From Archaeoglobales archaeon (GTDB lineage Archaea; Halobacteriota; Archaeoglobi; Archaeoglobales; Archaeoglobaceae), in assembly GCA_030055595.1 (NCBI GenBank), contig JASFYH010000001.1, positions 1 to 64,000 on the forward strand: a stretch of DNA of 64,000 nucleotides, in the 5' to 3' direction. Below the pieces are notes generated by a model. The model did not search any database. It was not told where the DNA came from and saw only the letters and a program-made list of their open reading frames with translations. A program made the translations under genes and the position numbers. Of this stretch, positions 1 to 64,000 are shown piece after piece; positions within the stretch are counted from its first letter, which is position 1; each line of letters opens with the position of its first letter.

Positions 1-425
1 CGAGAATTCCAACCCGCGGTACTCAGGATACCCCACCTTGTAACCAGCAAGCTTACGCCTACGGGGCTTTCACCCTCTATGGCAGGCCGTTCCAGGCCAC
101 TTCGGCTTCGCTTACTGGCATTAGGCAGGGTCCTGCAACCCCACATCCACCTTCTCTTGCGAGAAGGTGTTCGGTTTGGGCTATGCCGCTTTCGGTCGCC
201 CCTACTAACGGCATCTCGTTTGATTTCTTTTCCTGCGGGTACTCAGATGCTTCCTTTCCCCGCGTTCCCGCTCCTTACGGAGCGTCCCCGAAGGGACAGG
301 ATTGCCCATTCGGGAATCCCGGGTTCTAAGGCTCCATGCGCCTCCCCCAGGCTTTTCACAGCTTGGCATGCCCTTCCTCGGCGCCCGAGCCAAGCCATCC
401 ACCGACCGGGATAACCGCCGGTAGT
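1..425 (-). rRNA. 23S ribosomal RNA, 5' part only
   Basis: The reverse complement of this stretch reads as the 5' domain of archaeal 23S rRNA; the conserved block GGTGGATGGCTTGGCTCGGG lies near its start at about 375-405. The gene is cut by the left window edge, so only roughly the first 425 nt are present. The exact 5' end is estimated from the usual distance upstream of that block and could be off by about 15 nt. It lies downstream of the 16S gene in the same transcription unit. Open reading frames drawn across it are not genes. Confidence 0.93.
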
Positions 426-557
426 CAGTTCCAGTTTGCACCTACCCCTGCACGGCCTCATTTGCCCGAAGGCATTAACCCTTCCCCGACGACTTTCATC
501 GGCGGGTGCATGAAAAGGAGCTTGTCAGCATTTAAGCCTGACAGGCAGGTGTTCGCT
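426..557 (-). other. 16S-23S spacer with the 3' half of the 16S processing stem
   Basis: This 132-nt spacer contains no cloverleaf and no T-loop sequence, so the tRNA-Ala often found between archaeal 16S and 23S genes is missing. Positions 520-530 (GCTTGTCAGCA on the plus strand) are exactly complementary to 2083-2093, upstream of 16S. Positions 540-549 match 2062-2074 in the same way. Together they would close a long stem around 16S with internal unpaired bases, as expected of the bulge-helix-bulge substrate of the tRNA splicing endonuclease. The stem is visible in the sequence; the processing role is inferred. Confidence 0.75.
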
Positions 558-2038
<1,481 letters not shown>

Positions 2039-2225
2039 TGGCGGGGATAAAGTGAATACGTCCCCTGCCTGCCAGTATGCTCTGCTGACAAGCCCCGCAT
2101 CAGACCGCAAAAGGTTTTGCGGTCCTCCTTTACTATACCGCGGATTAGAAACCACCCCCTCATTCAAAGCATCGCTCTGTCGGGGTCCTTGCTGGATCCG
2201 CGGTTATTTACGTGAAGTTGTCGTG
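2039..2225 (-). other. rRNA operon leader with 5' half of the 16S processing stem and hairpins
   Basis: This stretch of about 190 nt lies between the rRNA promoter and the 16S gene. It holds the upstream half of the 16S processing stem (2062-2093), which pairs with 520-549 in the spacer. A perfect 10-bp hairpin sits at 2103-2112/2115-2124, and a 9-bp inverted repeat (ACCGCGGAT type) at 2137-2145/2196-2204. No protein-coding gene is supported. The hairpins are seen directly; whether they act in antitermination or rRNA folding is unknown. Confidence 0.7.
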
Positions 2226-2245
2226 TAGTATATCATTACTCTTTT

Positions 2246-2256
2246 GGATTTATAAG
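2246..2256 (-). promoter_or_regulatory. rRNA operon TATA box
   Basis: On the minus strand this reads CTTATAAATCC, preceded by an A-rich stretch (CAAAAGT) in the position of a BRE. Transcription would start about 25 nt further on, near 2222-2225. It is the only strong TATA-like element upstream of 16S within the window. Confidence 0.65.
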
Positions 2257-2365
2257 ACTTTTGCTCAACTTGCTGAGGACTTTTGCATGTTCAATGAGTC
2301 TCATTAAATTTAGATCTATCTCCTGAAATCGCAAATCTTAAATAGTCTCTTTATCTTGAATTTTC

Positions 2366-3406
2366 ATGAGCTACGAAGTTTTAATGGAAAAACTTGGTTT
2401 TCCGAACTCTGAAAAGCTTAAAAAGATTTTAATGTATCTAATGGATGAAGAAAGTGCTCGAATTGCTTCTGCTCTACCCGGGAGCTTGGAAGAACTCTCT
2501 CAAAAACTGAGAATGGAAAGAGACAGAGTGAGAGAGATCCTTGAAAAACTCTTCTCAAAAGGAGTTGTTTTCCCAAAAGATTTCAAAAAAAGAGAATATT
2601 TCAGATTTGCAAGAGACATAATCCAATTACACGACTCCACACTTGCAAATAAGAATGTAAAAGATCCAGAATTTGCAAGACTTTGGAAAGAGTTTTTAGA
2701 CTCTGAAGGCTATCGTAAAATAGGTGAGATCCTTTCATCTTCCGGGATGAGGATCTGGAGAGTTATACCTGCTTATAATGCTATAAAAGACATTCCGGGC
2801 GTTTTACCTCAAGAGAATATAAAGGAACTCATAAAGGCTCAAGAGAGAATCGCTGTAGTCCCATGCTCATGTAGAAATCTCACAAGGCTAATTGAAGAGC
2901 CATGTAAACATACCGATGAGACTACTTGGCACTGTATACAGGTTGGGAGGGGGGCGGAATACGTTCTTGCAAAGAATGCCGGTGTTGAGATCTCATTAGA
3001 GGATGCTTTAAGACTTATAGAAAAGATCGAAGAAGACGGGTTGATCCACACATGGCCAAATACTTCAAAAATGGTCGATCCACGCATCACCGCTAACTGC
3101 AACTGCTGTGGCGACTGTTGCGAGTTTTTCCTCTCAGCAAGAGCTGCTGGTGTGGGTATAGGCAAAATTATCGAGAAGAGCAGGTATGAAGCTTTTGTCG
3201 AAGTTGAAAAATGCACTGGCTGTCAGACTTGCATTGAAAGGTGTCACTTCGATGCAATTGAGCTTTACAGACCTGAAGGTAGCAAGAAGTTCAAAGCTAA
3301 AGTTGTTGAAGAGAAGTGCTTTGGCTGTGGAGTTTGCGTTGTTGGGTGTAAGCAAAATGCAATAAAACTTAAAGCGGTCCGACCACCAGAGTTTATTTCG
3401 CAATAA
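2366..3406 (+). CDS. 4Fe-4S ferredoxin-type protein with N-terminal winged helix
   Basis: A 346-residue protein. Residues about 20-75 look like a winged helix-turn-helix. The middle has a cysteine cluster (C167, C169, C180, C190, and CNCCGDCC at 245-252). The C-terminus is a two-cluster ferredoxin with C283/C286/C289/C293 and C318/C321/C324/C328. This architecture suggests an iron-sulfur redox or sensing protein of the cytoplasm; the electron partner is unknown. A TATA-like CTTAAATAG at 2337-2345 lies about 25 nt before the ATG, so the message is probably leaderless. It could be a redox-responsive regulator, but that is inference. The HTH plus ferredoxin combination recurs in anaerobes. Confidence 0.8.
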   Translation: MSYEVLMEKLGFPNSEKLKKILMYLMDEESARIASALPGSLEELSQKLRMERDRVREILEKLFSKGVVFPKDFKKREYFRFARDIIQLHDSTLANKNVKDPEFARLWKEFLDSEGYRKIGEILSSSGMRIWRVIPAYNAIKDIPGVLPQENIKELIKAQERIAVVPCSCRNLTRLIEEPCKHTDETTWHCIQVGRGAEYVLAKNAGVEISLEDALRLIEKIEEDGLIHTWPNTSKMVDPRITANCNCCGDCCEFFLSARAAGVGIGKIIEKSRYEAFVEVEKCTGCQTCIERCHFDAIELYRPEGSKKFKAKVVEEKCFGCGVCVVGCKQNAIKLKAVRPPEFISQ

Positions 3407-3442
3407 CAAAAGCTTTTTATTTTTAGAATTTATCAAAGCGAT

Positions 3443-4309
3443 ATGAACGAGTTAACTGAAAGTTTAAGCAAATTTTTAGACGAGGAAGATAAAAAAATTT
3501 TAACGACACTCTCAAAGGAGCCAATAGTGCTCCAAGTTTTAAAGAAGATCTTCGAAGAACCTGAAAAAGCTGAAAAGTATATTATATTAGTAAAAGATAA
3601 TTATTCTGCAGTGCTTTTTACCACTAAGCTTGCTGAAAGAATATCTCGATACTTGGACGGCGAAGATGAGGATAAGTGTCTAAATATCTTTTTTATAGGT
3701 ATAAATCTCCTGACAGAAATTAAAGATCGAAGAGCCATTCAAAGCGTATTTTCGCTACTTAAAGAGGCTATAGATAGTAGAATAAATCTCAATAAATTTG
3801 AAACTGCTGCAAAACTTGTAAGATCCTTTAAAGAGTTTGGATATGGTAGTTACATAAAGAAACTTCTCTTCCATGCGATTGAAGTCTCAGAAGCTAAAGA
3901 CTTTGCACGGGCTATAAGAATACTTGAATTGCTTCCCGCAAATGAAGATGTGCTTACAGTAAAGTCTTACATTCTGCTCGAATGGGGGAAATCGATCTCT
4001 ATTAGTGATCCAGTAGCGGGTTTAAGAAAAATTGATGAAGCTCTAAAGTTAAAAGACTTACCCTCTGCAAGGATCGCTATGGCAGAGATCTATGAGAGTA
4101 TTTGCGAATATGCAAAGGCTTACGAGATCTATTCGAATCTCAAAAATTATCCCGGGATAGAAAGAAAACTTTTAAGGCTCTTAATGGAGTGGGGGGAAGA
4201 AACCAAGGATATAAGAAAGCTCGAAGAGGCTAAGCTCTTAGCAGGGAGCGATCCTCTCCTCATAGATGAGATAGAGAGAAGAATAAAGAAGATAAAAGGA
4301 CAAAATTAA
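3443..4309 (+). CDS. Unrecognised helical, TPR-like repeat protein
   Basis: A 288-residue soluble, strongly helical protein rich in Glu, Lys and Leu. The second half has repeating helix pairs in a TPR-like pattern (for example around the [19 protein letters not shown] segment). I do not recognise a named family. A T-rich stretch with TATA character at 3411-3420 lies about 25 nt before the ATG, suggesting its own promoter and a leaderless message. It converges on the 4306-4704 gene and overlaps it by 4 nt. A scaffolding or protein-binding role would fit TPR-like repeats, but nothing here shows a partner. Confidence 0.7.
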
Positions 4310-4704
4310 AGGCTTTCAGGGTCGTATCCAAGCACAGCAACCCACCACCACCTCGCCATATCCACAAGATCTTTGCTGAAGGCTCCAGAGAGAGAATATT
4401 CCCCCTCTCTAATGGATAACATTCCCGCACCTATGAGTTTGTTTCTCATAGAATAAAAAGACGAGCGAACCATCTTAAGCTCTTCAAGGATCTTATCCCA
4501 CTCCTCAACTCTCAAAGGTTTTCCCGCTTTTTGTCTTTCTTCGACTAAGTTAAGAAATTTTATGGCTTTCATAGCTACATCCTCTTTTCTAAAGATCCTT
4601 CTCATGAGCTCAAGCATCGGATTTTTAGATTGAGAGACTCTCGCAGTAGCAGTTGACCTAATTATTAAAGAGGTGGCGGTCTTTGGAGCGTCCTTTACCT
4701 TCAC
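4306..4704 (-). CDS. Small archaeal protein of unknown function, possible HTH
   Basis: A 132-residue basic protein starting with GTG. Residues about 45-110 are predicted helical. The stretch around [20 protein letters not shown] followed by [18 protein letters not shown] looks like a helix-turn-helix with a wing, so DNA binding is possible but unproven. The C-terminus has an unusual run of three tryptophans ([12 protein letters not shown]). A TATA-like AATATAATCC at about 4722-4731 sits 20-25 nt upstream, so the message is probably leaderless. It overlaps the 3' end of the convergent gene by 4 nt and shares its upstream region with the divergent radical SAM gene. Confidence 0.6.
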
Positions 4705-4740
4705 AAAAAGATTTTTCCAAATAGGATTATATTCTTATCG

Positions 4741-5730
4741 ATGAAAGAAGCAAGGTTATACAGAAAGTTCGGCGATCATGTTGTATGTCAACTTTGCCAC
4801 AGATTTTGCAAGATCAAAGAGGGCGGATGCGGTTTTTGTAGAATTAGAAGAAACATAGGGGGCAAACTTTTCACTATTAGCTACGGAAAAATCAGTTTTA
4901 TCGAGAGTAGACCCATAGAGATCAAACCTTTTTTCCACTTTAAGCCCGGGAGCACGAGTATGACCTTTGCGGGATATTCCTGCAATTTTGAATGCCCTTG
5001 GTGTCAAAATTGGATGATCTCGAGGGCTTTACCTTCAGGTCCAGAGATAACTCCTGAATTTATTACCGAAAAAGCGTTCGAAAATAGGGATCTGAGTGTT
5101 TGTGCAAGCCTAAATGAGCCAACACTTCTTTTTGAATTCTTGTTAGAAGTATTTAGGATCTCAAAACAGAGGGGGTTGCTAACGACACTCGTGTCTAACG
5201 GATACATGAGTGTATTGGCTTTGAAAGAACTGAGAAAAGTGGGTTTGGACGCTCTTAAAGTCGATGTAAAAGGTGGAGAAGGAGTTTACAGTAATTATCT
5301 ATCTGCAAAAGATCGAAACGTCTGGAGAGTGGTTAATAAAGCTTTAAAACTTGGGATACATGTCGAAATTGTAAACTTGCTCGTTACAAATGTCAGCGAT
5401 TCAGAGGATAGCCTTAGGGAAGTTATAGAAAACCACCTAAATTTTGCTGGTGCTGATGTCCCAATTCATTTCACGAGGTATTTTCCAGCCTATCTCTTTA
5501 AAGAGAGGGCAACCGATATCCAAAAACTTGAAATGGCGGTTGAAATGGCAAAAAAGGAGGGAATCGAATTTGTTTACATTGGAAACGTTCCGGGACATAG
5601 AGCAGAGAATACCTTTTGTCCCAATTGTGGAAAACTGCTGATAAGAAGGTTCTCATATAAAGTCCTTGATAATCGAATAAAAGATGGAAGATGTTCCTAT
5701 TGCAACGAAGAGCTCTATGGAGTTTGGTAA
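4741..5730 (+). CDS. amrS: AmrS-type radical SAM enzyme
   Basis: A 329-residue radical SAM protein. The cluster motif is CNFECPWC (C81, C85, C88), i.e. CX3CX2C, within the CPWCQN context typical of the AmmeMemoRadiSam system family (pyruvate formate-lyase-activase-like). A cysteine-rich N-terminus (C16, C19, C23, C30, C33) and a C-terminal zinc ribbon (two CxxC pairs at about 290-322) flank the barrel. It would cleave S-adenosylmethionine using a 4Fe-4S cluster; the natural substrate of the family is unsettled. Neither an AMMECR1 nor a Memo partner gene is next to it. The start is the first ATG of the frame. Confidence 0.85.
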   Translation: MKEARLYRKFGDHVVCQLCHRFCKIKEGGCGFCRIRRNIGGKLFTISYGKISFIESRPIEIKPFFHFKPGSTSMTFAGYSCNFECPWCQNWMISRALPSGPEITPEFITEKAFENRDLSVCASLNEPTLLFEFLLEVFRISKQRGLLTTLVSNGYMSVLALKELRKVGLDALKVDVKGGEGVYSNYLSAKDRNVWRVVNKALKLGIHVEIVNLLVTNVSDSEDSLREVIENHLNFAGADVPIHFTRYFPAYLFKERATDIQKLEMAVEMAKKEGIEFVYIGNVPGHRAENTFCPNCGKLLIRRFSYKVLDNRIKDGRCSYCNEELYGVW

Positions 5731-5978
5731 AGTCGAAGAGTCAGATTAATAACACTCTAAGAATATGTTAATTTCTTCCCATAAAGTATAGAGCCAAAGA
5801 AGTAAATCGCAATTGCGGTTTTCCCGAAGTATTTTGATTTAGTAACTTTAAATCGACGCTAAGTTATTTTTGAGCTCTAAAAAGCTATTGGTGATTGCAG
5901 AATTCAGCATTTCGGTTTGTTTGAGCTTATAGCGAATGCGAATGTTAATTGCTTTAATAAAATAAATTCCTTAAAATA

Positions 5979-6590
5979 ATGAAAACTTCTATATGCACTC
6001 CCTCCAAGTCTATTTCTGTGGCAACACTGGACATATATAGCTTTCAGCTACTTGTGACGCTCGTAAGCGCTTTAGGAGTCTCGTTTGTCCTTAAGGACTA
6101 TGTAGCCAGTGCTATCGCTGGACTTATCTTCAGAAAAGTGAAGCACATAAGACCAAATACGAGAATAAAGGTGATGGTGAACCCGGTGATAAAGGGAGAC
6201 GTTGTTGACATTGGCTGGTTTAGGACGACGCTTAAGGAAGTTGGGGATGGAGAAAGACTGCCAAGTGTCCACACTGGCAGAATTCTGAAGCTTCCGAACT
6301 TCTTCCTATTTAACAATCCCCTCGTGATCTATGGGGAAACGATCACAGACGAAGTCGTTGCCTACATAGAAGCCAAGAGATTTAACCCCTCATGCATTGA
6401 GCTAATGCGGAAAGCAATCGAAGAGGAAGGGCATAAGGTTGTCGAGGTAGGCGTTTTTCAGAAAGAGAACTATTTCATAGTCCACGGGATCTTTGAGAGC
6501 GATATAAGTGAGATGACAGATGTAAGGAGCAAGATCTTACTCAACTTCTTTAAGAAAGTAGAGGAAGCTTCAAAAAAGGCGGGAAGCTAA
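5979..6590 (+). CDS. Minimal MscS-like mechanosensitive channel protein
   Basis: A 203-residue protein. One hydrophobic segment at about 20-52 ends in a pattern like the pore-lining TM3 of MscS (small residues, then FVLKDYVASAIAGLIF). It is followed by the MscS beta domain at about 60-125, including RTTLKEVGDGERL and LPNFFLFNNPL. The usual TM1 and TM2 are absent, so the protein is shorter than the typical 270-290 residues. A 248-nt AT-rich intergenic region precedes it. A membrane location and channel or osmotic role follow from the family. Whether one helix is enough to form a channel, or the gene is a truncated relic, is open. Confidence 0.65.
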   Translation: MKTSICTPSKSISVATLDIYSFQLLVTLVSALGVSFVLKDYVASAIAGLIFRKVKHIRPNTRIKVMVNPVIKGDVVDIGWFRTTLKEVGDGERLPSVHTGRILKLPNFFLFNNPLVIYGETITDEVVAYIEAKRFNPSCIELMRKAIEEEGHKVVEVGVFQKENYFIVHGIFESDISEMTDVRSKILLNFFKKVEEASKKAGS

Positions 6591-7849
6591 AATTTTCTGT
6601 CCTTCTTTTTCATCTCGGGATAAAGGATCTCTTTTACAGAGTCGAGGAATCCCGAGTAAATGTGGGCATCAACTGCAAAGTGAGCATAGCTGTAATCGCT
6701 AAAACCTGTCAGCTCGGCGGCGTATTTTGTAAGCAGAGCAAATCCAAACATGTTTGCATGCATAGCTCCATAAGCGTCATTCGATCGCATGTAAAAGACT
6801 CCTCGAAGTTTTCCTCTATTGTTTAGAAACTGGTATCCTCTAAGGCATGGCGGGTCATTGCTAAGCAGATCCCATGGTCTTGAAATTCCAACGTAGCAAT
6901 CTCTTCTGCATTTGTCCTCCTTAAGCTTTCTTATGGCTTCAAATAGCTGATCAACCTTTATGGGATCCTTAGTGCAAAATCTGGCTCTCTCTGCATACGT
7001 ATATTCTTCTCCCTCCTTTAAAATGCTCTTCTCAACTCTCTCGAGCAATTTTTCTGCACAGATAACGTATTCGTGTGCGTAATCGATGCCATATCTCTCA
7101 GTGAAAGGAGCCTTGTCATGAAGTTTGTTCTCTTCGGGCTTTTTAACCTCTACAAAGAATCTATGGATGAACTTGCTCGTCTTCTGCCCTTCAAACATGT
7201 CCCACTCAGTCTCTTTGAATTTTCCATGGTTGTAAATGACTTCGAGAGCGGAATGCCATGCGGAAGAGATATAATCCTCAACCAAATGTGTTCCGAGCTC
7301 AGTATAACCGAAGATTTCTTCTTTTTGTTCTGAAATCAATTTTGCTTTGTTGAGATCCCTCTCGTAAATATGTGGAACGCCTACGAGCATAGCAATGCTC
7401 CCTTGGGGCAATGCGGTTTTTTCTGCAACGTTCTTCAAGGCAAAGGAGAGAAAGCGAAAATTCTGCTCGAAATAGTTGAAGCAGTCGAGTGAGCGAATGT
7501 AGGCGGTCAAATGCAGTTTTCCGTCAAAAAGAAATGATAGCTCGGTTATTGCTGGAGGATTTGGCGAGAAGGCTTCTTCTGGTCTCCAGATTGGGATTGA
7601 AACTCGCCTTGTAAATCTTCTCTCATTAAGCTTTTGAACCGCTATCTCAACGACTTCGTGAAATCTGCTCAGGTATTTCTCAGCGAAGTAGTCCTTAGGC
7701 ACTTCAGCATCTGTCGGGTTTTCGACAACCAAAAAGCTTGGACCAGTGCTAAGATAATTCCCGAACCTTGATCTGCAAAGAACACCGTTATCGAGAACTT
7801 TTCCAATTATCGCCTCTCTTGCCTCTCGCCAGTCCTTTGCTATGATCAT
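6587..7849 (-). CDS. Tandem-duplicated thymidylate-synthase-like protein
   Basis: A 420-residue protein made of two thymidylate synthase (TS)-like halves. The C-terminal half has the TS landmarks in order: R315/R316, catalytic PPCL (C335), RSND (355-358), N366, and D394/H396/Y398. The N-terminal half repeats them as R81/R82, PPAI (A100 in place of the cysteine), RSLD (119-122), N130, and H160/Y162. Spacings are the same within one residue, and Asn to His is exactly 30 in both. TS is normally an obligate homodimer whose paired arginines bind the neighbour's dUMP phosphate. This looks like a fused pseudo-dimer with one active and one dead site. Asn366 favours dUMP over dCMP. A TATA-like ATTTAAATC lies about 25 nt before the ATG. 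Confidence 0.75.
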   Translation of the reverse strand: MIIAKDWREAREAIIGKVLDNGVLCRSRFGNYLSTGPSFLVVENPTDAEVPKDYFAEKYLSRFHEVVEIAVQKLNERRFTRRVSIPIWRPEEAFSPNPPAITELSFLFDGKLHLTAYIRSLDCFNYFEQNFRFLSFALKNVAEKTALPQGSIAMLVGVPHIYERDLNKAKLISEQKEEIFGYTELGTHLVEDYISSAWHSALEVIYNHGKFKETEWDMFEGQKTSKFIHRFFVEVKKPEENKLHDKAPFTERYGIDYAHEYVICAEKLLERVEKSILKEGEEYTYAERARFCTKDPIKVDQLFEAIRKLKEDKCRRDCYVGISRPWDLLSNDPPCLRGYQFLNNRGKLRGVFYMRSNDAYGAMHANMFGFALLTKYAAELTGFSDYSYAHFAVDAHIYSGFLDSVKEILYPEMKKKDRKF

Positions 7850-7873
7850 CCTGACTCTGTAAAAATTGTTGAT

Positions 7874-8623
7874 TTAAATCTTTATCCACTGACAGGCATT
7901 GTTTATGCATGCACACCTCATCTGGCTGTGCTCATAGCATTCCCTCCACTCGCAAGTGGTCACGATCGGTTGCTCAAAAATGGATCTGCAGACCTGCCCT
8001 GAACAGCCGTCTAAAGTGCAGTCTTTATCGCTGTTGCATTTGCCAAATGTAGACCAGCCACAGAATTCAACACTCTTCTTTTCAAGCTTAACAGCTTCTC
8101 CCGAAAGGCTGACGAATTCAACTCCAAGATCTGTGGCGTTGAAGATCTTCACTTCCTTCTGGCAAAGACATCTTAGCAACAGTCCATCATAGTCTTTTTC
8201 GATCACTCTGTAAACTTCTCCCCTTTCAACCTTGATCTCATCGCTTCCGCAATTTACAGTTACGTAGGCTCTGATCATTCTTGCTTGGGAGTCATAAACG
8301 TAGTAGTTCTGATACCCTCGGGTTAAATCTGAGCAATTACCAACTTCAAATTGTAACTTAGCCCATTTCTGACCACATTCTCCTCTAAAGAAAGCCCATT
8401 CGTCGCATTCAGTTCCATCTGGAAAAATACAGATTCCAAGTTGCCCTTGAGGCGTCGACTCTATTTTATAGCTGTAGCCCATTTCCTTACAATGAACCGC
8501 CGCGGGATTCGGCAATCCCACATTATTCAGGGCATTCTTTCCGCTCTCAAGACTCAACTTAACGACTGTGGCTCCACAGACCGCTATGATCAACACCACC
8601 AAGTAGACGAGGATCTTGCCCAT
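7874..8623 (-). CDS. Exported cysteine-rich protein with DUF333 and eight-cysteine domain
   Basis: A 249-residue protein with an N-terminal hydrophobic signal or anchor (about 4-23). Residues about 39-84 match the DUF333 pattern (NPAAVHCKEMGY, then GICIFPDGTECDEW and FRGECG). Residues about 185-249 form an eight-cysteine cluster domain (CGWSTFGKC, CTLDGCSGQVC, TCEWRECY, CACINNACQW). It is probably anchored outside the cytoplasmic membrane with disulfide or metal-bound cysteines. The function of neither domain is known. A TATA-like CATAAATAAGG at about 8638-8648 lies just upstream of the ATG. The gene stands alone, downstream of the divergent marC promoter region. Confidence 0.75.
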   Translation of the reverse strand: MGKILVYLVVLIIAVCGATVVKLSLESGKNALNNVGLPNPAAVHCKEMGYSYKIESTPQGQLGICIFPDGTECDEWAFFRGECGQKWAKLQFEVGNCSDLTRGYQNYYVYDSQARMIRAYVTVNCGSDEIKVERGEVYRVIEKDYDGLLLRCLCQKEVKIFNATDLGVEFVSLSGEAVKLEKKSVEFCGWSTFGKCNSDKDCTLDGCSGQVCRSIFEQPIVTTCEWRECYEHSQMRCACINNACQWIKI

Positions 8624-8708
8624 GCATAAAGATCCCCATGCCCTTATTTATGATTATTTTATTAGGAATAATTAATTAAACAACCATTATTTATTGAAAA
8701 TAAAATGC

Positions 8709-9332
8709 TTAAATGAGTCCCCAAGAAGTGAGCCACCCAGTAAAACCACCGTATAATAGCTGTGCTGCGAATGCTGCTATTATGATCGTCATGAAGCGAC
8801 TTATCGCTCTCACTCCGTTGATCCCGAGGATCTTTATGAGTAATTCAGAGTATCTCAGCAACACATAAGCCAAAAAGACGACGATGAAAATGCTGAAGAT
8901 CAAAGAATAGAATGAAACTGTTTTTGAGAGAACTATTATCGTTGTCATAGTCCCCGGACCGACCAATAGGGGTGTTGCGATCGGGACGATCGCTATTTCG
9001 TCCCCACTTTCAACTGCCTTAGTTCTTGGCAATCCGCCGAGCATGTCTATTGCAATGACCATCAAAAGAATTCCTCCGCCGATCTGCAGACTGAAAACGC
9101 TCACGTTGAAGAATTCAAGGATTAAACTCCCTCCAATAGCCAAGATTATGGCTAAGAAGAAAATTGTTAGAATTGACTGCCTTACGATCCTATGCCTCTT
9201 AGATCGATCCATACCCTCCGTTAAGGATAAAAAAGTCGGTATAACTCCTACCGGATTAAGCACCGCAAAGATCTGTCCAGTGATCGAGATGATCTGGATC
9301 GTGGCTCCGAAGAAATCCATATACGGACGCAC
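8709..9332 (-). CDS. MarC family integral membrane protein
   Basis: A 207-residue (GTG start) polytopic protein with about six membrane helices. It has the MarC/UPF0056 features: a proline in helix 1 (LNPVGVIPTFLSLT) and the duplicated PLLVGPGTMTTII motif. The family is of uncertain transport function; the old link with antibiotic resistance has been withdrawn. A TATA-like ATTTATATC at about 9355-9364 places transcription near 9332 and supports the GTG. A GGGTG site instead favours the internal ATG at 9320; both are possible. It is divergent from the TctA-like gene. Confidence 0.85.
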   Translation of the reverse strand: MRPYMDFFGATIQIISITGQIFAVLNPVGVIPTFLSLTEGMDRSKRHRIVRQSILTIFFLAIILAIGGSLILEFFNVSVFSLQIGGGILLMVIAIDMLGGLPRTKAVESGDEIAIVPIATPLLVGPGTMTTIIVLSKTVSFYSLIFSIFIVVFLAYVLLRYSELLIKILGINGVRAISRFMTIIIAAFAAQLLYGGFTGWLTSWGLI

Positions 9333-9398
9333 CCTTTTCTTACGAGTGTAGAAGTTGATATAAATCTTCTTGAATTGGAAAAATTTTAAATTTGCACA

Positions 9399-10628
9399 AT
9401 GTTAGAGAGGAGCATGATCTTTGGAGCCATGATCGGCTCATTTCTCGGCTTGATTGCTGGGATCGTCCCGGGAGTGCATAGCAATACTTTTTCAGCCCTT
9501 ATTGTATCTACTTCAGCCTTTTTGCTTCTTTATTTTTCTCGAGAAGATGTTATGGCTATGATCATAACTTCTGCGGTCGCTTACACAATAGCAAACATAA
9601 TTCCCGCAACTTTTCTCGGAGTTCCGAGTGAGGACACCGCCATAGCGATCTTACCCGCACACAAAATGGTTCTCGAAGGTCGCGGGTTTGAAGCTTTATC
9701 AGTTTCATGCCTTTCTTCTCTTTTCTCGGTATTTATAAGTCTTCCTCTGTTCTTTACTGCGGTATTTGTGGGATCAAATTACGAATTTTTCAAAAAAGCA
9801 ACCCCCTTAGTCTTAGTCTCTGTAGCATTCTTTCTGATCATGAGTGAAAGGGGTGAGGAATTTGAAGGAACTCTATCAGGTTGGAGAAAGAGGCTTTATG
9901 CCCTTATTGTCTTTCTTGTCTCAGGAACGCTTGGATACATCGCTTTGAAAAACTCTGGACTTGCAGAGATCACGCCCGCTGGTTCGGTGCTTTTGCCATT
10001 GCTAACGGGTCTTTTTGGTGCACCAGTTTTACTTTTCTCGATCTTCACAAGATCCTCAAGGATCCCTAAGCAGGAAATTAAGCTTAGCTTTCCAGAGATC
10101 TCCACGACAATAAAAGGCTCTTTGGCGGGATTCTTTGTTTCGATCTTCCCGGGAATAAGCAGTGGAGTTGCAACTGTAGTTTCTTCACTTGGAGAGAGAA
10201 CCGATAAGGGATATATAATCGCTATGAGCTCCGCAAATACTGCGAATGTCATCTTTTGCCTTTTCATGCTTCTTGCTATTGGCAGAACGAGGAGTGGTTC
10301 AGCAGATGCTCTGAAATCGCTCAATTTGATCCCCAATTTTCAAGAAATAGCAATTCTTTCTTTGATCTCAGGTTCGATTGCCTTTGTATTTACAATTGTT
10401 ATTGGCTCTCTTATTGCAAGAAAAATAGATCTAATCGACGGAAGAAAGCTCTCCGCAGTTGTATTCGCTTTTCTTGCGGTAGTTGTTTTAGCACTCACGG
10501 GCTCTTATGGTCTGGCGGTCTTCTTCTCAGCAATTCCAATAGGACTTTCAACACAATTCCTTGGGGTCAAGAGAATCAATTGTATGGGCGGTTTAATGTT
10601 GCCCGTGACATTATGGTATTTGAGTTAA
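9399..10628 (+). CDS. TctA-like tripartite tricarboxylate transporter permease (DUF112)
   Basis: A 409-residue protein with about ten membrane helices. It has the two-fold TctA signature: GLIAGIVPGVHSNTFSAL near the N-terminus and GFFVSIFPGISSGVATVVS in the second half, with IPATFLGVPSEDTA between. Bacterial TctA works with a periplasmic binding protein and a small TctB; neither is adjacent, as is usual for archaeal members, so the substrate is unknown. A TTTTAAATT box at about 9383-9391 lies about 27 nt before an internal ATG at 9414, so the true start may be five codons downstream of the one given. Confidence 0.8.
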   Translation: MLERSMIFGAMIGSFLGLIAGIVPGVHSNTFSALIVSTSAFLLLYFSREDVMAMIITSAVAYTIANIIPATFLGVPSEDTAIAILPAHKMVLEGRGFEALSVSCLSSLFSVFISLPLFFTAVFVGSNYEFFKKATPLVLVSVAFFLIMSERGEEFEGTLSGWRKRLYALIVFLVSGTLGYIALKNSGLAEITPAGSVLLPLLTGLFGAPVLLFSIFTRSSRIPKQEIKLSFPEISTTIKGSLAGFFVSIFPGISSGVATVVSSLGERTDKGYIIAMSSANTANVIFCLFMLLAIGRTRSGSADALKSLNLIPNFQEIAILSLISGSIAFVFTIVIGSLIARKIDLIDGRKLSAVVFAFLAVVVLALTGSYGLAVFFSAIPIGLSTQFLGVKRINCMGGLMLPVTLWYLS

Positions 10629-10686
10629 AAAATAAAAATTGAGAAAGCTGTTAATTCTTCTCTTCTTTCTTTTATGCTGGTTTCTG

Positions 10687-10980
10687 TTACAATTTCTTTT
10701 TGCTCTCCAAAGCGTCTCCGATCATGGTTCCGACAATGAAGAAAATTGCGAACACAACAACGACAATCAAAATGCCGATCGTTGCACCGATCGTCGCTCT
10801 AATTACTGATATTTCAGGAGCTAAAATACCAATTATAAGCCCAACTATGACGCCGAGCACAACTCCTATTAGCAAAGCTTTTTTCAGTATTGCAACCCTG
10901 TTCTCTTTGCCGGGTTTTGTGTATCCATAGATCGCTCCCAGCACAAGCATCAAAACCGCAATATATAGATCCCAGGCCAT
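10687..10980 (-). CDS. Small membrane protein with three predicted helices
   Basis: A 97-residue protein from the ATG at 10980 (MAWDLYIAV). It has three hydrophobic helices (about 3-20, 36-60 and 65-88) and a charged tail (ESKKKL). A longer frame begins upstream at 11061 but would overlap the porB end. A TTTTATAATC box at about 11003-11012, some 25 nt before 10980, favours the shorter form. I do not recognise a named family. It sits just downstream of porGDAB but has its own promoter signal. Confidence 0.6.
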   Translation of the reverse strand: MAWDLYIAVLMLVLGAIYGYTKPGKENRVAILKKALLIGVVLGVIVGLIIGILAPEISVIRATIGATIGILIVVVVFAIFFIVGTMIGDALESKKKL

Positions 10981-11027
10981 GATATTTAAAAGAGCTTTTT
11001 GATTATAAAATTTTCTATCAGAATTTT

Positions 11028-11876
11028 TTATTCTCCTGAAAATCTCTTTAGGATCTCCCACTCTTCGTCAATCGCTTTCTCTATAGCCAGTATGTCCTCA
11101 TCTCTTAAATGCTCGAATCTTCCCTGAGCCTTTAGATATTCAGCCAGTGAGATCCTATTATCCTTTTCAGCGAACTTTTTTCCAATTCCAGAAAACCTAA
11201 GCTTTCGATCATAGAATTCAAAGAGAGCCCAAGCTCCACTCATCACAGCCTTTCTTGCGATCTCGATCGTTTTCTCGCTCGGAAATCTCCAGCCCGGAGG
11301 GCATGGGCAATGGATTTGAATGAACCTGAACCCTTCAATCTGACTGGCTTTTCTGAACTTCCTTCGCAGATCCTCGATGTAGCCAACTGTTGCGGTTGCC
11401 ACATAATCCGCTTTGTGGGCGATCATGATCAGAGCGAGGTCCCTTCTTTCATCAGCTTTTCCAGCTGGAGAGGTGCTGGTTTTAGCTTTCCAGAAAGTGC
11501 TCAGGCTTGCTTGAGTTCCAGTGTTCATATAAGCTTCGTTGTCAACAACCACAGTTATGATGTCATCTTTCCTCGTTGCGGAAGCGCTCAGAGTGGCAAA
11601 GCCGATGTCAGCAGCTCCATCTCCGATCCATGCAATAACGTTTGCCTTTACCCCTGCTCTTTTGTAGGCTTCCTTAACACCGCAAGCAACCGCATTTGTT
11701 GAGGCAAATGGAACATGGATCACGGGAATTTTCATCGCGGAATTCGGATGAAGCCCAGCAACAACAGTTGAGCAACCAGCGGGAATTACAAGCACTGGAT
11801 TTTCGATCTCGTCCAAGCATCTCATCGCAAGCGATATTGGACAACCCTGACAGCTTGTGTTGCCGGGAAGGATCAT
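11028..11876 (-). CDS. porB: 2-oxoacid:ferredoxin oxidoreductase, beta (TPP) subunit
   Basis: About 282 residues, binding thiamine diphosphate and one iron-sulfur cluster. The TPP motif is seen as IGDGAADIGFATL followed by VVDNEAYMNTG. The N-terminal cysteine motif is TSCQGCP rather than the HRACxGCG usual in pyruvate synthases. The ATG at 11876 overlaps the porA stop by 4 nt and is preferred to the GTG nine bases upstream. With the gamma, delta and alpha genes upstream it completes a four-subunit enzyme converting a 2-oxoacid plus CoA to acyl-CoA with reduced ferredoxin. Pyruvate is the default substrate; the altered motif leaves another 2-oxoacid possible. Confidence 0.85.
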   Translation of the reverse strand: MILPGNTSCQGCPISLAMRCLDEIENPVLVIPAGCSTVVAGLHPNSAMKIPVIHVPFASTNAVACGVKEAYKRAGVKANVIAWIGDGAADIGFATLSASATRKDDIITVVVDNEAYMNTGTQASLSTFWKAKTSTSPAGKADERRDLALIMIAHKADYVATATVGYIEDLRRKFRKASQIEGFRFIQIHCPCPPGWRFPSEKTIEIARKAVMSGAWALFEFYDRKLRFSGIGKKFAEKDNRISLAEYLKAQGRFEHLRDEDILAIEKAIDEEWEILKRFSGE

Positions 11877-12940
11877 AGATACCACTCCATCTCAAGCTTA
11901 CCGTTCATAAAATCCTTGAAGATCCTGCAAAGGTCCTCAACACCAACATCAACTCCACCAATACCCGCAACAACGTTCTTGGCTTCAACTCCACAAGAAG
12001 AAACCTCGATTCCAAGAACGCCCCGCAGATCGCTGTTGGCTTTGTCAACAACCAAAACTTCACAGCCAAGCTCTTTAACAGCCTTTTTGGGAAATGGTCT
12101 TAAAAATCTGATCCTTAGCAGTCCGATCTTAAAGCCTTCTTGCCTGAGCATGTCGATCGCATCCTTCGCGTCTCCACACCAGCCCCCCATCATCACTACA
12201 GCAAAGTCAGCATCATCAAGCCTGTAGTTCTCAACGAGTCCTCCATGGTTTCCAAAGTCCTTGTCAGTCTTCTCAATAACCTTTGCAGAGTTCTCTAAAT
12301 CCACCGCTAAATCATATCTTGCCTTCATCCTCGCCTTACCCATCGTTACTGCGTTCACAGCGAAATTGTCCGATGGAAGCACCTTGTAAGCCTGTCTTCT
12401 TGGAGGAATCTCGGGTTCCCAGATCTCGACTACTTCAGCGGTGTGGCTCATCGTGAAAGCATCGAGTCCAACAGCAAACGGGATGTTTACTTCTTCGCTC
12501 ACACAGAAAGCCTGCAAAGTCATGTCAAAGGCTTCCTGAGCATTTTCAGCCATTCCTATGATCCAGCCCGCATCCCTAAGCTGAACTATGTCAGTATGGT
12601 CTCCATGAATATTCCAAGGGGCTCCGATTGAGCGGGTCGCAACAGCCATAACCGCTGGAAGCCTTGAGCCAGCAATCCACCAGCACATCTCGAACATGTA
12701 TGCGAGCCCATGGCTGGAAGTTGCGGTAAAAACCCTCGCCCCAGCAGTTGCTGCCCCATGAATTACCGCCATTGCGGAGTGCTCGGACTCAACCCTAACA
12801 AAGCTCGCGTCAAGTTCTCCTTTTGCAATCATCTTCGCAAGGCTTTCAACAATTGGAGACTGCGGAGTAATTGGATATGCTGAAATAACGTCAGGTTTTG
12901 CAATTTTCACAGCCTCGGCAACCGCTTCGTTGCTCGTCAA
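11873..12940 (-). CDS. porA: 2-oxoacid:ferredoxin oxidoreductase, alpha subunit
   Basis: About 355 residues. It starts LTSNEAVAEAVKIAKPDVISAY and has the conserved YPITPQSPIVE and HSAMAVIHGAATAGARVFTATS blocks of the pyrimidine-binding domain, then SHTAEVVEIWEPE and a C-terminal domain II. I chose a TTG at 12940, just after the porD stop, because the frame upstream overlaps porD heavily and contains no family-like residues; the start is therefore uncertain. It forms the active-site half opposite PorB. The spacing and order gamma-delta-alpha-beta are typical of archaeal Por/Vor operons. Confidence 0.85.
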   Translation of the reverse strand: MTSNEAVAEAVKIAKPDVISAYPITPQSPIVESLAKMIAKGELDASFVRVESEHSAMAVIHGAATAGARVFTATSSHGLAYMFEMCWWIAGSRLPAVMAVATRSIGAPWNIHGDHTDIVQLRDAGWIIGMAENAQEAFDMTLQAFCVSEEVNIPFAVGLDAFTMSHTAEVVEIWEPEIPPRRQAYKVLPSDNFAVNAVTMGKARMKARYDLAVDLENSAKVIEKTDKDFGNHGGLVENYRLDDADFAVVMMGGWCGDAKDAIDMLRQEGFKIGLLRIRFLRPFPKKAVKELGCEVLVVDKANSDLRGVLGIEVSSCGVEAKNVVAGIGGVDVGVEDLCRIFKDFMNGKLEMEWYL

Positions 12941-12948
12941 CAGCTTCC

Positions 12949-13188
12949 TTACTCTTGAACCATTTCTATGGCTTTCTGCCTGCACATTTCCTTGCAAATT
13001 CCACACCCCTTGCAGAATCTGTAATCGATCTCGATCTCCTCGCTAATTACACCTTCAGGACAGTATGAGAAGCAGGTTTTGCACTTATTGCAGAGCTCCT
13101 TATTTATCACGGGTCTGTAATTTCTCCATGTGCCAGTCTCTCCTGCTGCTCCAAGCTTCATTCTCGAAATGATCGGCTCTAAGTCCAA
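12949..13188 (-). CDS. porD: 2-oxoacid:ferredoxin oxidoreductase, delta (2x4Fe-4S) subunit
   Basis: A 79-residue ferredoxin-like subunit. Two CxxCxxCxxxC/P clusters are visible: CNKCKTCFSYCPEG (about 33-46) and CKGCGICKEMC (about 59-69). It passes electrons from the TPP site to external ferredoxin. It overlaps the porG end by 10 nt, and its own stop is followed at once by porA, consistent with one operon. Confidence 0.92.
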   Translation of the reverse strand: MDLEPIISRMKLGAAGETGTWRNYRPVINKELCNKCKTCFSYCPEGVISEEIEIDYRFCKGCGICKEMCRQKAIEMVQE

Positions 13189-13694
13189 CGAACCACCTCG
13201 TAAGCTTCTTTTGCAGCTTCAAGACTCTTATCCGCTTTTTCGCCAAGTTCGGTGTAAATCGCCTCCTCAAGATAAGAAATTTCAATTTCTAAAGCCTTTG
13301 CCATTGCCCCGCTCATGGGTGCACTTAGTATAGCCCAGCCCGCATAAACGAGTTCGTTTCTCTCTGCGATGCGGGTCGCATCTAAATAATAAGTCTTTTC
13401 AGCAATCTTTATGGGATTTGGAGAGTTTATAATACCCAATTTTGCGCTTGAATTTAAATTTATCTTTTTATCAAAAACTGCAAGCCCATAGGGGTTTCTT
13501 ATTGAGGATCTTCTCCTTATAGATTTGTCGGAAATTCTCAGGTAAGCGTTAACCGTCGCACCTCTTCTTTCAGGGCCAAATTGGGGCATTGCCTGAGCAT
13601 ACAAACCCTGGAACATTGCAGCTGTCGCGATGAGCCTTGCGGTTGTTACTCCCCCTTGACCGCCTCTGCAGTAGATCGTGATTTCAAGGAGCAT
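13179..13694 (-). CDS. porG: 2-oxoacid:ferredoxin oxidoreductase, gamma subunit
   Basis: A 171-residue protein from the ATG at 13694. It has the gamma-subunit hallmarks GRGGQGGVTTARLIATAA and MPQFGPERRGATV, the glycine-rich region of domain III that contacts CoA in related enzymes. A TTG seven codons upstream is also open, but the ATG matches the family start (MLLEITIYCRGGQGG) and has a GAGGTGG sequence about 14 nt before it. It is the first gene of porGDAB. No regulator lies beside it. Confidence 0.9.
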   Translation of the reverse strand: MLLEITIYCRGGQGGVTTARLIATAAMFQGLYAQAMPQFGPERRGATVNAYLRISDKSIRRRSSIRNPYGLAVFDKKINLNSSAKLGIINSPNPIKIAEKTYYLDATRIAERNELVYAGWAILSAPMSGAMAKALEIEISYLEEAIYTELGEKADKSLEAAKEAYEVVRWT

Positions 13695-13884
13695 ACTTAA
13701 AAAATACCACCTCAAATTAAAAAAATTGTGTTTATTCTCCTTGTTATGCTTTACTTTACCATTCTCTCAGAGTTATCTTTATCGTTTTGACTTTTAAAAT
13801 ACTTAAAGGCATTCCAATCAAACCTGAAGTCTTTTTACTCAGCATTTTGGAGGAGACGAGCTAAAGGATGAGAAAATGGGAGTC

Positions 13885-13992
13885 TCACCTCGCACTTCCG
13901 ATCCTTTTCATAAACAAGACAAAGTAAGGAATTACTATCGCTAAAAGGACAACCGAAGATGCTAAAAGCACTTCCAATGCTACAGATCCCAT
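13885..13992 (-). CDS. 35-residue single-helix membrane peptide
   Basis: A very short frame (ATG at 13992, TGA at 13885-13887) coding for 35 residues. It has one hydrophobic segment (about 5-29, including VLLASSVVLLAIVIPYFVLF) and a basic end (MKRIGSAR), which predicts an inside C-terminus. It begins 4 nt after the stop of the Mut7-C gene. A GAGGAA sequence 7-8 nt before its ATG overlaps that stop, so it looks translationally coupled to the upstream genes. The family is unknown; conservation in relatives would decide whether it is real. Confidence 0.5.
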   Translation of the reverse strand: MGSVALEVLLASSVVLLAIVIPYFVLFMKRIGSAR

Positions 13993-13996
13993 AAAC

Positions 13997-14467
13997 TCAT
14001 TCCTCTAGCTTCTTTAAAAACCTTACCATGTTTACCCAGTGTCCACCCATCCAGTATAGCTTTCTGCAGTTCTCGCAGAACCAGAGTTCATATCTCTCGA
14101 GCATGTTCTCTGGCAATTCTTGCTCTTTCAGAACCGCTAATGCCTCTTCCATTGTCGGTCTTCTTAGAAAGTTGTTGCAGACACTACATCGATCCATAAC
14201 GATCTGGAATTTAACCCCAAATGACTTCAATTCTTTCATTTGCTCAGCAACATCGTTGGATTTAATCAGTATAGCGTGTCTGCCGATTTTTCTTGCTTTT
14301 GCGAACAACTTTCTGTCCTTAGTTAAAAGTAGTCGATCTCTAAAGTTCTCGATCAAAAACTTATCTTCGTCTTCAGCGACAAAATCTCCAACGTATAGTG
14401 TGTCGTAGCCTGAAATGCGAAGCCAAACAGCAAGTTTTCCAAGCATTCTGTCGCAAATAAACTTCAT
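13997..14467 (-). CDS. Mut7-C RNase domain protein (COG1656)
   Basis: About 156 residues. The N-terminal part (FICDRMLGKLAVWLRISGYDT, then LLLTKDRKLFAKA) is a PIN-like Mut7-C fold with conserved aspartates. The C-terminal part is a zinc ribbon with CSVCNNFL and CENCRKLYWMGGHW. The family is predicted to cut RNA. The ATG at 14467 overlaps the HD-gene stop as ATGA; an ATG three codons earlier is the alternative. It is the middle gene of HD, Mut7-C and small membrane peptide. Confidence 0.85.
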   Translation of the reverse strand: MKFICDRMLGKLAVWLRISGYDTLYVGDFVAEDEDKFLIENFRDRLLLTKDRKLFAKARKIGRHAILIKSNDVAEQMKELKSFGVKFQIVMDRCSVCNNFLRRPTMEEALAVLKEQELPENMLERYELWFCENCRKLYWMGGHWVNMVRFLKKLEE

Positions 14468-14958
14468 CTCCACCATCTTGGATCCATTCTCTCCATGAGC
14501 TTTGTGTAGATCTCTTTTGCAATCTCAGTTTTGAATTCTAAATTTTTTGCAAATTCAATTGCGAACTTATTATTTACCGAATATTCCACTGCTTGAAAAG
14601 CAAGCTCGAGCCTGTCCGCATCTTCTACATATTTTTCAATCCCCATGGGATCAACTTCAAACTTTGCAAGATCATTTTCGAGCTTTTCTTCGTCTATTTT
14701 AACATATCTCTTGGCAATTTTGTGGAGATCCATCGTTCTTGCTTCGTGAAGGTCGTGAATAAGCCCGAGAAATGCAGATCTCAGACAATTTTCCAGATTT
14801 TCGCCACTTTTCTTAGCAAGCAAGAATGCTATGATCGCGGTTCTGAAACTGTGCTCCGCAACACTCTCGGGAGGCTCGATCCCGATCTTAAGCCATCCGG
14901 ATCTTGGAGTTAGCTTCAAGCTTCCAACTTCGTGGATGAGCTTTACAAGTTCTTCCAT
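14464..14958 (-). CDS. HD-domain phosphohydrolase (YfbR/HDDC2-like)
   Basis: About 164 residues from the ATG at 14958. It shows the HD metal site: H36 (ESVAEHSFRT), H68-D69 (LIHDLHEAR) and a distal Asp in YVEDADRLELAFQA. Relatives hydrolyse 5'-deoxynucleotides. A longer frame starts at 14982. The TATA-like CATAAAGTTTATTG about 25 nt before 14958 supports the shorter, leaderless start. It is divergent from the DUF99 gene, and the two promoters interleave. Confidence 0.8.
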   Translation of the reverse strand: MEELVKLIHEVGSLKLTPRSGWLKIGIEPPESVAEHSFRTAIIAFLLAKKSGENLENCLRSAFLGLIHDLHEARTMDLHKIAKRYVKIDEEKLENDLAKFEVDPMGIEKYVEDADRLELAFQAVEYSVNNKFAIEFAKNLEFKTEIAKEIYTKLMERMDPRWWR

Positions 14959-14990
14959 ATGCTTAATAAACTCCCATGGCAATAAACTTT

Positions 14991-15533
14991 ATGAAAAACT
15001 GGAGAGTTCTGGGTATAGATGACAGTTTTTCAAAGGAGTTTTGCTGTATTGTGGGGTGTGTGATGAGCGGGAGAAACATCGAAGGATTCATGTTTGAAGA
15101 GATCTCAGTTGATGGATTCGACTCCACTGAGAAGATCGTGAACATGGTTAAGAGATCAAAGTTTTTCAATCAGTTGAAATGCTTGTTCTTGGGTGGGATC
15201 ACTTTCGGAGGTTTTAATGTTGCGGACATCTCAAAAATAAATGAGCAAACCGGGATCCCGATTGTAGTGGTTATGAACAGAAAGCCGAACATGGACGAGT
15301 TCAGAAATGCATTAAGAAATCTGAATGGTTATGAGGAAAGAATCGCCATGGTTGAGCGTGCGGGAGCGATTTACAACTTGGGCTCTCTTTTCGTGCAATT
15401 TTATGGTTTGAACCTCGATGAAGTTAGAAAACTAATAGAAATAAATACTTGGAGAGGAAAAATACCCGAAGCTTTGCGGATCGCCCATCTGGTTGCATCT
15501 GCAATTGTTCATGGTGAATCTAAAAGTCGATAA
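14991..15533 (+). CDS. DUF99 (UPF0215) family protein
   Basis: About 180 residues from ATG 14991 (MKNWRVLGIDDSFSKE). It has DUF99 features: GIDDSF near the start, CLFLGGITFGGFNVAD, IPIVVVMNRKPN and a C-terminal RIAHLVASAIVHGESKSR. The fold is related to endonuclease V, but the activity of the family is unknown. A CTTAATAAAC box at about 14960-14969 sits 25-28 nt before 14991, which is why I prefer this ATG to the one at 14976. Confidence 0.85.
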   Translation: MKNWRVLGIDDSFSKEFCCIVGCVMSGRNIEGFMFEEISVDGFDSTEKIVNMVKRSKFFNQLKCLFLGGITFGGFNVADISKINEQTGIPIVVVMNRKPNMDEFRNALRNLNGYEERIAMVERAGAIYNLGSLFVQFYGLNLDEVRKLIEINTWRGKIPEALRIAHLVASAIVHGESKSR

Positions 15534-15570
15534 TCGGAAATTTAATATAGTTAAAGTCCCATGTTAATAT

Positions 15571-16152
15571 ATGGATCTCTGGGTAGACTGGATCTACAAT
15601 CAACCTCTTGTTGCCACACTTCTGATCTTGGCTGGATTTACGGTTTGCTTAACCGGCTACAAGATCTTCAGACTATACAGTGCGGGAATAGGTTTTATCA
15701 TCGGTGTTATAGTTGGCTACTACATCTCAATTTATGTGGGTAACTCTCTAATGTTGTTTTTAATATCTGGCATAGCCTTTGCAATCGCATTCTGGCTCGT
15801 ATATCGCTTGGGTTTATTCCTGACTGGGGCTGTTGTGGGCTACATGTTCTTAGCCTACCTGCTTCCAGAAAAGCTATTGTTTGTTTACGTTTTTGCCGTG
15901 CTTTGTGGGATCTTAGTTCTTTTTATCGAGAGATTCCTTTTCATTGTGATCACAGCATTTCTTGGAGCTACCTCGGTAGTCGTTGCGATTTATATTCTGA
16001 TCGCGGGAGCCACAATAGAAGAATTTTTGTCTAATCCCGCCAGTTTGGTCGATGTTGCCTTTTCTTCTGCATTAATGTTCCTTTTGTGGTTCACACTTGG
16101 CATCCTTGGCATAGTTTCGCAGATCGTATTGACAAGAGAAGAGGAAGAATAA
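15571..16152 (+). CDS. Polytopic membrane protein (DUF4203/TMEM198-like)
   Basis: A 193-residue protein with about seven hydrophobic helices. Glycine-rich turns (GIGFIIGVIVGYY, GLFLTGAVVGYMFLAYLLP) resemble the DUF4203/TMEM198 fold, and it ends in an acidic tail (TREEEE). The function is unknown. A TTTAATATAG box at about 15540-15549 lies 25 nt before the ATG. It stands between DUF99 and ADH synthase, each with its own promoter signal. Confidence 0.65.
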   Translation: MDLWVDWIYNQPLVATLLILAGFTVCLTGYKIFRLYSAGIGFIIGVIVGYYISIYVGNSLMLFLISGIAFAIAFWLVYRLGLFLTGAVVGYMFLAYLLPEKLLFVYVFAVLCGILVLFIERFLFIVITAFLGATSVVVAIYILIAGATIEEFLSNPASLVDVAFSSALMFLLWFTLGILGIVSQIVLTREEEE

Positions 16153-16191
16153 AAGAGAAAAATTTATATTGCCACTTTGAAACTCAATAGC

Positions 16192-16983
16192 ATGATTGGG
16201 AAAAAGATCAGAATTGAGCGCATAATAAACAGAAACACTCGCAACACAGTGATCGTGCCAATGGATCACGGAGTTTCGATGGGACCAATAGAGGGACTTG
16301 TAAATCTGTCCAAGACGATCAATGCGGTAGCAGAGGGCGGGGCAAATGCTGTGATCTTGCATAAAGGAATAATAGCTTTTGGTCATCGTGGCTACGGGCG
16401 GGATGTTGGGCTGATCGTTCATCTGAGCGCTTCAACAAGCCTATCGCCTGACCCAAACGAAAAAGTCCTTGTATGCACGGTTGAAGAGGCAATAAAGCTT
16501 GGAGCGGATGCGGTAAGCATTCATATTAACATAGGGAGCAAAACAGAAGCGGAGCAGTTGAAGAGCTTGGGGGAGATCTCGAAGATCTGCTCAGAATGGG
16601 GAATGCCCTTGGTTGCGATGATGTATCCCCGAGGTGAGAAAGTGAACCAGTTCGATTTCAAAGCGGTTAGCTTAGCAGCAAGAGTTGGTGCTGAACTCGG
16701 TGCGGATATAGTCAAGACAAACTTCACTGGAGACGTTGAAAGCTTCAAGAAAGTTGTCGAAGGCTGTCCAGTGCCTGTTGTGATTGCTGGCGGTCCAAAG
16801 ATGAGCAACACCGAAGAGCTTTTGCAGATGGTCAGAATGGCAATGGAAGCGGGAGCGAGAGGGGTTGCAATCGGAAGAAACGTATTCCAAGCTGAAAATC
16901 CAACTAAGATCACAAAAGCGATCTCGATGATCGTGCACGAAAATGCGGAAGTAAAGGAAGCTCTGGAAATTCTCAAGAGCTAA
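16192..16983 (+). CDS. 2-amino-3,7-dideoxy-D-threo-hept-6-ulosonate (ADH) synthase
   Basis: A 263-residue class I aldolase-like TIM barrel. It starts [35 protein letters not shown] and the Schiff-base region [10 protein letters not shown] are conserved, and [13 protein letters not shown] and [10 protein letters not shown] bind phosphate. It carries out the first step of the archaeal shikimate route, which makes dehydroquinate from aspartate semialdehyde and a sugar phosphate. A TTG 15 nt upstream is open, but an AAATTTATATTG box at about 16161-16172 points to the ATG at 16192. The 3' end overlaps the convergent gene by 4 nt. Confidence 0.9.
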
Positions 16984-17711
16984 TCCAGTTCGTTAACTTT
17001 TTCTCTCCATAATGAATTGATGCGACTTGCAAGCTTAGGATTTTTAAATCTGCTTAAAAGCCTCAGATCCTTTGGGTAGCCTATGAAGGGATCGATCCCT
17101 CCATCTTTTGGATTTGCAACCCAAACCTTGGCATTCGCTCTTTTAAATTTCTCTGAATAAAGTCTGAAGATCTCCACAAATTCGGTGGGTTTTTCTTCAG
17201 TCTGCAGAATTACAGCGTATTCCCCATCAAAGCTTTGAGCCAGTCTTAGATGGATCTCAGCGTCTTCTTTCAGGTCAGAGACTGTTGTGAAGAAAACTGC
17301 AAACTTGCTTTTCGAAGTGTAAAGACGAAGAAAATACCCTTCTCTGCTGAATCCTTCAAAGAATTTGTCCGCAGAATCAATAAGCGCCTTCAAGTTGCCC
17401 ATAAAAGTCTTCGATTTTAGATACTCTGAGTAAGCCAATTCAATATCGGATTTCTGAGGCTTTTTCGTGTGCAGGTGGTAAAATTGAACACCATTTAAAG
17501 AGACCTTCTCGGAGAAATAAGTGGATTTTACTGAAACAGGGGTTTCGATGAAGCTAAGAACGACTTCTTTTAAGTCCTCTTCAGTAAAACTTTTCATTCC
17601 AATTCCAAGAGCCCTTAAGCCAGCGCGAAGAGCTTTTCGTCTTAATTCTTCTTCGCTGACAATAACTCTGTTCGAGAGCATTTCTGAAAGAGCTTCAATC
17701 ACTTCGAGCAT
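16980..17711 (-). CDS. Archaeal hypothetical protein
   Basis: A 243-residue soluble protein of unrecognised family. The N-terminal 60 residues are helical ([20 protein letters not shown]). The central part alternates strands ([45 protein letters not shown]), and the C-terminus is basic. It has no transmembrane segment and no metal motif. A GATTAAAAGC box at about 17733-17742 lies 25 nt upstream of the ATG and would be shared with the divergent mptG gene. Confidence 0.6.
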
Positions 17712-17759
17712 TGCATTCCTTCTGCGTTAAGCTTTTAATCTTTTTCTTCAACTTTATCC

Positions 17760-18695
17760 ATGCGAATAAGAACACCTTCGAGGATTCACGTAACGCTCAT
17801 CGATCTGAATGCCAGTATTGGAAGAGTTGATGGTAGTGTAGGTTTTGCCCTTAATGAGCCTTTTGTAGAGATAGAAGCTTATAGAAGTGATGAAGTTTCA
17901 GTTAGAGGTAATGCTTGCAACTTGGAAAGATTTCAGGACTTTGCAAATAAATTGTCAAATCAATTTGGTAAAGGAATTGAAATCGTTGTTAGATCGGATT
18001 ACAGAAGCCATGTTGGTCTTGGAAGTGGAACACAGATAGCTTTAGCAATAGGCAAAGCATTTTCGGAATTGTATGGACTTGGATTGAGCATTAGAGAAAT
18101 TGCTGAAATAGTCGGTAGGGGCGGGACTTCTGGCATTGGGGTTGCGGTTTTCGAATTTGGTGGTTTTGTAGTTGATGGTGGACACTCTACGAAAGAGAAG
18201 AAAGGCTTCCTTCCGTCTTCTGCGAGCAAGGCAAAGCCAGCGAAAATAATTTCGAGACTTGAATTCCCTGATTGGGATGTAGTAGTCTTAATACCGAAGC
18301 TTAGCGGAGCTTATGGGGCTGGTGAGGTTAACCTATTTCAGAAAAGCTGTCCTGTGCCTTTAGAAGATGTTAGAGAACTTTGCCATCTGATCCTAATGAA
18401 AATGCTTCCCGCAGTGGCTGAAAAAGACCTCGAGTCTTTTAATTTCGCTTTGCAACGAATTCAGCATTTGGGTTTCAAAAAGGCTGAAGTGGACAGATAT
18501 GGAGATCTGATCCGTGGCCTTCTCGAGCAGTTCCCCGCTGGGCTCAGTTCTACTGGACCGAGCGTTTTTGCGGTGACAGATAGCAATTCAAAAAATTTGG
18601 CAAGAGATATGAAAAGCTATTTTGCAGAGAAAGGAATTGAATGCGAACAGATCATAACAAAGGGCAGAAACAGAGGTGCTGAAATTGAGCTATAA
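17760..18695 (+). CDS. mptG: Beta-ribofuranosylaminobenzene 5'-phosphate synthase
   Basis: A 311-residue GHMP-kinase-fold enzyme. The N-terminus (RTPSRIHVTLIDLNASIGR) and the glycine-rich HVGLGSGTQIALAIGKAFSEL are characteristic, as is GRGGTSGIGVAVFEFGGFVVDGG. It condenses 4-hydroxybenzoate or 4-aminobenzoate with PRPP in tetrahydromethanopterin synthesis, consistent with a C1 metabolism using that cofactor. It begins right after a shared divergent promoter and runs into nop5 with a short overlap. Confidence 0.88.
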   Translation: MRIRTPSRIHVTLIDLNASIGRVDGSVGFALNEPFVEIEAYRSDEVSVRGNACNLERFQDFANKLSNQFGKGIEIVVRSDYRSHVGLGSGTQIALAIGKAFSELYGLGLSIREIAEIVGRGGTSGIGVAVFEFGGFVVDGGHSTKEKKGFLPSSASKAKPAKIISRLEFPDWDVVVLIPKLSGAYGAGEVNLFQKSCPVPLEDVRELCHLILMKMLPAVAEKDLESFNFALQRIQHLGFKKAEVDRYGDLIRGLLEQFPAGLSSTGPSVFAVTDSNSKNLARDMKSYFAEKGIECEQIITKGRNRGAEIEL

Positions 18696-19458
18696 TCTGT
18701 GGTTTGGGAATTTTAATGGCGACGTTGAGCCTTCGAATAATCTAAAGCGATCTTTTAAATCCGCTAAGAATAATTCACCAATTCCCTTCAACATTTCAGA
18801 GCTTGGCATGAAAGTTCTTGGGGGCGATTATTACAATTTGCTGAGAAAAACCGCAATAGAGGTTGCTGAAGAGCGAGTCGAGAAAGAGCTGAAGAGCGAC
18901 GATAAATACGTAATTGCTCTCGTGAAAGCTCTTGAAGAGCTTGAAGAAGCTATAAACACTTTGAAAGAGAAAAAAGAAGATCTTGAAGTTGTTAGAGAGA
19001 CCGAGGTTATAGGTGAATTCATTGAGGGAATTTCAAGTTTGGAGAAGCTAAAATCAAAGGTCGAAAAAGAAATAGAGGCGGTTATGGAGAGAATAGCTCC
19101 AAATCTCGTCGAGATTGCCTCTCCAAAAATTGGGGCAAAGTTAATAGAGAGGTTCGGTAGTTTAGAAAATCTTGCAAAGGCTCCAGCAAGCAAAATACAG
19201 ATTATAGGAGCTGAAAGAAGCCTTTACAAGGCTCTTGCAAGATTAAGAAAGGGTAAAGAGGCAAAAATGCCAAAGCATGGGATCATTTTTATGCATGGCT
19301 TTGTTAGGAACTTGCCAAAGAGCAAAAGGGGGAAGATGGCAAGGTTCTTGGCAGCGAAGATTTCCATAGCTTCTAAGATTGACTTTTTCAGGGGAGAGCT
19401 TGAAGAAGGGCTTTATGAGAGCTTAAAGAACAGATATGAGGAGCTGAGGAGAACATGA
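18685..19458 (+). CDS. nop5: Nop5/Nop56-Nop58 C/D box RNP protein
   Basis: About 257 residues, a normal length for the short archaeal Nop5. The coiled-coil region (about 95-150) is followed by the conserved Nop domain (MERIAPNLVEIASPKIGAKL, then APASKIQIIGAERSLYKAL). The GAR-like C-terminal tail of eukaryotes is absent. With fibrillarin and L7Ae it forms the RNP that 2'-O-methylates rRNA and tRNA. I prefer the TTG at 18685, since a GAGGTG site lies 6 nt before it and within the mptG end; the GTG at 18676 is the alternative. It is coupled to flpA by a 4-nt overlap. Confidence 0.9.
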   Translation: MSYNLWFGNFNGDVEPSNNLKRSFKSAKNNSPIPFNISELGMKVLGGDYYNLLRKTAIEVAEERVEKELKSDDKYVIALVKALEELEEAINTLKEKKEDLEVVRETEVIGEFIEGISSLEKLKSKVEKEIEAVMERIAPNLVEIASPKIGAKLIERFGSLENLAKAPASKIQIIGAERSLYKALARLRKGKEAKMPKHGIIFMHGFVRNLPKSKRGKMARFLAAKISIASKIDFFRGELEEGLYESLKNRYEELRRT

Positions 19459-20087
19459 GAAACGTAAAATTCTTTGGAAGCATCCCAGCGACAAGGAGCA
19501 AGTTCGGAAGCCATTATGGAGAGAAGATCTTTGAGTTAGAGGGGGAGCTTTATAGGGAGTGGACTCCATGGAGAAGCAAGCTTTCCGCAATGCTCATGAA
19601 AAACTACAAAGTCGAATTTTTGGGTAATGAAAAAATTCTATACCTCGGAGCTGCGAGTGGCACAACTGTTAGCCATCTTGCGGACATCGTGGATGAGGGG
19701 TTCATTTACGCTGTTGAATATTCCGCAAAGCCGTTCAAAAAACTTCTTGAGCTTGCTAAAAATCGACAAAACATAATCCCGATCTTTGGTGATGCTTCAA
19801 AGCCTTGGGAATACAGCGGTATTGTTGAAAAGGTCGATTTGCTCTACCAAGACATTTCGCAGAGAAATCAGGTTGAAATTCTGAAAATGAACTCAGATTT
19901 CTTTTTGAAGAAGAAGGGGAGAATTCTAATGATGGTCAAAGCGAAAAGCGTGGACTCAACTTTGGAGTCTTCAGAGGTGTTCTCTAAGGTATTGGAGGAG
20001 TTATACAAAAAATTTTTTATACTATCCACAGACACGCTTGAGCCCTACCATAAAGATCACATATTTGTTTATGGGGTGAAAGATTGA
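19455..20087 (+). CDS. flpA: Fibrillarin-like rRNA/tRNA 2'-O-methyltransferase
   Basis: A 210-residue SAM methyltransferase. The SAM site is KILYLGAASGTTVSHLADIV; LLYQDISQRNQ and the conserved GRILMMVKAKSVD follow. The N-terminal FGSHYGEKIFELEG and EWTPWRSKLSAML stretches are fibrillarin signatures. It is the catalytic subunit of C/D box sRNPs, guided by small RNAs not seen in this window. The ATG overlaps the nop5 stop. Confidence 0.95.
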   Translation: MRNVKFFGSIPATRSKFGSHYGEKIFELEGELYREWTPWRSKLSAMLMKNYKVEFLGNEKILYLGAASGTTVSHLADIVDEGFIYAVEYSAKPFKKLLELAKNRQNIIPIFGDASKPWEYSGIVEKVDLLYQDISQRNQVEILKMNSDFFLKKKGRILMMVKAKSVDSTLESSEVFSKVLEELYKKFFILSTDTLEPYHKDHIFVYGVKD

Positions 20088-20350
20088 GGTTCAAAATTGT
20101 GAAAATAGAGTTAAAAGACGAAGACGTGCTTATTTTTATGAAAAGGGAGCATTCAGAGATGATTCCAGTTCAGCCAGCAAGTCCCGCACAGCTTATCGAG
20201 TTCAGCTTGCAGATGGGTATGAGCTTGGTGAAGAAGTTCGAAGAGCTTTTGGGCTTCGATGCTTTTATAACCATGAAGTATGAAGAATACCTTGCAAAAG
20301 AGCTGAAAGTTGGAGACTACGTGGAGGTTGAGCTAAAAGAGGTGGAATGA
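20084..20350 (+). CDS. Small conserved hypothetical protein
   Basis: An 88-residue protein that I do not recognise. The TTG start overlaps the flpA stop as TTGA, and its stop overlaps the paaK start, so it is translated as part of the nop5-flpA-paaK run. It looks like a small alpha/beta protein: strands FKIVKIELK and VLIFMKREHS, a helix PAQLIEFSLQMGMSLVKKFEEL, then strand VGDYVEVELKEVE. No metal-binding or membrane features are seen. Confidence 0.65.
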   Translation: MRFKIVKIELKDEDVLIFMKREHSEMIPVQPASPAQLIEFSLQMGMSLVKKFEELLGFDAFITMKYEEYLAKELKVGDYVEVELKEVE

Positions 20351-21645
20351 TGTTCTGGAGTCCGACGATAGAAAGACTGACCGTAAATGAGTTGGAGAGA
20401 ATACAGGAAAAGAAGCTAAAAAATCTTGTAAGGAACGCCTACGAGTATTCGCCGTTTTACAAGAAAAAGTTCAGAGAGCTCGGAATACATCCAACTGACA
20501 TTCAGAGCCTCAGAGATCTCGTAAAGCTTCCATTTACAAAAAAGCAAGATCTTAGGGACAATTATCCGTTTGGAATGTTTGCAGTGCCCTTATCGCAGAT
20601 CGTCAGATTTCACGCTTCCAGTGGCACTACTGGAAAGCCCACACTTGTTGGTTACACTGAGGACGACATAAAGGTTTGGGTTGAAAGTCTTTGCAGAGGT
20701 CTTGTAAGTTGCGGAGTTAACAACGAGGACATAATGCAGATCGCCTATGGCTACGGGCTCTTCACTGGCGGTCTTGGATTTCACTACGCTGCAGAGAAGA
20801 TCGGGGCTACCGCTTTGCCAGTCTCAGCGGGCAACACTGAGAGACAGATCAACCTTATGAGGGATCTTGGAGTTACGGTAATTGCTTGCACACCCTCATA
20901 CATGCTCTACATGGCTGAATTTGCTGAGAAAATGGGCACAAGCCTTAAGGAGACAAAGCTTAGGATGGGGATCTTTGGAGCGGAACCTTGGAGCGAGGAA
21001 ACAAGGAAAAGAATAGAAGATAAGACTGGAATCATTGCATACGACGTCTATGGAACTTCTGAGCTCAGCGGTCCGCTATTTACCGAGTGTATCGAAAAGA
21101 ACGGGCTTCACATCTGGGCGGACCATTTCCTGATCGAGGTAATAGATCCTAAGACTGGCGAGCAGGTTGGTGAGGGCGAAAAAGGGGAACTTGTAGTTAC
21201 AACTCTGAGCAAAGAAGCGATGCCACTTATAAGATGGAGAACTGGAGACATTACGATCCTTGAAAACGAGAAGTGCAATTGCGGAAGAACTCACCCAAGG
21301 ATCATGAGGATCCTTGGAAGAAGCGATGACATGCTCATAGTTCGCGGAGTGAACGTGTTCCCGAGCCAGATCGAGCACGTGCTAATGCAGATCCCCGAAG
21401 TTGGAGATCATTACATGATCATCCTTGATCGGGAGGAGAACTTGGATGTGATGACGGTGCAAGTAGAGCTGAGTGACAAAGTCTCAATTGATAAGCCCGC
21501 AGACATTCTTAATTTGACGAAGAAAGTAGAAGAAAGGCTTAGAGTTGTTCTTGGAATCTCTGCCAAGGTTGAAATTGTAAATCCTGGAACTTTACAGAGA
21601 TTTGAAGGCAAAGCCAAGAGAGTTATTGATAAGAGGAAGATCTGA
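20347..21645 (+). CDS. paaK: Phenylacetate-CoA ligase family enzyme
   Basis: A 432-residue AMP-forming ligase. The ATP motif SSGTTGKPT is at 91-99. YDVYGTSELSGPLF and RTGDI (about 298) are typical of PaaK, as is GRSDDMLIVRGVNVFPSQIE near the C-terminal lid. It would activate phenylacetate or another aryl acid to its CoA ester. A metal-binding CNCGRTHPR is retained. It starts by overlapping the preceding small gene and is followed 9 nt later by an ACT-domain gene, a common arrangement. A paralogue lies at 40699-42006; the two differ in the N-terminus and so may differ in substrate. Confidence 0.9.
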   Translation: MMFWSPTIERLTVNELERIQEKKLKNLVRNAYEYSPFYKKKFRELGIHPTDIQSLRDLVKLPFTKKQDLRDNYPFGMFAVPLSQIVRFHASSGTTGKPTLVGYTEDDIKVWVESLCRGLVSCGVNNEDIMQIAYGYGLFTGGLGFHYAAEKIGATALPVSAGNTERQINLMRDLGVTVIACTPSYMLYMAEFAEKMGTSLKETKLRMGIFGAEPWSEETRKRIEDKTGIIAYDVYGTSELSGPLFTECIEKNGLHIWADHFLIEVIDPKTGEQVGEGEKGELVVTTLSKEAMPLIRWRTGDITILENEKCNCGRTHPRIMRILGRSDDMLIVRGVNVFPSQIEHVLMQIPEVGDHYMIILDREENLDVMTVQVELSDKVSIDKPADILNLTKKVEERLRVVLGISAKVEIVNPGTLQRFEGKAKRVIDKRKI

Positions 21646-21654
21646 GGTGGTTGT

Positions 21655-22068
21655 ATGATCAAACAGCTTTCTGTTTTTGTTGAAAACAAACCTGGAAGGT
21701 TGGCTTCTGTAACGGAGGTTTTATTCAAGAAAGGAGTGAATTTAAGAGCTTTTATGATCGCAGATGCGGGAGACTTTGGGATCATCAGGATGGTGGTAGA
21801 TAAAACCGAAGAAGCATTCAACGCATTGAGATCCGCTGGGTTTACAGTAACGCTGAATGAGGTTCTTGCGGTTGAAGTTGAAGACAAACCCGGAGAACTT
21901 CACAGAATTTCAAAAGTTCTTGGCGATGAAGGAATAAATATCGAATACGTCTATGCTTTCACTTCAGAGAAGCACAAAGCTCTGATCATTTTCCGCGTTG
22001 ACGATATAGCAAAAGCTAAGGCGGTTCTTGAAAAACTTGGAGTTTTGTTTAAGGGCAAGATAGAGTGA
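21655..22068 (+). CDS. Tandem ACT-domain protein
   Basis: A 137-residue protein with two ACT domains: residues about 1-65 (SVFVENKPGRLASVTEVLFKKG) and 70-137 (AVEVEDKPGELHRISKVLGDEG). These bind small ligands such as amino acids. The GAGGTGGT site 3-4 nt before the ATG is a strong ribosome-binding site. It follows paaK directly, and ACT/PaaK pairs are common; a ligand-sensing or allosteric role toward the ligase is inferred, not shown. Confidence 0.88.
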   Translation: MIKQLSVFVENKPGRLASVTEVLFKKGVNLRAFMIADAGDFGIIRMVVDKTEEAFNALRSAGFTVTLNEVLAVEVEDKPGELHRISKVLGDEGINIEYVYAFTSEKHKALIIFRVDDIAKAKAVLEKLGVLFKGKIE

Positions 22069-22149
22069 TTTTATTTAATTTTTTACTTCTTTGGCAATTG
22101 ATCGTCTCTAAGTTAATTTTAAAAGCTTAGCGGGTTTTAATTTTATGTA

Positions 22150-22972
22150 ATGGAAGAGCAACAAAAATTAAAAAGGAGGAAAACTCGGACTTCTAAATTT
22201 GGAGTATCTGGAAGAGTTGGTCACGATTCGGAACATTATATTCTCGGAAAATTTATGAGGATCTGAAGCTTCAAAGCCCAAGTCACGAAGAACTAACGGA
22301 AAATCGAGTTCCAGTTGAGTTTCTGGATAAAGTTATACTGGGCGATGCTGTCGAGATCTTGAAAAAGCTACCAAATAACTGTATCCATTTAATGGTTACC
22401 TCTCCACCATACAACGTTGGTAAAGAATACGACAAGGATCTAACTCTGGGTGAATACTTGGTTTTCATTGAAGAAGTCATGAAAGAAGTTTACAGGGTTC
22501 TGGTTTGGGGAGGTAGGGTTTGTTTCAATGTAGCGAATCTGGGAAGAAAGCCATACATTCCGCTACATGCTTACCTTATCCAGAGATTTGAGGAAATTGG
22601 TTATCTTCTTAGAGGGGAAATAATTTGGGATAAGGGCGACTTCAAGAGATGTAAGGGTGAGAAAAGGGACACAATAACAAGGGACGAATTTCTCGAGTTT
22701 ACTAAAAGCATTTGGAGATTTCAACCAGAGTCTGCTAAAAAAGTCGGGCACTCCGGCACCTTTTCCCGTGGATTTACCCTATAGATGTATCCAGCTATTT
22801 ACTTTCGAAGGAGACGAAATCTTGGATCCTTTTGCTGGCAGTGGAACGAGCTGTGTTGCGGATTTAAAAACTCACAGGCATTTCATCGGAATAGCTCGAG
22901 GATAAATATGTTAAAATAGCAGTGGAAAGAATTAGAGAAATTTTGAGCACTAAGACCTTGCTTGAGTTTTGA
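22150..22972 (+). pseudogene. DNA methyltransferase (beta-type, TSPPY), frameshifted
   Basis: The pieces of one methyltransferase lie in different frames. An N-terminal piece (KFGVSGRVGHDSEHY) starts at ATG 22150. The catalytic motif TSPPYNVGKEY lies at about 22398-22430, and motif I, DPFAGSGTSCVAD, at about 22828-22866. A C-terminal YVKIAVERIREIL lies at about 22908-22946. Frame breaks occur near 22238 (one base missing), 22752 (one base extra) and 22892 (two bases missing). Motif order, TSPPY before FAGSGT, is that of beta-class N4-cytosine or N6-adenine enzymes. It is therefore a decayed gene, unless the breaks are sequencing errors. It faces the broken endonuclease at 23017-23570 tail to tail. 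Confidence 0.75.
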
Positions 22973-23016
22973 TCACACGTGTCTCGTTGCAAGCTCCCTC
23001 AGCAAATAATACCATT

Positions 23017-23570
23017 TTACCCAATACTCTCTCTACTCTTTATATCTATTGCGCCGTATTTCTTAGTTATTGCGTTACCTTTTGCCTCGGCCTTTTGTAT
23101 TAGGAGTTTCAAAGCTCGTGTGTTTATACCGAAACCTCTTGGATTTGTGCCACTTCTTGGAATCCACCACATTTCATCTCCCAATTCGATTTTAACTGAG
23201 TTCAGGTCTTCTAAATCGAAAAAGAACACAGAAATCTCCTTTGTGTGTCTATTAGCTGAGACGTAAAGTATTGGATATTTAAATTCAAACTTTCTTGCAC
23301 GTTCAATTTGAGAAAACCATTCCAAGCGACCTTCAGAGTCGTAATATTCTCAGTCGTTTTTAAGCTATAGTTTTGAGTTCCACTCTCTATGAATACTACC
23401 TGAAAATCCCAATCTCTTTCCATTGGAGGCGCTGAAATGACTTTAACTCCAAGTTCTATCTCTAAAAAAGCTCGAATAATGTTTTCTCTCCTTTTTCATA
23501 TGTCTGGTGTGCTCCCCTCTATGTATAGCATCTCCCAAAACCTACCAAGGAGCTCTAATGTCTTTTAGAC
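23017..23570 (-). pseudogene. Probable restriction endonuclease, frameshifted
   Basis: Reading leftward, segments in three frames join into one protein. They are LELLGRFWEMLY (about 23520-23560), HTRHMKK and NIIRAFLEIELGVKVISAPP (about 23430-23500), MERDWDFQVVFIESG (about 23380-23423), and EYYDSEGRLEWFSQIERARK continuing to the stop at 23017. Breaks lie near 23350 and twice at about 23480-23535. No family name is visible to me. The endonuclease call rests on position, tail-to-tail with the broken methyltransferase, and on the size. Little else in the sequence proves it. Confidence 0.5.
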
Positions 23571-23661
23571 CACGGGTTCACAATATACAAGTCCTTATTA
23601 TAGAAATATTACGTCAAAAGTTTACAAAAATTTTAAATAGTAGCGATAAAACCAAGTCTCT

Positions 23662-24495
23662 GTGATTCTCACTGACTATCAAATAAAAGATAGAATTGTA
23701 AAAGATGAAGAGTGGAAAAACAAGTGGAAGACGGGTAAGTGGGATGAAATCAATAGTAAAATTCTAATTACGGATTTTGAAGAAAGCAATCTTGAACTGA
23801 ATTTCTACACTTTGCGCGTAGGCAATCAATATATCAAGCTCAGAAACCCTGACAAAGTAATCGAAAGTGACAAAATTGAGATTGAGCCAGGAGAAACAGT
23901 GTTTATTTTAACCAAGGAATATATAGCCTTACCAAAAAATATAACAGGTTTTATAGTTCCAAAAGCCCGTTGGATATTTGAAGGATTGATGAGTAACGTT
24001 ACTAGGGTCGATCCTACTTGGTTTGGGAAACTTCAAATTGCTGTGACTAATATAACAAAGGACTCAATTATTATCCCAGAAAACGAGGGTCTCTGGTGTC
24101 TTTATTTTGTTGAGACTTACGAAGTGAAGAAAGTTTTGAATAAGGCTCAGACCCCTTCTTTAGGGCGAGAAAAGTTAACACCTCTCAAAACTACATACCA
24201 TAGACCCCAAAGAATGTTGCGCCCTGACCAAGTAACAGTTGAGAATTTAGAGGAAGTTGTTGAAATTTATGGTAAGCCGTGGGATATTCTGAGGGGATTA
24301 ATAAACTTAACAAAAGAAGAGGTCACAAGATACGTTGACTACGAGAAGGCTCCCCACATTGTAGAGGAAGCTAAGAACCAAGCCTACAAAGATGCATTTA
24401 AAAGTATGATGACTTGGCTCAAAATCCTTATAGGTGCTATAGTAGCCCTAATAGCCACTCTAACTGTCGGCATTATAAAAATGTTTTTCTTTTAG
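23662..24495 (+). CDS. dUTPase/dCTP-deaminase-fold protein with C-terminal membrane anchor
   Basis: A 277-residue protein (GTG start). Residues about 95-150 match the dUTPase/Dcd trimer fold: GFIVPKARWIFEGL, then TRVDPTWFGKLQIAVTN with D117 in the place of the conserved acid. The glutamate essential for dCTP deaminase (E138 in E. coli Dcd) aligns with A127, so deamination is unlikely. Residues about 160-245 are extra and helical. A hydrophobic helix at 253-275 would tether it to the membrane with the catalytic domain in the cytoplasm. A TTTAAATAG box at 23634-23642 precedes it. It lies next to a broken R-M pair and overlaps the convergent 24473 gene by 23 nt. Nucleotide hydrolysis or sensing is inferred. 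Confidence 0.65.
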   Translation: MILTDYQIKDRIVKDEEWKNKWKTGKWDEINSKILITDFEESNLELNFYTLRVGNQYIKLRNPDKVIESDKIEIEPGETVFILTKEYIALPKNITGFIVPKARWIFEGLMSNVTRVDPTWFGKLQIAVTNITKDSIIIPENEGLWCLYFVETYEVKKVLNKAQTPSLGREKLTPLKTTYHRPQRMLRPDQVTVENLEEVVEIYGKPWDILRGLINLTKEEVTRYVDYEKAPHIVEEAKNQAYKDAFKSMMTWLKILIGAIVALIATLTVGIIKMFFF

Positions 24496-24937
24496 GTATT
24501 TTTCTAATCCAGATTTTGTATCTTTCTCTTAGATTTTCTATAGCTTGTTTAACTGAAGATCTAATTACCTCAAGTTCATTTTCCTGTAAAGAATCCGTTA
24601 TCTCTTTTGACTTTATCAAACCGGAAGTTGTTAATGCAACGTAATTCATGGGAAAATAACCATTATACTTATATGAATATTTCTTCAGATAACCTTCATT
24701 CTTTAATCTCTCTATTTCATCGAACACGGTCGAAGAGTATAAGATCTTGTCGGAGAATTTATATCCAAAATCAATTCTTTCCTGAGCCATTTTTATAGCA
24801 TCCAGCAATTCAGTTACACTTACTTCTTTTATATTTTCTTGCTCAAAATAATATAGAAAAACTAACAATTTACTAGATTTCTTACTATCTCCAATTTCTC
24901 CAGCAACTCTAAGCTTTAAACCCTCGATTAACCCCAT
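24473..24937 (-). CDS. Unknown protein, possible winged helix
   Basis: A 154-residue helical, basic protein. Residues about 20-100 (LLVFLYYFEQENIKEVSVTELLDAI, then STVFDEIERLKNEGYLKKY with a following wing) look like a winged-helix domain of the kind found in phage and plasmid regulators. The end (VKQAIENLRERYKIWIRKI) may form a coiled coil. A TTTTTAATAC box lies about 25-30 nt before its ATG. It is convergent with the anchored dUTPase-like gene and overlaps it by 23 nt. Confidence 0.55.
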   Translation of the reverse strand: MGLIEGLKLRVAGEIGDSKKSSKLLVFLYYFEQENIKEVSVTELLDAIKMAQERIDFGYKFSDKILYSSTVFDEIERLKNEGYLKKYSYKYNGYFPMNYVALTTSGLIKSKEITDSLQENELEVIRSSVKQAIENLRERYKIWIRKIPKRKTFL

Positions 24938-25046
24938 ATATTGTATTTATCATCATAGTATTAAAAATTTACGAGAAATAACGCTTCCTTTGGAACTCCC
25001 CTTTATTATGAGACTCTGATCTTGTAGTTTTTAATATCATTTGATG

Positions 25047-26141
25047 CTAACCAGCTTTAACTTCCAGCATCAACTTCTCAACTTTCCTTCTCTCCTCATC
25101 CGTGAGCGAGGGCATCAGCCACATCCTCTCTTGGATCTCCTCGGGCGGAAAAACAATCGGATCCTCAAGAAGATCCCCTAATAGATCCCAAGATTCTTTC
25201 ACTGGATTTGCGTATCCTATGAACTGAGAATTAGAGGCTGCAATTTCTGGATCAAGCAGGAAGTTAATGAATTCGTGAGCGAGCTCTGTGTTTTTGGCAT
25301 CTTTGGGAATGCAGAGGTTGTCTGTCCATATTGTTCCACCTTCTTCAGGAACCGCAAAATAAACCTCACTGAACTCTTCTCTTAGCCTTACAATGTCCCC
25401 ATTATAAGCCTGAGCTACGTAAATCGTCCCCTTCTTCAATCCTTCGTAGTAGACATTCGTAGCCGCATATGCAGCAAGGTATGGCTTCTGTTTTATCAAA
25501 ACTTCTTTGACTTCTCCAAGCGTCTCGTCGCTCCAGTCATCGATCCTCCTGCCAAGATATGCTTTGCAGGAGCATATAACTTCTGTTGCTTCTTCAAGCA
25601 TCGTGATCTTTTTGCTGTATTTCGGCAGGAAGCCGTAATCTGGATCGAAGATCTGTTCAAGTGTGGTAACATCTTCAACGCCACTTCTCCATGCAAAGCC
25701 CGTGGATCCCCACATGTATACAATGCTAAATTTCCCTTCGGGATCGTATGGCAGGTTAAGGAACTTTTCATCCAAGTTCTTTGAATTTGGAATCAGTTTC
25801 TTGTTGAGTTCTAAGAGTAAATTCTTCTTTCTTGCCATGTCAACACAGTAATCTGGTAAAATTACTACATCGTAGCCACTTCCACCCGCTTCAAGCTTTG
25901 TTAAAACGTAATTAGGATCTTCGTATTCATCATAAATGATCTTCTCCCTTGGTATTCCTGTTTGATCTGAAAAGACGTCGAGCAAAGTTTCGTTTATATA
26001 GTATGACCAGTTGTAGATTGCCAGTCTGTCCGTAATCTGGTCTTTACGAGAAAGACATCCCGCTAAACTACTACCTAATGCCATTGTTGCAATCCCAACG
26101 AAAGCGATTTTCAGAAAATCCCTTCTGCTCCGATCGACCAT
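25047..26141 (-). CDS. potD: Spermidine/putrescine ABC transporter substrate-binding protein
   Basis: About 364 residues from ATG 26141 (MVDRSRRDFLKIAF). The N-terminus has both a twin-arginine motif (SRRDFLK) and a lipobox (LAGC, Cys about 29), predicting folded export by Tat and lipid anchoring. The body is a PotD-type type II binding protein (IYNWSYYINETLLDVF, GYDVVILPDYCV, YIAVP-like later strands). A longer frame reaches 26213 but would overlap potC, so I chose the ATG at 26141. It is the last gene of potABCD; the true ligand may be polyamine or a related cation. Confidence 0.88.
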   Translation of the reverse strand: MVDRSRRDFLKIAFVGIATMALGSSLAGCLSRKDQITDRLAIYNWSYYINETLLDVFSDQTGIPREKIIYDEYEDPNYVLTKLEAGGSGYDVVILPDYCVDMARKKNLLLELNKKLIPNSKNLDEKFLNLPYDPEGKFSIVYMWGSTGFAWRSGVEDVTTLEQIFDPDYGFLPKYSKKITMLEEATEVICSCKAYLGRRIDDWSDETLGEVKEVLIKQKPYLAAYAATNVYYEGLKKGTIYVAQAYNGDIVRLREEFSEVYFAVPEEGGTIWTDNLCIPKDAKNTELAHEFINFLLDPEIAASNSQFIGYANPVKESWDLLGDLLEDPIVFPPEEIQERMWLMPSLTDEERRKVEKLMLEVKAG

Positions 26142-26172
26142 GAGTTTGTTTGAAAATTCTGGAATAAAAACT

Positions 26173-26901
26173 TTACTCCCGCCGAATTGAAATTCTGACG
26201 TAAAGATAGGCAAGTATGAAGGACGTTAGGAGCATTAAAGTCGTTAAAGCATTCAAACTTGGGCTAACGACACCTCTCGCAGCCTGAGACCAGATCAGCA
26301 GTGGCAGAGTTTGAAATCCCGGTCCTGTGGTGAAGACGGTCTTTACGAAGTTATCCCATGAAAGTGTGAAGGCGATAAGTGATCCCGCTACGATCCCGGG
26401 CATAGCCATGGGAACGGTAACTCTAAAGAAAGTCTGGATCTCGTTTGCTCCGAGCGTTAAAGAAGCCTCTTCCACTAATTTAAGATGAGTCGAGAGCCTT
26501 GCCTTTACGATCACGAACACAAAGGCTATATTGAAGGCTATATGCCCTATGAGCACCGAATAGAAGCCGAGAGGAAATGAAACGATCTTGTAGAATAGGA
26601 GCAATGAAAGAGCTTCAGTGATCTCTGGGATCACGATCGGAGTATAAAAAAGGGATTCAAGCCTCATATTGGTTCTTAGAAAAGCGTAGGCTGCCAATGT
26701 GCCGAAGATCACGGAGAATAAAGTAGCAAGAAGGGCTAAGGAAAGGCTGTTGTAGAATGAATTTATGACCACACGATCTTCGAATAGCTTCGAGAACCAT
26801 TTCGTAGTGAGCTCACCATTGTCCAGAAAAGAGGACGCCACTACGTAGACTATGGGAGCGTATAGAAAAAGGAAGATTAAAAGCACAAAGGCTTTGATCA
26901 T
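26173..26901 (-). CDS. potC: Spermidine/putrescine ABC transporter permease
   Basis: About 242 residues with six membrane helices. It has the ABC permease EAA-type loop EASLTLGANEIQTFFRVTVPMAMPGIVAG. The ATG at 26901 overlaps the potB stop as ATGA; the longer frame to 27021 is not needed. It pairs with PotB in the membrane. Confidence 0.9.
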   Translation of the reverse strand: MIKAFVLLIFLFLYAPIVYVVASSFLDNGELTTKWFSKLFEDRVVINSFYNSLSLALLATLFSVIFGTLAAYAFLRTNMRLESLFYTPIVIPEITEALSLLLFYKIVSFPLGFYSVLIGHIAFNIAFVFVIVKARLSTHLKLVEEASLTLGANEIQTFFRVTVPMAMPGIVAGSLIAFTLSWDNFVKTVFTTGPGFQTLPLLIWSQAARGVVSPSLNALTTLMLLTSFILAYLYVRISIRRE

Positions 26902-27644
26902 AGCTCTATCCTCCCCGATCTCCGTATGTAGAGTATTATTGCGATCAGCACTATGGCTATGTAGAGCATTGAAAGCGCTGAACCCTTCCACCAGTTGTGA
27001 TATCTTAAAAACAGATCCCAAGTAACGGTTCCGATCGTTGCATACGTTCCGCCAAGCATCACGGGAACCACGAATTCGCCGAGGGCGGGTGTGAAGACAA
27101 GAATAATACCCGCAACAATTCCGGGCTTTGAGAGGGGCAGTGTAACTCTCAAGAACGTCTCTGAGGGCTTTGCACCGAGAACATATGAAACTTCGATCTG
27201 CGATTTGCTCAAACGCTCAAGAGAGGCGTAAAGAGGAAGGATCATGAATGGCAGGTAATCGTAAACCATTCCTAAGACAACCGCGGTAAAGGTAAACATC
27301 AGTCCTAAAGGGTTCAGGAGTGTCATAATTGCATACGTTCGAAGTAGAAAGCTGATCCAGAATGGCAGAATAACGAGAATCAAAAGAAAATTCTTCCACT
27401 TTCCAGCCTTTAGGGCGATGTAATAAGCAACAGGGTAGGCTAAGACGAGACATAAGACTGTGGTGACAACAGCAAGAACGAGCGAATTTATAAAGACTTT
27501 TAGATATAATGAATCGAGGATCTCAAAATAGTATTTTAGAGTGAGGTTCGGGAAATCGAGGCTATAAAGAAGAACTATGAGAAAGGGAATGTAAAAGAAA
27601 ACGAGAAGGTAGATTAAAGAAGGAAAAGCCAGAAGACGTTTCAT
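26898..27644 (-). CDS. potB: Spermidine/putrescine ABC transporter permease
   Basis: A 248-residue protein with six membrane helices and the EAA loop EVSYVLGAKPSETFLRVTLPLSKPGIVAG. The first helix, LAFPSLIYLLVFFYIPFLIVLLYSL, is typical of PotB. It begins by overlapping the potA stop and ends by overlapping the potC start, so the three are translationally coupled. Confidence 0.9.
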   Translation of the reverse strand: MKRLLAFPSLIYLLVFFYIPFLIVLLYSLDFPNLTLKYYFEILDSLYLKVFINSLVLAVVTTVLCLVLAYPVAYYIALKAGKWKNFLLILVILPFWISFLLRTYAIMTLLNPLGLMFTFTAVVLGMVYDYLPFMILPLYASLERLSKSQIEVSYVLGAKPSETFLRVTLPLSKPGIVAGIILVFTPALGEFVVPVMLGGTYATIGTVTWDLFLRYHNWWKGSALSMLYIAIVLIAIILYIRRSGRIEL

Positions 27645-28681
27645 GCCTCGAAAACTATTGCATCATCCGCTCTCCATCCGAGCTCGACCTTCTGATTTTC
27701 CTCAAATCTCAGGTCTGAAGGAGTCAGACATTTAAGGCAGATTCCGTTTATTCTTGCCTTCAGCGAGAGGAAACCACCAAGATAGGCGACCTCTTCAATA
27801 ACCGCATTGTAAACGTTGTCAAGTTCTGAGCAACCGAGCTTTATTTTCTCGGGGCGTATTGCCACAACAACTCTCTTAGCGCCGTTGAGCTTCGAAACTT
27901 TCATGTATCCGATCTCACTCATGAGACCTCCATTGTAAACTTCTGCGGGTATGAAGTTCATCTCTCCGATAAATTCTGCAACGAATTTTGTTGCGGGGGT
28001 CTCGTAGATCTCTGCTGGAGTTCCAATCTGCTCTATGCTCCCTTTGTTTATCACCGCAATCCTGTCAGACATTATAAGAGCCTCGGACTGGTCATGGGTT
28101 ACGTAGATGAAGGTGGTCTTTACAGTCTTCTGGATCCTTTTGAGTTCCGACATCATGTGTTGTCTGAGCTTCAAGTCGAGTGAGCCCAAGGGTTCATCAA
28201 GAAGAAGAACTGAAGGCTCAATAGCCAAAGCTCTTGCAATAGCCACTCTTTGTTGCTGTCCTCCTGAAAGCTGGTTGATCTTTCTTCTTGAATAAGTTTC
28301 GGGATCGAGATTGACGATTTCCAAGCATTCTTTGACTTTTTTCCTTATCTCCCCTTCAGGAACCTTTCTGACTTTCAAGCCATACGCAACGTTCTCAAAA
28401 ACATTTAAATGCGGAAATAGTGCGAGTTCCTGAAAAACCATGCCTACGTTTCTTTTGTATGGTGGAACAAGAGTCACTTCTTCTCCCATCAGCCTAATAG
28501 AACCTTTGTCTGGGAATAGCAAACCCGCAATGAGTCTAAGAATTGTTGTTTTTCCAGAACCGCTTGGACCAAGGATGGAAAAGAACTCTCCTTTGCGGAT
28601 TCTGAGCCGAATATCTCTTACTGCTTCAAAATTGGAGTAACTCTTGGAAACTCCATCGAGCTCGACCGCGAACTCAACCAT
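27641..28681 (-). CDS. potA: Spermidine/putrescine ABC transporter ATPase
   Basis: A 346-residue ABC ATPase. Walker A GPSGSGKTT (38-46), signature LSGGQQQR, Walker B VLLLDEP and the switch His in IYVTHDQ are all present. The C-terminal TOBE-like regulatory domain covers residues about 235-345. It is the first gene of the operon potABCD, read leftward; the 192 nt between it and the DUF362 gene hold no other gene. Confidence 0.92.
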   Translation of the reverse strand: MVEFAVELDGVSKSYSNFEAVRDIRLRIRKGEFFSILGPSGSGKTTILRLIAGLLFPDKGSIRLMGEEVTLVPPYKRNVGMVFQELALFPHLNVFENVAYGLKVRKVPEGEIRKKVKECLEIVNLDPETYSRRKINQLSGGQQQRVAIARALAIEPSVLLLDEPLGSLDLKLRQHMMSELKRIQKTVKTTFIYVTHDQSEALIMSDRIAVINKGSIEQIGTPAEIYETPATKFVAEFIGEMNFIPAEVYNGGLMSEIGYMKVSKLNGAKRVVVAIRPEKIKLGCSELDNVYNAVIEEVAYLGGFLSLKARINGICLKCLTPSDLRFEENQKVELGWRADDAIVFEA

Positions 28682-28873
28682 TGAGATTAGATTAGCCCTT
28701 TAGTTTAAAAAATTTGCGGTTTCGGTTATTTTTCGCACGATTCTATTTTTTACAATTCTTGGCAAATTCAGACTTGATTGCTCTGGTGGAGCTAAATTAA
28801 AGCCATTTCGGATTAAAAAAAGTTGATATCGCCTCATGGTTTCAAATATCTTAAGTAAATATAATATCAAATT

Positions 28874-29959
28874 CTACTCAATTTTAGTAAGTTTATATCT
28901 CTGCTCTCCGAGACCAAGCTCTTCAGCGAACTCCAGCATACTTTCTGGAGCGGTCCACTGCCAGAATCGATTAGTAGCAAGAAAATCACTGGTCGGCTGA
29001 GCATTTAGATATAGATCATAGCTTGCTTTGTCTATGGAGACCATGTCTTTTGACGCGAGAATTCCAATGTCGGAAATAAGCGAGTTGTCGCTGTAAGGAT
29101 GGCAATCACAATGCGGAGTCACATCGAGGATGAAGTTTAAGAAGGACATTTTCTTAGCAACCTTTGAAACTCCTTTTGCGCACTCCACAATCCTGTCGCC
29201 GACTTCTTTGCCTAAAAGCCAGTTGATCTCGACCGCATCTTCTTTGCAAACTTCAGCACAGCCTGTGCATCTTAAACATTTCTCTTCGATGATCCTATAG
29301 TCCTGAATTGCATTTGTGGGGCATATTTTAATACATTTTCCACATTTTGTGCATTTTTCAGCCAAAATTTTTGGATAGCCACTCGCATGCAGATCGAACT
29401 TCGAAGGCTTTGCGACGCATCCAACGCCAACGTTTTTTATGCTACCCCCAATTCCAGACTGCATGTGGAGCTTGAAATGCGTGCAGAAAACAACCGCATC
29501 AGCTTCAGCTATCGCCTTTGCCACAAAGACCTTTTTAAGATATTTTCCGTCAATGGGCACTTCCACAAAGTCCATTCCAAGCAACCCATCCGCAATTATT
29601 ATCGGAGCTTTAAGAGTTTGCTGGGTATAACCATTTTCTTCAGCAATTTCAAGTCTGCCTATTGCGGTGCATCTCGGTCTTATCATCCCTAAGCCAGTTG
29701 TTTCAGTAACGAATGGTCTACCTCCCGCTTCAATCACCTTCTCAACAACCGCTCGAATGTAAACGCTCCTGAGTGTTTTTGTTGTTCCCCGATCACCAAA
29801 ATGGGTTTTAACCGCAACTATGTCTCCTTTTTGAACATCTTCAAGAATTCCGCTTTCGTCAATGAGTTTTTTGAGCTTGCTGACGAGACTTAACTTGGGC
29901 TGATACCACTTTTCAGGCTGAGTGACTATTGCACGAGAATCGACTTGGAAAACCTCCAT
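28874..29959 (-). CDS. DUF362 protein with two 4Fe-4S clusters
   Basis: A 361-residue protein. A DUF362 domain (GDIVAVKTHFGDRGTTKTLR, THFKLHMQSGIGGSIKNVGVG) is interrupted by a ferredoxin insert with CTKCGKCIKICP and CLRCTGCAEVCKEDA. It is cytoplasmic, and a redox or iron-sulfur-related role is likely, but the reaction is unknown. It starts 4 nt after the P-loop gene and is probably co-transcribed with it. Confidence 0.85.
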   Translation of the reverse strand: MEVFQVDSRAIVTQPEKWYQPKLSLVSKLKKLIDESGILEDVQKGDIVAVKTHFGDRGTTKTLRSVYIRAVVEKVIEAGGRPFVTETTGLGMIRPRCTAIGRLEIAEENGYTQQTLKAPIIIADGLLGMDFVEVPIDGKYLKKVFVAKAIAEADAVVFCTHFKLHMQSGIGGSIKNVGVGCVAKPSKFDLHASGYPKILAEKCTKCGKCIKICPTNAIQDYRIIEEKCLRCTGCAEVCKEDAVEINWLLGKEVGDRIVECAKGVSKVAKKMSFLNFILDVTPHCDCHPYSDNSLISDIGILASKDMVSIDKASYDLYLNAQPTSDFLATNRFWQWTAPESMLEFAEELGLGEQRYKLTKIE

Positions 29960-29963
29960 GAAA

Positions 29964-30542
29964 TTAGGAGAGCATTTTTGTTAATATCTCTTTCGCCTTT
30001 TCCATAGAATAGACTTTCTTCTCGAGTTCTGCATCGCTTGATTTCAGAATTTTTAGCCTATCATCTTCAATTTCGACGATATTTGGAAAAACCATCATCA
30101 AACTGATTTCAAATGCTCGATCCTGAGCACCTTTTACCAGTGTGAAAACCGCTTTGGCACGGTCTTTTTCTACCTTGATGATCAGAGTTCTCAGCAGATT
30201 CAAGAGCTTTGGCAAAGGCTGATATACCGCGAGTCCCGAAATGGAATTCAAGATCAGTATGTAATCGCCTTTAATTTTTTCGAGAACTTTCGAAAATGAA
30301 AGGCTAATTTCGTTCAAATTTGTGGGATTTGGAACTATAAAATCCCTCTCATTCACTTTTATCTCACCCATCCCCCAACTAAAAGCATCAATTACCCATG
30401 CACGATCTTTTAATTCTTTTCTAACGTTTCCAATACTATAGGTTGTCGTTACCCAAATAACGTTTTCAAAATCCTCTGCGATCTCTTTTAGGATCCTACA
30501 TTTACCCACTCCGGGGTATCCAGAAAAAAGAATGTATGCCAT
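29964..30542 (-). CDS. P-loop ATPase-like protein with variant Walker A
   Basis: A 192-residue RecA/KaiC-like protein. Walker A is GYPGVGKC (8-15), where Cys stands in place of the usual Ser/Thr that coordinates Mg. A Walker-B-like strand, DYILILNSISG, follows, as do later strands (AKAVFTLVKGAQ). The N-terminus MAYILFSGYPGVGK begins directly at the P-loop. Whether it binds or hydrolyses nucleotide is open. It shares a divergent promoter region with the phosphoesterase gene and precedes the DUF362 gene. Confidence 0.6.
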   Translation of the reverse strand: MAYILFSGYPGVGKCRILKEIAEDFENVIWVTTTYSIGNVRKELKDRAWVIDAFSWGMGEIKVNERDFIVPNPTNLNEISLSFSKVLEKIKGDYILILNSISGLAVYQPLPKLLNLLRTLIIKVEKDRAKAVFTLVKGAQDRAFEISLMMVFPNIVEIEDDRLKILKSSDAELEKKVYSMEKAKEILTKMLS

Positions 30543-30594
30543 TCAGTGTATACATCTCACGAAAGAAATTTAAATATTTCTATCGAAAGATCAG

Positions 30595-31257
30595 GTGTTT
30601 AAACTAACTCCAGAAAAGGCTCTAATTGCCGAAGAGTTGGCGGTCATAGCAGACCTTCATTTAGGAATAGAAAATGCGATGCAGAACGTAGGAGTTGCAA
30701 TTCCAAGGATGCAGATCGTCGATGTGATCAGGAGAGTCAACGAGATCGTCAACAAGTATGAGATAGAGAGGCTTATAATAGCGGGTGATCTAAAACACGA
30801 TTTTGCTGGGAATTTGCCGTATGAGTGGGACGACGTCAGAGGATTTTTGGATTCAATCGATGTAGAGGTTTCTGTTATTAGGGGAAATCACGACAATTTT
30901 CTCTCTAAGATCCTTTCAGAATACTCAATTGAGCTCAAGGAATACGAGCAATTTGGAGACTACTACATAGTCCACGGACACAAAGATCTTGGGTTTGAAA
31001 ACCTAATAATGGGTCATGAGCATCCAGCGGTAAAATTTAGGCACGGAGGGGCGATTTATTCTTATCCGTGTTTTTTAATTGTAGATAAAACGAAATTTGT
31101 CCTTCCGGCGTTCTCTTCACTTGTTTCTGGGAGCGACGTTCTTCAAGGAGAGTTTTTATCTCCGATCCTGAAAGATGCAAAAAAGATCGAAGTTTATGCG
31201 GTAGAAGACGAGGTTGTTTACTTAGGGGATCTTGAGACCCTTCGAAAGATACTCTAA
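30595..31257 (+). CDS. ICC-like metallophosphoesterase (COG1407)
   Basis: A 220-residue calcineurin-like phosphoesterase. The metal motifs DLHLG, GDLKHD, RGNHDN and GHEHP are in the usual order, and a further IVHGHK lies between the last two. The GTG start at 30595 is supported by an AAATTTAAATA box about 25 nt upstream, giving a leaderless message. Substrate unknown; DNA-repair roles are proposed for relatives. Its 3' end overlaps the convergent purD by 36 nt. Confidence 0.85.
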   Translation: MFKLTPEKALIAEELAVIADLHLGIENAMQNVGVAIPRMQIVDVIRRVNEIVNKYEIERLIIAGDLKHDFAGNLPYEWDDVRGFLDSIDVEVSVIRGNHDNFLSKILSEYSIELKEYEQFGDYYIVHGHKDLGFENLIMGHEHPAVKFRHGGAIYSYPCFLIVDKTKFVLPAFSSLVSGSDVLQGEFLSPILKDAKKIEVYAVEDEVVYLGDLETLRKIL

Positions 31258-32631
31258 ACCAATTGAATTCCTGAATCTCATTCCCGGGAATTTTATCTCT
31301 TTTAAAGCAGAATAAGCATTTTCTCTTGCCTCTAAAAGACCATTCCCCCTGCCAACGACTGTCAGAACCCTGCCACCCGTAGTCACAAAGCTTCCGTCAG
31401 CTCTGGCAATTCCATTTGCGTAAATTTCAGCAATTCTTCGAGCCTCATTAATCCCCTCGATCCGCTGGCTCGTGTAGTGATCTGCGGGATATCCCGGCTT
31501 TAGTCCTTCTCTTCCTCTCAGAGCTCCGCTTACCGCACATACCGCGCAGCAGAACTCTTTACTGAACTCCACTTCGAAATCGCCCAGTTCTTTGTTAATA
31601 ACCGCCATAGAGAGTTCTAAAAGTTCACTTTTCAATCTTGGAAGCTTTGCCTGTGCACCGGGATCGCATTCCCGAACGTTGATCTCCAAAACCTTGGGCT
31701 CACCATTCACGAGCATTATAACAGGGTAAAGGATCCCTCTGAAACCCGAGTGTTTGACGATAGGCTTTACGACTTCATTCATTATTCTCTCTTCAATCTC
31801 CTCACTTACCTCTGGATGGGGACTAATTGCTCCCATTCCGCCAGTATTTGGGTTGAGAAGAAGACCGCTCTTGAAAAGCTTCTCGATCTCTTCTCTTTTG
31901 TAAAATTTTTTTCTTAAACCTATGTAGAAATCCCTGAGTCCTTCAAAGTCGTCATCGTCAAAAGCTCTTTTGTAGTCCTTGGCATGTCCAAAAGGTAAGG
32001 CTCTCTTTCCGTCGCAGATCGCAGTAAAGGCTATTTCGATGCCTTCAAGTTTTTCCTCTATTACGATCTTGTCTCCCGCAGAACCGAATTTTCTCTCAAC
32101 CATGATCTCGTCAACCGCTCTTATTGCTTCTTCAATGGAATCGCAGACGTAAACACCCTTCCCAGCAGCAAGTCCGTCTGCTTTCACTACGATCTTTCCA
32201 GAAGAATTCTTTATAAACTCCTTAGCCTCCTCAGGATCTTCAAAGTTCTTATATTTCGGGATTGGCACACCTATTCTCTTCATGAAGTCTTTAGCCCAAC
32301 ATTTGCTTGCCTCAAGTATTGTTTGTTCTTTCCTTGGACCAATAGCCATCAATCCCTCCTCTTCAAGCCTATCAACAATTCCAAGGCTCAATGGTTCCTC
32401 TGGACCTATGAAAACAAGATCTGCATTTTGTTTTGCAAATTTTACTATGTTTTCAAGATCCCTGATCGAGCCTATTGGTTTTCCATCAATTTTGGCTATT
32501 TCGCATTTATCGAAAAATTCGCTTCCAGCATTTCCGGGAGCTACAAAAACCTTCTTAACTCTGTTACTTCGAGAAAATGCGTGAGCAATTGCGTTTCCTC
32601 TACCACCCGCATCGACAACAAGCACATTCAC
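31222..32631 (-). CDS. purD: Phosphoribosylamine-glycine ligase
   Basis: About 469 residues of GAR synthetase. The N-terminus VNVLVVDAGGRGNAIAHAF, KDFMKRIGVPIPKY, VVKADGLAAGKGVYV and GMGAISPHPEV are PurD signatures of an ATP-grasp ligase in purine synthesis. I favour the GTG at 32631: it aligns with the family start, and a TTAATATATCG box at about 32650-32660 puts transcription there. An ATG three codons upstream (32640) is the alternative. It overlaps the convergent phosphoesterase gene by 36 nt. Confidence 0.93.
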   Translation of the reverse strand: MNVLVVDAGGRGNAIAHAFSRSNRVKKVFVAPGNAGSEFFDKCEIAKIDGKPIGSIRDLENIVKFAKQNADLVFIGPEEPLSLGIVDRLEEEGLMAIGPRKEQTILEASKCWAKDFMKRIGVPIPKYKNFEDPEEAKEFIKNSSGKIVVKADGLAAGKGVYVCDSIEEAIRAVDEIMVERKFGSAGDKIVIEEKLEGIEIAFTAICDGKRALPFGHAKDYKRAFDDDDFEGLRDFYIGLRKKFYKREEIEKLFKSGLLLNPNTGGMGAISPHPEVSEEIEERIMNEVVKPIVKHSGFRGILYPVIMLVNGEPKVLEINVRECDPGAQAKLPRLKSELLELSMAVINKELGDFEVEFSKEFCCAVCAVSGALRGREGLKPGYPADHYTSQRIEGINEARRIAEIYANGIARADGSFVTTGGRVLTVVGRGNGLLEARENAYSALKEIKFPGMRFRNSIGLEYLSKGLKIP

Positions 32632-32721
32632 ACACAACATAGCCAAAGGCGATATATTAATTTGAAGGCTAAGCGTTAGTCACAGCAAAAAATAAAAATT
32701 AAGCGGTATATGTTATAAGGG

Positions 32722-33135
32722 GTGGTGAAGATCTTCTGGGAGATCGTTCTCTCCTTTATAGGAGTTATTGCAGGATTTTTTGTTGCCGAATTTGTGCTCG
32801 AGAAAATAGGATTGGGAATTAGAACCCAAAAGGCAAAGATAGGTATAAATGAACTCCCCGAATACCTAAATCGCAAATTTTTGGTGAATTGTGCAATTTT
32901 GATTGGGGATAAAAAGAGATTTTCCAGTCTGGAGGATAAAGAGATCGAAGAAATGAAAAAAATGGTTGAAGAAATGAAATGTAAAGAGATAGCGATTTTT
33001 AAGGAAGATAATTGTAGACTTGCCATTAAAAAAGAAAAAGTGCTCGTTTGCGTAAGTGGGAAATTGATCTCGATGAAAGAAATAGGCGAGATCTCTGAAA
33101 CTGTTCATAGAGCATTGAGAGGTGTTGGAGAATGA
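32722..33135 (+). CDS. Membrane-anchored protein, possible Roadblock/LC7-like domain
   Basis: A 137-residue protein. A hydrophobic helix spans about 5-27. It is followed by about 85 residues with the alternating strand-helix order of Roadblock/LC7 domains (CAILIGDKKRFSSL, a helix EIEEMKKMVEEMK, then EIAIFKEDNCRLAIKKEKVLVCV). That match is a visual impression only. The GTG start has a TATA-like AATAAAAATT about 25 nt upstream. It is the first gene of a three-gene run ending in a GPN-like GTPase, each overlapping the next. Confidence 0.5.
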   Translation: MVKIFWEIVLSFIGVIAGFFVAEFVLEKIGLGIRTQKAKIGINELPEYLNRKFLVNCAILIGDKKRFSSLEDKEIEEMKKMVEEMKCKEIAIFKEDNCRLAIKKEKVLVCVSGKLISMKEIGEISETVHRALRGVGE

Positions 33136-33824
33136 TCCTTCTGGTTATCGCCCTCCTTTCAGCTTTTTCAGTCCCTCAGGGAGAGACTTTTAATCTCACG
33201 ATCTCTGAGCAGAGTTATGTAGAATTAGATCCTTGTATGTTCTTTGAGATCGATCTTAAGAGTTCTGGGAATTATTCTCAGGGAGAATATAGGGTAATCG
33301 TAAGTTATGTTTGTGAAGTGGGTAAAAAGGAGATCTTGGTTCGTTCCGGGGCTTCTGAGGAGCGGATCTTAATAGATGTAGAAAAAGGAGAGGAAGTGAA
33401 TAAACGGCTCGTCGAAATTCAAAAAGAGGTTATTTCTTTAAGAAAGAATGTTGAGGAACTAAACTCGAGAAGGGATTATCTCCAAAGCCTTGTAGCAGTT
33501 TTAAACGACATAAATGTTCAGCTATACGATAAGCAAAAGGATCTTGCAGAGAAGAACAGCTTGCTAGCATCTGAGTTAGAAAGATACAAGTCAGATCTCG
33601 GAAATTGCTCGAGAAACGTCACAGGCTTAGAAAAGAAAATAGAAAACATGCAAACTTTAATAGACTCGTCTAAAATTGAGCTGGATCACTGCAACTCGGA
33701 ATTGACTTCTTTAAAAAACTTTCTGACTAATTCTTCATTTTACTTGGATCTCTTCAAGAACTTAACGATCCTCGCATTGGCTTTCATTGTCGGTATCTTT
33801 TTGGCAATGTTAAGGAGATACTGA
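33132..33824 (+). CDS. Exported coiled-coil protein with C-terminal membrane helix
   Basis: A 230-residue protein with an N-terminal signal (ILLVIALLSAFSVPQG) and an outward beta-rich domain (about 20-85). A long coiled coil (about 95-200) is rich in Glu, Lys, Leu and Ser, with several N-glycosylation-type NxS/T sites. One membrane helix lies near the end (NLTILALAFIVGIFLAML) with a basic RRY tail inside. The family is not recognised. It overlaps the preceding gene, and its stop overlaps the GTPase ATG by one base. Confidence 0.6.
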   Translation: MILLVIALLSAFSVPQGETFNLTISEQSYVELDPCMFFEIDLKSSGNYSQGEYRVIVSYVCEVGKKEILVRSGASEERILIDVEKGEEVNKRLVEIQKEVISLRKNVEELNSRRDYLQSLVAVLNDINVQLYDKQKDLAEKNSLLASELERYKSDLGNCSRNVTGLEKKIENMQTLIDSSKIELDHCNSELTSLKNFLTNSSFYLDLFKNLTILALAFIVGIFLAMLRRY

Positions 33825-34525
33825 TGAAATTAGTCGTTCTTGGACCCGCTGGGAGCGGAAAGAGCACATTCGTTAAGGAATTCTCCATTTTTTTAAGAGA
33901 AAAGGAGTATGAGGTTAAATGTGTAAATCTCGATCCAGCAAGCAAGCCAATTTATGTTGCTGACGTGGATATAAGGGACTACGTTAGGACTGAAGAGATC
34001 ATGCTTGAGTATGGACTTGGTATAAATGGGGCGATGCTAAGATCGGTCGATTTAATGTTGGAATACGTAGACGAGGTGATATTAGACGCTGACTATGTTT
34101 TGTATGACACCCCGGGTCAGATGGAGCTCTTCATTTATTCTGAGAGTGGAATAGAACTCATTAGAAAGCTTATGAATGTGCAAACATGCGGAATTTTTTT
34201 AATTGACGCAACAATGGTTAAAACACCAGAAAATCTCGCTTCAGGGATTTTGCAAAACGTTATTGTAATGCTTCGCCTTGGCTTGCCAACAATAACTGCA
34301 ATTACTAAGTCCGATCTTTTCGATATAGAGCTAAAAAAACTTCTTGCAGAAATTAGATTTGAAAAAGGGCTATTGTCTGAAATAATGGAAAAATTAATTC
34401 CACTCGTCGAATACACAAGCTTAAGATTTCGAACAATAAAGATCTCGAGTGTTAAAAAATCTGGATTTCAAGAGCTTCTTTCTGCCCTGCGCGAACTTCT
34501 GTGTGCTTGTGGAGATCTAAGTTAA
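33824..34525 (+). CDS. GPN-loop-type GTPase with altered GIN motif
   Basis: A 233-residue P-loop GTPase of the GPN/XAB1 family. Walker [11 protein letters not shown] (7-16), NLDPASKP and the DTPGQMELF switch are seen, followed by TKSDLF as the base-recognition motif. The diagnostic Gly-Pro-Asn reads Gly-Ile-Asn here (G66-I67-N68 in GLGINGAML). Archaeal family members dimerise through this loop. The AAGGAG ribosome site sits just before the ATG. It closes a three-gene run with two membrane-bound proteins and converges with rpl11 (4-nt overlap). Confidence 0.8.
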
Positions 34526-34992
34526 TCTTCAGGGATCTCTATTTTTCCTTCATCGATCTCTCTGAGCACATCTTTCGGATTTTTGCCATCTACAGTGATC
34601 CCCATTGAAACACACGTTCCAAGAGCCTCTCTAACAACCCCCTTGAGTGTGTATGACAGAGAGCTTGCTTTTTTCACTTTTGCAATCTTTATGAGCTGTT
34701 CAAGCTTTAGGTTCCCAACGAAATCTTTTCCCGGGTTTGCAGAGCCTTTTTCAAGCTTTAACTCCCTTTTTATCAGTGCTGAAACTGGCGGAATGCCAAC
34801 TTCGATCTCAAAGCTCCTGTCATCCTTGACTATGATCTTCACTGGAACATTTAAGCCCGAATAGTCCTTCGTAGCCTCGTTGATCCGATCTACTACTTGT
34901 TTAACGTTCAATCCTAAGGGTCCTATAACTGGCCCTAAAGGGGGCCCGGGAGTTGCCTGTCCACCAGTTACGAGAACTTCAACCACCTGCAT
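34522..34992 (-). CDS. rpl11: Ribosomal protein L11 (uL11)
   Basis: A 156-residue archaeal L11. The N-terminus [20 protein letters not shown] and the [21 protein letters not shown] helix bind the GTPase-associated region of 23S rRNA, and the C-terminal domain has [21 protein letters not shown] site inside the nusG end lies just before its ATG. It is last in ftsZ-secE-nusG-rpl11. Confidence 0.97.
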
Positions 34993-34994
34993 AC

Positions 34995-35441
34995 TTACCC
35001 CTCCTTTCTATCGACGATCCTAACATTTTCCGCCTTTACCGTTACAGGGATCGGGACAACCGCCTCGAGCAGTTCGATCGTAATCTCATTCTTAGCCCGA
35101 TCTACTCTTTTAACTATGCCTTTTTCACCTTTAAAGGGTCCAGCAGAGACTTCAACCATAAATCCTTCCTTAATCTGCTCTACCGCCTTCTTTGGCGTTA
35201 GATAGTGGTGTATGTCTACAAGGCTGATCTCTTTCTTAACTATACCCCTAACATGCTGGACTCCACGTGTAGCCATTATCGCATCCTCAATGCCTTCTGA
35301 TTCCAATATAACGTAACCTTTAAGCTCTTTTGGAGCTAAAATAGAGTAAACTTTAAGATTGTTCTTCTTTACACTCATTTCGATCATGTTTGCGACGATC
35401 TTTTCCTGATTTGCAGTCGTTTTAATTGCGATGAACTTCAT
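34995..35441 (-). CDS. nusG: Transcription elongation factor NusG/Spt5
   Basis: A 148-residue factor with an NGN domain ([18 protein letters not shown], then [20 protein letters not shown]) and a C-terminal KOW domain ([19 protein letters not shown]). It clamps RNA polymerase for processivity. The ATG overlaps the secE stop (ATGA). Confidence 0.96.
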
Positions 35442-35617
35442 TTAAATGCACCTGGTAGCACCTCCATCAGCAAATATACTACGAATCCAACGAAGCCTAT
35501 TATGAACATCACTGCTAATGCTACCTTTGCGGTTGTGGAAAACTCCTCCCAACTCGGCTTCTTTGCCATTTTTAGCACGTTATAGTATTCACTGAGCTTT
35601 TCATCTATCTTTGGCAT
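35438..35617 (-). CDS. secE: Protein translocase subunit SecE (Sec61 gamma)
   Basis: A 59-residue protein, ATG at 35617 and TGA at 35438-35440, overlapping nusG by 4 nt. It has the amphipathic N-terminal helix (DEKLSEYYNVLKMAKKPSW, the conserved KPSW-type turn) and one C-terminal membrane helix (VALAVMFIIGFVGFVVYLLM). It stabilises the SecY channel. The secE-nusG-rpl11 order is conserved in archaea. Confidence 0.9.
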   Translation of the reverse strand: MPKIDEKLSEYYNVLKMAKKPSWEEFSTTAKVALAVMFIIGFVGFVVYLLMEVLPGAFK

Positions 35618-35649
35618 ACCTTCAAGCTTACCCAGTGGGTTATTAAATT

Positions 35650-36750
35650 TTACCTAACGAAATCTATTCCGAATTTCTGGGTTACGGGATAACCTCTCTT
35701 ACCCAAGATCTGGGGACTTTTGACTCCTGTAACGATTATTAATGTCCTCATTGTGTTCTCAAGTTCTGGATCGATCATCGCTCCCCAGATTATTCTTGCA
35801 TCGGAATCAAGCTTGCCATAGATCTCCTCAACTACCGTTTCAGCTTCCTCTACAGTCATATCTGGACCACCGGTTACGTTAACAAGTGCAGATTTTGCAC
35901 CGGAGATATCAACATCAAGCAATGGACTCTTCAAGGCTTTTCTTACAGACTCAAGAGCCTTATCCTCGCCACTTGCCTCTCCAAGCCCGATCATCGCAAC
36001 CCCTCCCTTCTCCATGATCGTCTTTACGTCTGCAAAGTCTAAATTCACAAGTCCTGGTTTTGTGATCAGCTCAGTTATTCCTTTCACAGCTCTCATAAGA
36101 ATTTCATCAGCAACTTTGAAGGCTAAGTTTAGTGGGTAATTTGGCACAACTTCCAGCAACCTGTCGTTAGGGATCACGATCACAGTATCTGTAACCTCTC
36201 TCAATCTTTCCAATCCCGCATCTGCGTTTGACCTTCTAACCGCTCCCTCTGCAGTGAAGGGATAAGTAACAATTGCAATTGTCAAAGCTCCAGCTTCTTG
36301 AGAAGCTCCAGCGACAACTGGTGCAGCTCCCGTTCCAGTGCCACCACCAAGTCCGCAAGTTACAAATACCATGTCACTTCCTTCGACGATCTTCTTAATA
36401 TCCTCTTCACTCTCTCGAGCGGCTTCTTCGCCAACTTGAGGCAAACTTCCCGCTCCAAGCCCCCTTGTTCGTCTTTTTCCTAAAAGGATCCTTCTGTTCG
36501 CTTTTGTGAAGTATAGATGTTGAACGTCCGTATTCATTGCTATGAGTTCCGCCCCCTCAACACCTTCCTCGTATATTCTCGTGATCGTATTACAACCCGC
36601 ACCACCAACTCCGATCACTTTAATTACCGTTCTTAGTTCGTGCAACATCTGAACAATTTCATCTTCAACGTTTTCAGCAGGTTTGCCCTCCATTCTCTCT
36701 TTTTTCTCTCTTTCCGCTCTGGAAAGAGCCTCTTCGATTATAGATCTCAA
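35650..36750 (-). CDS. ftsZ: Cell division protein FtsZ
   Basis: A 366-residue tubulin homologue. The nucleotide site [14 protein letters not shown], the tubulin signature [12 protein letters not shown] and the T7-loop region [13 protein letters not shown] are intact. A TTG start at 36750 is supported by GGAGGGGA about 9 nt upstream; the first ATG is 19 codons inside. It is the first gene of ftsZ-secE-nusG-rpl11 and divergent from the 36834 gene across an AT-rich region holding TATA-like TATATAAAT. Confidence 0.95.
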
Positions 36751-36833
36751 TCACATCCCCTCCGATACTTTTAATTATGGATGCAAAATAGTATATAAAT
36801 CCTTTTGTCCACATACTTTAGGGTGTATGAAAA

Positions 36834-37307
36834 ATGGAGAAATTGAGGGGAATAGTTGGTCTGACTCAAGCCTTTAGGGACGCCGTCTCGGATCTGAGAG
36901 AGGGATCTAAAATAGTTTTTGTTGGCTCTCCTTATGTTTGTCCACCTTTTGTCGAGCTTCTTGCTTATGCGGTTAGAGACAAAAATTTTGAAATGCTGTT
37001 CATACCCAAGGCAAATGAGAGTGAGGCGAGGAGAATTAGAGAATTGAAGAACATTGGCTATTGCATAAGTAATGAAAAAGCAAATCCGAGTGATCCGGAA
37101 GCTGTAGTTCTGTTGGGTGGTTTAGCTATGCCAAAGTTTGGTTGTTCGGCAGAGGAAGTGTCTGCTATGGTCAAAAGGCTCTCCAAAATGAAGAGCCCGA
37201 TCATTTTGGGCGTTTGTTTTATGAGTATTTTTAAAAAACAAGGATGGGACAGGACTTTTAGTTTCAAAAGGCTCATCGATGCCACGGTCGAGGTTGAGAT
37301 CGTCTGA
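36834..37307 (+). CDS. DUF2124-like protein
   Basis: A 157-residue alpha/beta protein (KIVFVGSPYVCPPFVELLAYA, AVVLLGGLAMPKFGCSAEE, PIILGVCFMSIFKKQGWD) resembling the DUF2124 family of methanogens and Archaeoglobus. Its pattern of strand-loop-helix repeats suggests a Rossmann-like fold; the function is unknown. A TATATAAAT box lies about 40 nt upstream, so a short leader is likely. It is divergent from ftsZ. Confidence 0.65.
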   Translation: MEKLRGIVGLTQAFRDAVSDLREGSKIVFVGSPYVCPPFVELLAYAVRDKNFEMLFIPKANESEARRIRELKNIGYCISNEKANPSDPEAVVLLGGLAMPKFGCSAEEVSAMVKRLSKMKSPIILGVCFMSIFKKQGWDRTFSFKRLIDATVEVEIV

Positions 37308-37350
37308 GTTAAAAAAGAAAAGTTTATAACTTCTCGATTAAGCATGACTT

Positions 37351-38802
37351 ATGCTCGATCGTTATATGGTAATAATAATGATCTTTACATTGACCCCTCT
37401 TTTGATTCCATTCCTATTTCCCGAATTTGTGCAGTTCTTCATATTGACTTATGCCTTTCTATATTTGCTCTCTTTGGCTACAATATCACTGTTCTTAGCT
37501 TTATTCCTTATAATTGCTTGGAAAGGGGAGAGGAGGTTATTCATGATTACTTTAACCTCGATCCTTTCTTTATTAGTTTCTGGGCTATTATTTTCATTTT
37601 TGAATCTAAAAACCGTCGGAGAAGATTTTGAAACAATTTATCTCACCTTTTTAGAATTTTCAACTATTTCACCGATCTCCTTAGCACTTTTCATTGGCTT
37701 ATACTTTCCAGTTCTCTCGTTTGGGATCTGGAAGCTTGGAAAAGAATTTGCTTTTATAGAGTTAAAAGATCTCATGCTTGCGGTCTCCATCTCCTTAATT
37801 TTAGGGTTTATTACCGCTTATACGATACAGACCTCTACACACATTTCCGAAATCAAAGATATGCTGTCTGTTTCTCTTCTCTTAGACTTGCTGATCCTGT
37901 TTGTTTACACACTCCTCATTCGCCTCTACTGGGAAACAGAATCGAGAGCGTATTATTCAATCATTTTGGCTTTCATAGCTTTTTGGATTCTGGGTGATTT
38001 GACTACGATTACGGGAATATTTACTTATGGATTGCCTACGGTATTCTATACCTTTGCATTGGTAAGTATTCTATATGGGCTTGTCAATGTTTACAGAAGG
38101 GACGTCGCGATTCTCGATTATACCGAAGTGGTTGAAGAAAAAGAAAGAATTTCAGAGCTATATAAGACTACAAAGGAATTACAGGAGATTTTAAGCATCA
38201 TAAATCGTATGCTTAGGCATGATGTCAAAAACAAGCTCCAGATCATCCTTGGGTATATCGAAGTGTTTTTCTTAGAAAGGAAAGAGGAGCATCTCGAAAA
38301 AGCTATGAAAGCTGTGGAAGAGGTGAATGAGTATCTGGATAAAATAAGAGCCCTCGAGAGAGCTTTATATGCAGGAATTGAGCTTCTTAAGCCCATAGAT
38401 GTTAGAAAGATTGTTGAAGAGATCTTAAACTTTTACGAGATACCTTATAAGATCTATGGTTCCTGTTTCGCCTTAGCAGACGAATCTTTGTATTCAGTAA
38501 TAGACAACATAGTAAACAATGCAATAAAACATGGGAAAACAGAGAAGATCGACGTCTATCTGAGCGAGATCGAAGAGCAGTGTGAGATCAGGATCGTAGA
38601 TTATGGAGTAGGAATTCCACAAGAGATAAAGAGGAGAGTTTTTGAGGAAGGTTTCACCGTAGATAATAAAACTGGCACAGGTATTGGACTTTATGTGGTT
38701 AAAAAAGTAGTCGAGAGATATGGGGGCAGAGTATGGGTTGAAGACACAAAGCCAAGAGGAGCAACTTTCGTTATAAGACTAAGAGCCCCATCCAAGAAAT
38801 AG
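37351..38802 (+). CDS. Membrane sensor histidine kinase
   Basis: A 483-residue kinase. Seven to eight hydrophobic helices (about 1-245) act as the sensor. They are followed by a coiled coil and the phospho-acceptor box RMLRHDVKNKLQIILGY with H290. The ATP-binding domain has N (NIVNNAIKHG), G1 (VDYGVGIP) and G2 (GTGIGLYVVKKVVERYGG) motifs. The sensor resembles the 7TM type of archaeal kinases; no ligand can be named. No response regulator is adjacent. A GTTTATAAC box at about 37322-37330 precedes the ATG by about 25 nt. Confidence 0.87.
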   Translation: MLDRYMVIIMIFTLTPLLIPFLFPEFVQFFILTYAFLYLLSLATISLFLALFLIIAWKGERRLFMITLTSILSLLVSGLLFSFLNLKTVGEDFETIYLTFLEFSTISPISLALFIGLYFPVLSFGIWKLGKEFAFIELKDLMLAVSISLILGFITAYTIQTSTHISEIKDMLSVSLLLDLLILFVYTLLIRLYWETESRAYYSIILAFIAFWILGDLTTITGIFTYGLPTVFYTFALVSILYGLVNVYRRDVAILDYTEVVEEKERISELYKTTKELQEILSIINRMLRHDVKNKLQIILGYIEVFFLERKEEHLEKAMKAVEEVNEYLDKIRALERALYAGIELLKPIDVRKIVEEILNFYEIPYKIYGSCFALADESLYSVIDNIVNNAIKHGKTEKIDVYLSEIEEQCEIRIVDYGVGIPQEIKRRVFEEGFTVDNKTGTGIGLYVVKKVVERYGGRVWVEDTKPRGATFVIRLRAPSKK

Positions 38803-38845
38803 AAACATGAGTAAATTTTAAATCTATTCGACTCATAGAGTATTT

Positions 38846-39742
38846 ATGGGTTTGACAATTGATCTATACAAAAAATTGCCCAAAGAATCTTTCGAACTGT
38901 TCATTCGTAACCTCTCTGTAAGAGAATACTTAAGAGAAATTTGGAGACTATATGAATTGAATAGAACGCTTGATTATTTAAAGGAATTTGACGGTATCTT
39001 CGAAGAGCTCTTTAGGTTCTTTTTCAGACCATTTGAGCTCGTAATTTTTAATGAAAGAGTGATCAGAAACATAATACCAATTCAGGAGCTCTTCGCTGGA
39101 AGGGATGTAGTTAGCGCATACACCGCGTTCTTGGAGAGCATCATTTCGCATATGAGGGTAACATTCCAGCTTTTTACAGAATCGATGTTTCTACAGAAGC
39201 TTCCAGTAGAGAAATTCCTTGAGGAGTGGGAAGAATTCTCGAGAAAGTTCGAAACAACAGGTGAGCTTCTATTGCAGGATTATCCATTCGCTTTGCCTGA
39301 AAATGCAAAGAATTATCTTTTGGATTGCTTTGTTCACTGGAAGGAGTTTGTGGAAAGCTATGAGATTTACAAAAAGCTCATAAGAGACGCTTATGGTAGG
39401 GCGGTTGATAGACTTTTAAATTTAGCGAATTCAACTGGTTTTCAAAGCTTTGAGAATTTCAGGGATTCATTTCAGGAATGTCTTGCGAAGGAATTCGACC
39501 CACTTCTGAAATCCGAAGAATACTTGGAGACTCAAGGGAGACTAATAAAAACTCTTTTTGATCACATCTACTGTTTTAGGAGATTTTTGGAGCTTTTAAT
39601 AGAGAATAACCCCGCAAGTCCGTTTGCAACCGTCTCTCAGATCGACGAAGCCTACAAAAGGATTTTGGATCTTAGAAGAAAAGTTTCAGAGCTTGAGAAG
39701 AGAATTGAAAAGCTGGAGGGAGAAAGATGTTCGAAAAAATAA
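38846..39742 (+). CDS. phaE: Class III PHA synthase subunit PhaE-like
   Basis: A 298-residue, almost all-helical protein. It ends in a coiled coil (DEAYKRILDLRRKVSELEKRI) and carries the NPASPFATVSQIDEAYKRI region seen in archaeal PhaE. PhaE is the non-catalytic partner of class III polyhydroxyalkanoate synthase. The call depends largely on the phaC gene that overlaps its 3' end by 16 nt. A TTTTAAAT box at 38814-38822 lies about 25 nt before the ATG. Confidence 0.75.
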   Translation: MGLTIDLYKKLPKESFELFIRNLSVREYLREIWRLYELNRTLDYLKEFDGIFEELFRFFFRPFELVIFNERVIRNIIPIQELFAGRDVVSAYTAFLESIISHMRVTFQLFTESMFLQKLPVEKFLEEWEEFSRKFETTGELLLQDYPFALPENAKNYLLDCFVHWKEFVESYEIYKKLIRDAYGRAVDRLLNLANSTGFQSFENFRDSFQECLAKEFDPLLKSEEYLETQGRLIKTLFDHIYCFRRFLELLIENNPASPFATVSQIDEAYKRILDLRRKVSELEKRIEKLEGERCSKK

Positions 39743-40707
39743 TGGAAGTGAACGTAAAGCCTTGGACTTGCGATTTTGAAGTTGTGCATGAAGACTGGGT
39801 ATTCAGGCTACTGCACTTTAAAGGTGAGAGAAGGCATAAAGTGCCTTTACTCTTCGTTTACGCCTTTATAAATCGTCCTTACGTGCTTGATCTTCATGAA
39901 GAGGTTAGCGTCGTTCGGAAGTTAATAAATGAGGGCATAGACGTGTGGATGATCGACTGGGGATATCCAAAGAGAGCGGACAAGTTTCTGAGGATCGAGG
40001 ATTATATCAATTACATCGATTTCTGCGTCGATCTCATAAGGAATGAATGTAAAGTAGATTCGATTACTGTTCATGGTTACTGCCTTGGATCAACTTTGTC
40101 TGTTATTTATTCAGCTCTATATCCTGAAAAAGTAAGAAATCTCGTAATTCAAACTCCCCCGCTGAACTTCGATACCGAAAACGCATTAGCACTTTGGGCG
40201 AAGCATATAGATCCGCAAAGGCTCTCAAGAGCAGTGGGTAATGTCAGCGGAGAGATGCTGAATATCTCATTCCTTTTGATCGATCCGATAAGGCTCGTTC
40301 TCGGCAAATATCAGGGGCTGATTGACAACATTGAGGATCCAAAGTTTCTTAAGGAATTCTTTTCGATGGACTTCTGGATCTTCGACTCTCCGGCGGTTGC
40401 GGGTAGCGTCTTTGAAGAATTCATCGACAGATGGTATCACAAAAACGAGATCATGATAGGAACTTACACGGTGGGTGGTAAAGTTGTGGATCTGAGCAAA
40501 ATAACTATGCCAGTGCTTGCACTTTACGCTGATAAGGATCACATAACTCCGCCAAGTGCTGTGCTACCCTTCTTGGAGAAAATACCTTCGAAGGACAAAA
40601 AAGCCTTGAGCGTTGACAAAGGCCACATAGGCTTAACTGTTAGCAAAAGCTCTCATGCAAAGCTTTGGAATGAGGCAATAAAGTGGATCGTTGATAGATC
40701 AGATTGA
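39727..40707 (+). CDS. phaC: Class III polyhydroxyalkanoate synthase catalytic subunit PhaC
   Basis: A 326-residue alpha/beta hydrolase-fold synthase of class III length. The lipase-like box is HGYCLGST with C119 as nucleophile. ADKDHITPP supplies D271 and DKGHIGLTV supplies H300, completing the triad. It would polymerise (R)-3-hydroxyacyl-CoA into storage granules with PhaE. A strong GGAGGGAG site sits within the phaE end, before the ATG. It converges with paaK2 (9-nt overlap). Confidence 0.9.
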   Translation: MFEKIMEVNVKPWTCDFEVVHEDWVFRLLHFKGERRHKVPLLFVYAFINRPYVLDLHEEVSVVRKLINEGIDVWMIDWGYPKRADKFLRIEDYINYIDFCVDLIRNECKVDSITVHGYCLGSTLSVIYSALYPEKVRNLVIQTPPLNFDTENALALWAKHIDPQRLSRAVGNVSGEMLNISFLLIDPIRLVLGKYQGLIDNIEDPKFLKEFFSMDFWIFDSPAVAGSVFEEFIDRWYHKNEIMIGTYTVGGKVVDLSKITMPVLALYADKDHITPPSAVLPFLEKIPSKDKKALSVDKGHIGLTVSKSSHAKLWNEAIKWIVDRSD

Positions 40708-42006
40708 TCTAAGATCAAGAACTCTTTTGGCTTTACCCATCGATCTCTCTATTCTTCCTTTTTCGACAAGTTCAACGTTCGTCCTTAGGAGCAATTCCTT
40801 CTGTAAAATTCTCTGAATTCTCTGCTGAAGTTCCTTTAGGTCCCAAAGCTCTCCTGTAAAGATCTCGTCTCTAACTTCAACCTTGACTGTGATCTCATCA
40901 AGTCCCCCCTCTCTTGTAAGCACGATCTGGAAGTTGTCTCCGACTTCAGGAATTTGCATGAGCACATTCTCGATCTGGCTCGGGAACACGTTGATGCCAC
41001 GCACAATTAGCATGTCATCACTTCTTCCAAGGATCCTCATGAGCCTTGGATGAGTTCTCCCGCAAGCACATTTATCAGTTTCGAGGATCGTTATGTCTCC
41101 AGTTCTGTATCTGAGTATTGGCATCGCCTCTTTTGTTAATGCAGTCAAAACAAGCTCCCCTTTCTCGCCCTCGCCAACTTGCTCGCCAGTCTTAGGGTCT
41201 ATTAGCTCAGTGAAGTAGTGATCCGCCCATATGTGCAGTCCTTGCTGTTCTTTGCATTCAAAGGCAACTCCTGGTCCATTCATTTCACTCAACCCGTAGC
41301 TATCATAAGCTTTTATATTAAAAGCATCTTCAAGCCTTCTTCGAGTGTTCTCGCTCCATGGCTCGGCGCCAAAGCAACCAATTCTCAGCTTAAGCTTATC
41401 AGCAACACCCATTTCTTCAACAACTTCTTTGACATGCATTGCATAGCTTGGAGTTGAGTGAATGGCTGTGGTGCCGAAATCGACCATGCACTGCACCTGT
41501 CTTTCGGTATTTCCAACTCCTGAGGGGATTGTCATTGCCCCAATTCTCTCTGCAGCGTAGTGAAATCCAAGACCGCCCGTGAAGAACGAGTAATTTGCCA
41601 TGTTCTGAAAAACGTCGCTGTCTCTAACGCCTACCATGTATAAGCATCTCGCTACCATGTTTACCCAAGTGTCAATGTCTTGGGCGGTGTAGCCAACAAC
41701 TTTTGGCTTTCCCGAAGTTCCGCTCGAAGTGTGAATTCTGACTATTTTCTCCTTTGGAACCGCAAACAGTCCAAAGGGGTAATTCTGGGCAAAATGCTCT
41801 TTTTGGGTGAAGGGTATCTTGGCGATATCTTCAGGCTTTTTTAAATCATCAGGAGTGATATTTGCTTCTTTTAGTCTTCTTCTATAAAATTCAACATTAT
41901 CATAAGCCCTTTTAATCGCATTCTTTAGCCTTTTGAACTGCAATTCCTCAAGCTCTTTTTTTGGGAGCACCTCTTCTTTTTCCCAGTATTCGTTATTCCA
42001 TGGCAT
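40699..42006 (-). CDS. paaK: Phenylacetate-CoA ligase family enzyme (second copy)
   Basis: A 435-residue AMP-forming ligase. ATP motif SSGTSGKPK (94-102), YDSYGLSEMNGPGVAF, RTGDI and GRSDDMLIVRGINVFPSQIE are present. It is a clear paralogue of the gene at 20347-21645, with long identical blocks, but has a different N-terminal leader (MPWNNEYWEKEEVLPKKELE). Substrate is a phenylacetate-like or other aryl acid; an aromatic-using habit is plausible but not proven. It is convergent with phaC. Confidence 0.9.
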   Translation of the reverse strand: MPWNNEYWEKEEVLPKKELEELQFKRLKNAIKRAYDNVEFYRRRLKEANITPDDLKKPEDIAKIPFTQKEHFAQNYPFGLFAVPKEKIVRIHTSSGTSGKPKVVGYTAQDIDTWVNMVARCLYMVGVRDSDVFQNMANYSFFTGGLGFHYAAERIGAMTIPSGVGNTERQVQCMVDFGTTAIHSTPSYAMHVKEVVEEMGVADKLKLRIGCFGAEPWSENTRRRLEDAFNIKAYDSYGLSEMNGPGVAFECKEQQGLHIWADHYFTELIDPKTGEQVGEGEKGELVLTALTKEAMPILRYRTGDITILETDKCACGRTHPRLMRILGRSDDMLIVRGINVFPSQIENVLMQIPEVGDNFQIVLTREGGLDEITVKVEVRDEIFTGELWDLKELQQRIQRILQKELLLRTNVELVEKGRIERSMGKAKRVLDLRSI

Positions 42007-42250
42007 GTCAAGTTAAAAAATCGCTCGAAAGATAAAATTTTCTTTTAATTTTCCAAAATTGAACTGTGCCATTTGGTAATTATCAGACTTATAATCTATA
42101 GCAAAATAGGAAATATATATAGCCAATTCCCTGTAATTCGATTCAAGATTAATTGCAAGATAGAAGCAAATTTCTTTCAAAAATCGAAATATGCCCATCT
42201 TTTAAAGCATAGAACTTTTGTTAAAATGGTTTTTTAAATATTTTTAAATA

Positions 42251-42349
42251 TCCCGCCTCCCGGATTTGAACCGGGGACACCGGGATCTCCGCTTGCCTGC
42301 GGAGTGGCAAACTACAGTCCCGCGCTCTCCCAGGCTGAGCTAAGGCGGG
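42251..42349 (-). tRNA. tRNA-Tyr (GUA) with a 25-nt intron
   Basis: Read leftward, acceptor CCCGCCT pairs with AGGCGGG, the T-arm is CCCGG/CCGGG around TTCAAAT, and the D-arm GCTC/GAGC is intact. The anticodon stem CGGGA/TCCCG encloses CTGTAG, then an insert at 42287-42311, then A. Removing it gives the loop CTGTAGA with anticodon GTA. The C1-G72 pair is typical of archaeal tRNA-Tyr. The insert folds on itself (CTCCGC/GCGGAG), as expected for a bulge-helix-bulge intron after position 37. It lacks an encoded CCA. The rest of the 42007-42443 gap is AT-rich, with nothing supported apart from promoters. Confidence 0.9.
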
Positions 42350-42443
42350 CTGGAAAATGTAGAACTTTTTGCTTAAAAACATTACGCTCTAAGCTTTTCA
42401 GGATTCGAAGAATTTATATTCATCTCTCGAGGGATGAAGAGGG

Positions 42444-43199
42444 ATGGAAGCGAAAATAACAAGGGCGATAATTGAAGAAGCGACAAGAGACTGGCTGAAC
42501 TTTGCGAATAGTGACGTTGTTATAGTGGGTGCTGGACCCGCTGGATTGACAGCCGGGGCGTATCTTGCAGAAAGAGGCTACAAAACTGTGCTATTCGAAA
42601 GAAAACTCAGCTTTGGTGGCGGTATTGGTGGTGGCGGAATGCTTTTCCACAAGATCGCTCTCGAAAAAGACACAAAAGAGATCCTTGATCACTTCAATAT
42701 AAAAACCGTAGAGAAAGCTGATCTCCTGCTCTGTGATTCCTCCGAGTTCGTGGCAAAACTTGCTTCAAAGTGTATCGACAGTGGAGCCAAGATCATTCCC
42801 GGCGTGTCAGTTGATGATGTCATCTTCCGTGAGAATCCGCTTAGGATCACTGGAGTTTGCATACAGTGGAGTGCGGTAGAGCTTTCTGGACTACATGTTG
42901 ATCCGATCTTTGTTGAATCAAAAGCGGTTGTAGACGCTACAGGGCATGATGCAGAAGTAGTTGCGGTCGCTTCGAAAAAAGTTCCGTTGAACATAGTGGT
43001 CCCCGGTGAAAGATCTGCATTCTGCGAAATCGGAGAAACTAAAATAGTTGAGAAAACTGGCAAGGTTGTTGAAGGACTCTACGTTGCGGGAATGGCTGTA
43101 GCGAGTGTTTACAATCTACCGAGAATGGGTCCAATATTTGGCGGAATGCTTAGGAGTGGAAAAAGGGTGGCGGAGATAATAGCCAATGATCTGAGATGA
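42444..43199 (+). CDS. thi4: Thi4-type thiazole synthase
   Basis: A 251-residue Thi4. The FAD/NAD-binding [17 protein letters not shown] and [14 protein letters not shown] are conserved. The position where yeast Thi4 has its sulfur-donating cysteine is His here (H151 in SGLHVDP), as in the archaeal enzymes that use free sulfide with iron instead of sacrificing a cysteine. It makes the thiazole of thiamine, or ribulose 1,5-bisphosphate-like products in some archaea. A TTTATATT box (42411-42418) about 27 nt before the ATG suggests a leaderless message. Confidence 0.9.
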
Positions 43200-43315
43200 A
43201 ATGCGGTTGTGGTAGAATTGCAGAATTCAGATGCAGAAGATGTGGCAAAAAAGTCTGTAGAAAATGCTACTTCGATCACGGTCTCTGTTTTGAGTGCTAT
43301 AAAAAGCTCCGCTAA
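43196..43315 (+). CDS. 39-residue zinc-finger protein
   Basis: A short frame whose ATG overlaps the thi4 stop (ATGA) and which ends at TAA 43313-43315. It has nine cysteines in 39 residues: C3, C5, C13, C16, C21, C24, C31, C34 and a further pairing candidate H29, arranged CxC-x7-CxxC-x4-CxxC-x6-CxxC, with basic residues between. This predicts two bound zinc ions in a compact zinc finger. The tight coupling to thi4 and the dense cysteine pattern support a real gene. Its role is unknown; a nucleic-acid or protein-binding adaptor would fit. Confidence 0.65.
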
Positions 43316-43815
43316 TCTTTTCTCTCTTTATAAAATTCCTTCAGCTTTTCCTTTATTTCCTCCAGATTTGTCGATTCAAAGCCAAAGTAAGACGCAAAGG
43401 TGTCTGTGGTTGTTATAACAGTAGATCTACCCTTTTTCTCCATATTTATCAGCTTCAGGTCGCTAAGTTTTCTCACGTGATCATAGCACTTATTCCCCCT
43501 GATCTTAGCAAGCTTTGCAAGTGTTATTGGTTGCTTTACCGCTATTACTGCAAGAGTTCTCAGAGTTCCACGATCGAGCTCTCTTTCGGTGAACTTTTCC
43601 ACGATCTCAGCAAATTCGGGCTTGACCCGCATCAAGTATCTGTCCCCGAGCTTAACGATCTCTATTGCAGAGTCCATTTGTGAGTATTTTTTAGCAACGA
43701 TTTCTATGGCTTTTTCAACATTTTCTGCTTTTTCACCCAAGATCTTGCAGATCTCAGAAATTTCCAAGGCTTCAGGAGAGGAAAAAAGAATCGCTTCAAC
43801 CGCCTTCTCCAGCAT
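43312..43815 (-). CDS. scpB: Segregation and condensation protein B
   Basis: About 167 residues from ATG 43815. It is a tandem winged-helix ScpB (KAVEAILFSSPEALEISEI, then GTLRTLAVIAVKQPITLAKLAKIRGNKCYDHVRKL). It works with ScpA and SMC in chromosome organisation. It begins 2 nt after the apgM stop, with a GGTG in the apgM end. A longer frame to 43854 overlaps apgM and is unlikely. No scpA or smc gene is in the window. Confidence 0.87.
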   Translation of the reverse strand: MLEKAVEAILFSSPEALEISEICKILGEKAENVEKAIEIVAKKYSQMDSAIEIVKLGDRYLMRVKPEFAEIVEKFTERELDRGTLRTLAVIAVKQPITLAKLAKIRGNKCYDHVRKLSDLKLINMEKKGRSTVITTTDTFASYFGFESTNLEEIKEKLKEFYKERKD

Positions 43816-43816
43816 A

Positions 43817-45034
43817 CTAAGCACCGAACTTCTTCGAGAGATCGAGTAGATCAAGAGCGATGTTTAGTAGGTCCATTCCCCTGATCCTACAAAGACCGCC
43901 TTTTGGAGCGGAGAATTCACTGAAATTCTTCACTTCATCCACTCTCACACCTTCATGCACCACCGACACAACTACGGGATCTGCGGTGTGCTCGCCTACG
44001 CGGACAGGAGTTGAATGGTCTGATGTTACAATTAAACAGTTCTTCGAGAAGTCCAGCTCTAAAAGTTTACCCAAATGAGTATCAAGCTTTTCTATGAATT
44101 CCACTTTTCCTTCAAAATCCCGATCATGTCCGATCTCGTCCGGGGCTTTTATGTGGAGGAGAACCACATCAGACCTTTTCAAAGAGTCCAAAGCGGAATT
44201 AATCTTTGCTTTTATGTCTGTTCTCTTATTTCCAGTCGCTCCGTCAGGAGTTAGAACTTCACCACCAACTATTTTTCCAACACCCTTGATCAAAGCGGTT
44301 GCGGAAACTACCGTAAGCTTTAATCCATAGTTTTCCTCAAAGCGGGGAATCTCCTTCATAACTCCCGCACCACGGAGCAGGATCGCATTTGCCTTTGACA
44401 GCCCTTTCTGTTCTCTTTCAACATTTAAGGAGTGCTTTTCAAGGATCTCGTGAGCCTTAATCATGAATTCGTTCACGATCTCAGCAGAATTCTTTGCAGA
44501 TTCGCTCAACGGTTTGCACTTCTTCACTTTCTCTCCTACGACCTTAGGATCGGTTTCACTCAGCTCTGCTGAAAGCTCTCCCCTGAAGACGACAACCGCT
44601 CTATGTCCAGTTGCTTTAGCGACTTCAAAATCTACGGATAGATCGATCTCGTTCAAAGCCTCTATAAGCTCTTCAGTGTTCTCAATTCTCCCCGCTCTTC
44701 TGTCAACAACAACTTTATCAAAAATATTCCCACTTCCAACGACTGTTGCAAAGTTTGCTCTGAAAGCTACGTCTCCGGGCTTGAGATCGATCCCGACTCC
44801 TGCAGCTTCTATTGGTCCTCTGCCGGTGTAGAACTTATAGGGATCGTAACCAAGCAAAGCTAAATGACTTGTGTCACTTCCAGGTCTAATGCCGGGAGAG
44901 ATCGTGTCCATTATTCCATTGATCCCGATCTCAGCAATTTTATCGAGGTTTGGTTTTTTTGCGATACTTAAAGGGGTTTTGCCTTTTATTGGTCTATCTG
45001 GCAGTCCATCCAATATGAACATTAATAGAGGCAA
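43817..45034 (-). CDS. apgM: Cofactor-independent phosphoglycerate mutase (archaeal ApgM)
   Basis: A 405-residue alkaline-phosphatase-superfamily mutase. N-terminal MFILDGLPDRPIKGKTPLSIA has the metal-binding Asp; DTSHLALLGYDPYKFYTGRGP contains the phosphorylated Ser, and TSDHSTPVRVGEHTADPV the second metal site. It interconverts 3- and 2-phosphoglycerate. The start is TTG (45034) with GGTGA close upstream; an ATG four codons later is possible. It forms a two-gene operon with scpB. Confidence 0.92.
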   Translation of the reverse strand: MPLLMFILDGLPDRPIKGKTPLSIAKKPNLDKIAEIGINGIMDTISPGIRPGSDTSHLALLGYDPYKFYTGRGPIEAAGVGIDLKPGDVAFRANFATVVGSGNIFDKVVVDRRAGRIENTEELIEALNEIDLSVDFEVAKATGHRAVVVFRGELSAELSETDPKVVGEKVKKCKPLSESAKNSAEIVNEFMIKAHEILEKHSLNVEREQKGLSKANAILLRGAGVMKEIPRFEENYGLKLTVVSATALIKGVGKIVGGEVLTPDGATGNKRTDIKAKINSALDSLKRSDVVLLHIKAPDEIGHDRDFEGKVEFIEKLDTHLGKLLELDFSKNCLIVTSDHSTPVRVGEHTADPVVVSVVHEGVRVDEVKNFSEFSAPKGGLCRIRGMDLLNIALDLLDLSKKFGA

Positions 45035-45157
45035 TTTCTCACCCCGATCTTTGTTTGAAAGGGAATTTATAAAATCATCGTTGGTAACGTGTATTAAAAA
45101 TTTTCAGAGTCTTACCAATGCGAAAATCTATAAACAGTATTAACAGAGTAACAAAAA

Positions 45158-46081
45158 ATGAGGCTACTGACTGTCGGGATAGGTCTGAGGGGGGCTAAGA
45201 TCAGCGAACTATTCTACAAGCACGGGGTAAGAGTTAATAGAGTGCCTCTATTTAAGTGTTTTGCCCTTCTTAACGATGAGTCGCAGATCAGGAGTGTTTC
45301 GATGGGGGATGATCGGAAATGCTACATCAGAGACCGAAAAGGCGTTCCCGGGTTTATAAATTCTCTAACGAGACGCTATGAGATCTGGGAAGGTTCTTTG
45401 GTTATAACCTCTCTCGAAGATGATTTTGCCTATGAGATCTCTCTCGATTTCTGCGAAAGAGTAAAGGCTCTCTCGGAATGTCCTGTGATCTACCTGACTC
45501 TAATTCCTACCTTGGGTAATGTAGATCTCTTGGATATAAAGAAGAAGATGAGAGAAATTCAGAAAGTTTCTGATATAATAATCGCCTTCGAAGGGAAAGG
45601 AGAGTCGGATCAGAAGATCTTTAATGCCATGAACTTGCTTGCTTTGGCTGGAGAAGTAGATCTCAAGAAGAGAGTCTCCGGAGAGGTAGTTGTAGACACT
45701 TCAGACGTCTTTAATGCATTGAAGTCCGGTGGATTTTCTGTAGTTGGTTTTGCTGAGCAAAAAGTAAATTTCGATCCATTCAAAAAGGGTAGCGAGCTTA
45801 AAGCGATAAGAACGAGGCGAATTCTCGAATTGATCGATCTGGCTATCGAAAACTTGAGCATAAATGGGGACATCAAAAGAGCGAAGTCCTCGCTTTTGCT
45901 CTTTTGCGGACCGAAAGATGAGATCACGATGGAGGGTGTTTTCGAAGCAATAAGCAGAGTCGAAAAACTGAATAAGGATATGGTGATTAGATACGGTGAT
46001 TGTCCGATCTCCCCCTCATTGCTTACCAAAAAAATAGCCCTTGTCGCTTTATTCTCAGGACTCAGAGGCTTTAAGTTCTAA
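45158..46081 (+). CDS. Divergent FtsZ/tubulin-superfamily-like protein
   Basis: A 307-residue protein. The N-terminus MRLLTVGIGLRGAKISELFYKHG resembles a tubulin nucleotide-site strand and loop. IFNAMNLLALAGE with EVVVDTSDVFNALKSGGFSVVGFAEQK matches the FtsZ region after the signature. AKSSLLLFCGPKDEITMEGVFEAISRVEK matches the FtsZ C-terminal domain. The GGGTGTG tubulin signature is missing; SLEDDFAYEIS lies there. GTP polymerisation is therefore doubtful. ATG at 45158; the 3' end overlaps truA (27 nt, convergent). A membrane-scaffold or regulatory role is possible. Confidence 0.55.
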   Translation: MRLLTVGIGLRGAKISELFYKHGVRVNRVPLFKCFALLNDESQIRSVSMGDDRKCYIRDRKGVPGFINSLTRRYEIWEGSLVITSLEDDFAYEISLDFCERVKALSECPVIYLTLIPTLGNVDLLDIKKKMREIQKVSDIIIAFEGKGESDQKIFNAMNLLALAGEVDLKKRVSGEVVVDTSDVFNALKSGGFSVVGFAEQKVNFDPFKKGSELKAIRTRRILELIDLAIENLSINGDIKRAKSSLLLFCGPKDEITMEGVFEAISRVEKLNKDMVIRYGDCPISPSLLTKKIALVALFSGLRGFKF

Positions 46082-46834
46082 AGAGAGAAGTCTATACAGG
46101 ATTCCGCTTTCGACCACCCTTCTTTTAATCCGAAGCTGAAGCAACCTCTTCGCATACTCCTCAGCTTCAAAATTTATACCCTCGTATTTCACGTCCTTCA
46201 GTAAAAGTCCATAGGGCGGAGAAGGTTGAACTCTCTCCCTGTAAAAATCGGGTTCAAGCATTTTTCTAAACCATTCCAAGTCTTTCTCTTTTCCAACCTT
46301 CTTCAAAGCGGTTACTATACATCGAACCATGTTCCAAGTAAATGCATTGCCTTCGAGCTCGAAAATGATAAAATCCCCCTCTCGCCTCATTTCTGCCCGA
46401 TAGATCGTTCTTTTTCCACCCTTATAGCCTTTTGTAAAGTTTGAAAAATCCCAAGTCCCCTCTAAAAGTTTTACAGCACTTTCAATTTTTGAAAGATCAT
46501 ACTCCTCATTATAGAAAACATAGGAATAAACTCTACTCTTTGCCCTTCTCGGATTAAAATTTTCTGGAACTTCGCAAGATGCCCAGGCGGTTATGTCTTC
46601 TGGCAATTCCGAATTGAGCATTCTCGGGGTGATTTTCACATCGCTGTTAAAGGCAACAACTTGCCCAAGAGCGTGAACGCCTCTATCAGTTCTTCCCGCA
46701 AAACTCAACTTTGATTCGATCCCAAAATTTCTAAGCGCTTTCAGAATTTCTCCCGCAACAGTTCTACGATTTGGCTGGTATTGACTGCCAAAAAAATTAT
46801 CGCCGAAGTATGCGACTTTAATCGCATACCTCAT
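46055..46834 (-). CDS. truA: tRNA pseudouridine synthase A
   Basis: A 259-residue TruA. The catalytic Asp is D50 in FAGRTDRGVHALGQVV; VAYFGDNFFGSQYQPNRRTV and FTWNMVRCIV are family-conserved. It makes pseudouridine at positions 38-40 of the anticodon arm. Its ATG overlaps the stop of the preceding small gene by 4 nt. Confidence 0.94.
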   Translation of the reverse strand: MRYAIKVAYFGDNFFGSQYQPNRRTVAGEILKALRNFGIESKLSFAGRTDRGVHALGQVVAFNSDVKITPRMLNSELPEDITAWASCEVPENFNPRRAKSRVYSYVFYNEEYDLSKIESAVKLLEGTWDFSNFTKGYKGGKRTIYRAEMRREGDFIIFELEGNAFTWNMVRCIVTALKKVGKEKDLEWFRKMLEPDFYRERVQPSPPYGLLLKDVKYEGINFEAEEYAKRLLQLRIKRRVVESGILYRLLSLELKASES

Positions 46835-47139
46835 GCCTTCTTAAGGAAAATATTCACGACTTCGTTCACAGTGGAGAGCATTTCGCGAACAACACTTTTT
46901 ACATTCCTTTGACCCTGATAGAAACCAACAGCAGCTCCAACAAGGAAAACAAACCCAATTTCGTCAAGTTTATACTTTTCCTTCAACTGCAGAAGATCAT
47001 TTACCTTGCTTTCCGGCAAACCCTCAATCGTGCTCGGTTCCTCTTCCTTTGAGCTCAAAAATCTTTCGTCAACAGACCACTTCGCTTTTAACTCCTCGAA
47101 TGCATCCATTAATATCGATTTTCTCGTTTCCACGTCCAT
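46831..47139 (-). CDS. Small conserved archaeal protein
   Basis: A 102-residue, helical, mildly acidic protein: EELKAKWSVDERFL, then VNDLLQLKEKYKLDEIGFVFLVGAAVGFYQGQRNVKSVVREML. The hydrophobic GFVFLVGAAVGFY stretch may be a buried or membrane-associated helix. I do not recognise the family. A TTTTTAAAC box upstream of the ATG gives it its own promoter, and its stop overlaps truA, so it leads that operon. Confidence 0.65.
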   Translation of the reverse strand: MDVETRKSILMDAFEELKAKWSVDERFLSSKEEEPSTIEGLPESKVNDLLQLKEKYKLDEIGFVFLVGAAVGFYQGQRNVKSVVREMLSTVNEVVNIFLKKA

Positions 47140-47159
47140 AATCTAAGTAATCAAAAAGT

Positions 47160-48176
47160 TTAAAAATTTTTCTCTCCAATGCGAAGAGATCTGTTCGTTT
47201 TCTCTATGCTGAGCTTCTTTTCAACCCCAAAAATCGCCCTTATAGCATCAATATTCTCTGGCACTACAATTGCTTCTTGGTGAACCGCCTGAGTTACAAA
47301 TAGATCGTTTCCGTCAATGGCTATTGACTCCAGCCAAACAACGTTCTCAAATAGGTCATTTCTCGCTCTAAATTCTCTTGCAAACTCTATTATTTTAGCA
47401 GTTGATGTGAAACCATCAGCTTCTGAAACAAGCATAATTCTCGGCTCTTTTTCTAAAACCGTAACTACATCCTCTCTGCTCACTTTCTCCTTCAACTCGA
47501 TCGAAAGCGAGTGGACGTGCATGAGTGTAGTGGGTAGCTTGAATGCGGTAGTGACTATGTCAACGTCTGGAAGCACGGTTTTGACGTCTTTGGCGTGATG
47601 AGAGGGGAGAGCAATAGGATCGGGCATTATGGCATTCATCAAACCCTTTTTGTCCTCTTTTGGATCTGAGATCCTTCGTAAGATCGTTGCTCTAACTCTT
47701 CCGATCTTGAAGTTCGTCTTCAGCTGATAAATTAGCCTTGTTAAGGCGGTTGTATTACAGCTCACAACTCTAACAAAACGCCTGTTTTTTGCTTGATCGT
47801 AGTTTGCAAGAGCATTAAATGAGATCTCAGCAACGTCTTTCTTTTCACCACCTTGAAAGATCGCTTTGATCCCCAACCTCTCATAGATCTTCTTGTTCTC
47901 CGCTCCAACTTTGTCAGGACTGCAGTCAACAACTATATCCGCTTTACCAAGCAGATCTTCAAGAAATCCGCAAGTTTCTATACCCGCCTTTTCGAATAGC
48001 TCAGCACCATCTTTCTTTGCCAAATACAGATCGAATTTCATTGATGCCATTTTTGCTTCGAAGTCAGGCTTGGTCTTCGTCACTCCTACAACTTCCATGT
48101 CGTCCTGAAGAGCTATTGCGTCCGCCACTCTCTTCCCGATTGTTCCATATCCGTTGATCGCCACCTTCAACCTCAT
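47160..48176 (-). CDS. gap: Archaeal type II glyceraldehyde-3-phosphate dehydrogenase
   Basis: A 338-residue GAPDH. The Rossmann motif INGYGTIGKRVADAI is near the N-terminus, the catalytic Cys is C140 (VVSCNTTALTR), and PDPIALPSHHAKD is characteristic of archaeal enzymes. It makes 1,3-bisphosphoglycerate for gluconeogenesis or glycolysis. The ATG at 48176 overlaps the cooT stop, with GGAGG 9 nt before it; an ATG two codons earlier (48182) has poorer spacing. Confidence 0.93.
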   Translation of the reverse strand: MRLKVAINGYGTIGKRVADAIALQDDMEVVGVTKTKPDFEAKMASMKFDLYLAKKDGAELFEKAGIETCGFLEDLLGKADIVVDCSPDKVGAENKKIYERLGIKAIFQGGEKKDVAEISFNALANYDQAKNRRFVRVVSCNTTALTRLIYQLKTNFKIGRVRATILRRISDPKEDKKGLMNAIMPDPIALPSHHAKDVKTVLPDVDIVTTAFKLPTTLMHVHSLSIELKEKVSREDVVTVLEKEPRIMLVSEADGFTSTAKIIEFAREFRARNDLFENVVWLESIAIDGNDLFVTQAVHQEAIVVPENIDAIRAIFGVEKKLSIEKTNRSLRIGEKNF

Positions 48177-48355
48177 AGGCATACCTCCAATACCGCTTTA
48201 TGAGACACCAAATCGATCTCCAAAATTCTTCCCCTAATCTCCTTTAAGCTTCCAAGAACGTCCCAAAGCTTCACAAGACCTTCTTCTACCTTCATCCTCA
48301 CCACGTCTTCCATGAGGAGCTCACCACGTGTCGAATAAACCCTTGATTCGCACAT
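48173..48355 (-). CDS. CooT-like small nickel-binding protein
   Basis: A 60-residue protein starting MCESRVYSTRGEL, with C2 next to the start as in CooT, where the cysteine binds Ni. The beta-rich middle (LLMEDVVRMKVEEG, IRGRILEIDLVSHKAVLEV) fits the family. It may assist nickel delivery to a CO-dehydrogenase or hydrogenase not in the window. A CTTTTATTTAG box lies upstream. It overlaps gap by 4 nt; the link to GAPDH is only positional. Confidence 0.75.
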   Translation of the reverse strand: MCESRVYSTRGELLMEDVVRMKVEEGLVKLWDVLGSLKEIRGRILEIDLVSHKAVLEVCL

Positions 48356-48433
48356 AACTTCTTGTGTGCAAAGCTAAATAAAAGTTTTAGTGTTCGAAGA
48401 AAGAAAAATCTAAATGAGAGTTGCTATTCCTTC

Positions 48434-48931
48434 ATGTGCGTTCTTAATTCAGAAGAGATTAGGAAGAGGATCGAGAAGGGGCTCATAAGGGACTACATAG
48501 ATCTTAGTGTCCAGTTACAGCCAAACGGGTTCGACTGCACTTTAAGATCGGTTGCAAAGCTTAGATCCGCTGGAAGGATCGATTTTGACAATAGTGAGAG
48601 GGTTCTGGCTGGGACTGAAGAGATCGAGTTCATAAAATGGGTTTTTTTACCTCAAGGCATTTACAAAGCGGTTCTCAACGAGATCGTTAAACTTGAAGAA
48701 GATCTGATGGCAATAGCAAAACCGAGATCGAGTTTGGTGCGATGTGGGGTAGATGTAATAACCGCGGTCTGGGATGCGGGTTATGAAGGTAGAAGCGAAG
48801 TTGCCATCGCAGTTCACAATCCATTTGGAGTTTGGCTAAAAAGAAATGCCCGAATAGTTCAGCTCGTTTTCATAAAGCTCTGCTCGAGGACACATAAATA
48901 TTCAGGAGCTTACAAATTCGAGAACATCTAA
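48434..48931 (+). CDS. dut: Deoxyuridine 5'-triphosphate nucleotidohydrolase (dUTPase)
   Basis: About 165 residues from ATG 48434. Motifs of the dUTPase/Dcd fold: AKPRSSLVRCGVDVITAVWDAGYEGRSEV with the acidic catalytic site in TAVWDAGYEG, then NPFGVWLKRNARIVQLVFIKL. It removes pyrophosphate from dUTP, protecting DNA and supplying dUMP for thymidylate. A longer frame starts at 48362, but an AATCTAAATG box at about 48408-48417 favours the shorter start. Its stop overlaps the convergent peptidase by 4 nt. Confidence 0.85.
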   Translation: MCVLNSEEIRKRIEKGLIRDYIDLSVQLQPNGFDCTLRSVAKLRSAGRIDFDNSERVLAGTEEIEFIKWVFLPQGIYKAVLNEIVKLEEDLMAIAKPRSSLVRCGVDVITAVWDAGYEGRSEVAIAVHNPFGVWLKRNARIVQLVFIKLCSRTHKYSGAYKFENI

Positions 48932-50130
48932 TATTTTGGATCAAAAAAGAGAGCAGAGAGGACCTTTGCATCTTCAACCATATTATCGATCTTGCAATAC
49001 TCGTTAGGCTTATGGGCGGTTGAATCTGTTGTGCACCAAGCAACAGCATTTCTAAATCCCGCATTCCTAAGGAAGGACGCACATGTATTTCCACCTATGC
49101 CAAAAAGCTTTGGCTTTATCCCCCTGAGATTGTAGATCGTTTCAGAGAGTTTCAAAACTATTTCTGAGTTTTCGGGAGTCTTTGGAGAGCTCGATCTCTG
49201 AATGACTTCAACATTGAGCCTCTCTTTATCTTTTATCTCATAGAATCTGCGAACACTCTCAATATAGTCGATCACATCGTCTAAAGAATACTCTGGGAGG
49301 ATCCTGCAGTCCATGTAGCTAACGTCAAGCCCCGGAATTGTGTTCACGTTGTCTACGTTTTTATCTCTCTTCGTAGGCTCAAATGTTGAGTAAGGCGGAT
49401 CGAAAAGATCATTTCTCATATTGAACTTTGCATGCAATTTCTCGTCAAGATCGAGTAGGAATTTCATAGCCCTTCTCGAAGCATTCTTAACAGGCATACT
49501 TGCATGCGACTGAACTCCGAAGACTTCGAATTTAAGCCACAGAATGCTCTTCTCAGCTATTTCGATCAGCTCGCCTTTTGGAGAGCCAACATCTGGGACT
49601 ATGAAAAAGTCTTCCTTGGAGAAAATCCCTTGCTTCAATAAATGCTTTAAACCATATTCGCTTCCACTTTCTTCGTCTGAAACAAAAACAAGCCCGAGAT
49701 TATACTTTGGCTTCACGTCTGCATTAAGCACCGCAATTCCGGCAAAAAGTGAAGAAACTATGCTCTGCCCATTATCCTCACTCCCTCTTCCATAGACTTT
49801 CCCGTTCTCAATAACAGCCTTAAATGGAGGTGTTCTCCAGAGCCTTTCATCCCCTTCAGGCACAACGTCGAGATGTGTGATGATCCAGATCGTCTTATTG
49901 ACGACCCCTTTTACCTTTGCAACTATGTTCGGTCTAACACCACCCTTTACTCTCTCGTCTCTTGCATCAAATCTTTCAACATTGTCAAAATCCTTGAGGT
50001 ATCTCATCAACAACTCCGCTTTATCTAATTCACCTTCTCCGCCAAAATCTGGAGAGATAGCCTTTATTTCGATTACTTTGCAGAGTAAATCGACCATCTT
50101 ATCTCTCATTTCTTCTATTGTCTTCAGCAT
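48928..50130 (-). CDS. M20 family metallopeptidase (ArgE/DapE-like)
   Basis: A 400-residue zinc peptidase-like amidohydrolase. The metal and catalytic motifs are seen: THLDVVPEGDERLW, RGSEDNGQSIVSSLFAG, VSDEESGSEYGLKH (Glu base), and HKPNEY near the end. Substrate could be N-acyl amino acids or dipeptides; family members include DapE and ArgE. It starts 7 nt inside the upstream regulator gene, so it is co-transcribed with it. Confidence 0.88.
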   Translation of the reverse strand: MLKTIEEMRDKMVDLLCKVIEIKAISPDFGGEGELDKAELLMRYLKDFDNVERFDARDERVKGGVRPNIVAKVKGVVNKTIWIITHLDVVPEGDERLWRTPPFKAVIENGKVYGRGSEDNGQSIVSSLFAGIAVLNADVKPKYNLGLVFVSDEESGSEYGLKHLLKQGIFSKEDFFIVPDVGSPKGELIEIAEKSILWLKFEVFGVQSHASMPVKNASRRAMKFLLDLDEKLHAKFNMRNDLFDPPYSTFEPTKRDKNVDNVNTIPGLDVSYMDCRILPEYSLDDVIDYIESVRRFYEIKDKERLNVEVIQRSSSPKTPENSEIVLKLSETIYNLRGIKPKLFGIGGNTCASFLRNAGFRNAVAWCTTDSTAHKPNEYCKIDNMVEDAKVLSALFFDPKY

Positions 50131-50588
50131 AAACCATCGCTCTCTATTCGTTTCTTCAATTTCATGGCTTCCTTAATAGCAGTCTCATCTTTCGTCGAGG
50201 AGAGCAAGATTTCGAGCTCCACAATGATTGGAGCTAAGCAGTAAAAATCTTTTTTAGAATTTTCGTAGATCTCCTCCAATTTTCTTAGTTTCATAATTGA
50301 AACAAAATCCTTTGAGAGCTCATTTTTCAGTTCTCGAAGCATTAATGCCACTCTTTTTCCGCAATCTGTTAGTCTTAGGATCCTTGTTCTACCCTCTAGT
50401 TTGCTCTCTATTATGCTGTTTTTTTCAAATTCGCTAATAACTCTCGAAATGTGGCTATAAGGAGAATTTAAAATGTTTGAAATCTGTAGTGGGTAGACTT
50501 TCTCTCCCCTTTCTTCCGCTTCGAGAATGTTGAGCAAAATTTCTACAGTCTTCTCGTGGAGAAATAATCTACACAGCATTCCAACCAC
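50124..50588 (-). CDS. MarR-like winged-helix transcriptional regulator
   Basis: A 154-residue protein with GTG start. Residues about 10-80 form a winged helix (EILLNILEAEERGEKVYPLQISNILNSPYSHISRVISEFEK, with KLEGRTRILRLTDCGKRVA as wing). The C-terminal half is helical. A CTTAAAATAC box (about 50608-50617) sits 20-30 nt before the start, and an inverted repeat at 50624-50641 lies directly upstream. It is co-transcribed with the M20 peptidase, which it may control; autoregulation through the repeat is inferred. Confidence 0.75.
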   Translation of the reverse strand: MVGMLCRLFLHEKTVEILLNILEAEERGEKVYPLQISNILNSPYSHISRVISEFEKNSIIESKLEGRTRILRLTDCGKRVALMLRELKNELSKDFVSIMKLRKLEEIYENSKKDFYCLAPIIVELEILLSSTKDETAIKEAMKLKKRIESDGLC

Positions 50589-50623
50589 ATAGACTTGAAA
50601 ACTGAGAGTATTTTAAGTTTATT

Positions 50624-50641
50624 AGCATCATAAAAGATGCT
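50624..50641. promoter_or_regulatory. Inverted repeat AGCATC-N6-GATGCT, possible operator
   Basis: Perfect 6-bp arms around ATAAAA, just upstream of the TATA element of the winged-helix gene and 14 nt beyond the yjjX stop. A second short repeat, CTATA (640-644)/TATAG (656-660), spans the yjjX end. The position fits an operator, or a terminator of the yjjX operon. Confidence 0.4.
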
Positions 50642-50654
50642 ATAACTTAGCAAG

Positions 50655-51176
50655 CTATAGTTCGTAGAGATCTTTATTCAGCCAAGGAATAAGAGCCATA
50701 GTAACCGCGATTCTTGAAAGCTCAATCCTCGAGATCGCGCCCTTGCTCAAGTAATGCACCGCTCCAAACTTTTTTCCCAGATCCTTAATTCCTGAGATCT
50801 TTTCCATTGTTTTCCCTACTTCAACGCCAATCTTGGCTTGCTCAACAACCTTCTTAGGATACTCAAAACCCGGACCAAAGCCGATTGTGAACTTTTCGCC
50901 ATTGTAAACCACCGCTACCTGAAAATCCATATAGCCCGTGATCGTGTGCTTCACCGCAATAAGCCCCGCCTCAATGCCTACAGAAAAGTCAAAAGATTTG
51001 GAGTAGCTCTTTAAAGCCCTTTCTATGGCTCCATTGATCGTTTGCTCTTCAAAGGGCTGTTTAAAGGGAGTTAAGACTTCAACTCCGACGACTTCAACGT
51101 CTCCAAAAAACTGCTGAAACGCAAGCCTTGTTCCCTCGATCTTCGTTGGATTTTTTGAACCAACAACGACTTTCAT
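50655..51176 (-). CDS. yjjX: Inosine/xanthosine triphosphatase (YjjX-like)
   Basis: A 173-residue Maf/Ham1-fold NTPase. KVVVGSKNPTKIEGTRLAFQ, QPFEEQTINGAIERAL and VGIEAGL are conserved. It removes non-canonical purine triphosphates from the nucleotide pool. Its ATG overlaps the endA stop; it ends the operon 52905 to 50655. Confidence 0.88.
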   Translation of the reverse strand: MKVVVGSKNPTKIEGTRLAFQQFFGDVEVVGVEVLTPFKQPFEEQTINGAIERALKSYSKSFDFSVGIEAGLIAVKHTITGYMDFQVAVVYNGEKFTIGFGPGFEYPKKVVEQAKIGVEVGKTMEKISGIKDLGKKFGAVHYLSKGAISRIELSRIAVTMALIPWLNKDLYEL

Positions 51177-52087
51177 ACTTTCACCCTATCAAAAAGAATA
51201 TATGAACCCCTGTATGCAATAATAAGCTTTTTTCGAACGCTATTCGACAATCTAACCGCTCTTGCCAATTCTCTTGGTGTAATATCGGTATTAACGATCC
51301 AAACAAGGAACTCGGAGTGAGGCAGATCTTCAGCGGATTCGATCTTTCTGTAGATCCTGAAATCGCTTCCAAATTTGAATCCCGTCTTAACGACAAATCC
51401 CTTCTGCTTCAGGTCTTTGTAAACTCTGTATTTTTCTTCAAAACCTTCGGAGCTCTTTATGGCTTCGTAGAGCTTTTCCGCAGACTCGAGCTCGAGAGAG
51501 CGTTTCTCAAGTAAGTAAAGACTCTCCAAAAGAGATAAAACCACAATTCCTCCAACTTCGCTCCCATAGAAATACTTTCTGAAGATCCCAACGTCTTCTG
51601 TTATAACCCTGTCCTTCAAAAGTCTTCCACGGATCTTTGGCAGATCTTCAGACTGCTCTCCCTGTAATTCAGGCTTGGAGACAAGGTAGTAAGTGATCTC
51701 GCTTTCCTCATCAACGATTGCAAGAACGAACTCGCCGAATTCATTGAGCATTTTAAGCAATTTCTCAAGGCTGACTACGCTTTTCTCGGAAATTGGGTAA
51801 AAGACTTTCCTTGCGATTAAGAACTCTTTTTCAGGCTTAGGTCTGTAGCCTCTGCTCCTCAAATCCTCGTAAACGAAGTAAAACTCGGGAAATGAATTAA
51901 CTTTTTGTTCAACCCATTTATTCAGCTCCTCAATTTCCGCAAAAAAAGCTTTACCCTTCATTTGAAGATAAAAAGCCTCTATTGGGTGTAAATAGATCTT
52001 ATCACCTCTCTTGACACCAAAAAACTGTCTTTCGAGTTCTAAAACCGCATTTAGCACAGCAAAATCCTCGTGCAATTCACCTCTCAT
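51173..52087 (-). CDS. endA: tRNA-splicing endonuclease, two-repeat (A. fulgidus-type) form
   Basis: A 304-residue EndA made of a non-catalytic N-terminal repeat and a catalytic C-terminal repeat, the homodimeric Archaeoglobus arrangement. Y246 (FRIY), H257 (LPHSEF) and K287 (NSVRKK) coincide with the catalytic triad positions of the A. fulgidus enzyme. The loop before it (VKTGFKFGSDF) is also conserved. It cuts bulge-helix-bulge sites such as the tRNA-Tyr intron at 42287-42311 and the 16S stem at 520-549/2062-2093. It overlaps the TatD-like gene and yjjX by 4 nt each. Confidence 0.94.
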   Translation of the reverse strand: MRGELHEDFAVLNAVLELERQFFGVKRGDKIYLHPIEAFYLQMKGKAFFAEIEELNKWVEQKVNSFPEFYFVYEDLRSRGYRPKPEKEFLIARKVFYPISEKSVVSLEKLLKMLNEFGEFVLAIVDEESEITYYLVSKPELQGEQSEDLPKIRGRLLKDRVITEDVGIFRKYFYGSEVGGIVVLSLLESLYLLEKRSLELESAEKLYEAIKSSEGFEEKYRVYKDLKQKGFVVKTGFKFGSDFRIYRKIESAEDLPHSEFLVWIVNTDITPRELARAVRLSNSVRKKLIIAYRGSYILFDRVKV

Positions 52088-52905
52088 AGCTCAACTCCGT
52101 AAAGCTTCTCTATGTTTTCCTTGCAAATCTTGTATATGAAATCTTCGCTAAATCCTTGCTCAAGCAGTTCTTTAATCTTCTTTGGAACAGTCTTAGGACC
52201 GAGCACAGCTCCGGGACGCTTCGGATCATCTATGTAGTCAGTTTCGAGCACAAAACGGTCGCCCTCTTTTGCAGCTGTGAGGACTTTGTCGTTACCAGCA
52301 AGGACGGACGGAAAAATGCCGATTTCCTCAAATTCCTTTACCTTTGGAGGACTGAAATGCTTCACAACCTTATCTCTCCTTAGCCCAACTTCGTCAGCCA
52401 TTTTTGCAATCTCCATTCCCATTTCGAAGTTGTAGCTCTCTGTGTGAAGCTGAACCGCACAGTCAACTTCTTTTGCAATTTCGAAGGCATGCTTCATAAC
52501 TTCGTTGCTAAGCTTCCATACGTGAGCATCGACACGATAGTGCGGTCTACCGCTTTTGATCGCAATCGCCTCGCCTTTAGCAACATAATCACCCGCAATT
52601 GTCAGAGCTTCTTTCATGATCTCCGCAGCCTTTTCAAAGCCAAGTCTCGGACCAATGATCGTGATCTCCGCTGGGTGAACACCAAGGACCGCATAGGCTT
52701 TCACAATTTTGTTAGCCTTTCTTACCAAGCTGAGATGCTCTTCAAAAACCTTAACGAAATCTTTGCCAGTTTTTGGCACAACATCGTAGTGATGAGCTAA
52801 TAGCGATACGAGGAGAACATGAGTGCCCCCCGCTTGCTTGAACTGCTCCAAGGCTTTGAGCTTGAGATGCTTGTAGATATGCATGTGGTTGTCCGTTATG
52901 ATCAT
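52084..52905 (-). CDS. TatD-like TIM-barrel metal-dependent hydrolase (COG1099)
   Basis: A 273-residue amidohydrolase-like TIM barrel. Metal ligands appear in TDNHMHIYKHL, GVHPAEIT, VQLHTES, KHFSPPK and ETDYIDDPKRPG. TatD relatives have DNase activity; the substrate of this archaeal branch is not settled. It is first in the operon with endA and yjjX. Confidence 0.85.
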   Translation of the reverse strand: MIITDNHMHIYKHLKLKALEQFKQAGGTHVLLVSLLAHHYDVVPKTGKDFVKVFEEHLSLVRKANKIVKAYAVLGVHPAEITIIGPRLGFEKAAEIMKEALTIAGDYVAKGEAIAIKSGRPHYRVDAHVWKLSNEVMKHAFEIAKEVDCAVQLHTESYNFEMGMEIAKMADEVGLRRDKVVKHFSPPKVKEFEEIGIFPSVLAGNDKVLTAAKEGDRFVLETDYIDDPKRPGAVLGPKTVPKKIKELLEQGFSEDFIYKICKENIEKLYGVEL

Positions 52906-53044
52906 AAAAAGAAGCCCATTTTCGATATTTTTAACTTTTTCTAAACGAGATCTTAAAAGCTTTGAATTTCCACGGAATTTGGAGAAGCTTCAAATTTAAA
53001 GAGACTTCATATACAATTAAATGATTAAATAATAAATTAATTTA

Positions 53045-54352
53045 TTAAAACCTAAGAGCCCTTGCAGAAACTATTATCGGATCCCAGATTGGCGTCAATG
53101 GCGGAGCATAGGCTAAATCGCTGAAAAAGACGTCTTTAGCCTTAAATCCCGCCTGTATCATTGCAGCGAATACGTTGATCCTCATTGCAACCTCGCCACC
53201 GATTGCCTGAGCTCCAAGAATTCTCCCGTCGCTGTCCGCAACAACCTTCAAAGTTAAGTCCTTTGCGCCGGGATAATAATGCACTCTTGTTTTAGCCATG
53301 ATCTTCACACTCTTGGCATTGAATCCCTCCGCCTTCGCATTTTTCTCGGTTAGCCCAGTGGAACCTATTTCGAGATCAAAGAACTTCGTTAGCTGGGTTC
53401 CAAGGACTCCTGGAAATTCCAAGACGCCACCAGCCATGTTCACTCCCGCAACGTAGCCCATCTTGTTCGCAGATGGTCCAAGAGGAATCCAGACTCTTTT
53501 TCCAGTAATCAAATGCCTCGTTTCTGCACAATCTCCAGCAGAGAAAACGTTTTCAACGCTTGTTCTCATCTTTTCATCAACCCAAATAGCTCCAGTTTCT
53601 CCAAGCTTACAGCCCAGCATTTTGGCAATTTCAACATTTGGCCTAACGCCTGTAGCGACGATTGCCAGATCGCACTCATAGCTACCCTTGTCTGTAACAA
53701 CTCTCTCAACCCGATCTTTGCCTTCGAAGGCTTTAACCCCCTCGTTAAGCCTCAATTCAACTCTCTTTTCGAGCTCAGCCTTAACAATTTCCGCCATGTC
53801 TTTGTCGAGATTTGGCAATGGCTGGTCGAGAAATTCAATAACCGTGGTTTTCTTTCCAAGACTTGCGACCGCTTCAGCCATCTCCAAGCCAATGTAACCA
53901 GCGCCAACGATCACAATCTTATTAGCCTGATCTACCATTCTTTTAAGCCTTTCAGCATTTGCGGGATGTCTTATCGTTACCACATTTTCGAGCTCCACAC
54001 CGCTAACCTTTGGAAGCTTTGGCAGAGCTCCAGTAGCGATCAGAAGCTTGTCCCACTCATATTTGCTTTCCTTTCCGTTCTCTATAACCCGTAAATAGCC
54101 TTCTCCCGCCTCAACAACCTTCGCATTTGTCCGAACATCTATCCCTCTTTCCCTCCTGAAGAAATCGGGCGGATAATACATGAGCTTCTCAGCCTTGCTA
54201 ATTCCTTCGACAACGTATGGAATACCGCATGGAGCATGGCTTACAAGGCTTGTTTCTTCAAAGACTTTTATGTCCCATTCTGGCTTAATTACCTTTATTC
54301 TCGACGCAGTGCTCATTCCAGCAGCTCCACCGCCTACGATCAAAACTTTCAT
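53045..54352 (-). CDS. CoA-disulfide reductase / NADH oxidase family flavoprotein
   Basis: A 435-residue pyridine nucleotide-disulfide oxidoreductase. The FAD-binding GGGAAGMSTASRI is at 8-20. The single redox cysteine in SHAPCGIPYVVEG is that of CoA-disulfide reductases and NADH oxidases. NADH binding is shown by IVIVGAGYIGLEMAEAV and the second FAD motif by VFSAGDCAETRH. It uses NAD(P)H to reduce CoA disulfide, sulfur or oxygen. It is 40 nt from ftrB but has its own AT-rich upstream region. Confidence 0.87.
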   Translation of the reverse strand: MKVLIVGGGAAGMSTASRIKVIKPEWDIKVFEETSLVSHAPCGIPYVVEGISKAEKLMYYPPDFFRRERGIDVRTNAKVVEAGEGYLRVIENGKESKYEWDKLLIATGALPKLPKVSGVELENVVTIRHPANAERLKRMVDQANKIVIVGAGYIGLEMAEAVASLGKKTTVIEFLDQPLPNLDKDMAEIVKAELEKRVELRLNEGVKAFEGKDRVERVVTDKGSYECDLAIVATGVRPNVEIAKMLGCKLGETGAIWVDEKMRTSVENVFSAGDCAETRHLITGKRVWIPLGPSANKMGYVAGVNMAGGVLEFPGVLGTQLTKFFDLEIGSTGLTEKNAKAEGFNAKSVKIMAKTRVHYYPGAKDLTLKVVADSDGRILGAQAIGGEVAMRINVFAAMIQAGFKAKDVFFSDLAYAPPLTPIWDPIIVSARALRF

Positions 54353-54392
54353 GCCAAAAATTTGGAAAAGAAGTATTTAACACTTTTCCGGT

Positions 54393-54713
54393 TTAGCCCA
54401 AATAATACTTTGCATGCCTGTCCGGGACTGCAATGGACTCAAAATTCCCCTCATCTCTCTGGTAGAGCCCACAATAACATCTTCCGTATGTTCTTATGTC
54501 TTCTTCCGCATAAACACATGGGCAAACGATCATTCTGTCAATATCCCTTTTACCGGTTGCGAGTCTGCAAGGGCAAATGGCTAAGCCGTATCTTTTTCTA
54601 TTTTCGATTAAACCCCTTGCGAATTCTAACAAAATTTCCTTGTCGGGATTCAATTTCCAGCCTTTTCGCTTTGCAACATTTTCGAAGATCTGCAGGTATT
54701 TTTCGACTTCCAT
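54393..54713 (-). CDS. ftrB: Ferredoxin:thioredoxin reductase catalytic beta subunit
   Basis: A 106-residue FTR beta. The motifs AICPCRLATGK, MIVCPCVYAEEDIRTYGRCYCGLY supply the CPC and CxC cysteines that ligate the 4Fe-4S cluster and carry the redox disulfide. It passes electrons from ferredoxin to thioredoxins. No variable alpha subunit is nearby. A TTTTTAAAC box upstream suggests its own promoter despite the queD gene being only 30 nt away. Confidence 0.9.
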   Translation of the reverse strand: MEVEKYLQIFENVAKRKGWKLNPDKEILLEFARGLIENRKRYGLAICPCRLATGKRDIDRMIVCPCVYAEEDIRTYGRCYCGLYQRDEGNFESIAVPDRHAKYYLG

Positions 54714-54743
54714 AATAAAATTAGTTGGGTTTAAAAATAATTT

Positions 54744-55085
54744 TCAAGCTCTTATTTCCGCCCACTTGTCCACATTCTCCGACACTCTAACCCTTACAAC
54801 GTTCAAACCCCTCGATTTAAGCTCTTTGAAGACGTGCAAGGCGATGTTCTCAGAAGTGGGGACTTCTATCAATTCGTTTAGCATGCTGTGGTCAAATTTT
54901 TCAAGAACTTCCTTCAAATGCGTCTTTAGCTCAAAAAAGTCGATCACCATTCCCTTATTTAGCTCACCTTCTACTTCGACGCTAACAACGAAGTTGTGCC
55001 CGTGAACTTTACCGCACTTCTTATGCCCGGGAATCGAATGAGCTGCACTAAAGCTCTCCGAAACTCCAACGACCATCTTCATCAT
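54744..55085 (-). CDS. queD: 6-pyruvoyl-tetrahydropterin synthase/QueD family protein
   Basis: A 113-residue zinc enzyme. FSAAHSIPGHKKCGKVHGHNF supplies the zinc histidines and the reactive Cys; PTSENIALHVFKEL is conserved. It makes 6-carboxytetrahydropterin on the way to preQ0, used here for archaeosine in tRNA. It overlaps queE by 4 nt with GGGGTGAG upstream of its ATG. Confidence 0.9.
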   Translation of the reverse strand: MMKMVVGVSESFSAAHSIPGHKKCGKVHGHNFVVSVEVEGELNKGMVIDFFELKTHLKEVLEKFDHSMLNELIEVPTSENIALHVFKELKSRGLNVVRVRVSENVDKWAEIRA

Positions 55086-55759
55086 CTCACCCCAAGGAAC
55101 TTGTGAACCTGCGGGATCACTCTCGTATCACCGAATTCGATCATTTTGCTTTGGAGTTTAAATATGTTTTCAAGTCTGGAGCCAAATACGGGCTGAAGAA
55201 CGAAGCACTCCACGTAGTCTTTGATCTGCATCGCTGAGTTGAGCACTTCTTCAGCGTTGAAATCGGAAGGCAAAACAATTTTGCAAAAGGTCCTTCTTTT
55301 TCGGGTGTTTCGCAGAATCTTAAAGCTTTCAAACGTTCTCTCAAGCAGATCTTCATAATCAGCATTCTTGGACTCTCTAACCTTCAGATCTCCCGCCACA
55401 TAGTCAACGAATTTCAGTTTTTTAGCCTTTTCTGGCAAGCCCATGTTAGATTCGAGGTAAAATGGCTTCGTCTTTTGCAAAGATCTTATGAATTCCGCAT
55501 GAAGCATCGGCTCGCCACCTGTTAGGCTTATAGAGTGCACTCTGGCTGAATCTATGATCTTCTGCACGTATTCCAGCGAAACAGGGTTTTTTGAAGTCCT
55601 TCCATTAACATGATCCACGCAAAATTCTGATTCTTTTAATGTGTCGCAGTAATAGCAGTTCAGATTACAGCCACAGAATCTTATGAATAGCTGTCTAACT
55701 CCAACAAGGATCCCTTCGCCCTGAATGGACTCAAAGATCTCGCTGATTCTTGCATTCAT
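55082..55759 (-). CDS. queE: 7-carboxy-7-deazaguanine synthase
   Basis: A 225-residue radical SAM enzyme. The N-terminal EIFESIQGEG and cluster motif CNLNCYYC (CX3CX2C) are typical of QueE. SLTGGEPMLHAEFI and NMGLPEKAK complete the barrel. It converts 6-carboxytetrahydropterin to CDG in the archaeosine pathway. Its ATG overlaps the upstream moeA stop. No QueC or TGT gene is in the window. Confidence 0.9.
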   Translation of the reverse strand: MNARISEIFESIQGEGILVGVRQLFIRFCGCNLNCYYCDTLKESEFCVDHVNGRTSKNPVSLEYVQKIIDSARVHSISLTGGEPMLHAEFIRSLQKTKPFYLESNMGLPEKAKKLKFVDYVAGDLKVRESKNADYEDLLERTFESFKILRNTRKRRTFCKIVLPSDFNAEEVLNSAMQIKDYVECFVLQPVFGSRLENIFKLQSKMIEFGDTRVIPQVHKFLGVR

Positions 55760-57705
55760 ATCTCGATCATCTCCCCAGTCTTTTCGTAAACCCTCAGCCC
55801 CTCGAACTTTTCAAGCTTTTTAGCAAATTCTTCACTCTCCAAAGCCCTCAAGAAAAGCCTTACAGAATCTTTTTTTAGCCTTTCCTTGGGGATCAGAAAG
55901 TCAAACTCCTCAGCTCTGAGCGGAATAAAGTCGAGCCCATATGAGCTTGCTACGCTTTTAATTCCAACTCCCAAATCAGCCTTACCACTGGCAACTGCTA
56001 CCGCTACCGCATCATGCGTTTTAGCTTCAACTTCATAGCCTCTTATCCCTCTCTTAAGCTCTTCAAATCCAATTCCAGATTTTTTGGCAATTTCTTGAAG
56101 GTGCATGTCTATAAGAACTCTCGTCCCCGAGCCCTTGTTTCTGTTCACGAATCGCAGATCTTCTCTTAGCAGATCCTCAAAGCCTTTGATCTGCTTGGGG
56201 TTCCCCTTTGCAACGATTAGCCCCTGTTCTCTCAAATAGCCTTTTACAAGAACCGCACTCTCAACTCCAAATTTTCTAACTGCAGTTTCATTGTATACCC
56301 CGTCTTCACTTAGCAGGTGAATTCCCGCTATATCCGCCTCACGCCTTTTAACCGCCAAAATTCCCGCTGTAGAGCCGAGATTTATAATCTTTGGCTCAAA
56401 TTCTGGCATGAATTCAAGGATCAGATCGATCCCAACGCAATGGCTTCCTATGATCACAGGATCTGCGGGCTTTATTTCGCTGTAAAGTCTGACTTCGACT
56501 TCTTCGTTCTCTTCGAGCATTAAAACCTCTTCTGGAATCTCTATGAAGCCGTCTGTGGCGTAAATTGCTGAAACCATTCCGCTGTATGATCCCGCTACAG
56601 GATAAACTCTGTAGCCTTCCACTGTTGAAACAACGTTGACAGGCAAAAGCTCCCGTCTTCCAGGCTCAGAGAAGATCTTTACCGCAAGCTTTGCCTTTAG
56701 AATTCTACCCTCCGTCCTCAGCCCTGAAAGTTCTCTTAAAATTGGAGCAACCAAGACTTCGAAGATCGTCATTGCGGATGTTGGATACCCAGGCAATGCA
56801 AAGATCGGTTTGCCATTGTGGAGAGCAATGATCGTGGGCTTTCCGGGCTTAACTGCAATTCCATGAACAAGCACTCCTGGCTTAAATTCTGAAAGGATCT
56901 TGAACATCATGTCTCCAAAGCCCGCTGAAGTGCTTCCGCTTGTTAACACAAGCTCTGAAAGCTCTAAAGCCCTTAAAATTGCACTTTTGATTTCATTTTC
57001 GTCATCTCTAACTATTCCGAGCCTTATTGGAATTCCTCCGCATTCCTCTATTGCTGAGCAAAGCATGTATGAGTTGACATCGTAGATCTTTGCCCTTTCA
57101 AGCTTTTCTTCGAGCTCGACAAGCTCATTGCCCGTAGAAATCACAGCTACCCTTGGCTTTCTGTAAACCTTCACGCTCCTTATTCCACATGCGGAGAGAA
57201 TTGCAACTTCCCTATGGGTGATCTTTCTTCCTTTTCTGAGCATAACCTCGCCAGCCATCACATCGCTTCCCGCGAAGAGCACGTTTTCTCCGGGAGCTAC
57301 TGATTTAAAGATCTCTACGAATTCACCCTTCTCTTTCGTAAATTCCACCATCACTACCGCATTCGCCCCCTTTGGCATTGCTGAGCCTGTTGCAACCTCA
57401 ACCGCATTACCTCTGCTCACCTCAACCTCGCCCCACTCCCCCGCTTCAATTCTGTCGACCACTTTGAGAATTGTCGGGTTAGTCTCCTCCGCATTGAACG
57501 TGTCTTCCGCTATTACCGCATAGCCATCCATAACCGCCCTGTCAAAAGGCGGTAGGCTTATGGGCGAGCGAACGTCTTCAGCAAGCACTCTGCCCGTGGA
57601 TTCAAGAATACTAACCTCTTCAACACTCTTTTCTGGTTTATAAAACTGAAATAGTATTTCCTTCGCCTTTTCAATGCTTACCGCTTCCCTAAAGATTTTC
57701 CTCAT
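55756..57705 (-). CDS. MoeA fused to a PBP-like (LysR substrate/ModE-type) domain
   Basis: A 649-residue protein. Residues about 1-400 are a full MoeA molybdopterin molybdotransferase (DRAVMDGYAV, AVEVATGSAMPKGANAVV, GNELVELEEKL, TSGSTSAGFGDM, ALPGYPTSAM). Residues about 415-640 are a periplasmic-binding-protein-like module (IIGSHCVGIDLILEF, GSTAGILAVKRREADIAGIH, VNRNKGSGTRVLID). The fusion is common in archaea and may sense the oxyanion. It is between a second moeA and queE, overlapping each. Confidence 0.88.
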   Translation of the reverse strand: MRKIFREAVSIEKAKEILFQFYKPEKSVEEVSILESTGRVLAEDVRSPISLPPFDRAVMDGYAVIAEDTFNAEETNPTILKVVDRIEAGEWGEVEVSRGNAVEVATGSAMPKGANAVVMVEFTKEKGEFVEIFKSVAPGENVLFAGSDVMAGEVMLRKGRKITHREVAILSACGIRSVKVYRKPRVAVISTGNELVELEEKLERAKIYDVNSYMLCSAIEECGGIPIRLGIVRDDENEIKSAILRALELSELVLTSGSTSAGFGDMMFKILSEFKPGVLVHGIAVKPGKPTIIALHNGKPIFALPGYPTSAMTIFEVLVAPILRELSGLRTEGRILKAKLAVKIFSEPGRRELLPVNVVSTVEGYRVYPVAGSYSGMVSAIYATDGFIEIPEEVLMLEENEEVEVRLYSEIKPADPVIIGSHCVGIDLILEFMPEFEPKIINLGSTAGILAVKRREADIAGIHLLSEDGVYNETAVRKFGVESAVLVKGYLREQGLIVAKGNPKQIKGFEDLLREDLRFVNRNKGSGTRVLIDMHLQEIAKKSGIGFEELKRGIRGYEVEAKTHDAVAVAVASGKADLGVGIKSVASSYGLDFIPLRAEEFDFLIPKERLKKDSVRLFLRALESEEFAKKLEKFEGLRVYEKTGEMIEI

Positions 57706-58946
57706 TCAAAAACCTCCGTTAGATCCCTTATTAGCCTAACTTCAACCTCTTCTCCCGCTTCATAGCCTTCCAAGTTTTCTGGCACCAAGAGGAGAGCGTT
57801 TGCCTTTACAAGCGAGCTCAATATGCCTGAACCTGAAATTCGAACAGGGTAAACCTTTCCGTTATCCCATCGAACCCTAACGTAGCTCCTTACGCCAATC
57901 TCTGAGGGAACACGTGACTGGAGAATTCCTTTCTTAATTGCTCCTTTTCTTTCCAAAACCCGCACGTTCATCATTCTGTAAAGTGCGGGAACAACAAAGG
58001 TTTCGAATGCGAGCAAGCAGGCTGAAGGTGAGCCGGGTAGCATGAAAATAGGCTTTCCACTTACAATTCCGAATGCGGTTGGCATTCCAGGCTTCATGGC
58101 TACACCGTGAAACAAAATCTCGCCGTGTTTAGCGACAACTTCAGGGACAAGATCGTGGGCTCCGACTGAAGTCCCACCTGTAAAGATCGCCATGTCAAAT
58201 TTTAAAGCTTCAAAGAGCTTATTTTCGATCTGCTTTGCCTCGTCTCGGGCAATCCCAAGGCTTACCGCTTCAAATCCGAGCTCTTTAATTGCGTTGCAGA
58301 TCATCGGATCGTTCGAGTTGTAGATCTTTGCCCCCTCAAGCTTTTCTCCAAGCTCAACAAGCTCATTGCCTGTTGAGATCACAGCCACTCTTGGCTTTTT
58401 ATAGACTTTAACTCTCTTAAATCCCAAGGAAGCTAAAATTCCCGCATCCTGAGGCTGTAAGAGCTCCCCCTTCTTGAGCACGAGCTCACCTTTTTTAACA
58501 TCTTCTCCTGCCCTCGAAACGTTTTTGAATGGTGGAACACTTCTGAGGACTTCTACATACTCGCCAGAGAGCTTTGTGAACTCAAGCATTACAACCGCAT
58601 TCGCCCCCTTTGGTATCGCTGAGCCAGTGAATACTCTCACCGCAGAACCGCTTTTTACTTCTAATATGGGCGCTTCTCCAACCCTGACTTCTCCGATCAG
58701 CTTTAGCAAAATCGGATTAGCTTCACTTGCTCCGAAGGTATCTTCAGCAAGAACTGCGTAGCCATCCATTGCGGAACGGACAAATTGTGGTAGATCAAAG
58801 CTTGCAAAAACGTCTTCAGCCAGAACTCTGCCAGCACAATTATAAATATCCACTTCTTCAATTCCGATAACTCTGAGATTCTTGAAAATTTTTTCAAGAG
58901 CGAGCTCAACCCTTTGCTGGGATTTGAAGCCGACGTTTCTGACCAT
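57702..58946 (-). CDS. moeA: Molybdopterin molybdotransferase MoeA
   Basis: A 414-residue MoeA (MVRNVGFKSQQRVELALE start). VRSAMDGYAVLAEDTFGA, VRVFTGSAIPKGANAVVML, TGNELVELGEKLEGAKIY, TGGTSVGAHDLVPEV and LPGSPSACLLAFE are family motifs. It inserts molybdate or tungstate into molybdopterin. The neighbouring fused copy shares about the first 400 residues but differs in several site residues; two copies could serve two metals. Start at 58946, one codon inside the longest frame. Confidence 0.9.
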   Translation of the reverse strand: MVRNVGFKSQQRVELALEKIFKNLRVIGIEEVDIYNCAGRVLAEDVFASFDLPQFVRSAMDGYAVLAEDTFGASEANPILLKLIGEVRVGEAPILEVKSGSAVRVFTGSAIPKGANAVVMLEFTKLSGEYVEVLRSVPPFKNVSRAGEDVKKGELVLKKGELLQPQDAGILASLGFKRVKVYKKPRVAVISTGNELVELGEKLEGAKIYNSNDPMICNAIKELGFEAVSLGIARDEAKQIENKLFEALKFDMAIFTGGTSVGAHDLVPEVVAKHGEILFHGVAMKPGMPTAFGIVSGKPIFMLPGSPSACLLAFETFVVPALYRMMNVRVLERKGAIKKGILQSRVPSEIGVRSYVRVRWDNGKVYPVRISGSGILSSLVKANALLLVPENLEGYEAGEEVEVRLIRDLTEVFE

Positions 58947-59027
58947 CATCTTGAGTGCTTTTCAATTTTAAAAAATTTGTCTGCATTCAGAAAGCTTAAA
59001 ATAAGGGGAAACTCAAGGGTTTTTGAG

Positions 59028-61337
59028 ATGAGGATAGGCGTCTTCATTTGCCACTGTGGTCTGAACATTGCACGTGTTTTAAATGTTGGAGAACTTGTAT
59101 ACTATGCGGGTCAGCTTCCAGATGTTGTTCATGCTGAAGATCTTGATTATGCTTGCTCAGATTACTGTCAAGAAAGAATAATGATTGCCATCAAAGAGCA
59201 AATGCTCGACGGCATAGTTGTTGCTGCGTGCAGTCCTAAACTGCACGAGCAAACCTTTCGCAGAACCGCTCAAAAAGCTGGGATCAACCCATACATGGTC
59301 GAAATTGCAAACATACGTGAGCAATGTTCATGGGTTCACCAGCAGAAGCCAAGAAGTGCAACGCTGAAGGCTAAAGATCTTATAAGAATGCATGTTGCAA
59401 AGCTCAGGAAGAATAAGCCATTGGAGAAAAAGAGAGTCGAGGCGAAAAAAAGCGTTGCGGTGATCGGTGGAGGAATTGCTGGTATCGAGTCCGCTTTAAA
59501 CCTTGCGGAGACGGGAATAAAGGTTTATCTCATAGAAAAGGCTCCAAGCATTGGCGGGCACATGGCTCTGCTGAACGAAGTTTTTCCCACCAACGATTGC
59601 TCTATTTGCATTTTGGCACCAAAGATGAGCGAAGCTTGGAACAATGAAAACATAGAAGTAATAACGAACGCTGAAGTTGAAGAAGTAGAGGGCGGAGCGG
59701 GGAATTTCAAGCTGAAAATCATTCAGCATCCAAGGTTCGTGGATGTGGAGAAATGCAAGGGTTGTATAGACGACTGCAGTTCCGTTTGCCCAGTAGAGGT
59801 TGCGAGCGAGTTCGATTTTGGTGTTGGCGTCAGAAAAGCGATCTATATTCCATTTCCGCAGTCAACACCTCTCTACGCAGTCGTAGACTGGGATCACTGC
59901 ATAGGCTGTAGGCTTTGCGAAAAAGCCTGTAAGCCAAAGGCTATCGATTTCAATCAGGAACCCAACAGGCTTGAAATTGAAGTCGGAGCAATCATTGTTG
60001 CCACAGGCTACGAGCTCTTTGATCCGAGAAAAAAGCCAGAATATGGCTATGGAAAGTTTAAGAATGTGATAACACTAATGGAACTCGAGAGACTTCTTTC
60101 TGCGAGCGGTCCAACGAGGGGAAAGCTTTTGCGACCTTCTGATTCAACTTTGCCAAAGAAGGTTGCCTTTATTCTTTGCGTTGGAAGCAGAGACGAGAAT
60201 GCGAACAAATACTGCAGTAGAGTCTGTTGTATGGCAAGTTTAAAGAATGCCTACGCAATCAAGGAGAGATATCCCGAAATTGAGGTAGCAATTTTCTACA
60301 TCGATATAAGAGCTTTTGGGCGAATGTTCGAGGAATTTTTCAGAAAAGTTCAGGCTTCTGGCGTTAGATTTGTTCGTGGAAAGGTCGGAGAGATCATGGA
60401 GACTGAAAGCAAAAATTTAATCCTGAGCTATGAAAATACTCTCGTTGGAGAAATCGAAGAAGAAGAATTCGATCTCGTTGTTTTGGCTACCGCAATGGAG
60501 GCTAAGAACGATCTGGCAACAATGCTCGGCATTGGAACTGGTGAAGATGGCTTTTTTGAAATAGCACATCCAAAGCTTCGCCCAGTTGAGACCAATGTCC
60601 GCGGAATTTTTGTCGCGGGTTGTGCAAGCGGTCCGAGAGACATTCAGGACACAATAGCTTCCGCTGGTCTTGCCTCTGCAAAAGCGGGAAAGCTTGTTCT
60701 CGGTGAAAAGATCGAGATCGACCCGTTCTTTGCCTTCGTTAATCCAGAGAAGTGCATTGGCTGTAGGATCTGCGAAAGTGTATGCAAGTTTAAAGCGGTT
60801 AGCGTTGACAAAAAGGCATCCATAGATCCATACTCTTGCGTTATGTGCGGAATTTGTGTCTCGGCGTGTCCAGTTTCAGCCATAGACATGGGATTCTTCA
60901 GCAATGAGGGAATTGAAGCAATGATCGAAGCTCTTGCTGAGGAAAGAAACGCTGATCCGCTAATTTTGGCATTTGCTTGCTGGTATTGTGCCTATGGTGC
61001 ATTAGATCTCGCTGGAACTCTTAAAATGCAGTATGAGCCAAATGTTAGAACAATAAGAGTTCTTTGCAGTGGTAGAGTTGACCCGATCTGGATCCTAAAG
61101 GCTTTGAAGCTCGGAATTGATGGAGTGCTCGTAGCGGGATGCAGGCTTGGAGAGTGCCATTTCAAATATGGCAACTACAAGGCAAAAGAAAGGGTTGATC
61201 TGCTTAAAAATGCTTTAAAGACTTTGGGAATCGATCCCGAAAGGCTTGAATACACGTGGCATTCTGCAGGCGAGGGAGAGGCAATTGCTAAAGATATTGA
61301 CAGATTTGTGGAGAGAATAAAGGCTTTGAAATCATAA
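59028..61337 (+). CDS. HdrA-like protein fused to MvhD
   Basis: About 769 residues. N-terminal cluster motifs (FICHCGLN, ACSDYCQE, ACSPKLHE), FAD-binding VAVIGGGIAGIESALNLAE and ferredoxin clusters CKGCIDDCSSVCP, CIGCRLCEKACKP, CIGCRICESVCK and CVMCGICVSACP match heterodisulfide reductase HdrA. The C-terminus, residues about 625-769, is MvhD-like (ILAFACWYCAYGALDLAG, CSGRVDPIWILKAL, GVLVAGCRLGECHFKYGN). It would bifurcate or relay electrons between ferredoxin, a hydrogenase or F420 partner and HdrBC. Start ATG 59028 is favoured by a CTTAAAATAAGG box 25-30 nt upstream. Confidence 0.9.
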   Translation: MRIGVFICHCGLNIARVLNVGELVYYAGQLPDVVHAEDLDYACSDYCQERIMIAIKEQMLDGIVVAACSPKLHEQTFRRTAQKAGINPYMVEIANIREQCSWVHQQKPRSATLKAKDLIRMHVAKLRKNKPLEKKRVEAKKSVAVIGGGIAGIESALNLAETGIKVYLIEKAPSIGGHMALLNEVFPTNDCSICILAPKMSEAWNNENIEVITNAEVEEVEGGAGNFKLKIIQHPRFVDVEKCKGCIDDCSSVCPVEVASEFDFGVGVRKAIYIPFPQSTPLYAVVDWDHCIGCRLCEKACKPKAIDFNQEPNRLEIEVGAIIVATGYELFDPRKKPEYGYGKFKNVITLMELERLLSASGPTRGKLLRPSDSTLPKKVAFILCVGSRDENANKYCSRVCCMASLKNAYAIKERYPEIEVAIFYIDIRAFGRMFEEFFRKVQASGVRFVRGKVGEIMETESKNLILSYENTLVGEIEEEEFDLVVLATAMEAKNDLATMLGIGTGEDGFFEIAHPKLRPVETNVRGIFVAGCASGPRDIQDTIASAGLASAKAGKLVLGEKIEIDPFFAFVNPEKCIGCRICESVCKFKAVSVDKKASIDPYSCVMCGICVSACPVSAIDMGFFSNEGIEAMIEALAEERNADPLILAFACWYCAYGALDLAGTLKMQYEPNVRTIRVLCSGRVDPIWILKALKLGIDGVLVAGCRLGECHFKYGNYKAKERVDLLKNALKTLGIDPERLEYTWHSAGEGEAIAKDIDRFVERIKALKS

Positions 61338-62297
61338 TTTGAATGGCTGCGGAATGAAACAAAGCAGGAAGATCAGGTAGCCAAAGATTCCCAAAGCAAA
61401 CCTCTTTTTGTCAATCCTGTGGTCTTCGAGTGGCTTCGGATGTTTTTGCATGGCAAAAAGCATGAGAATTAGACCCCAAAAAAGCCAAATTTCGCCAAAG
61501 AATATGCTTAGCAGAATTAAAACGAATGGTGTTGCTTTTGAAACGATCTCACTCTTTTCCCCGATCATTGCTCTAACTACATGCCCTCCATCGAGCTGAC
61601 CGACTGGAAGCAAGTTGAAGAAGGTAACAAAAAGCCCAACCCAGCCAGCAAAGGCTATTGGATGTATAAATTCTCCACTGAACCCAGCCAGCTGAACCAG
61701 AAGGTCGAACAAAATTGGAGTCCCAATGAAAATGCCCTCTCCCTTCGCTGGTTCATAATGAAAGTTGAAACCGAGGAGTATTACAATAATCGATGCAAAG
61801 CAACCCGCAAGCGGACCGCTGATGCCAACATCTAATAAAGCCCTTCTGTTCGGAATTGCACCCTTGTATTTTATCACCGCTCCAAGAGTGCCTATAATGG
61901 TGGGGAAGGGAATAAAATAAGGAAGAGAAGTCCTCATTCCCCATTTTCTTGCGGTAAGATAATGAGCAAGCTCATGGCTTCCGAGGACAAAGAAAATGGC
62001 TCCAGAGAATGCAAGCCCACCGAGAATGTTGAAGCCTTCGTAAAACATTGAACCGAACAGCGTTGTGGTTGCTAATGTTGCAATGAACAAAATAATATTA
62101 GGAACATAATTCTGCTTCGATCTTCTGATCTCGAGCAAAAGTTCTCCATAGCTTTTTCGCAAAGAGACGTCGTATTCGCTGGAGAGTTGCATTAAAAAAG
62201 CTTCGATCTCGGCACGACTTCTTTTGGGGATCACATAGTATCTGACTCCGTCCTTAAGCTTTTCGGAGGCGTAGACATAGAAGTAGTCTTCGATCAT
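61332..62297 (-). CDS. Site-2 protease family (M50) membrane metalloprotease
   Basis: A 321-residue protein with about six membrane helices. The zinc motif is SHELAHYLTA; the second motif LLPVGQLDGGHVVRAM contains the Asp ligand. An N-terminal soluble domain of about 70 residues precedes the membrane part. It cuts membrane-embedded substrates, typically regulators. It overlaps the phosphomevalonate dehydratase small-subunit gene by 4 nt, although no functional link is obvious. Confidence 0.88.
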   Translation of the reverse strand: MIEDYFYVYASEKLKDGVRYYVIPKRSRAEIEAFLMQLSSEYDVSLRKSYGELLLEIRRSKQNYVPNIILFIATLATTTLFGSMFYEGFNILGGLAFSGAIFFVLGSHELAHYLTARKWGMRTSLPYFIPFPTIIGTLGAVIKYKGAIPNRRALLDVGISGPLAGCFASIIVILLGFNFHYEPAKGEGIFIGTPILFDLLVQLAGFSGEFIHPIAFAGWVGLFVTFFNLLPVGQLDGGHVVRAMIGEKSEIVSKATPFVLILLSIFFGEIWLFWGLILMLFAMQKHPKPLEDHRIDKKRFALGIFGYLIFLLCFIPQPFKL

Positions 62298-62680
62298 TTT
62301 ATCTCAACGTATCCTTCGTTTGCGTTCGCGATTACCCAATCACCAGTTTTTACTTTCAAAAAGAACTCCTCTTCTACTTTGTCAACGAGAGGAATGCCCG
62401 CTATTACCGCTCCCACTGCGATTATAGCTTCAGTTTCCTTGTTGATTATTGCCAGCGGTGCCAAATTTCTTTTTTTCAGCCTTAAAAGTGTGTAGCTACC
62501 AACTGTAGAGCCTTTGCCGAACGGAAAGACCAAAATCCTGTTAGCAACACATTCACCTTTTAGCTCTCCGACTGTAAATACTCCGTTATCGTTTATGTCG
62601 CCAAGCAAGGAGACTGGTTTTGAAGAAACTAAAGCAGATCCTTCAGCGTATCCCGAGTTTATTACTCTGCATTTAAACAC
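62294..62680 (-). CDS. Phosphomevalonate dehydratase small subunit (DUF126/AcnX-S)
   Basis: About 128 residues from the GTG at 62680. GDINDNGVF, LVFPFGKGSTVGSYTLLRL and AVGAVIAGIPLVDKVEEE are DUF126 hallmarks. With the large (AcnX/DUF521) subunit, not in this window, it dehydrates mevalonate 5-phosphate in the archaeal mevalonate pathway. Cys44 (GECVANRIL) stands where family members usually have Ser. A CAATATAACC box within the rpoP end supports a leaderless GTG; a TTG two codons upstream is possible. Confidence 0.85.
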   Translation of the reverse strand: MFKCRVINSGYAEGSALVSSKPVSLLGDINDNGVFTVGELKGECVANRILVFPFGKGSTVGSYTLLRLKKRNLAPLAIINKETEAIIAVGAVIAGIPLVDKVEEEFFLKVKTGDWVIANANEGYVEIK

Positions 62681-62699
62681 AAACAAAATAGTGCAAAGG

Positions 62700-62840
62700 T
62701 TATATTGCCTTTACTCTCTTCTTCTTAGCGGGTGGTCTTGGTTTCTTTAGGATCCTATTTCCGCAGATCGTGCACTGCACTCTCTTCTTATCAGGATCTA
62801 TGTCTACTTCTGCACCGCAAATTGCGCAGATGTAGCTCAT
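62700..62840 (-). CDS. rpoP: RNA polymerase subunit P (Rpb12/RpoP)
   Basis: A 46-residue zinc ribbon starting MSYICAICGAEVDIDPDKKR, with CxxC (C5, C8) and a second CTIC pair (C23, C26) holding one zinc, then a basic tail rich in Lys and Pro. It is the archaeal equivalent of eukaryotic Rpb12. It overlaps the rpl37ae stop as ATGA, the usual archaeal gene order. Confidence 0.93.
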   Translation of the reverse strand: MSYICAICGAEVDIDPDKKRVQCTICGNRILKKPRPPAKKKRVKAI

Positions 62841-63103
62841 TGCTCCACCGCTTCAGTCTTCTCCTTTTCAAGGATCTTTGTTGCTGTTGTTGACGGCAAA
62901 TAGCATCCGCCCGCAAACTTGTAGCCACAGCTCTTGCACTCCCAGATACCTGAGCCTATTCTCTTCACAGCCTTCTTACCGCATTTCTTGCAAACATACT
63001 TCTGCCTCTGGGGAATGTCGATTTCAAGCCATTTTCTGCGAACGCTTAAGCCAGCACTTGCCCTGAACTTCGCTGCGGACTTCACTTTCTTTGTCTTTGC
63101 CAT
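62837..63103 (-). CDS. rpl37ae: Ribosomal protein L37Ae (eL43)
   Basis: An 88-residue zinc-binding ribosomal protein (MAKTKKVKSAAKFRASAGLS). The zinc finger CKKCGKKAVKRIGSGIWECKSCGY is central. The long upstream frame to 63238 is not family-like; the ATG at 63103 matches the known start, and an AGTATTAAATG box lies about 30 nt before it. It is co-transcribed with rpoP. Confidence 0.95.
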   Translation of the reverse strand: MAKTKKVKSAAKFRASAGLSVRRKWLEIDIPQRQKYVCKKCGKKAVKRIGSGIWECKSCGYKFAGGCYLPSTTATKILEKEKTEAVEQ

Positions 63104-63188
63104 ACGCAAAATGCTTTTTGAAAGACATTTAATACTTTCGATACCATTAAAGTTGAGTGCAAAAGGAATGAATAGGCATAAATAACAG

Positions 63189-63227
63189 TGCGGATATAAA
63201 TTTTTTAAGGATCTTGAACAATCCGCA
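63189..63227. promoter_or_regulatory. Inverted repeat flanking the promoter of the 63230 methylase
   Basis: TGCGGAT (63189-63195) and ATCCGCA (63221-63227) are perfect inverted arms, 25 bp apart, ending just before the ATG at 63230. The TATA-like GATATAAATT lies between them. The layout fits an operator or a hairpin over the start region; it is not explained by the coding sequence. Confidence 0.45.
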
Positions 63228-63229
63228 GT

Positions 63230-64000
63230 ATGAAACAACGTCTAAATCACTTCAGTAAAAAAGAAAAAGTCCTTGGACAGTTTCTGACACCTTATCCAGT
63301 AGCTGAGTTTATGATAAAATTTTCTAAGTCATTTTTGGAGAAAAAAGAGACCGCCATCGACCCTTCGTGTGGAGATGGAGTCTTTCTTTTGGGCTTATTA
63401 GAAAATGGATTTAAGGAGCTATGGGGTGTCGATATTGATCCCAAGGTTCTAAATTTAATTCCTGAAAAGGTCAAAATGACTGCAAGGATGGAAACGATGG
63501 ATGCATTAATCAGACAAAGTCTATTTCAACCCGCTATTCCGGAAAACTATTTCGATCTTGCTGTAGGTAATCCTCCTTTTAGTGCAAAGTATGGCAGGGT
63601 CAAAGATAACAGACTTTTGTTTTATGAGCTTGGGAAAAACAAAAGTTCTCAGGCAATTGAGATCCTTTTCATTGAGAGGTTTATCCAACTTGTTAGAGAA
63701 GGAGGAATGGTTGCAATAATAGTTCCCGAGAGTATTCTCGCAAACAAGAACGAAGAGTATGTTAGGAAATTCATTTTGCGTTACAACCTTATAGCCATAG
63801 TTTCGCTACCACGCGGTATTTTTAGATCAACGCTCGGCACAACTTCGAAGACGTCGATTCTTTTTATCAAAAAAGAGCCCAATAGAGGGAAAGTTTTGAT
63901 ATTGGAATTAAAGGATCTCAAACAACTTGAAGAGCTCGCCAAAAATCCTGAAAAAGCCTATGAGTATGGCAAAATGGTAGAGCCGAATGTTGAAAATTTA
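63230..64000 (+). CDS. N6-adenine DNA methylase, N-terminal part (gene continues past the window)
   Basis: 257 codons, open at the right edge. QFLTPYPVAEFM, motif I IDPSCGDGVFLLG, GVDIDPKVL and the catalytic NPPFSAKYG are those of gamma-class N6-adenine methyltransferases. LVREGGMVAIIVPESIL and LPRGIFRSTLGTTSKTSILF continue the HsdM-like core. It could be a type I HsdM, a type IIG enzyme or a BREX-type methylase; the missing 3' part decides. The start ATG at 63230 has a TATA-like element about 32 nt upstream, flanked by an inverted repeat. Confidence 0.85.
   Translation, partial: MKQRLNHFSKKEKVLGQFLTPYPVAEFMIKFSKSFLEKKETAIDPSCGDGVFLLGLLENGFKELWGVDIDPKVLNLIPEKVKMTARMETMDALIRQSLFQPAIPENYFDLAVGNPPFSAKYGRVKDNRLLFYELGKNKSSQAIEILFIERFIQLVREGGMVAIIVPESILANKNEEYVRKFILRYNLIAIVSLPRGIFRSTLGTTSKTSILFIKKEPNRGKVLILELKDLKQLEELAKNPEKAYEYGKMVEPNVENL

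Follow-up and report, generated by a model that had tools for sequence, protein, structure and literature searches.

The window, i.e., the whole 64,000-nucleotide stretch of DNA analysed, belongs to an Archaeoglobales archaeon and carries a gene for a thymidylate synthase (TS) that contains two TS domains in a single chain. The preliminary description had placed an open reading frame of 420 residues with two TS copies at positions 6587–7849; the coordinates and the two copies were both confirmed, and the gene lies on the minus strand. It is divided as follows:

6587–7849, minus strand: two-domain TS gene, 420 residues
7280–7849, minus strand: N-terminal TS domain (N-half), residues 1–190, catalytically dead
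6590–7279, minus strand: C-terminal TS domain (C-half), residues 191–420, catalytically competent by sequence

The gene neighborhood contains a DUF333 protein, MarC, TctA, and a radical SAM protein, and no folate or nucleotide operon was found in it. At the start of the window, positions 1–2038 hold the 23S (5′ part) and 16S rRNA genes on the minus strand, and the small open reading frames listed there are spurious.

PF00303 is the only Pfam family detected in the 420-residue protein, and it is matched twice. The whole-chain score of 91.7 bits places the protein in the superfamily by the curated cut-off. Scanned alone, residues 1–193 matched PF00303 at residues 65–175 (E = 1.4e-8, 34.7 bits) and residues 194–420 matched it with E = 2e-16 (60.4 bits), both exceeding the Pfam cut-off of 24.3 bits. 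The family profiles of the two halves aligned with each other in hhalign over 173 columns (probability 98, E = 8e-14), and the profile of the N-half alone retrieved solved TS structures from the PDB (best E = 3.9e-11). These comparisons show that the two-half repeat is far beyond chance, and the first 210 residues, on whose TS homology the preliminary description had staked its reading, do carry it. The first half also adopts the TS fold, as had been anticipated: AlphaFold predicted the whole chain with a pLDDT of 94.2 and a pTM of 0.92 and the N-half alone with a pLDDT of 93.3, and Foldseek matched the N-half model to solved structures of TS and of dCMP/CMP hydroxymethylases (TM 0.63–0.77). 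The TS fold was seen in the full-length model as well, when it was compared with TS structures by Foldseek. The best curated family for the fused protein is the methanogen-type archaeal TS, TIGR03283 (E = 6.4e-27 for the C-half), which it resembles in its short TS form and its motifs; in the alignment, the C-half spans positions 7–195 of 201. However, the known form is a single-domain protein of ~220 residues, whereas the fused protein has two domains, one of them Cys-less, and scores 133.2 bits against the equivalog (NCBIfam) cut-off of 174.55 bits. It is therefore a relative of this equivalog and not a member.

Residues were compared among 47 fused proteins (43 from Archaeoglobi and four from another class), with Lactobacillus casei numbering transferred via ungapped alignments. 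The key positions are:

7604–7609, minus strand: R81-R82, equivalents of L. casei R178′/R179′ (Escherichia coli R126′/R127′), proposed to reach the C-half site; Arg at both in 47/47
7550–7552, minus strand: Ala100, in place of the catalytic Cys (C198); Ala in 42, Ser in three, Thr in two, Cys in 0/47
6899–6904, minus strand: R316-D317, equivalents of R178′/R179′ with the second arginine lost; R316 in 47/47, D317 varying by class
6845–6847, minus strand: catalytic Cys335 (C198 equivalent); 47/47
6752–6754, minus strand: Asn366, uracil-selecting (N229 equivalent); 47/47
6656–6664, minus strand: His396-x-Tyr398, deoxyribose contacts (H259/Y261 equivalents); 47/47

The C-half also has the equivalents of R218, S219, D221, and Y146 in all 47 proteins, R355/S356 being the phosphate Arg/Ser, and it unites the catalytic Cys, the uracil-selecting Asn, the HxY motif, and the phosphate Arg/Ser in one domain throughout. 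The second copy had been called complete. This holds for C335, N366, H396, and Y398, but not for the second phosphate arginine, which is Asp317. The variation of 19 or 20 residues reported in the motif spacing proved to be a register slip, since the ungapped alignment pairs R81-R82 with R316-D317 and not with R315-R316. At the D317 position, the 43 Archaeoglobi proteins have Asp (40), Asn (one), Thr (one), or X (one), and never Arg, whereas all four fusions of the other class have Arg. The C-halves of the other class retain both arginines, which indicates that the loss in Archaeoglobi is not ancestral.

In the N-half, the replacement of the catalytic Cys by Ala100 noted earlier extends to the whole set as Ala, Ser, or Thr, and the asymmetry of one live and one dead half is conserved across the 47 relatives; with no Cys in any N-half, the protein departs from the symmetric homodimer with two active sites typical of ThyA. 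The remaining N-half contacts are nevertheless kept: R119, S120, H160, Y162, and Y59 (equivalents of R218, S219, H259, Y261, and Y146) are invariant in all 47, and the N130 position is Asn or Asp in 46. The first copy indeed lacks the Asp before its His, as had been pointed out. Yet, this feature has no diagnostic value, as the Asp is also missing from Cys-bearing archaeal single-domain TSs (e.g., SVSAHIY) and, among the fusions of the other class, from the C-halves (NMHIY).

In TS, the R178′/R179′ pair extends into the active site of the other subunit (PMC6514825; PMC5981203), and without Arg127′ the enzyme performs poorly (PMC6514825). A dead half that keeps the pair needed by the live site, together with a live half that has relaxed its own pair, is what a pseudo-dimer predicts; the R315-R316 register had concealed this pattern. 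The complementary losses fit a single composite active site made from the chemistry of the C-half and the arginines of the N-half, and the earlier proposal that the first half donates phosphate-binding arginines gains strength from the loss of the second arginine in the C-half.

The genome of the window is 99% complete and contains thymidylate kinase; ThyX, thymidine kinase, and a second TS were looked for in it and none was found. The preliminary description had suggested checking for thyX, and its absence, like that of thymidine kinase, leaves the fused TS as the sole candidate for dTMP formation in this genome. Both dTMP synthesis and a related pyrimidine hydroxymethylation had been considered. 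Asn at the base-selecting position denotes a uracil-type enzyme, and a residue other than Asn denotes a dCMP/CMP hydroxymethylase; all fused proteins have Asn366. With N366 invariant and no other TS found, dTMP synthesis is most likely the job of the fused TS, and hydroxymethylation is disfavored. For the T of their DNA, Archaeoglobus-type archaea appear to rely on one protein that joins a working TS to a broken copy of it. Since Archaeoglobi use tetrahydromethanopterin (H4MPT), the one-carbon donor is probably methylene-tetrahydromethanopterin (methylene-H4MPT). Databases probably already label the fused proteins as thymidylate synthase. A search of an open-access library yielded neither activity data for any fused member nor a published description of the fused TS, which does not by itself prove the fused TS new. 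The window's contig also carries, at 158808–159188 (L128), a methyl-coenzyme M reductase (MCR) alpha sequence (E = 4e-65), unlike classical sulfate-reducing Archaeoglobus.

The two-domain form, which the preliminary description had proposed to seek in other archaeal genomes, is present in 45 of the 55 genomes of the window's family, including Archaeoglobi WYZ-LMO2 and JdFR-42, and in further families. Seven family genomes have ThyX and no fused protein (two in genus g4 and five in g12), and three incomplete ones (54–81%) have neither; every family genome that is at least 90% complete has a fused TS or ThyX. Both enzymes occur together in genus g13 (G040–G045) and two others, and the aligned g13 fused copies retain the C-half residues. 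One of the three incomplete drafts, G016 (genus g4, 72% complete; L050 and L117), contains three distinct single-domain TS genes and lacks the fused form; since the draft is incomplete, these may come from viruses or contamination.

Beyond the window's family, the fused protein occurs in one more family of its order (f2) and in three families that belong to another class (f17, f26, and f29), and no ThyX was found in any of the four. Family f3, which belongs to the window's class, has ThyX and no fused protein. Genomes of f2, f17, f26, and f29 contain two to four divergent MCR alpha genes, from which we infer that f17, f26, and f29 are alkane-oxidizing relatives of Syntrophoarchaeum. As stated in passages of PMC9894754 that make no mention of a fusion, ThyX displaced ThyA in ANME-1 and short-chain alkane oxidizers kept thyA. 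Genomes with two PF00303 matches elsewhere in the phylum were checked, other than G265, G279, G324, and G355. The two matches proved to be two separate genes in f21 and f13 and two copies of one single-domain gene in G389, and these were rejected as fused forms. A viral origin was likewise rejected: searching viral contigs with the fused-protein alignment yielded 14 relatives, and the five that were read are single-domain proteins with Cys.

A tree of 61 domains placed the 22 N-halves in one clade (support 100/98) and the 22 C-halves in another (100/97), and within each clade Archaeoglobi separate from the other class by a deep split in the same way. The fused state should therefore be older than this split, except in the case of a whole-gene move between the classes, so the fusion appears to be old. 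An arrangement of the N- and C-halves as sisters was not rejected (AU p = 0.43), and the tree favors neither internal duplication nor fusion of two paralogues as the probable origin. The mean pairwise identity is 0.63 for the C-half versus 0.44 for the N-half, with the C-half more conserved in 99.9% of pairs. Decay of the N-half is ruled out by purifying selection, its dN/dS being about 0.04–0.17. Among close pairs, a single patch of recombination was seen and none like it in the others: relative to L006 (G053), a 2.5-kb block (5979–8440) is ~94–95% identical outside one patch in the TS gene, which covers TS residues 1 to ~157 (7378–7849). Identity falls to 74% over 7311–7849, with synonymous sites near saturation, and the recombination patch lies inside the dead half.

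These data are best explained by a single-chain, pseudo-dimeric TS that serves as the only recognizable dTMP synthase of this archaeon, a reading to which we assign a probability of roughly 80%. Both halves would derive from the archaeal (methanogen-type) TS and, judging from the model confidence scores and the conservation pattern, would pack against each other as subunits do in a TS dimer. The C-half would bind and methylate dUMP, with C335 attacking C6, N366 reading the uracil, and R355/S356 and H396/Y398 holding the phosphate and the sugar. R81/R82 of the N-half would approach the dUMP phosphate in the C335 site from across the internal interface. Since the N-half has lost its reactivity, the cross-interface pair R316/D317 of the C-half would serve no live site and could relax, its second Arg becoming Asp in Archaeoglobi; the outcome would be one working site per chain. 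A more specific version is only tentative: an obligate single-chain, single-site TS shaped by complementary degeneration, in which neither half could work as a homodimer, since one lost its nucleophile and the other its cross-interface arginine, and the dead half would be both an arginine donor and a retained nucleotide-sensing pseudo-site. Counting against the single-chain reading are the other-class C-halves with both arginines, the score below the NCBIfam equivalog cut-off, and the invariance of R119, S120, H160, Y162, and Y59, of which a purely structural N-half has no obvious need.

That invariance is also an argument for a different use of the same fold and pairing, in which the N-half would be a regulatory pseudo-site that binds dUMP, dTMP, dTTP, or a pterin unreacted and tunes the C-half. 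The equivalents of its phosphate, sugar, and base contacts are invariant or almost so, half-the-sites behavior is known for TS (PMC5981203), and the other-class C-halves still present both arginines to the N-half site. In Archaeoglobi, however, this site would meet Asp317 in place of its second phosphate arginine, the N-half evolves much faster than the C-half, and a pairing of Asp317 with R119 as a phosphate mimic offers another cause of the conservation; a regulatory role is possible, but we would not expect it. Ordinary homodimerization through the C-halves, with the N-half as an appended domain of another role, would agree with the full catalytic set of the C-half and with the rule that TS homodimerizes. 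Yet, D317 would then occupy the place of R179′, and both the invariance of R81/R82 and the TS fold of the appended domain would be unexplained, which makes this arrangement unlikely. Least probable by far is that the protein is a dCMP or CMP hydroxymethylase and not a TS. Foldseek does place MilA (CMP hydroxymethylase) and a phage dCMP enzyme beside TS, but N366 is of the uracil type in all members, the closest curated model is the methanogen TS, and most of these genomes would otherwise be without a source of dTMP.

TS is the standard example of an obligate homodimer whose subunits share their active sites. The importance of its second site for activity (half-the-sites behavior) has long been debated and approached with engineered heterodimers. 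The fused protein resembles bacterial and eukaryotic ThyA (PF00303; E. coli and L. casei) in its fold, its catalytic residues, and, as proposed, in taking an arginine pair from the partner, whereas ThyA is a homodimer with two identical sites and the halves of the fused protein are asymmetric and covalently joined. Protist DHFR-TS fusions also join TS to a second domain, although the partner is a different enzyme and the TS part still homodimerizes. In E. coli heterodimers of wild-type and R126E/R127E subunits (subunit complementation), the one working site takes its arginines from the other subunit (PMC5981203), as it would in the fused protein; those heterodimers were engineered from separate chains, whereas the archaeal form is natural, fused, and old. 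Evolution seems to have done the heterodimer experiment, with an archaeal family and some related lineages apparently relying on a TS with one working site per chain. The fused TS is a ready system for studying cross-subunit catalysis and the origin of pseudoenzymes, and an accessible archaeal TS for the question of the one-carbon donor.

Another family of the phylum offers a related arrangement: in G363 (L126), the adjacent genes at 673–1923 and 1905–3290 encode a TS with Cys and a 417-residue protein whose C-terminus is TS-like but degenerate, lacking both Cys and RR; the two may represent an unfused counterpart of an active/dead pair.

What the first reader, a model, noticed from the sequence alone, without database searches (positions are those of the whole stretch)
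23662..24495. Membrane-tethered dUTPase/Dcd-fold protein without the deaminase glutamate, beside a dead R-M locus
Seen: trimeric dUTPase-fold motifs (PKARWIFEGL, TRVDPTWFGKLQIAVTN) keep Asp117 but have Ala127 where dCTP deaminase needs Glu. An extra helical domain and one C-terminal membrane helix (253-275) follow. A normal dUTPase is separately encoded at 48434-48931. Known: nucleotide-depleting Dcd enzymes act in phage defence in bacteria. Inference: this may be a membrane-placed nucleotide sensor or effector of a small accessory or defence locus rather than housekeeping dUTPase.
Basis: partly seen in the sequence, partly recalled or inferred. Interest (0 to 1): 0.62.

Follow-up and report, generated by a model that had tools for sequence, protein, structure and literature searches.

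The report
Membrane-tethered, deaminase-dead nucleotide-enzyme relative
This archaeal gene makes a relative of the enzymes that act on dCTP and dUTP, but it has lost the residues they need and gained a membrane anchor; its relatives sit beside anti-virus genes, so it may be an undescribed nucleotide-binding part of microbial immunity, although no function has been tested.

Summary
ORF 23662-24495 (+) is intact (277 aa), has a dCTP-deaminase (Dcd)/dUTPase fold, lacks the catalytic Glu (Ala127), keeps Asp117, and ends in one membrane helix. It also lacks the motif II Ser and Arg, which the nearest solved relatives (Thermococcus dUTPases) keep even without the Glu; so both activities are doubtful.

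It belongs to a widespread family: 71 of 76 relatives carry the C-terminal membrane helix, and none of 53 aligned members keeps the Glu. One large branch is tied to nucleotide-modification islands (29 of 30 genomes with a 5-hmdU-kinase gene have it within about 5 kb). The window's own small clade lies on plasmids next to CBASS, Gabija, SIR2/PDC-S25 and Bunzi genes. In the window the gene, with a convergent winged-helix gene, is absent from all nine congeners, beside remnants of a dead ThaI-like R-M locus.

Best reading: a membrane-anchored, probably non-catalytic Dcd-fold protein that binds a deoxynucleotide and serves as sensor or accessory in antiviral islands. Ligand, trimer and membrane action are inferred. 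DefensePredictor (PMC13092281) lists an unvalidated "dUTPase" defence candidate; I found no description of this family in the papers searched.

The parts
23662..24495 (+). Dcd-fold protein with C-terminal membrane helix (277 aa)
23758..24108 (+). Dcd/dUTPase-like domain as matched by Pfam (residues 33-149); D117, A127, K101-A102-R103-W104-I105-F106 in place of RSSLAR
24166..24351 (+). helical linker region (residues about 169-230), low to medium model confidence
24352..24489 (+). continuous helix 231-276 containing the membrane segment (hydrophobic core 255-273)
24473..24937 (-). convergent gene, 3' end overlaps the Dcd-fold gene by 23 bases; predicted winged helix (MarR/PadR-like); a similarly placed, possibly homologous gene in the two closest relatives
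22359..22784 (+). broken type II DNA methyltransferase (5' part, ends at a stop; conserved C-terminal motif follows in another frame)
23017..23325 (-). broken ThaI-like restriction endonuclease fragment
23532..24990 (.). approximate extent of the Dcd-fold/winged-helix unit that has no counterpart in congener G053, which keeps R-M remnants at the same site
48434..48931 (+). separate ordinary archaeal dUTPase (comparison, not part of the locus)

Best explanation
An accessory, probably horizontally acquired protein: a cytoplasmic Dcd-fold head, presumably a trimer like its relatives, that has lost deaminase and probably dUTPase chemistry but keeps the nucleotide-pocket Asp and basic residues, joined through a helical stalk to a C-terminal membrane helix. 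Most likely the head binds a deoxynucleotide, and so reads the dNTP pool or a modified nucleotide during virus infection, and passes the state to the membrane end or to partner proteins, as an accessory sensor/effector of antiviral islands. In this genome a convergent winged-helix gene is the likely regulator. Shown: sequence, fold model, residue losses, membrane helix, family, neighbourhoods, presence/absence. Inferred: trimer, ligand, topology, output, role of the regulator.
For: Catalytic Glu absent in all 53 aligned family members and motif II Ser/Arg absent in the whole window clade, with Asp117, Gly122, Asn130 invariant. Membrane helix in 71/76 relatives against no C-terminal one in the canonical Dcd/dUTPase proteins examined. 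Tree: the window protein falls with two Terriglobia proteins in a 7-row clade, support 97/91, whose plasmid members or their close relatives lie directly beside CBASS phospholipase and cyclase (L017), Gabija GajA/GajB (L169; 1e-279, 7e-248), PDC-S25 SIR2 (L019; 3e-159) and near Bunzi BnzB plus a type I R subunit (L168), followed by MazG and OYE-like or by dUTPase genes. Wider family: 29 of 30 genomes with a 5-hmdU DNA kinase gene (PF18723) have it within about 5 kb of the Dcd-fold gene; chance about 0.003 per genome. Fusions of the Glu-less Dcd domain to winged helices (L082, L052) and of TM-tailed ones to guanylate-kinase domains (L032, L114). Absent from 9 congeners; flanking genes 143 bp apart in G046, 416 bp apart with R-M remnants in G053. 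Precedent for dNTP sensing in defence: Clover, whose CloA answers raised dTTP (PMC12265719).
Against: No ligand, oligomer or phenotype tested. The window has no live defence system beside it, only a dead R-M locus, and its two closest relatives (Terriglobia) sit among ordinary genes. The defence-adjacent plasmid loci are few, and in a small control one of four plasmid-borne canonical dcd genes also lies beside a cas operon. No PADLOC model hits the protein. The window protein is a long branch, about 30% identical to its nearest kin. A weak catalytic activity through other residues cannot be excluded.
Confidence: 0.45

Rival explanations
1. A membrane-tethered active nucleotide hydrolase (dUTPase-like or acting on a modified dNTP) that clears or depletes nucleotides at the membrane, using Asp117 with non-canonical phosphate ligands (K101, R103).
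For: Nearest solved structures are dUTPases that also lack the Glu (8y1w, 9ln0); Asp117 kept; relatives lie next to dUTPase, MazG, TMP kinase and deoxynucleoside kinase genes.
Against: Motif II RSSLAR, intact in those dUTPases, is KARWIF here, and its Ser and Arg are equally lost across the window clade; dUTPase models score far below cut-off (12.6 of 130 bits, 14.9 of 103); the genome already has a standard dUTPase.
Confidence: 0.22
2. A guard or decoy: the dead Dcd-fold trimer mimics the host's or phage's dUTPase/Dcd and is triggered when a phage protein binds it, the membrane helix then acting as effector.
For: A dead enzyme fold in defence islands fits a decoy; phages commonly carry dUTPases and Dcd; phage dUTPases are known from general knowledge to act as protein ligands (SaPI Stl; 3zf3 and 4wrk appear).
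Against: No partner known; the family keeps the pocket Asp, Gly and Asn strictly, which suggests selection for a ligand rather than a protein surface.
Confidence: 0.12
3. A membrane scaffold that recruits partner nucleotide enzymes (MazG, hmdU kinase, TMP kinase, dUTPase) to the membrane without itself sensing a ligand.
For: Steady association with nucleotide enzymes in the wider family; head fused to guanylate kinase in L032 and L114.
Against: No such enzyme is encoded next to it in the window or in L055/L056.
Confidence: 0.12
4. A drifting remnant or housekeeping Dcd paralogue that happened to gain a hydrophobic tail; no special function.
For: Sporadic; beside a decaying R-M locus; low-GC cassette.
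Against: Intact 277-codon frame with 30% identity over its full length, stalk and tail included, to acidobacterial proteins; 71 of 76 relatives have the tail.
Confidence: 0.07

Closest known systems
Thermococcus-type dUTPases (PDB 8y1w, 9ln0/9ln3)
   Same: Same fold (rmsd 1.2), Asp of motif III kept, no deaminase Glu
   Different: They keep RSSLAR; they are 155-156 aa without stalk or membrane helix
Bacterial dCTP deaminase (TIGR02274; E. coli Dcd 1xs1)
   Same: Fold and motif layout; DPxWxG motif
   Different: Glu, Ser and Arg of the active site missing; 52.7 bits against cut-off 92.8; membrane tail
Anti-phage dCTP deaminase (nucleotide-depletion defence; Tal et al. 2022 and Hsueh et al. 2022, cited in PMC12265719)
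   Same: Dcd fold linked to phage defence
   Different: Those act by catalysis (general knowledge); this one lacks the catalytic residues; no PADLOC model hits it
Unvalidated 'dUTPase' domain among predicted defence systems of DefensePredictor (PMC13092281, Fig. 6F)
   Same: dUTPase-fold domain in predicted defence systems; UDG, NMAD and MazG domains are named with the same figure, as around our relatives
   Different: Figure not readable here; whether it is this family, and whether it is membrane-tailed, is unknown
Ligand-sensor plus transmembrane effectors of CBASS, Pycsar and type III CRISPR (from general knowledge)
   Same: Small-molecule-binding head joined to membrane helix, found in defence islands
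   Different: Different sensor fold; here no ligand or membrane activity is shown

Membership tests
dCTP deaminase | catalytic Glu in the TLE motif | tested here: not met
   Ala127; absent in all 53 aligned family members
dCTP deaminase | score above curated cut-off of TIGR02274 | tested here: not met
   52.7 of 92.8 bits
dCTP deaminase / dUTPase superfamily fold | Dcd/dUTPase jelly-roll domain | tested here: met
   Pfam DCD 44.6 bits over cut-off 27; model and Foldseek
dUTPase (Dcd type) | motif II RSSL(A)R phosphate-binding residues | tested here: not met
   KARWIF
dUTPase (Dcd type) | catalytic Asp of motif III | tested here: met
   D117
dUTPase (Dcd type) | dUTP hydrolysis | not testable with these tools
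   needs an assay
dUTPase / Dcd | homotrimer | not tested
   only single chains could be modelled
Anti-phage Dcd as modelled in PADLOC | match to a PADLOC model | tested here: not met
   0 families at E <= 1
Glu-less Dcd-fold family with C-terminal membrane helix (described here) | Dcd fold, no Glu, D-P-x-aromatic-x-G, C-terminal TM helix | tested here: met
Glu-less Dcd-fold family with C-terminal membrane helix (described here) | linked to a live defence or nucleotide-modification system | tested here: inconclusive
   true for plasmid relatives of its clade and for the HMUDK-linked branch; in the window only a dead R-M locus

The most novel reading that the evidence does not exclude
A widespread, undescribed class of immune sensor in bacteria and archaea: a catalytically dead Dcd-fold trimer that reads deoxynucleotides (canonical or virus-modified) and signals through a C-terminal membrane helix, shuffled between CBASS, Gabija, SIR2, hmdU-kinase and other islands.
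Probability: 0.3. Interest if true: 0.82.

Novelty: new variant of a known kind. Interest (0 to 1): 0.6.

Why it matters
Sensing of the dNTP pool is a recent theme in bacterial immunity (Clover, PMC12265719). A dead dCTP-deaminase/dUTPase fold turned into a membrane-anchored nucleotide-binding module, spread over many bacterial phyla and archaea and tied to nucleotide-modification and defence islands, would add a new sensor fold and give a concrete, testable link between modified viral nucleotides and membrane-directed immunity. It would also explain many plasmid genes now called 'hypothetical protein' or, misleadingly, 'deoxycytidine triphosphate deaminase'.

Tried and rejected
Direct search of viral contigs with the window protein, its subfamily alignment or the convergent gene found nothing. 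The 11-sequence alignment was too divergent for a pattern scan; a 5-sequence one worked. No relative of the convergent gene on plasmids; archaeal hits to it at E 8e-5 to 0.009 look like generic winged helices. BLASTP finds no useful similarity between the convergent genes of window and Terriglobia; Smith-Waterman against shuffles gives p 0.013 and 0.002 and hhalign P 0.022, collinear but no proof of homology. Only 2 of 299 genomes of the Terriglobia members' class have the subfamily, the two already known. Considered and dropped: that the missing Glu by itself shows loss of function (Thermococcus dUTPases also lack it); that the window belongs to the hmdU-kinase-linked branch (the tree puts it elsewhere). 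Literature: no description of a TM-tailed Dcd family found; Burroughs et al. 2015 (PMC4678834), the likeliest place, is not held.

Full report
OBSERVATION. The window (contig C11 of a 1.55 Mb genome) holds at 23662-24495 an intact frame of 277 codons with a GTG start. Pfam DCD matches residues 33-149 at E 2e-11, a PHROG dCTP deaminase family at 2e-14. In addition the motif II block RSSLAR reads KARWIF, so the Ser and Arg are missing too. A single hydrophobic segment lies at 255-273. AlphaFold2 with a 46-row family alignment gives a confident Dcd/dUTPase fold for residues 1-150, a poorly determined helical stretch about 169-227 and a confident unbroken helix 231-276. Foldseek finds Thermococcus dUTPase 8y1w first (E 2e-12, rmsd 1.2) and then Dcd enzymes. 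The standard dUTPase at 48434-48931 is confirmed (PRK02253, 175 bits, cut-off 130).

THE LOCUS. Upstream is a dead type II R-M pair: a methyltransferase broken by a frameshift (its DPFAGSGTS motif continues in another frame) and a ThaI-like endonuclease in pieces. Downstream, convergent and overlapping by 23 bases, is 24473-24937 (-), 154 aa, modelled as a winged helix (pLDDT 74) and nearest to MarR/PadR regulators by Foldseek, weakly (best E 3e-3). In congeners the flanking ACT-domain and potD genes are neighbours: 143 bp apart in G046; 416 bp apart in G053, where short collinear blocks still match the window's R-M remnants (22363-23531) but nothing convincing matches the Dcd-fold gene or the winged-helix gene. 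The protein is absent from all nine congeners; in the order's 57 genomes the only other hit is an ordinary Dcd. The Dcd-fold/winged-helix pair therefore looks like a discrete accessory unit beside an older, decaying R-M locus. Gain in this genome and loss in G053 cannot be told apart.

CLOSEST RELATIVES. One scan of named genomes gave 80 loci. Two Terriglobia MAG proteins (L055, L056) match over nearly the full length at about 30% identity, stalk and tail included. Both also have a small gene convergent with, and overlapping, the 3' end. Its resemblance to the window's winged-helix protein is suggestive only: no useful BLASTP hit, Smith-Waterman p 0.013 and 0.002, hhalign P 0.022 over 82 columns. 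The two Terriglobia loci share synteny, so this is one independent comparison. They lie among ordinary genes.

THE FAMILY. Of 76 relatives in named genomes, 71 have a C-terminal hydrophobic helix after the Dcd domain. None of the 53 aligned members keeps the Glu; Asp, Gly and Asn of the DPxWxG...N motif are invariant. Canonical Dcd and dUTPase sequences seen here have no such C-terminal tail. A maximum-likelihood tree of 65 rows puts the window protein with L055/L056 (96/72) inside a 7-row clade (97/91) with L006, L016, L017 and L019, apart from a 35-row branch. The window row is a long branch, so the finer placing is unsure.

NEIGHBOURHOODS. Around the wider family, neighbours include the 5-hmdU DNA kinase helical domain, MazG_C, Nmad2, DUF1643, thymidylate synthase, UDG, ThsB-like TIR and IrrE. 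A whole-genome test: of 50 genomes with such a gene, 30 have PF18723 and in 29 a copy lies within about 5 kb of the Dcd-fold gene (matched by contig coordinates); chance is about 0.003 per genome; none of 14 control genomes has the family. In the window's own clade: S. meliloti L017, CBASS phospholipase and cyclase directly upstream, then Dcd-fold, MazG, OYE-like; R. beringeri L169, Gabija GajA and GajB, then Dcd-fold, MazG, OYE-like; Peribacillus L019, PDC-S25 SIR2, Dcd-fold, dUTPase; Priestia L168, type I R subunit, BnzB, TnsA-like, then Dcd-fold, dUTPase; an archaeon L163, HFX_2341-like and UPRTase genes upstream, Dcd-fold, dUTPase. L168 and L169 were not in the tree; they are 44% and 37% identical to L019 and L016. 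A control of four plasmid-borne canonical dcd genes gave one beside a cas operon and three without an obvious defence neighbour by annotation, so the association of the small clade, though striking, rests on few loci.

FUSIONS. A Glu-less Dcd domain is fused to a C-terminal winged helix in Nitrospira (L082) and in a viral contig (L052), and TM-tailed ones are fused to an N-terminal guanylate-kinase domain (L032, L114). The domain thus appears joined to different outputs, as regulatory ligand-binding domains are.

MECHANISM. Inference: the head keeps the pocket Asp and basic residues but has lost the catalytic set, so it most likely binds a deoxynucleotide without turning it over, and the stalk and membrane helix carry or anchor the response. 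The nearest precedent for dNTP sensing in defence is Clover (PMC12265719). A tethered hydrolase, a decoy and a scaffold are the live rivals. The missing Glu alone would not exclude an enzyme, since Thermococcus dUTPases lack it; the missing motif II residues weigh more.

KNOWN OR NEW. It is not a dCTP deaminase (two defining features tested and not met) and is not shown to be a dUTPase (one feature met, one not met, activity untested). DefensePredictor (PMC13092281) names an unvalidated 'dUTPase' among predicted defence domains, in one figure with UDG, NMAD and MazG; it may be this family, but the figure could not be read. No paper found describes the TM-tailed family. I rate it a new variant of a known kind.

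Noticed in passing
L058-L132 (e.g. L059:7974-10473): A large branch of TM-tailed, Glu-less Dcd proteins is tightly linked to 5-hmdU DNA kinase helical domain and MazG_C genes across many phyla.
   Followed up: partly
L060:7385-7969 and 25 other loci, directly upstream of the Dcd-fold gene: A conserved gene without Pfam match; a profile search gives only weak MazG-like hits (2gta, 5ie9; E 0.03-0.06).
   Followed up: partly
L082:7974-8915; L052:8001-8933: Glu-less Dcd domain fused to a C-terminal winged helix, without membrane helix.
   Followed up: partly
L032:1480-2733 (-); L114:7365-8585: Guanylate-kinase domain fused to a TM-tailed Dcd domain.
   Followed up: no
L095, L167, L057, L104, L118: Recurrent set: RNase H-like/HHH protein, adenylosuccinate synthetase, TM-tailed Dcd protein and, in most, deoxynucleoside kinase, in archaea and bacteria.
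   Followed up: no
L017:5971-7830; L169:6998-9088; L016:5971-8228: A Dcd-fold/MazG/OYE-flavoprotein cassette (MazG lacking in L016) next to CBASS in one plasmid and Gabija in another.
   Followed up: partly
L069, L096, L105, L121, L127: In Bacillota the Dcd-fold gene lies between a radical-SAM-like gene and a DUF2284 gene.
   Followed up: no
congener G053 contig C9 about 45639-46055 (L145): Heavily decayed remnant of the same type II R-M locus at the orthologous site.
   Followed up: yes
window 42251-42349 (-): ARAGORN reports a tRNA-like element with a four-base anticodon (gttt), perhaps an intron-containing tRNA or a false call.
   Followed up: no
L053:7905-8762: TM-tailed Dcd protein in a viral contig a few genes upstream of a terminase-like gene.
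   Followed up: no
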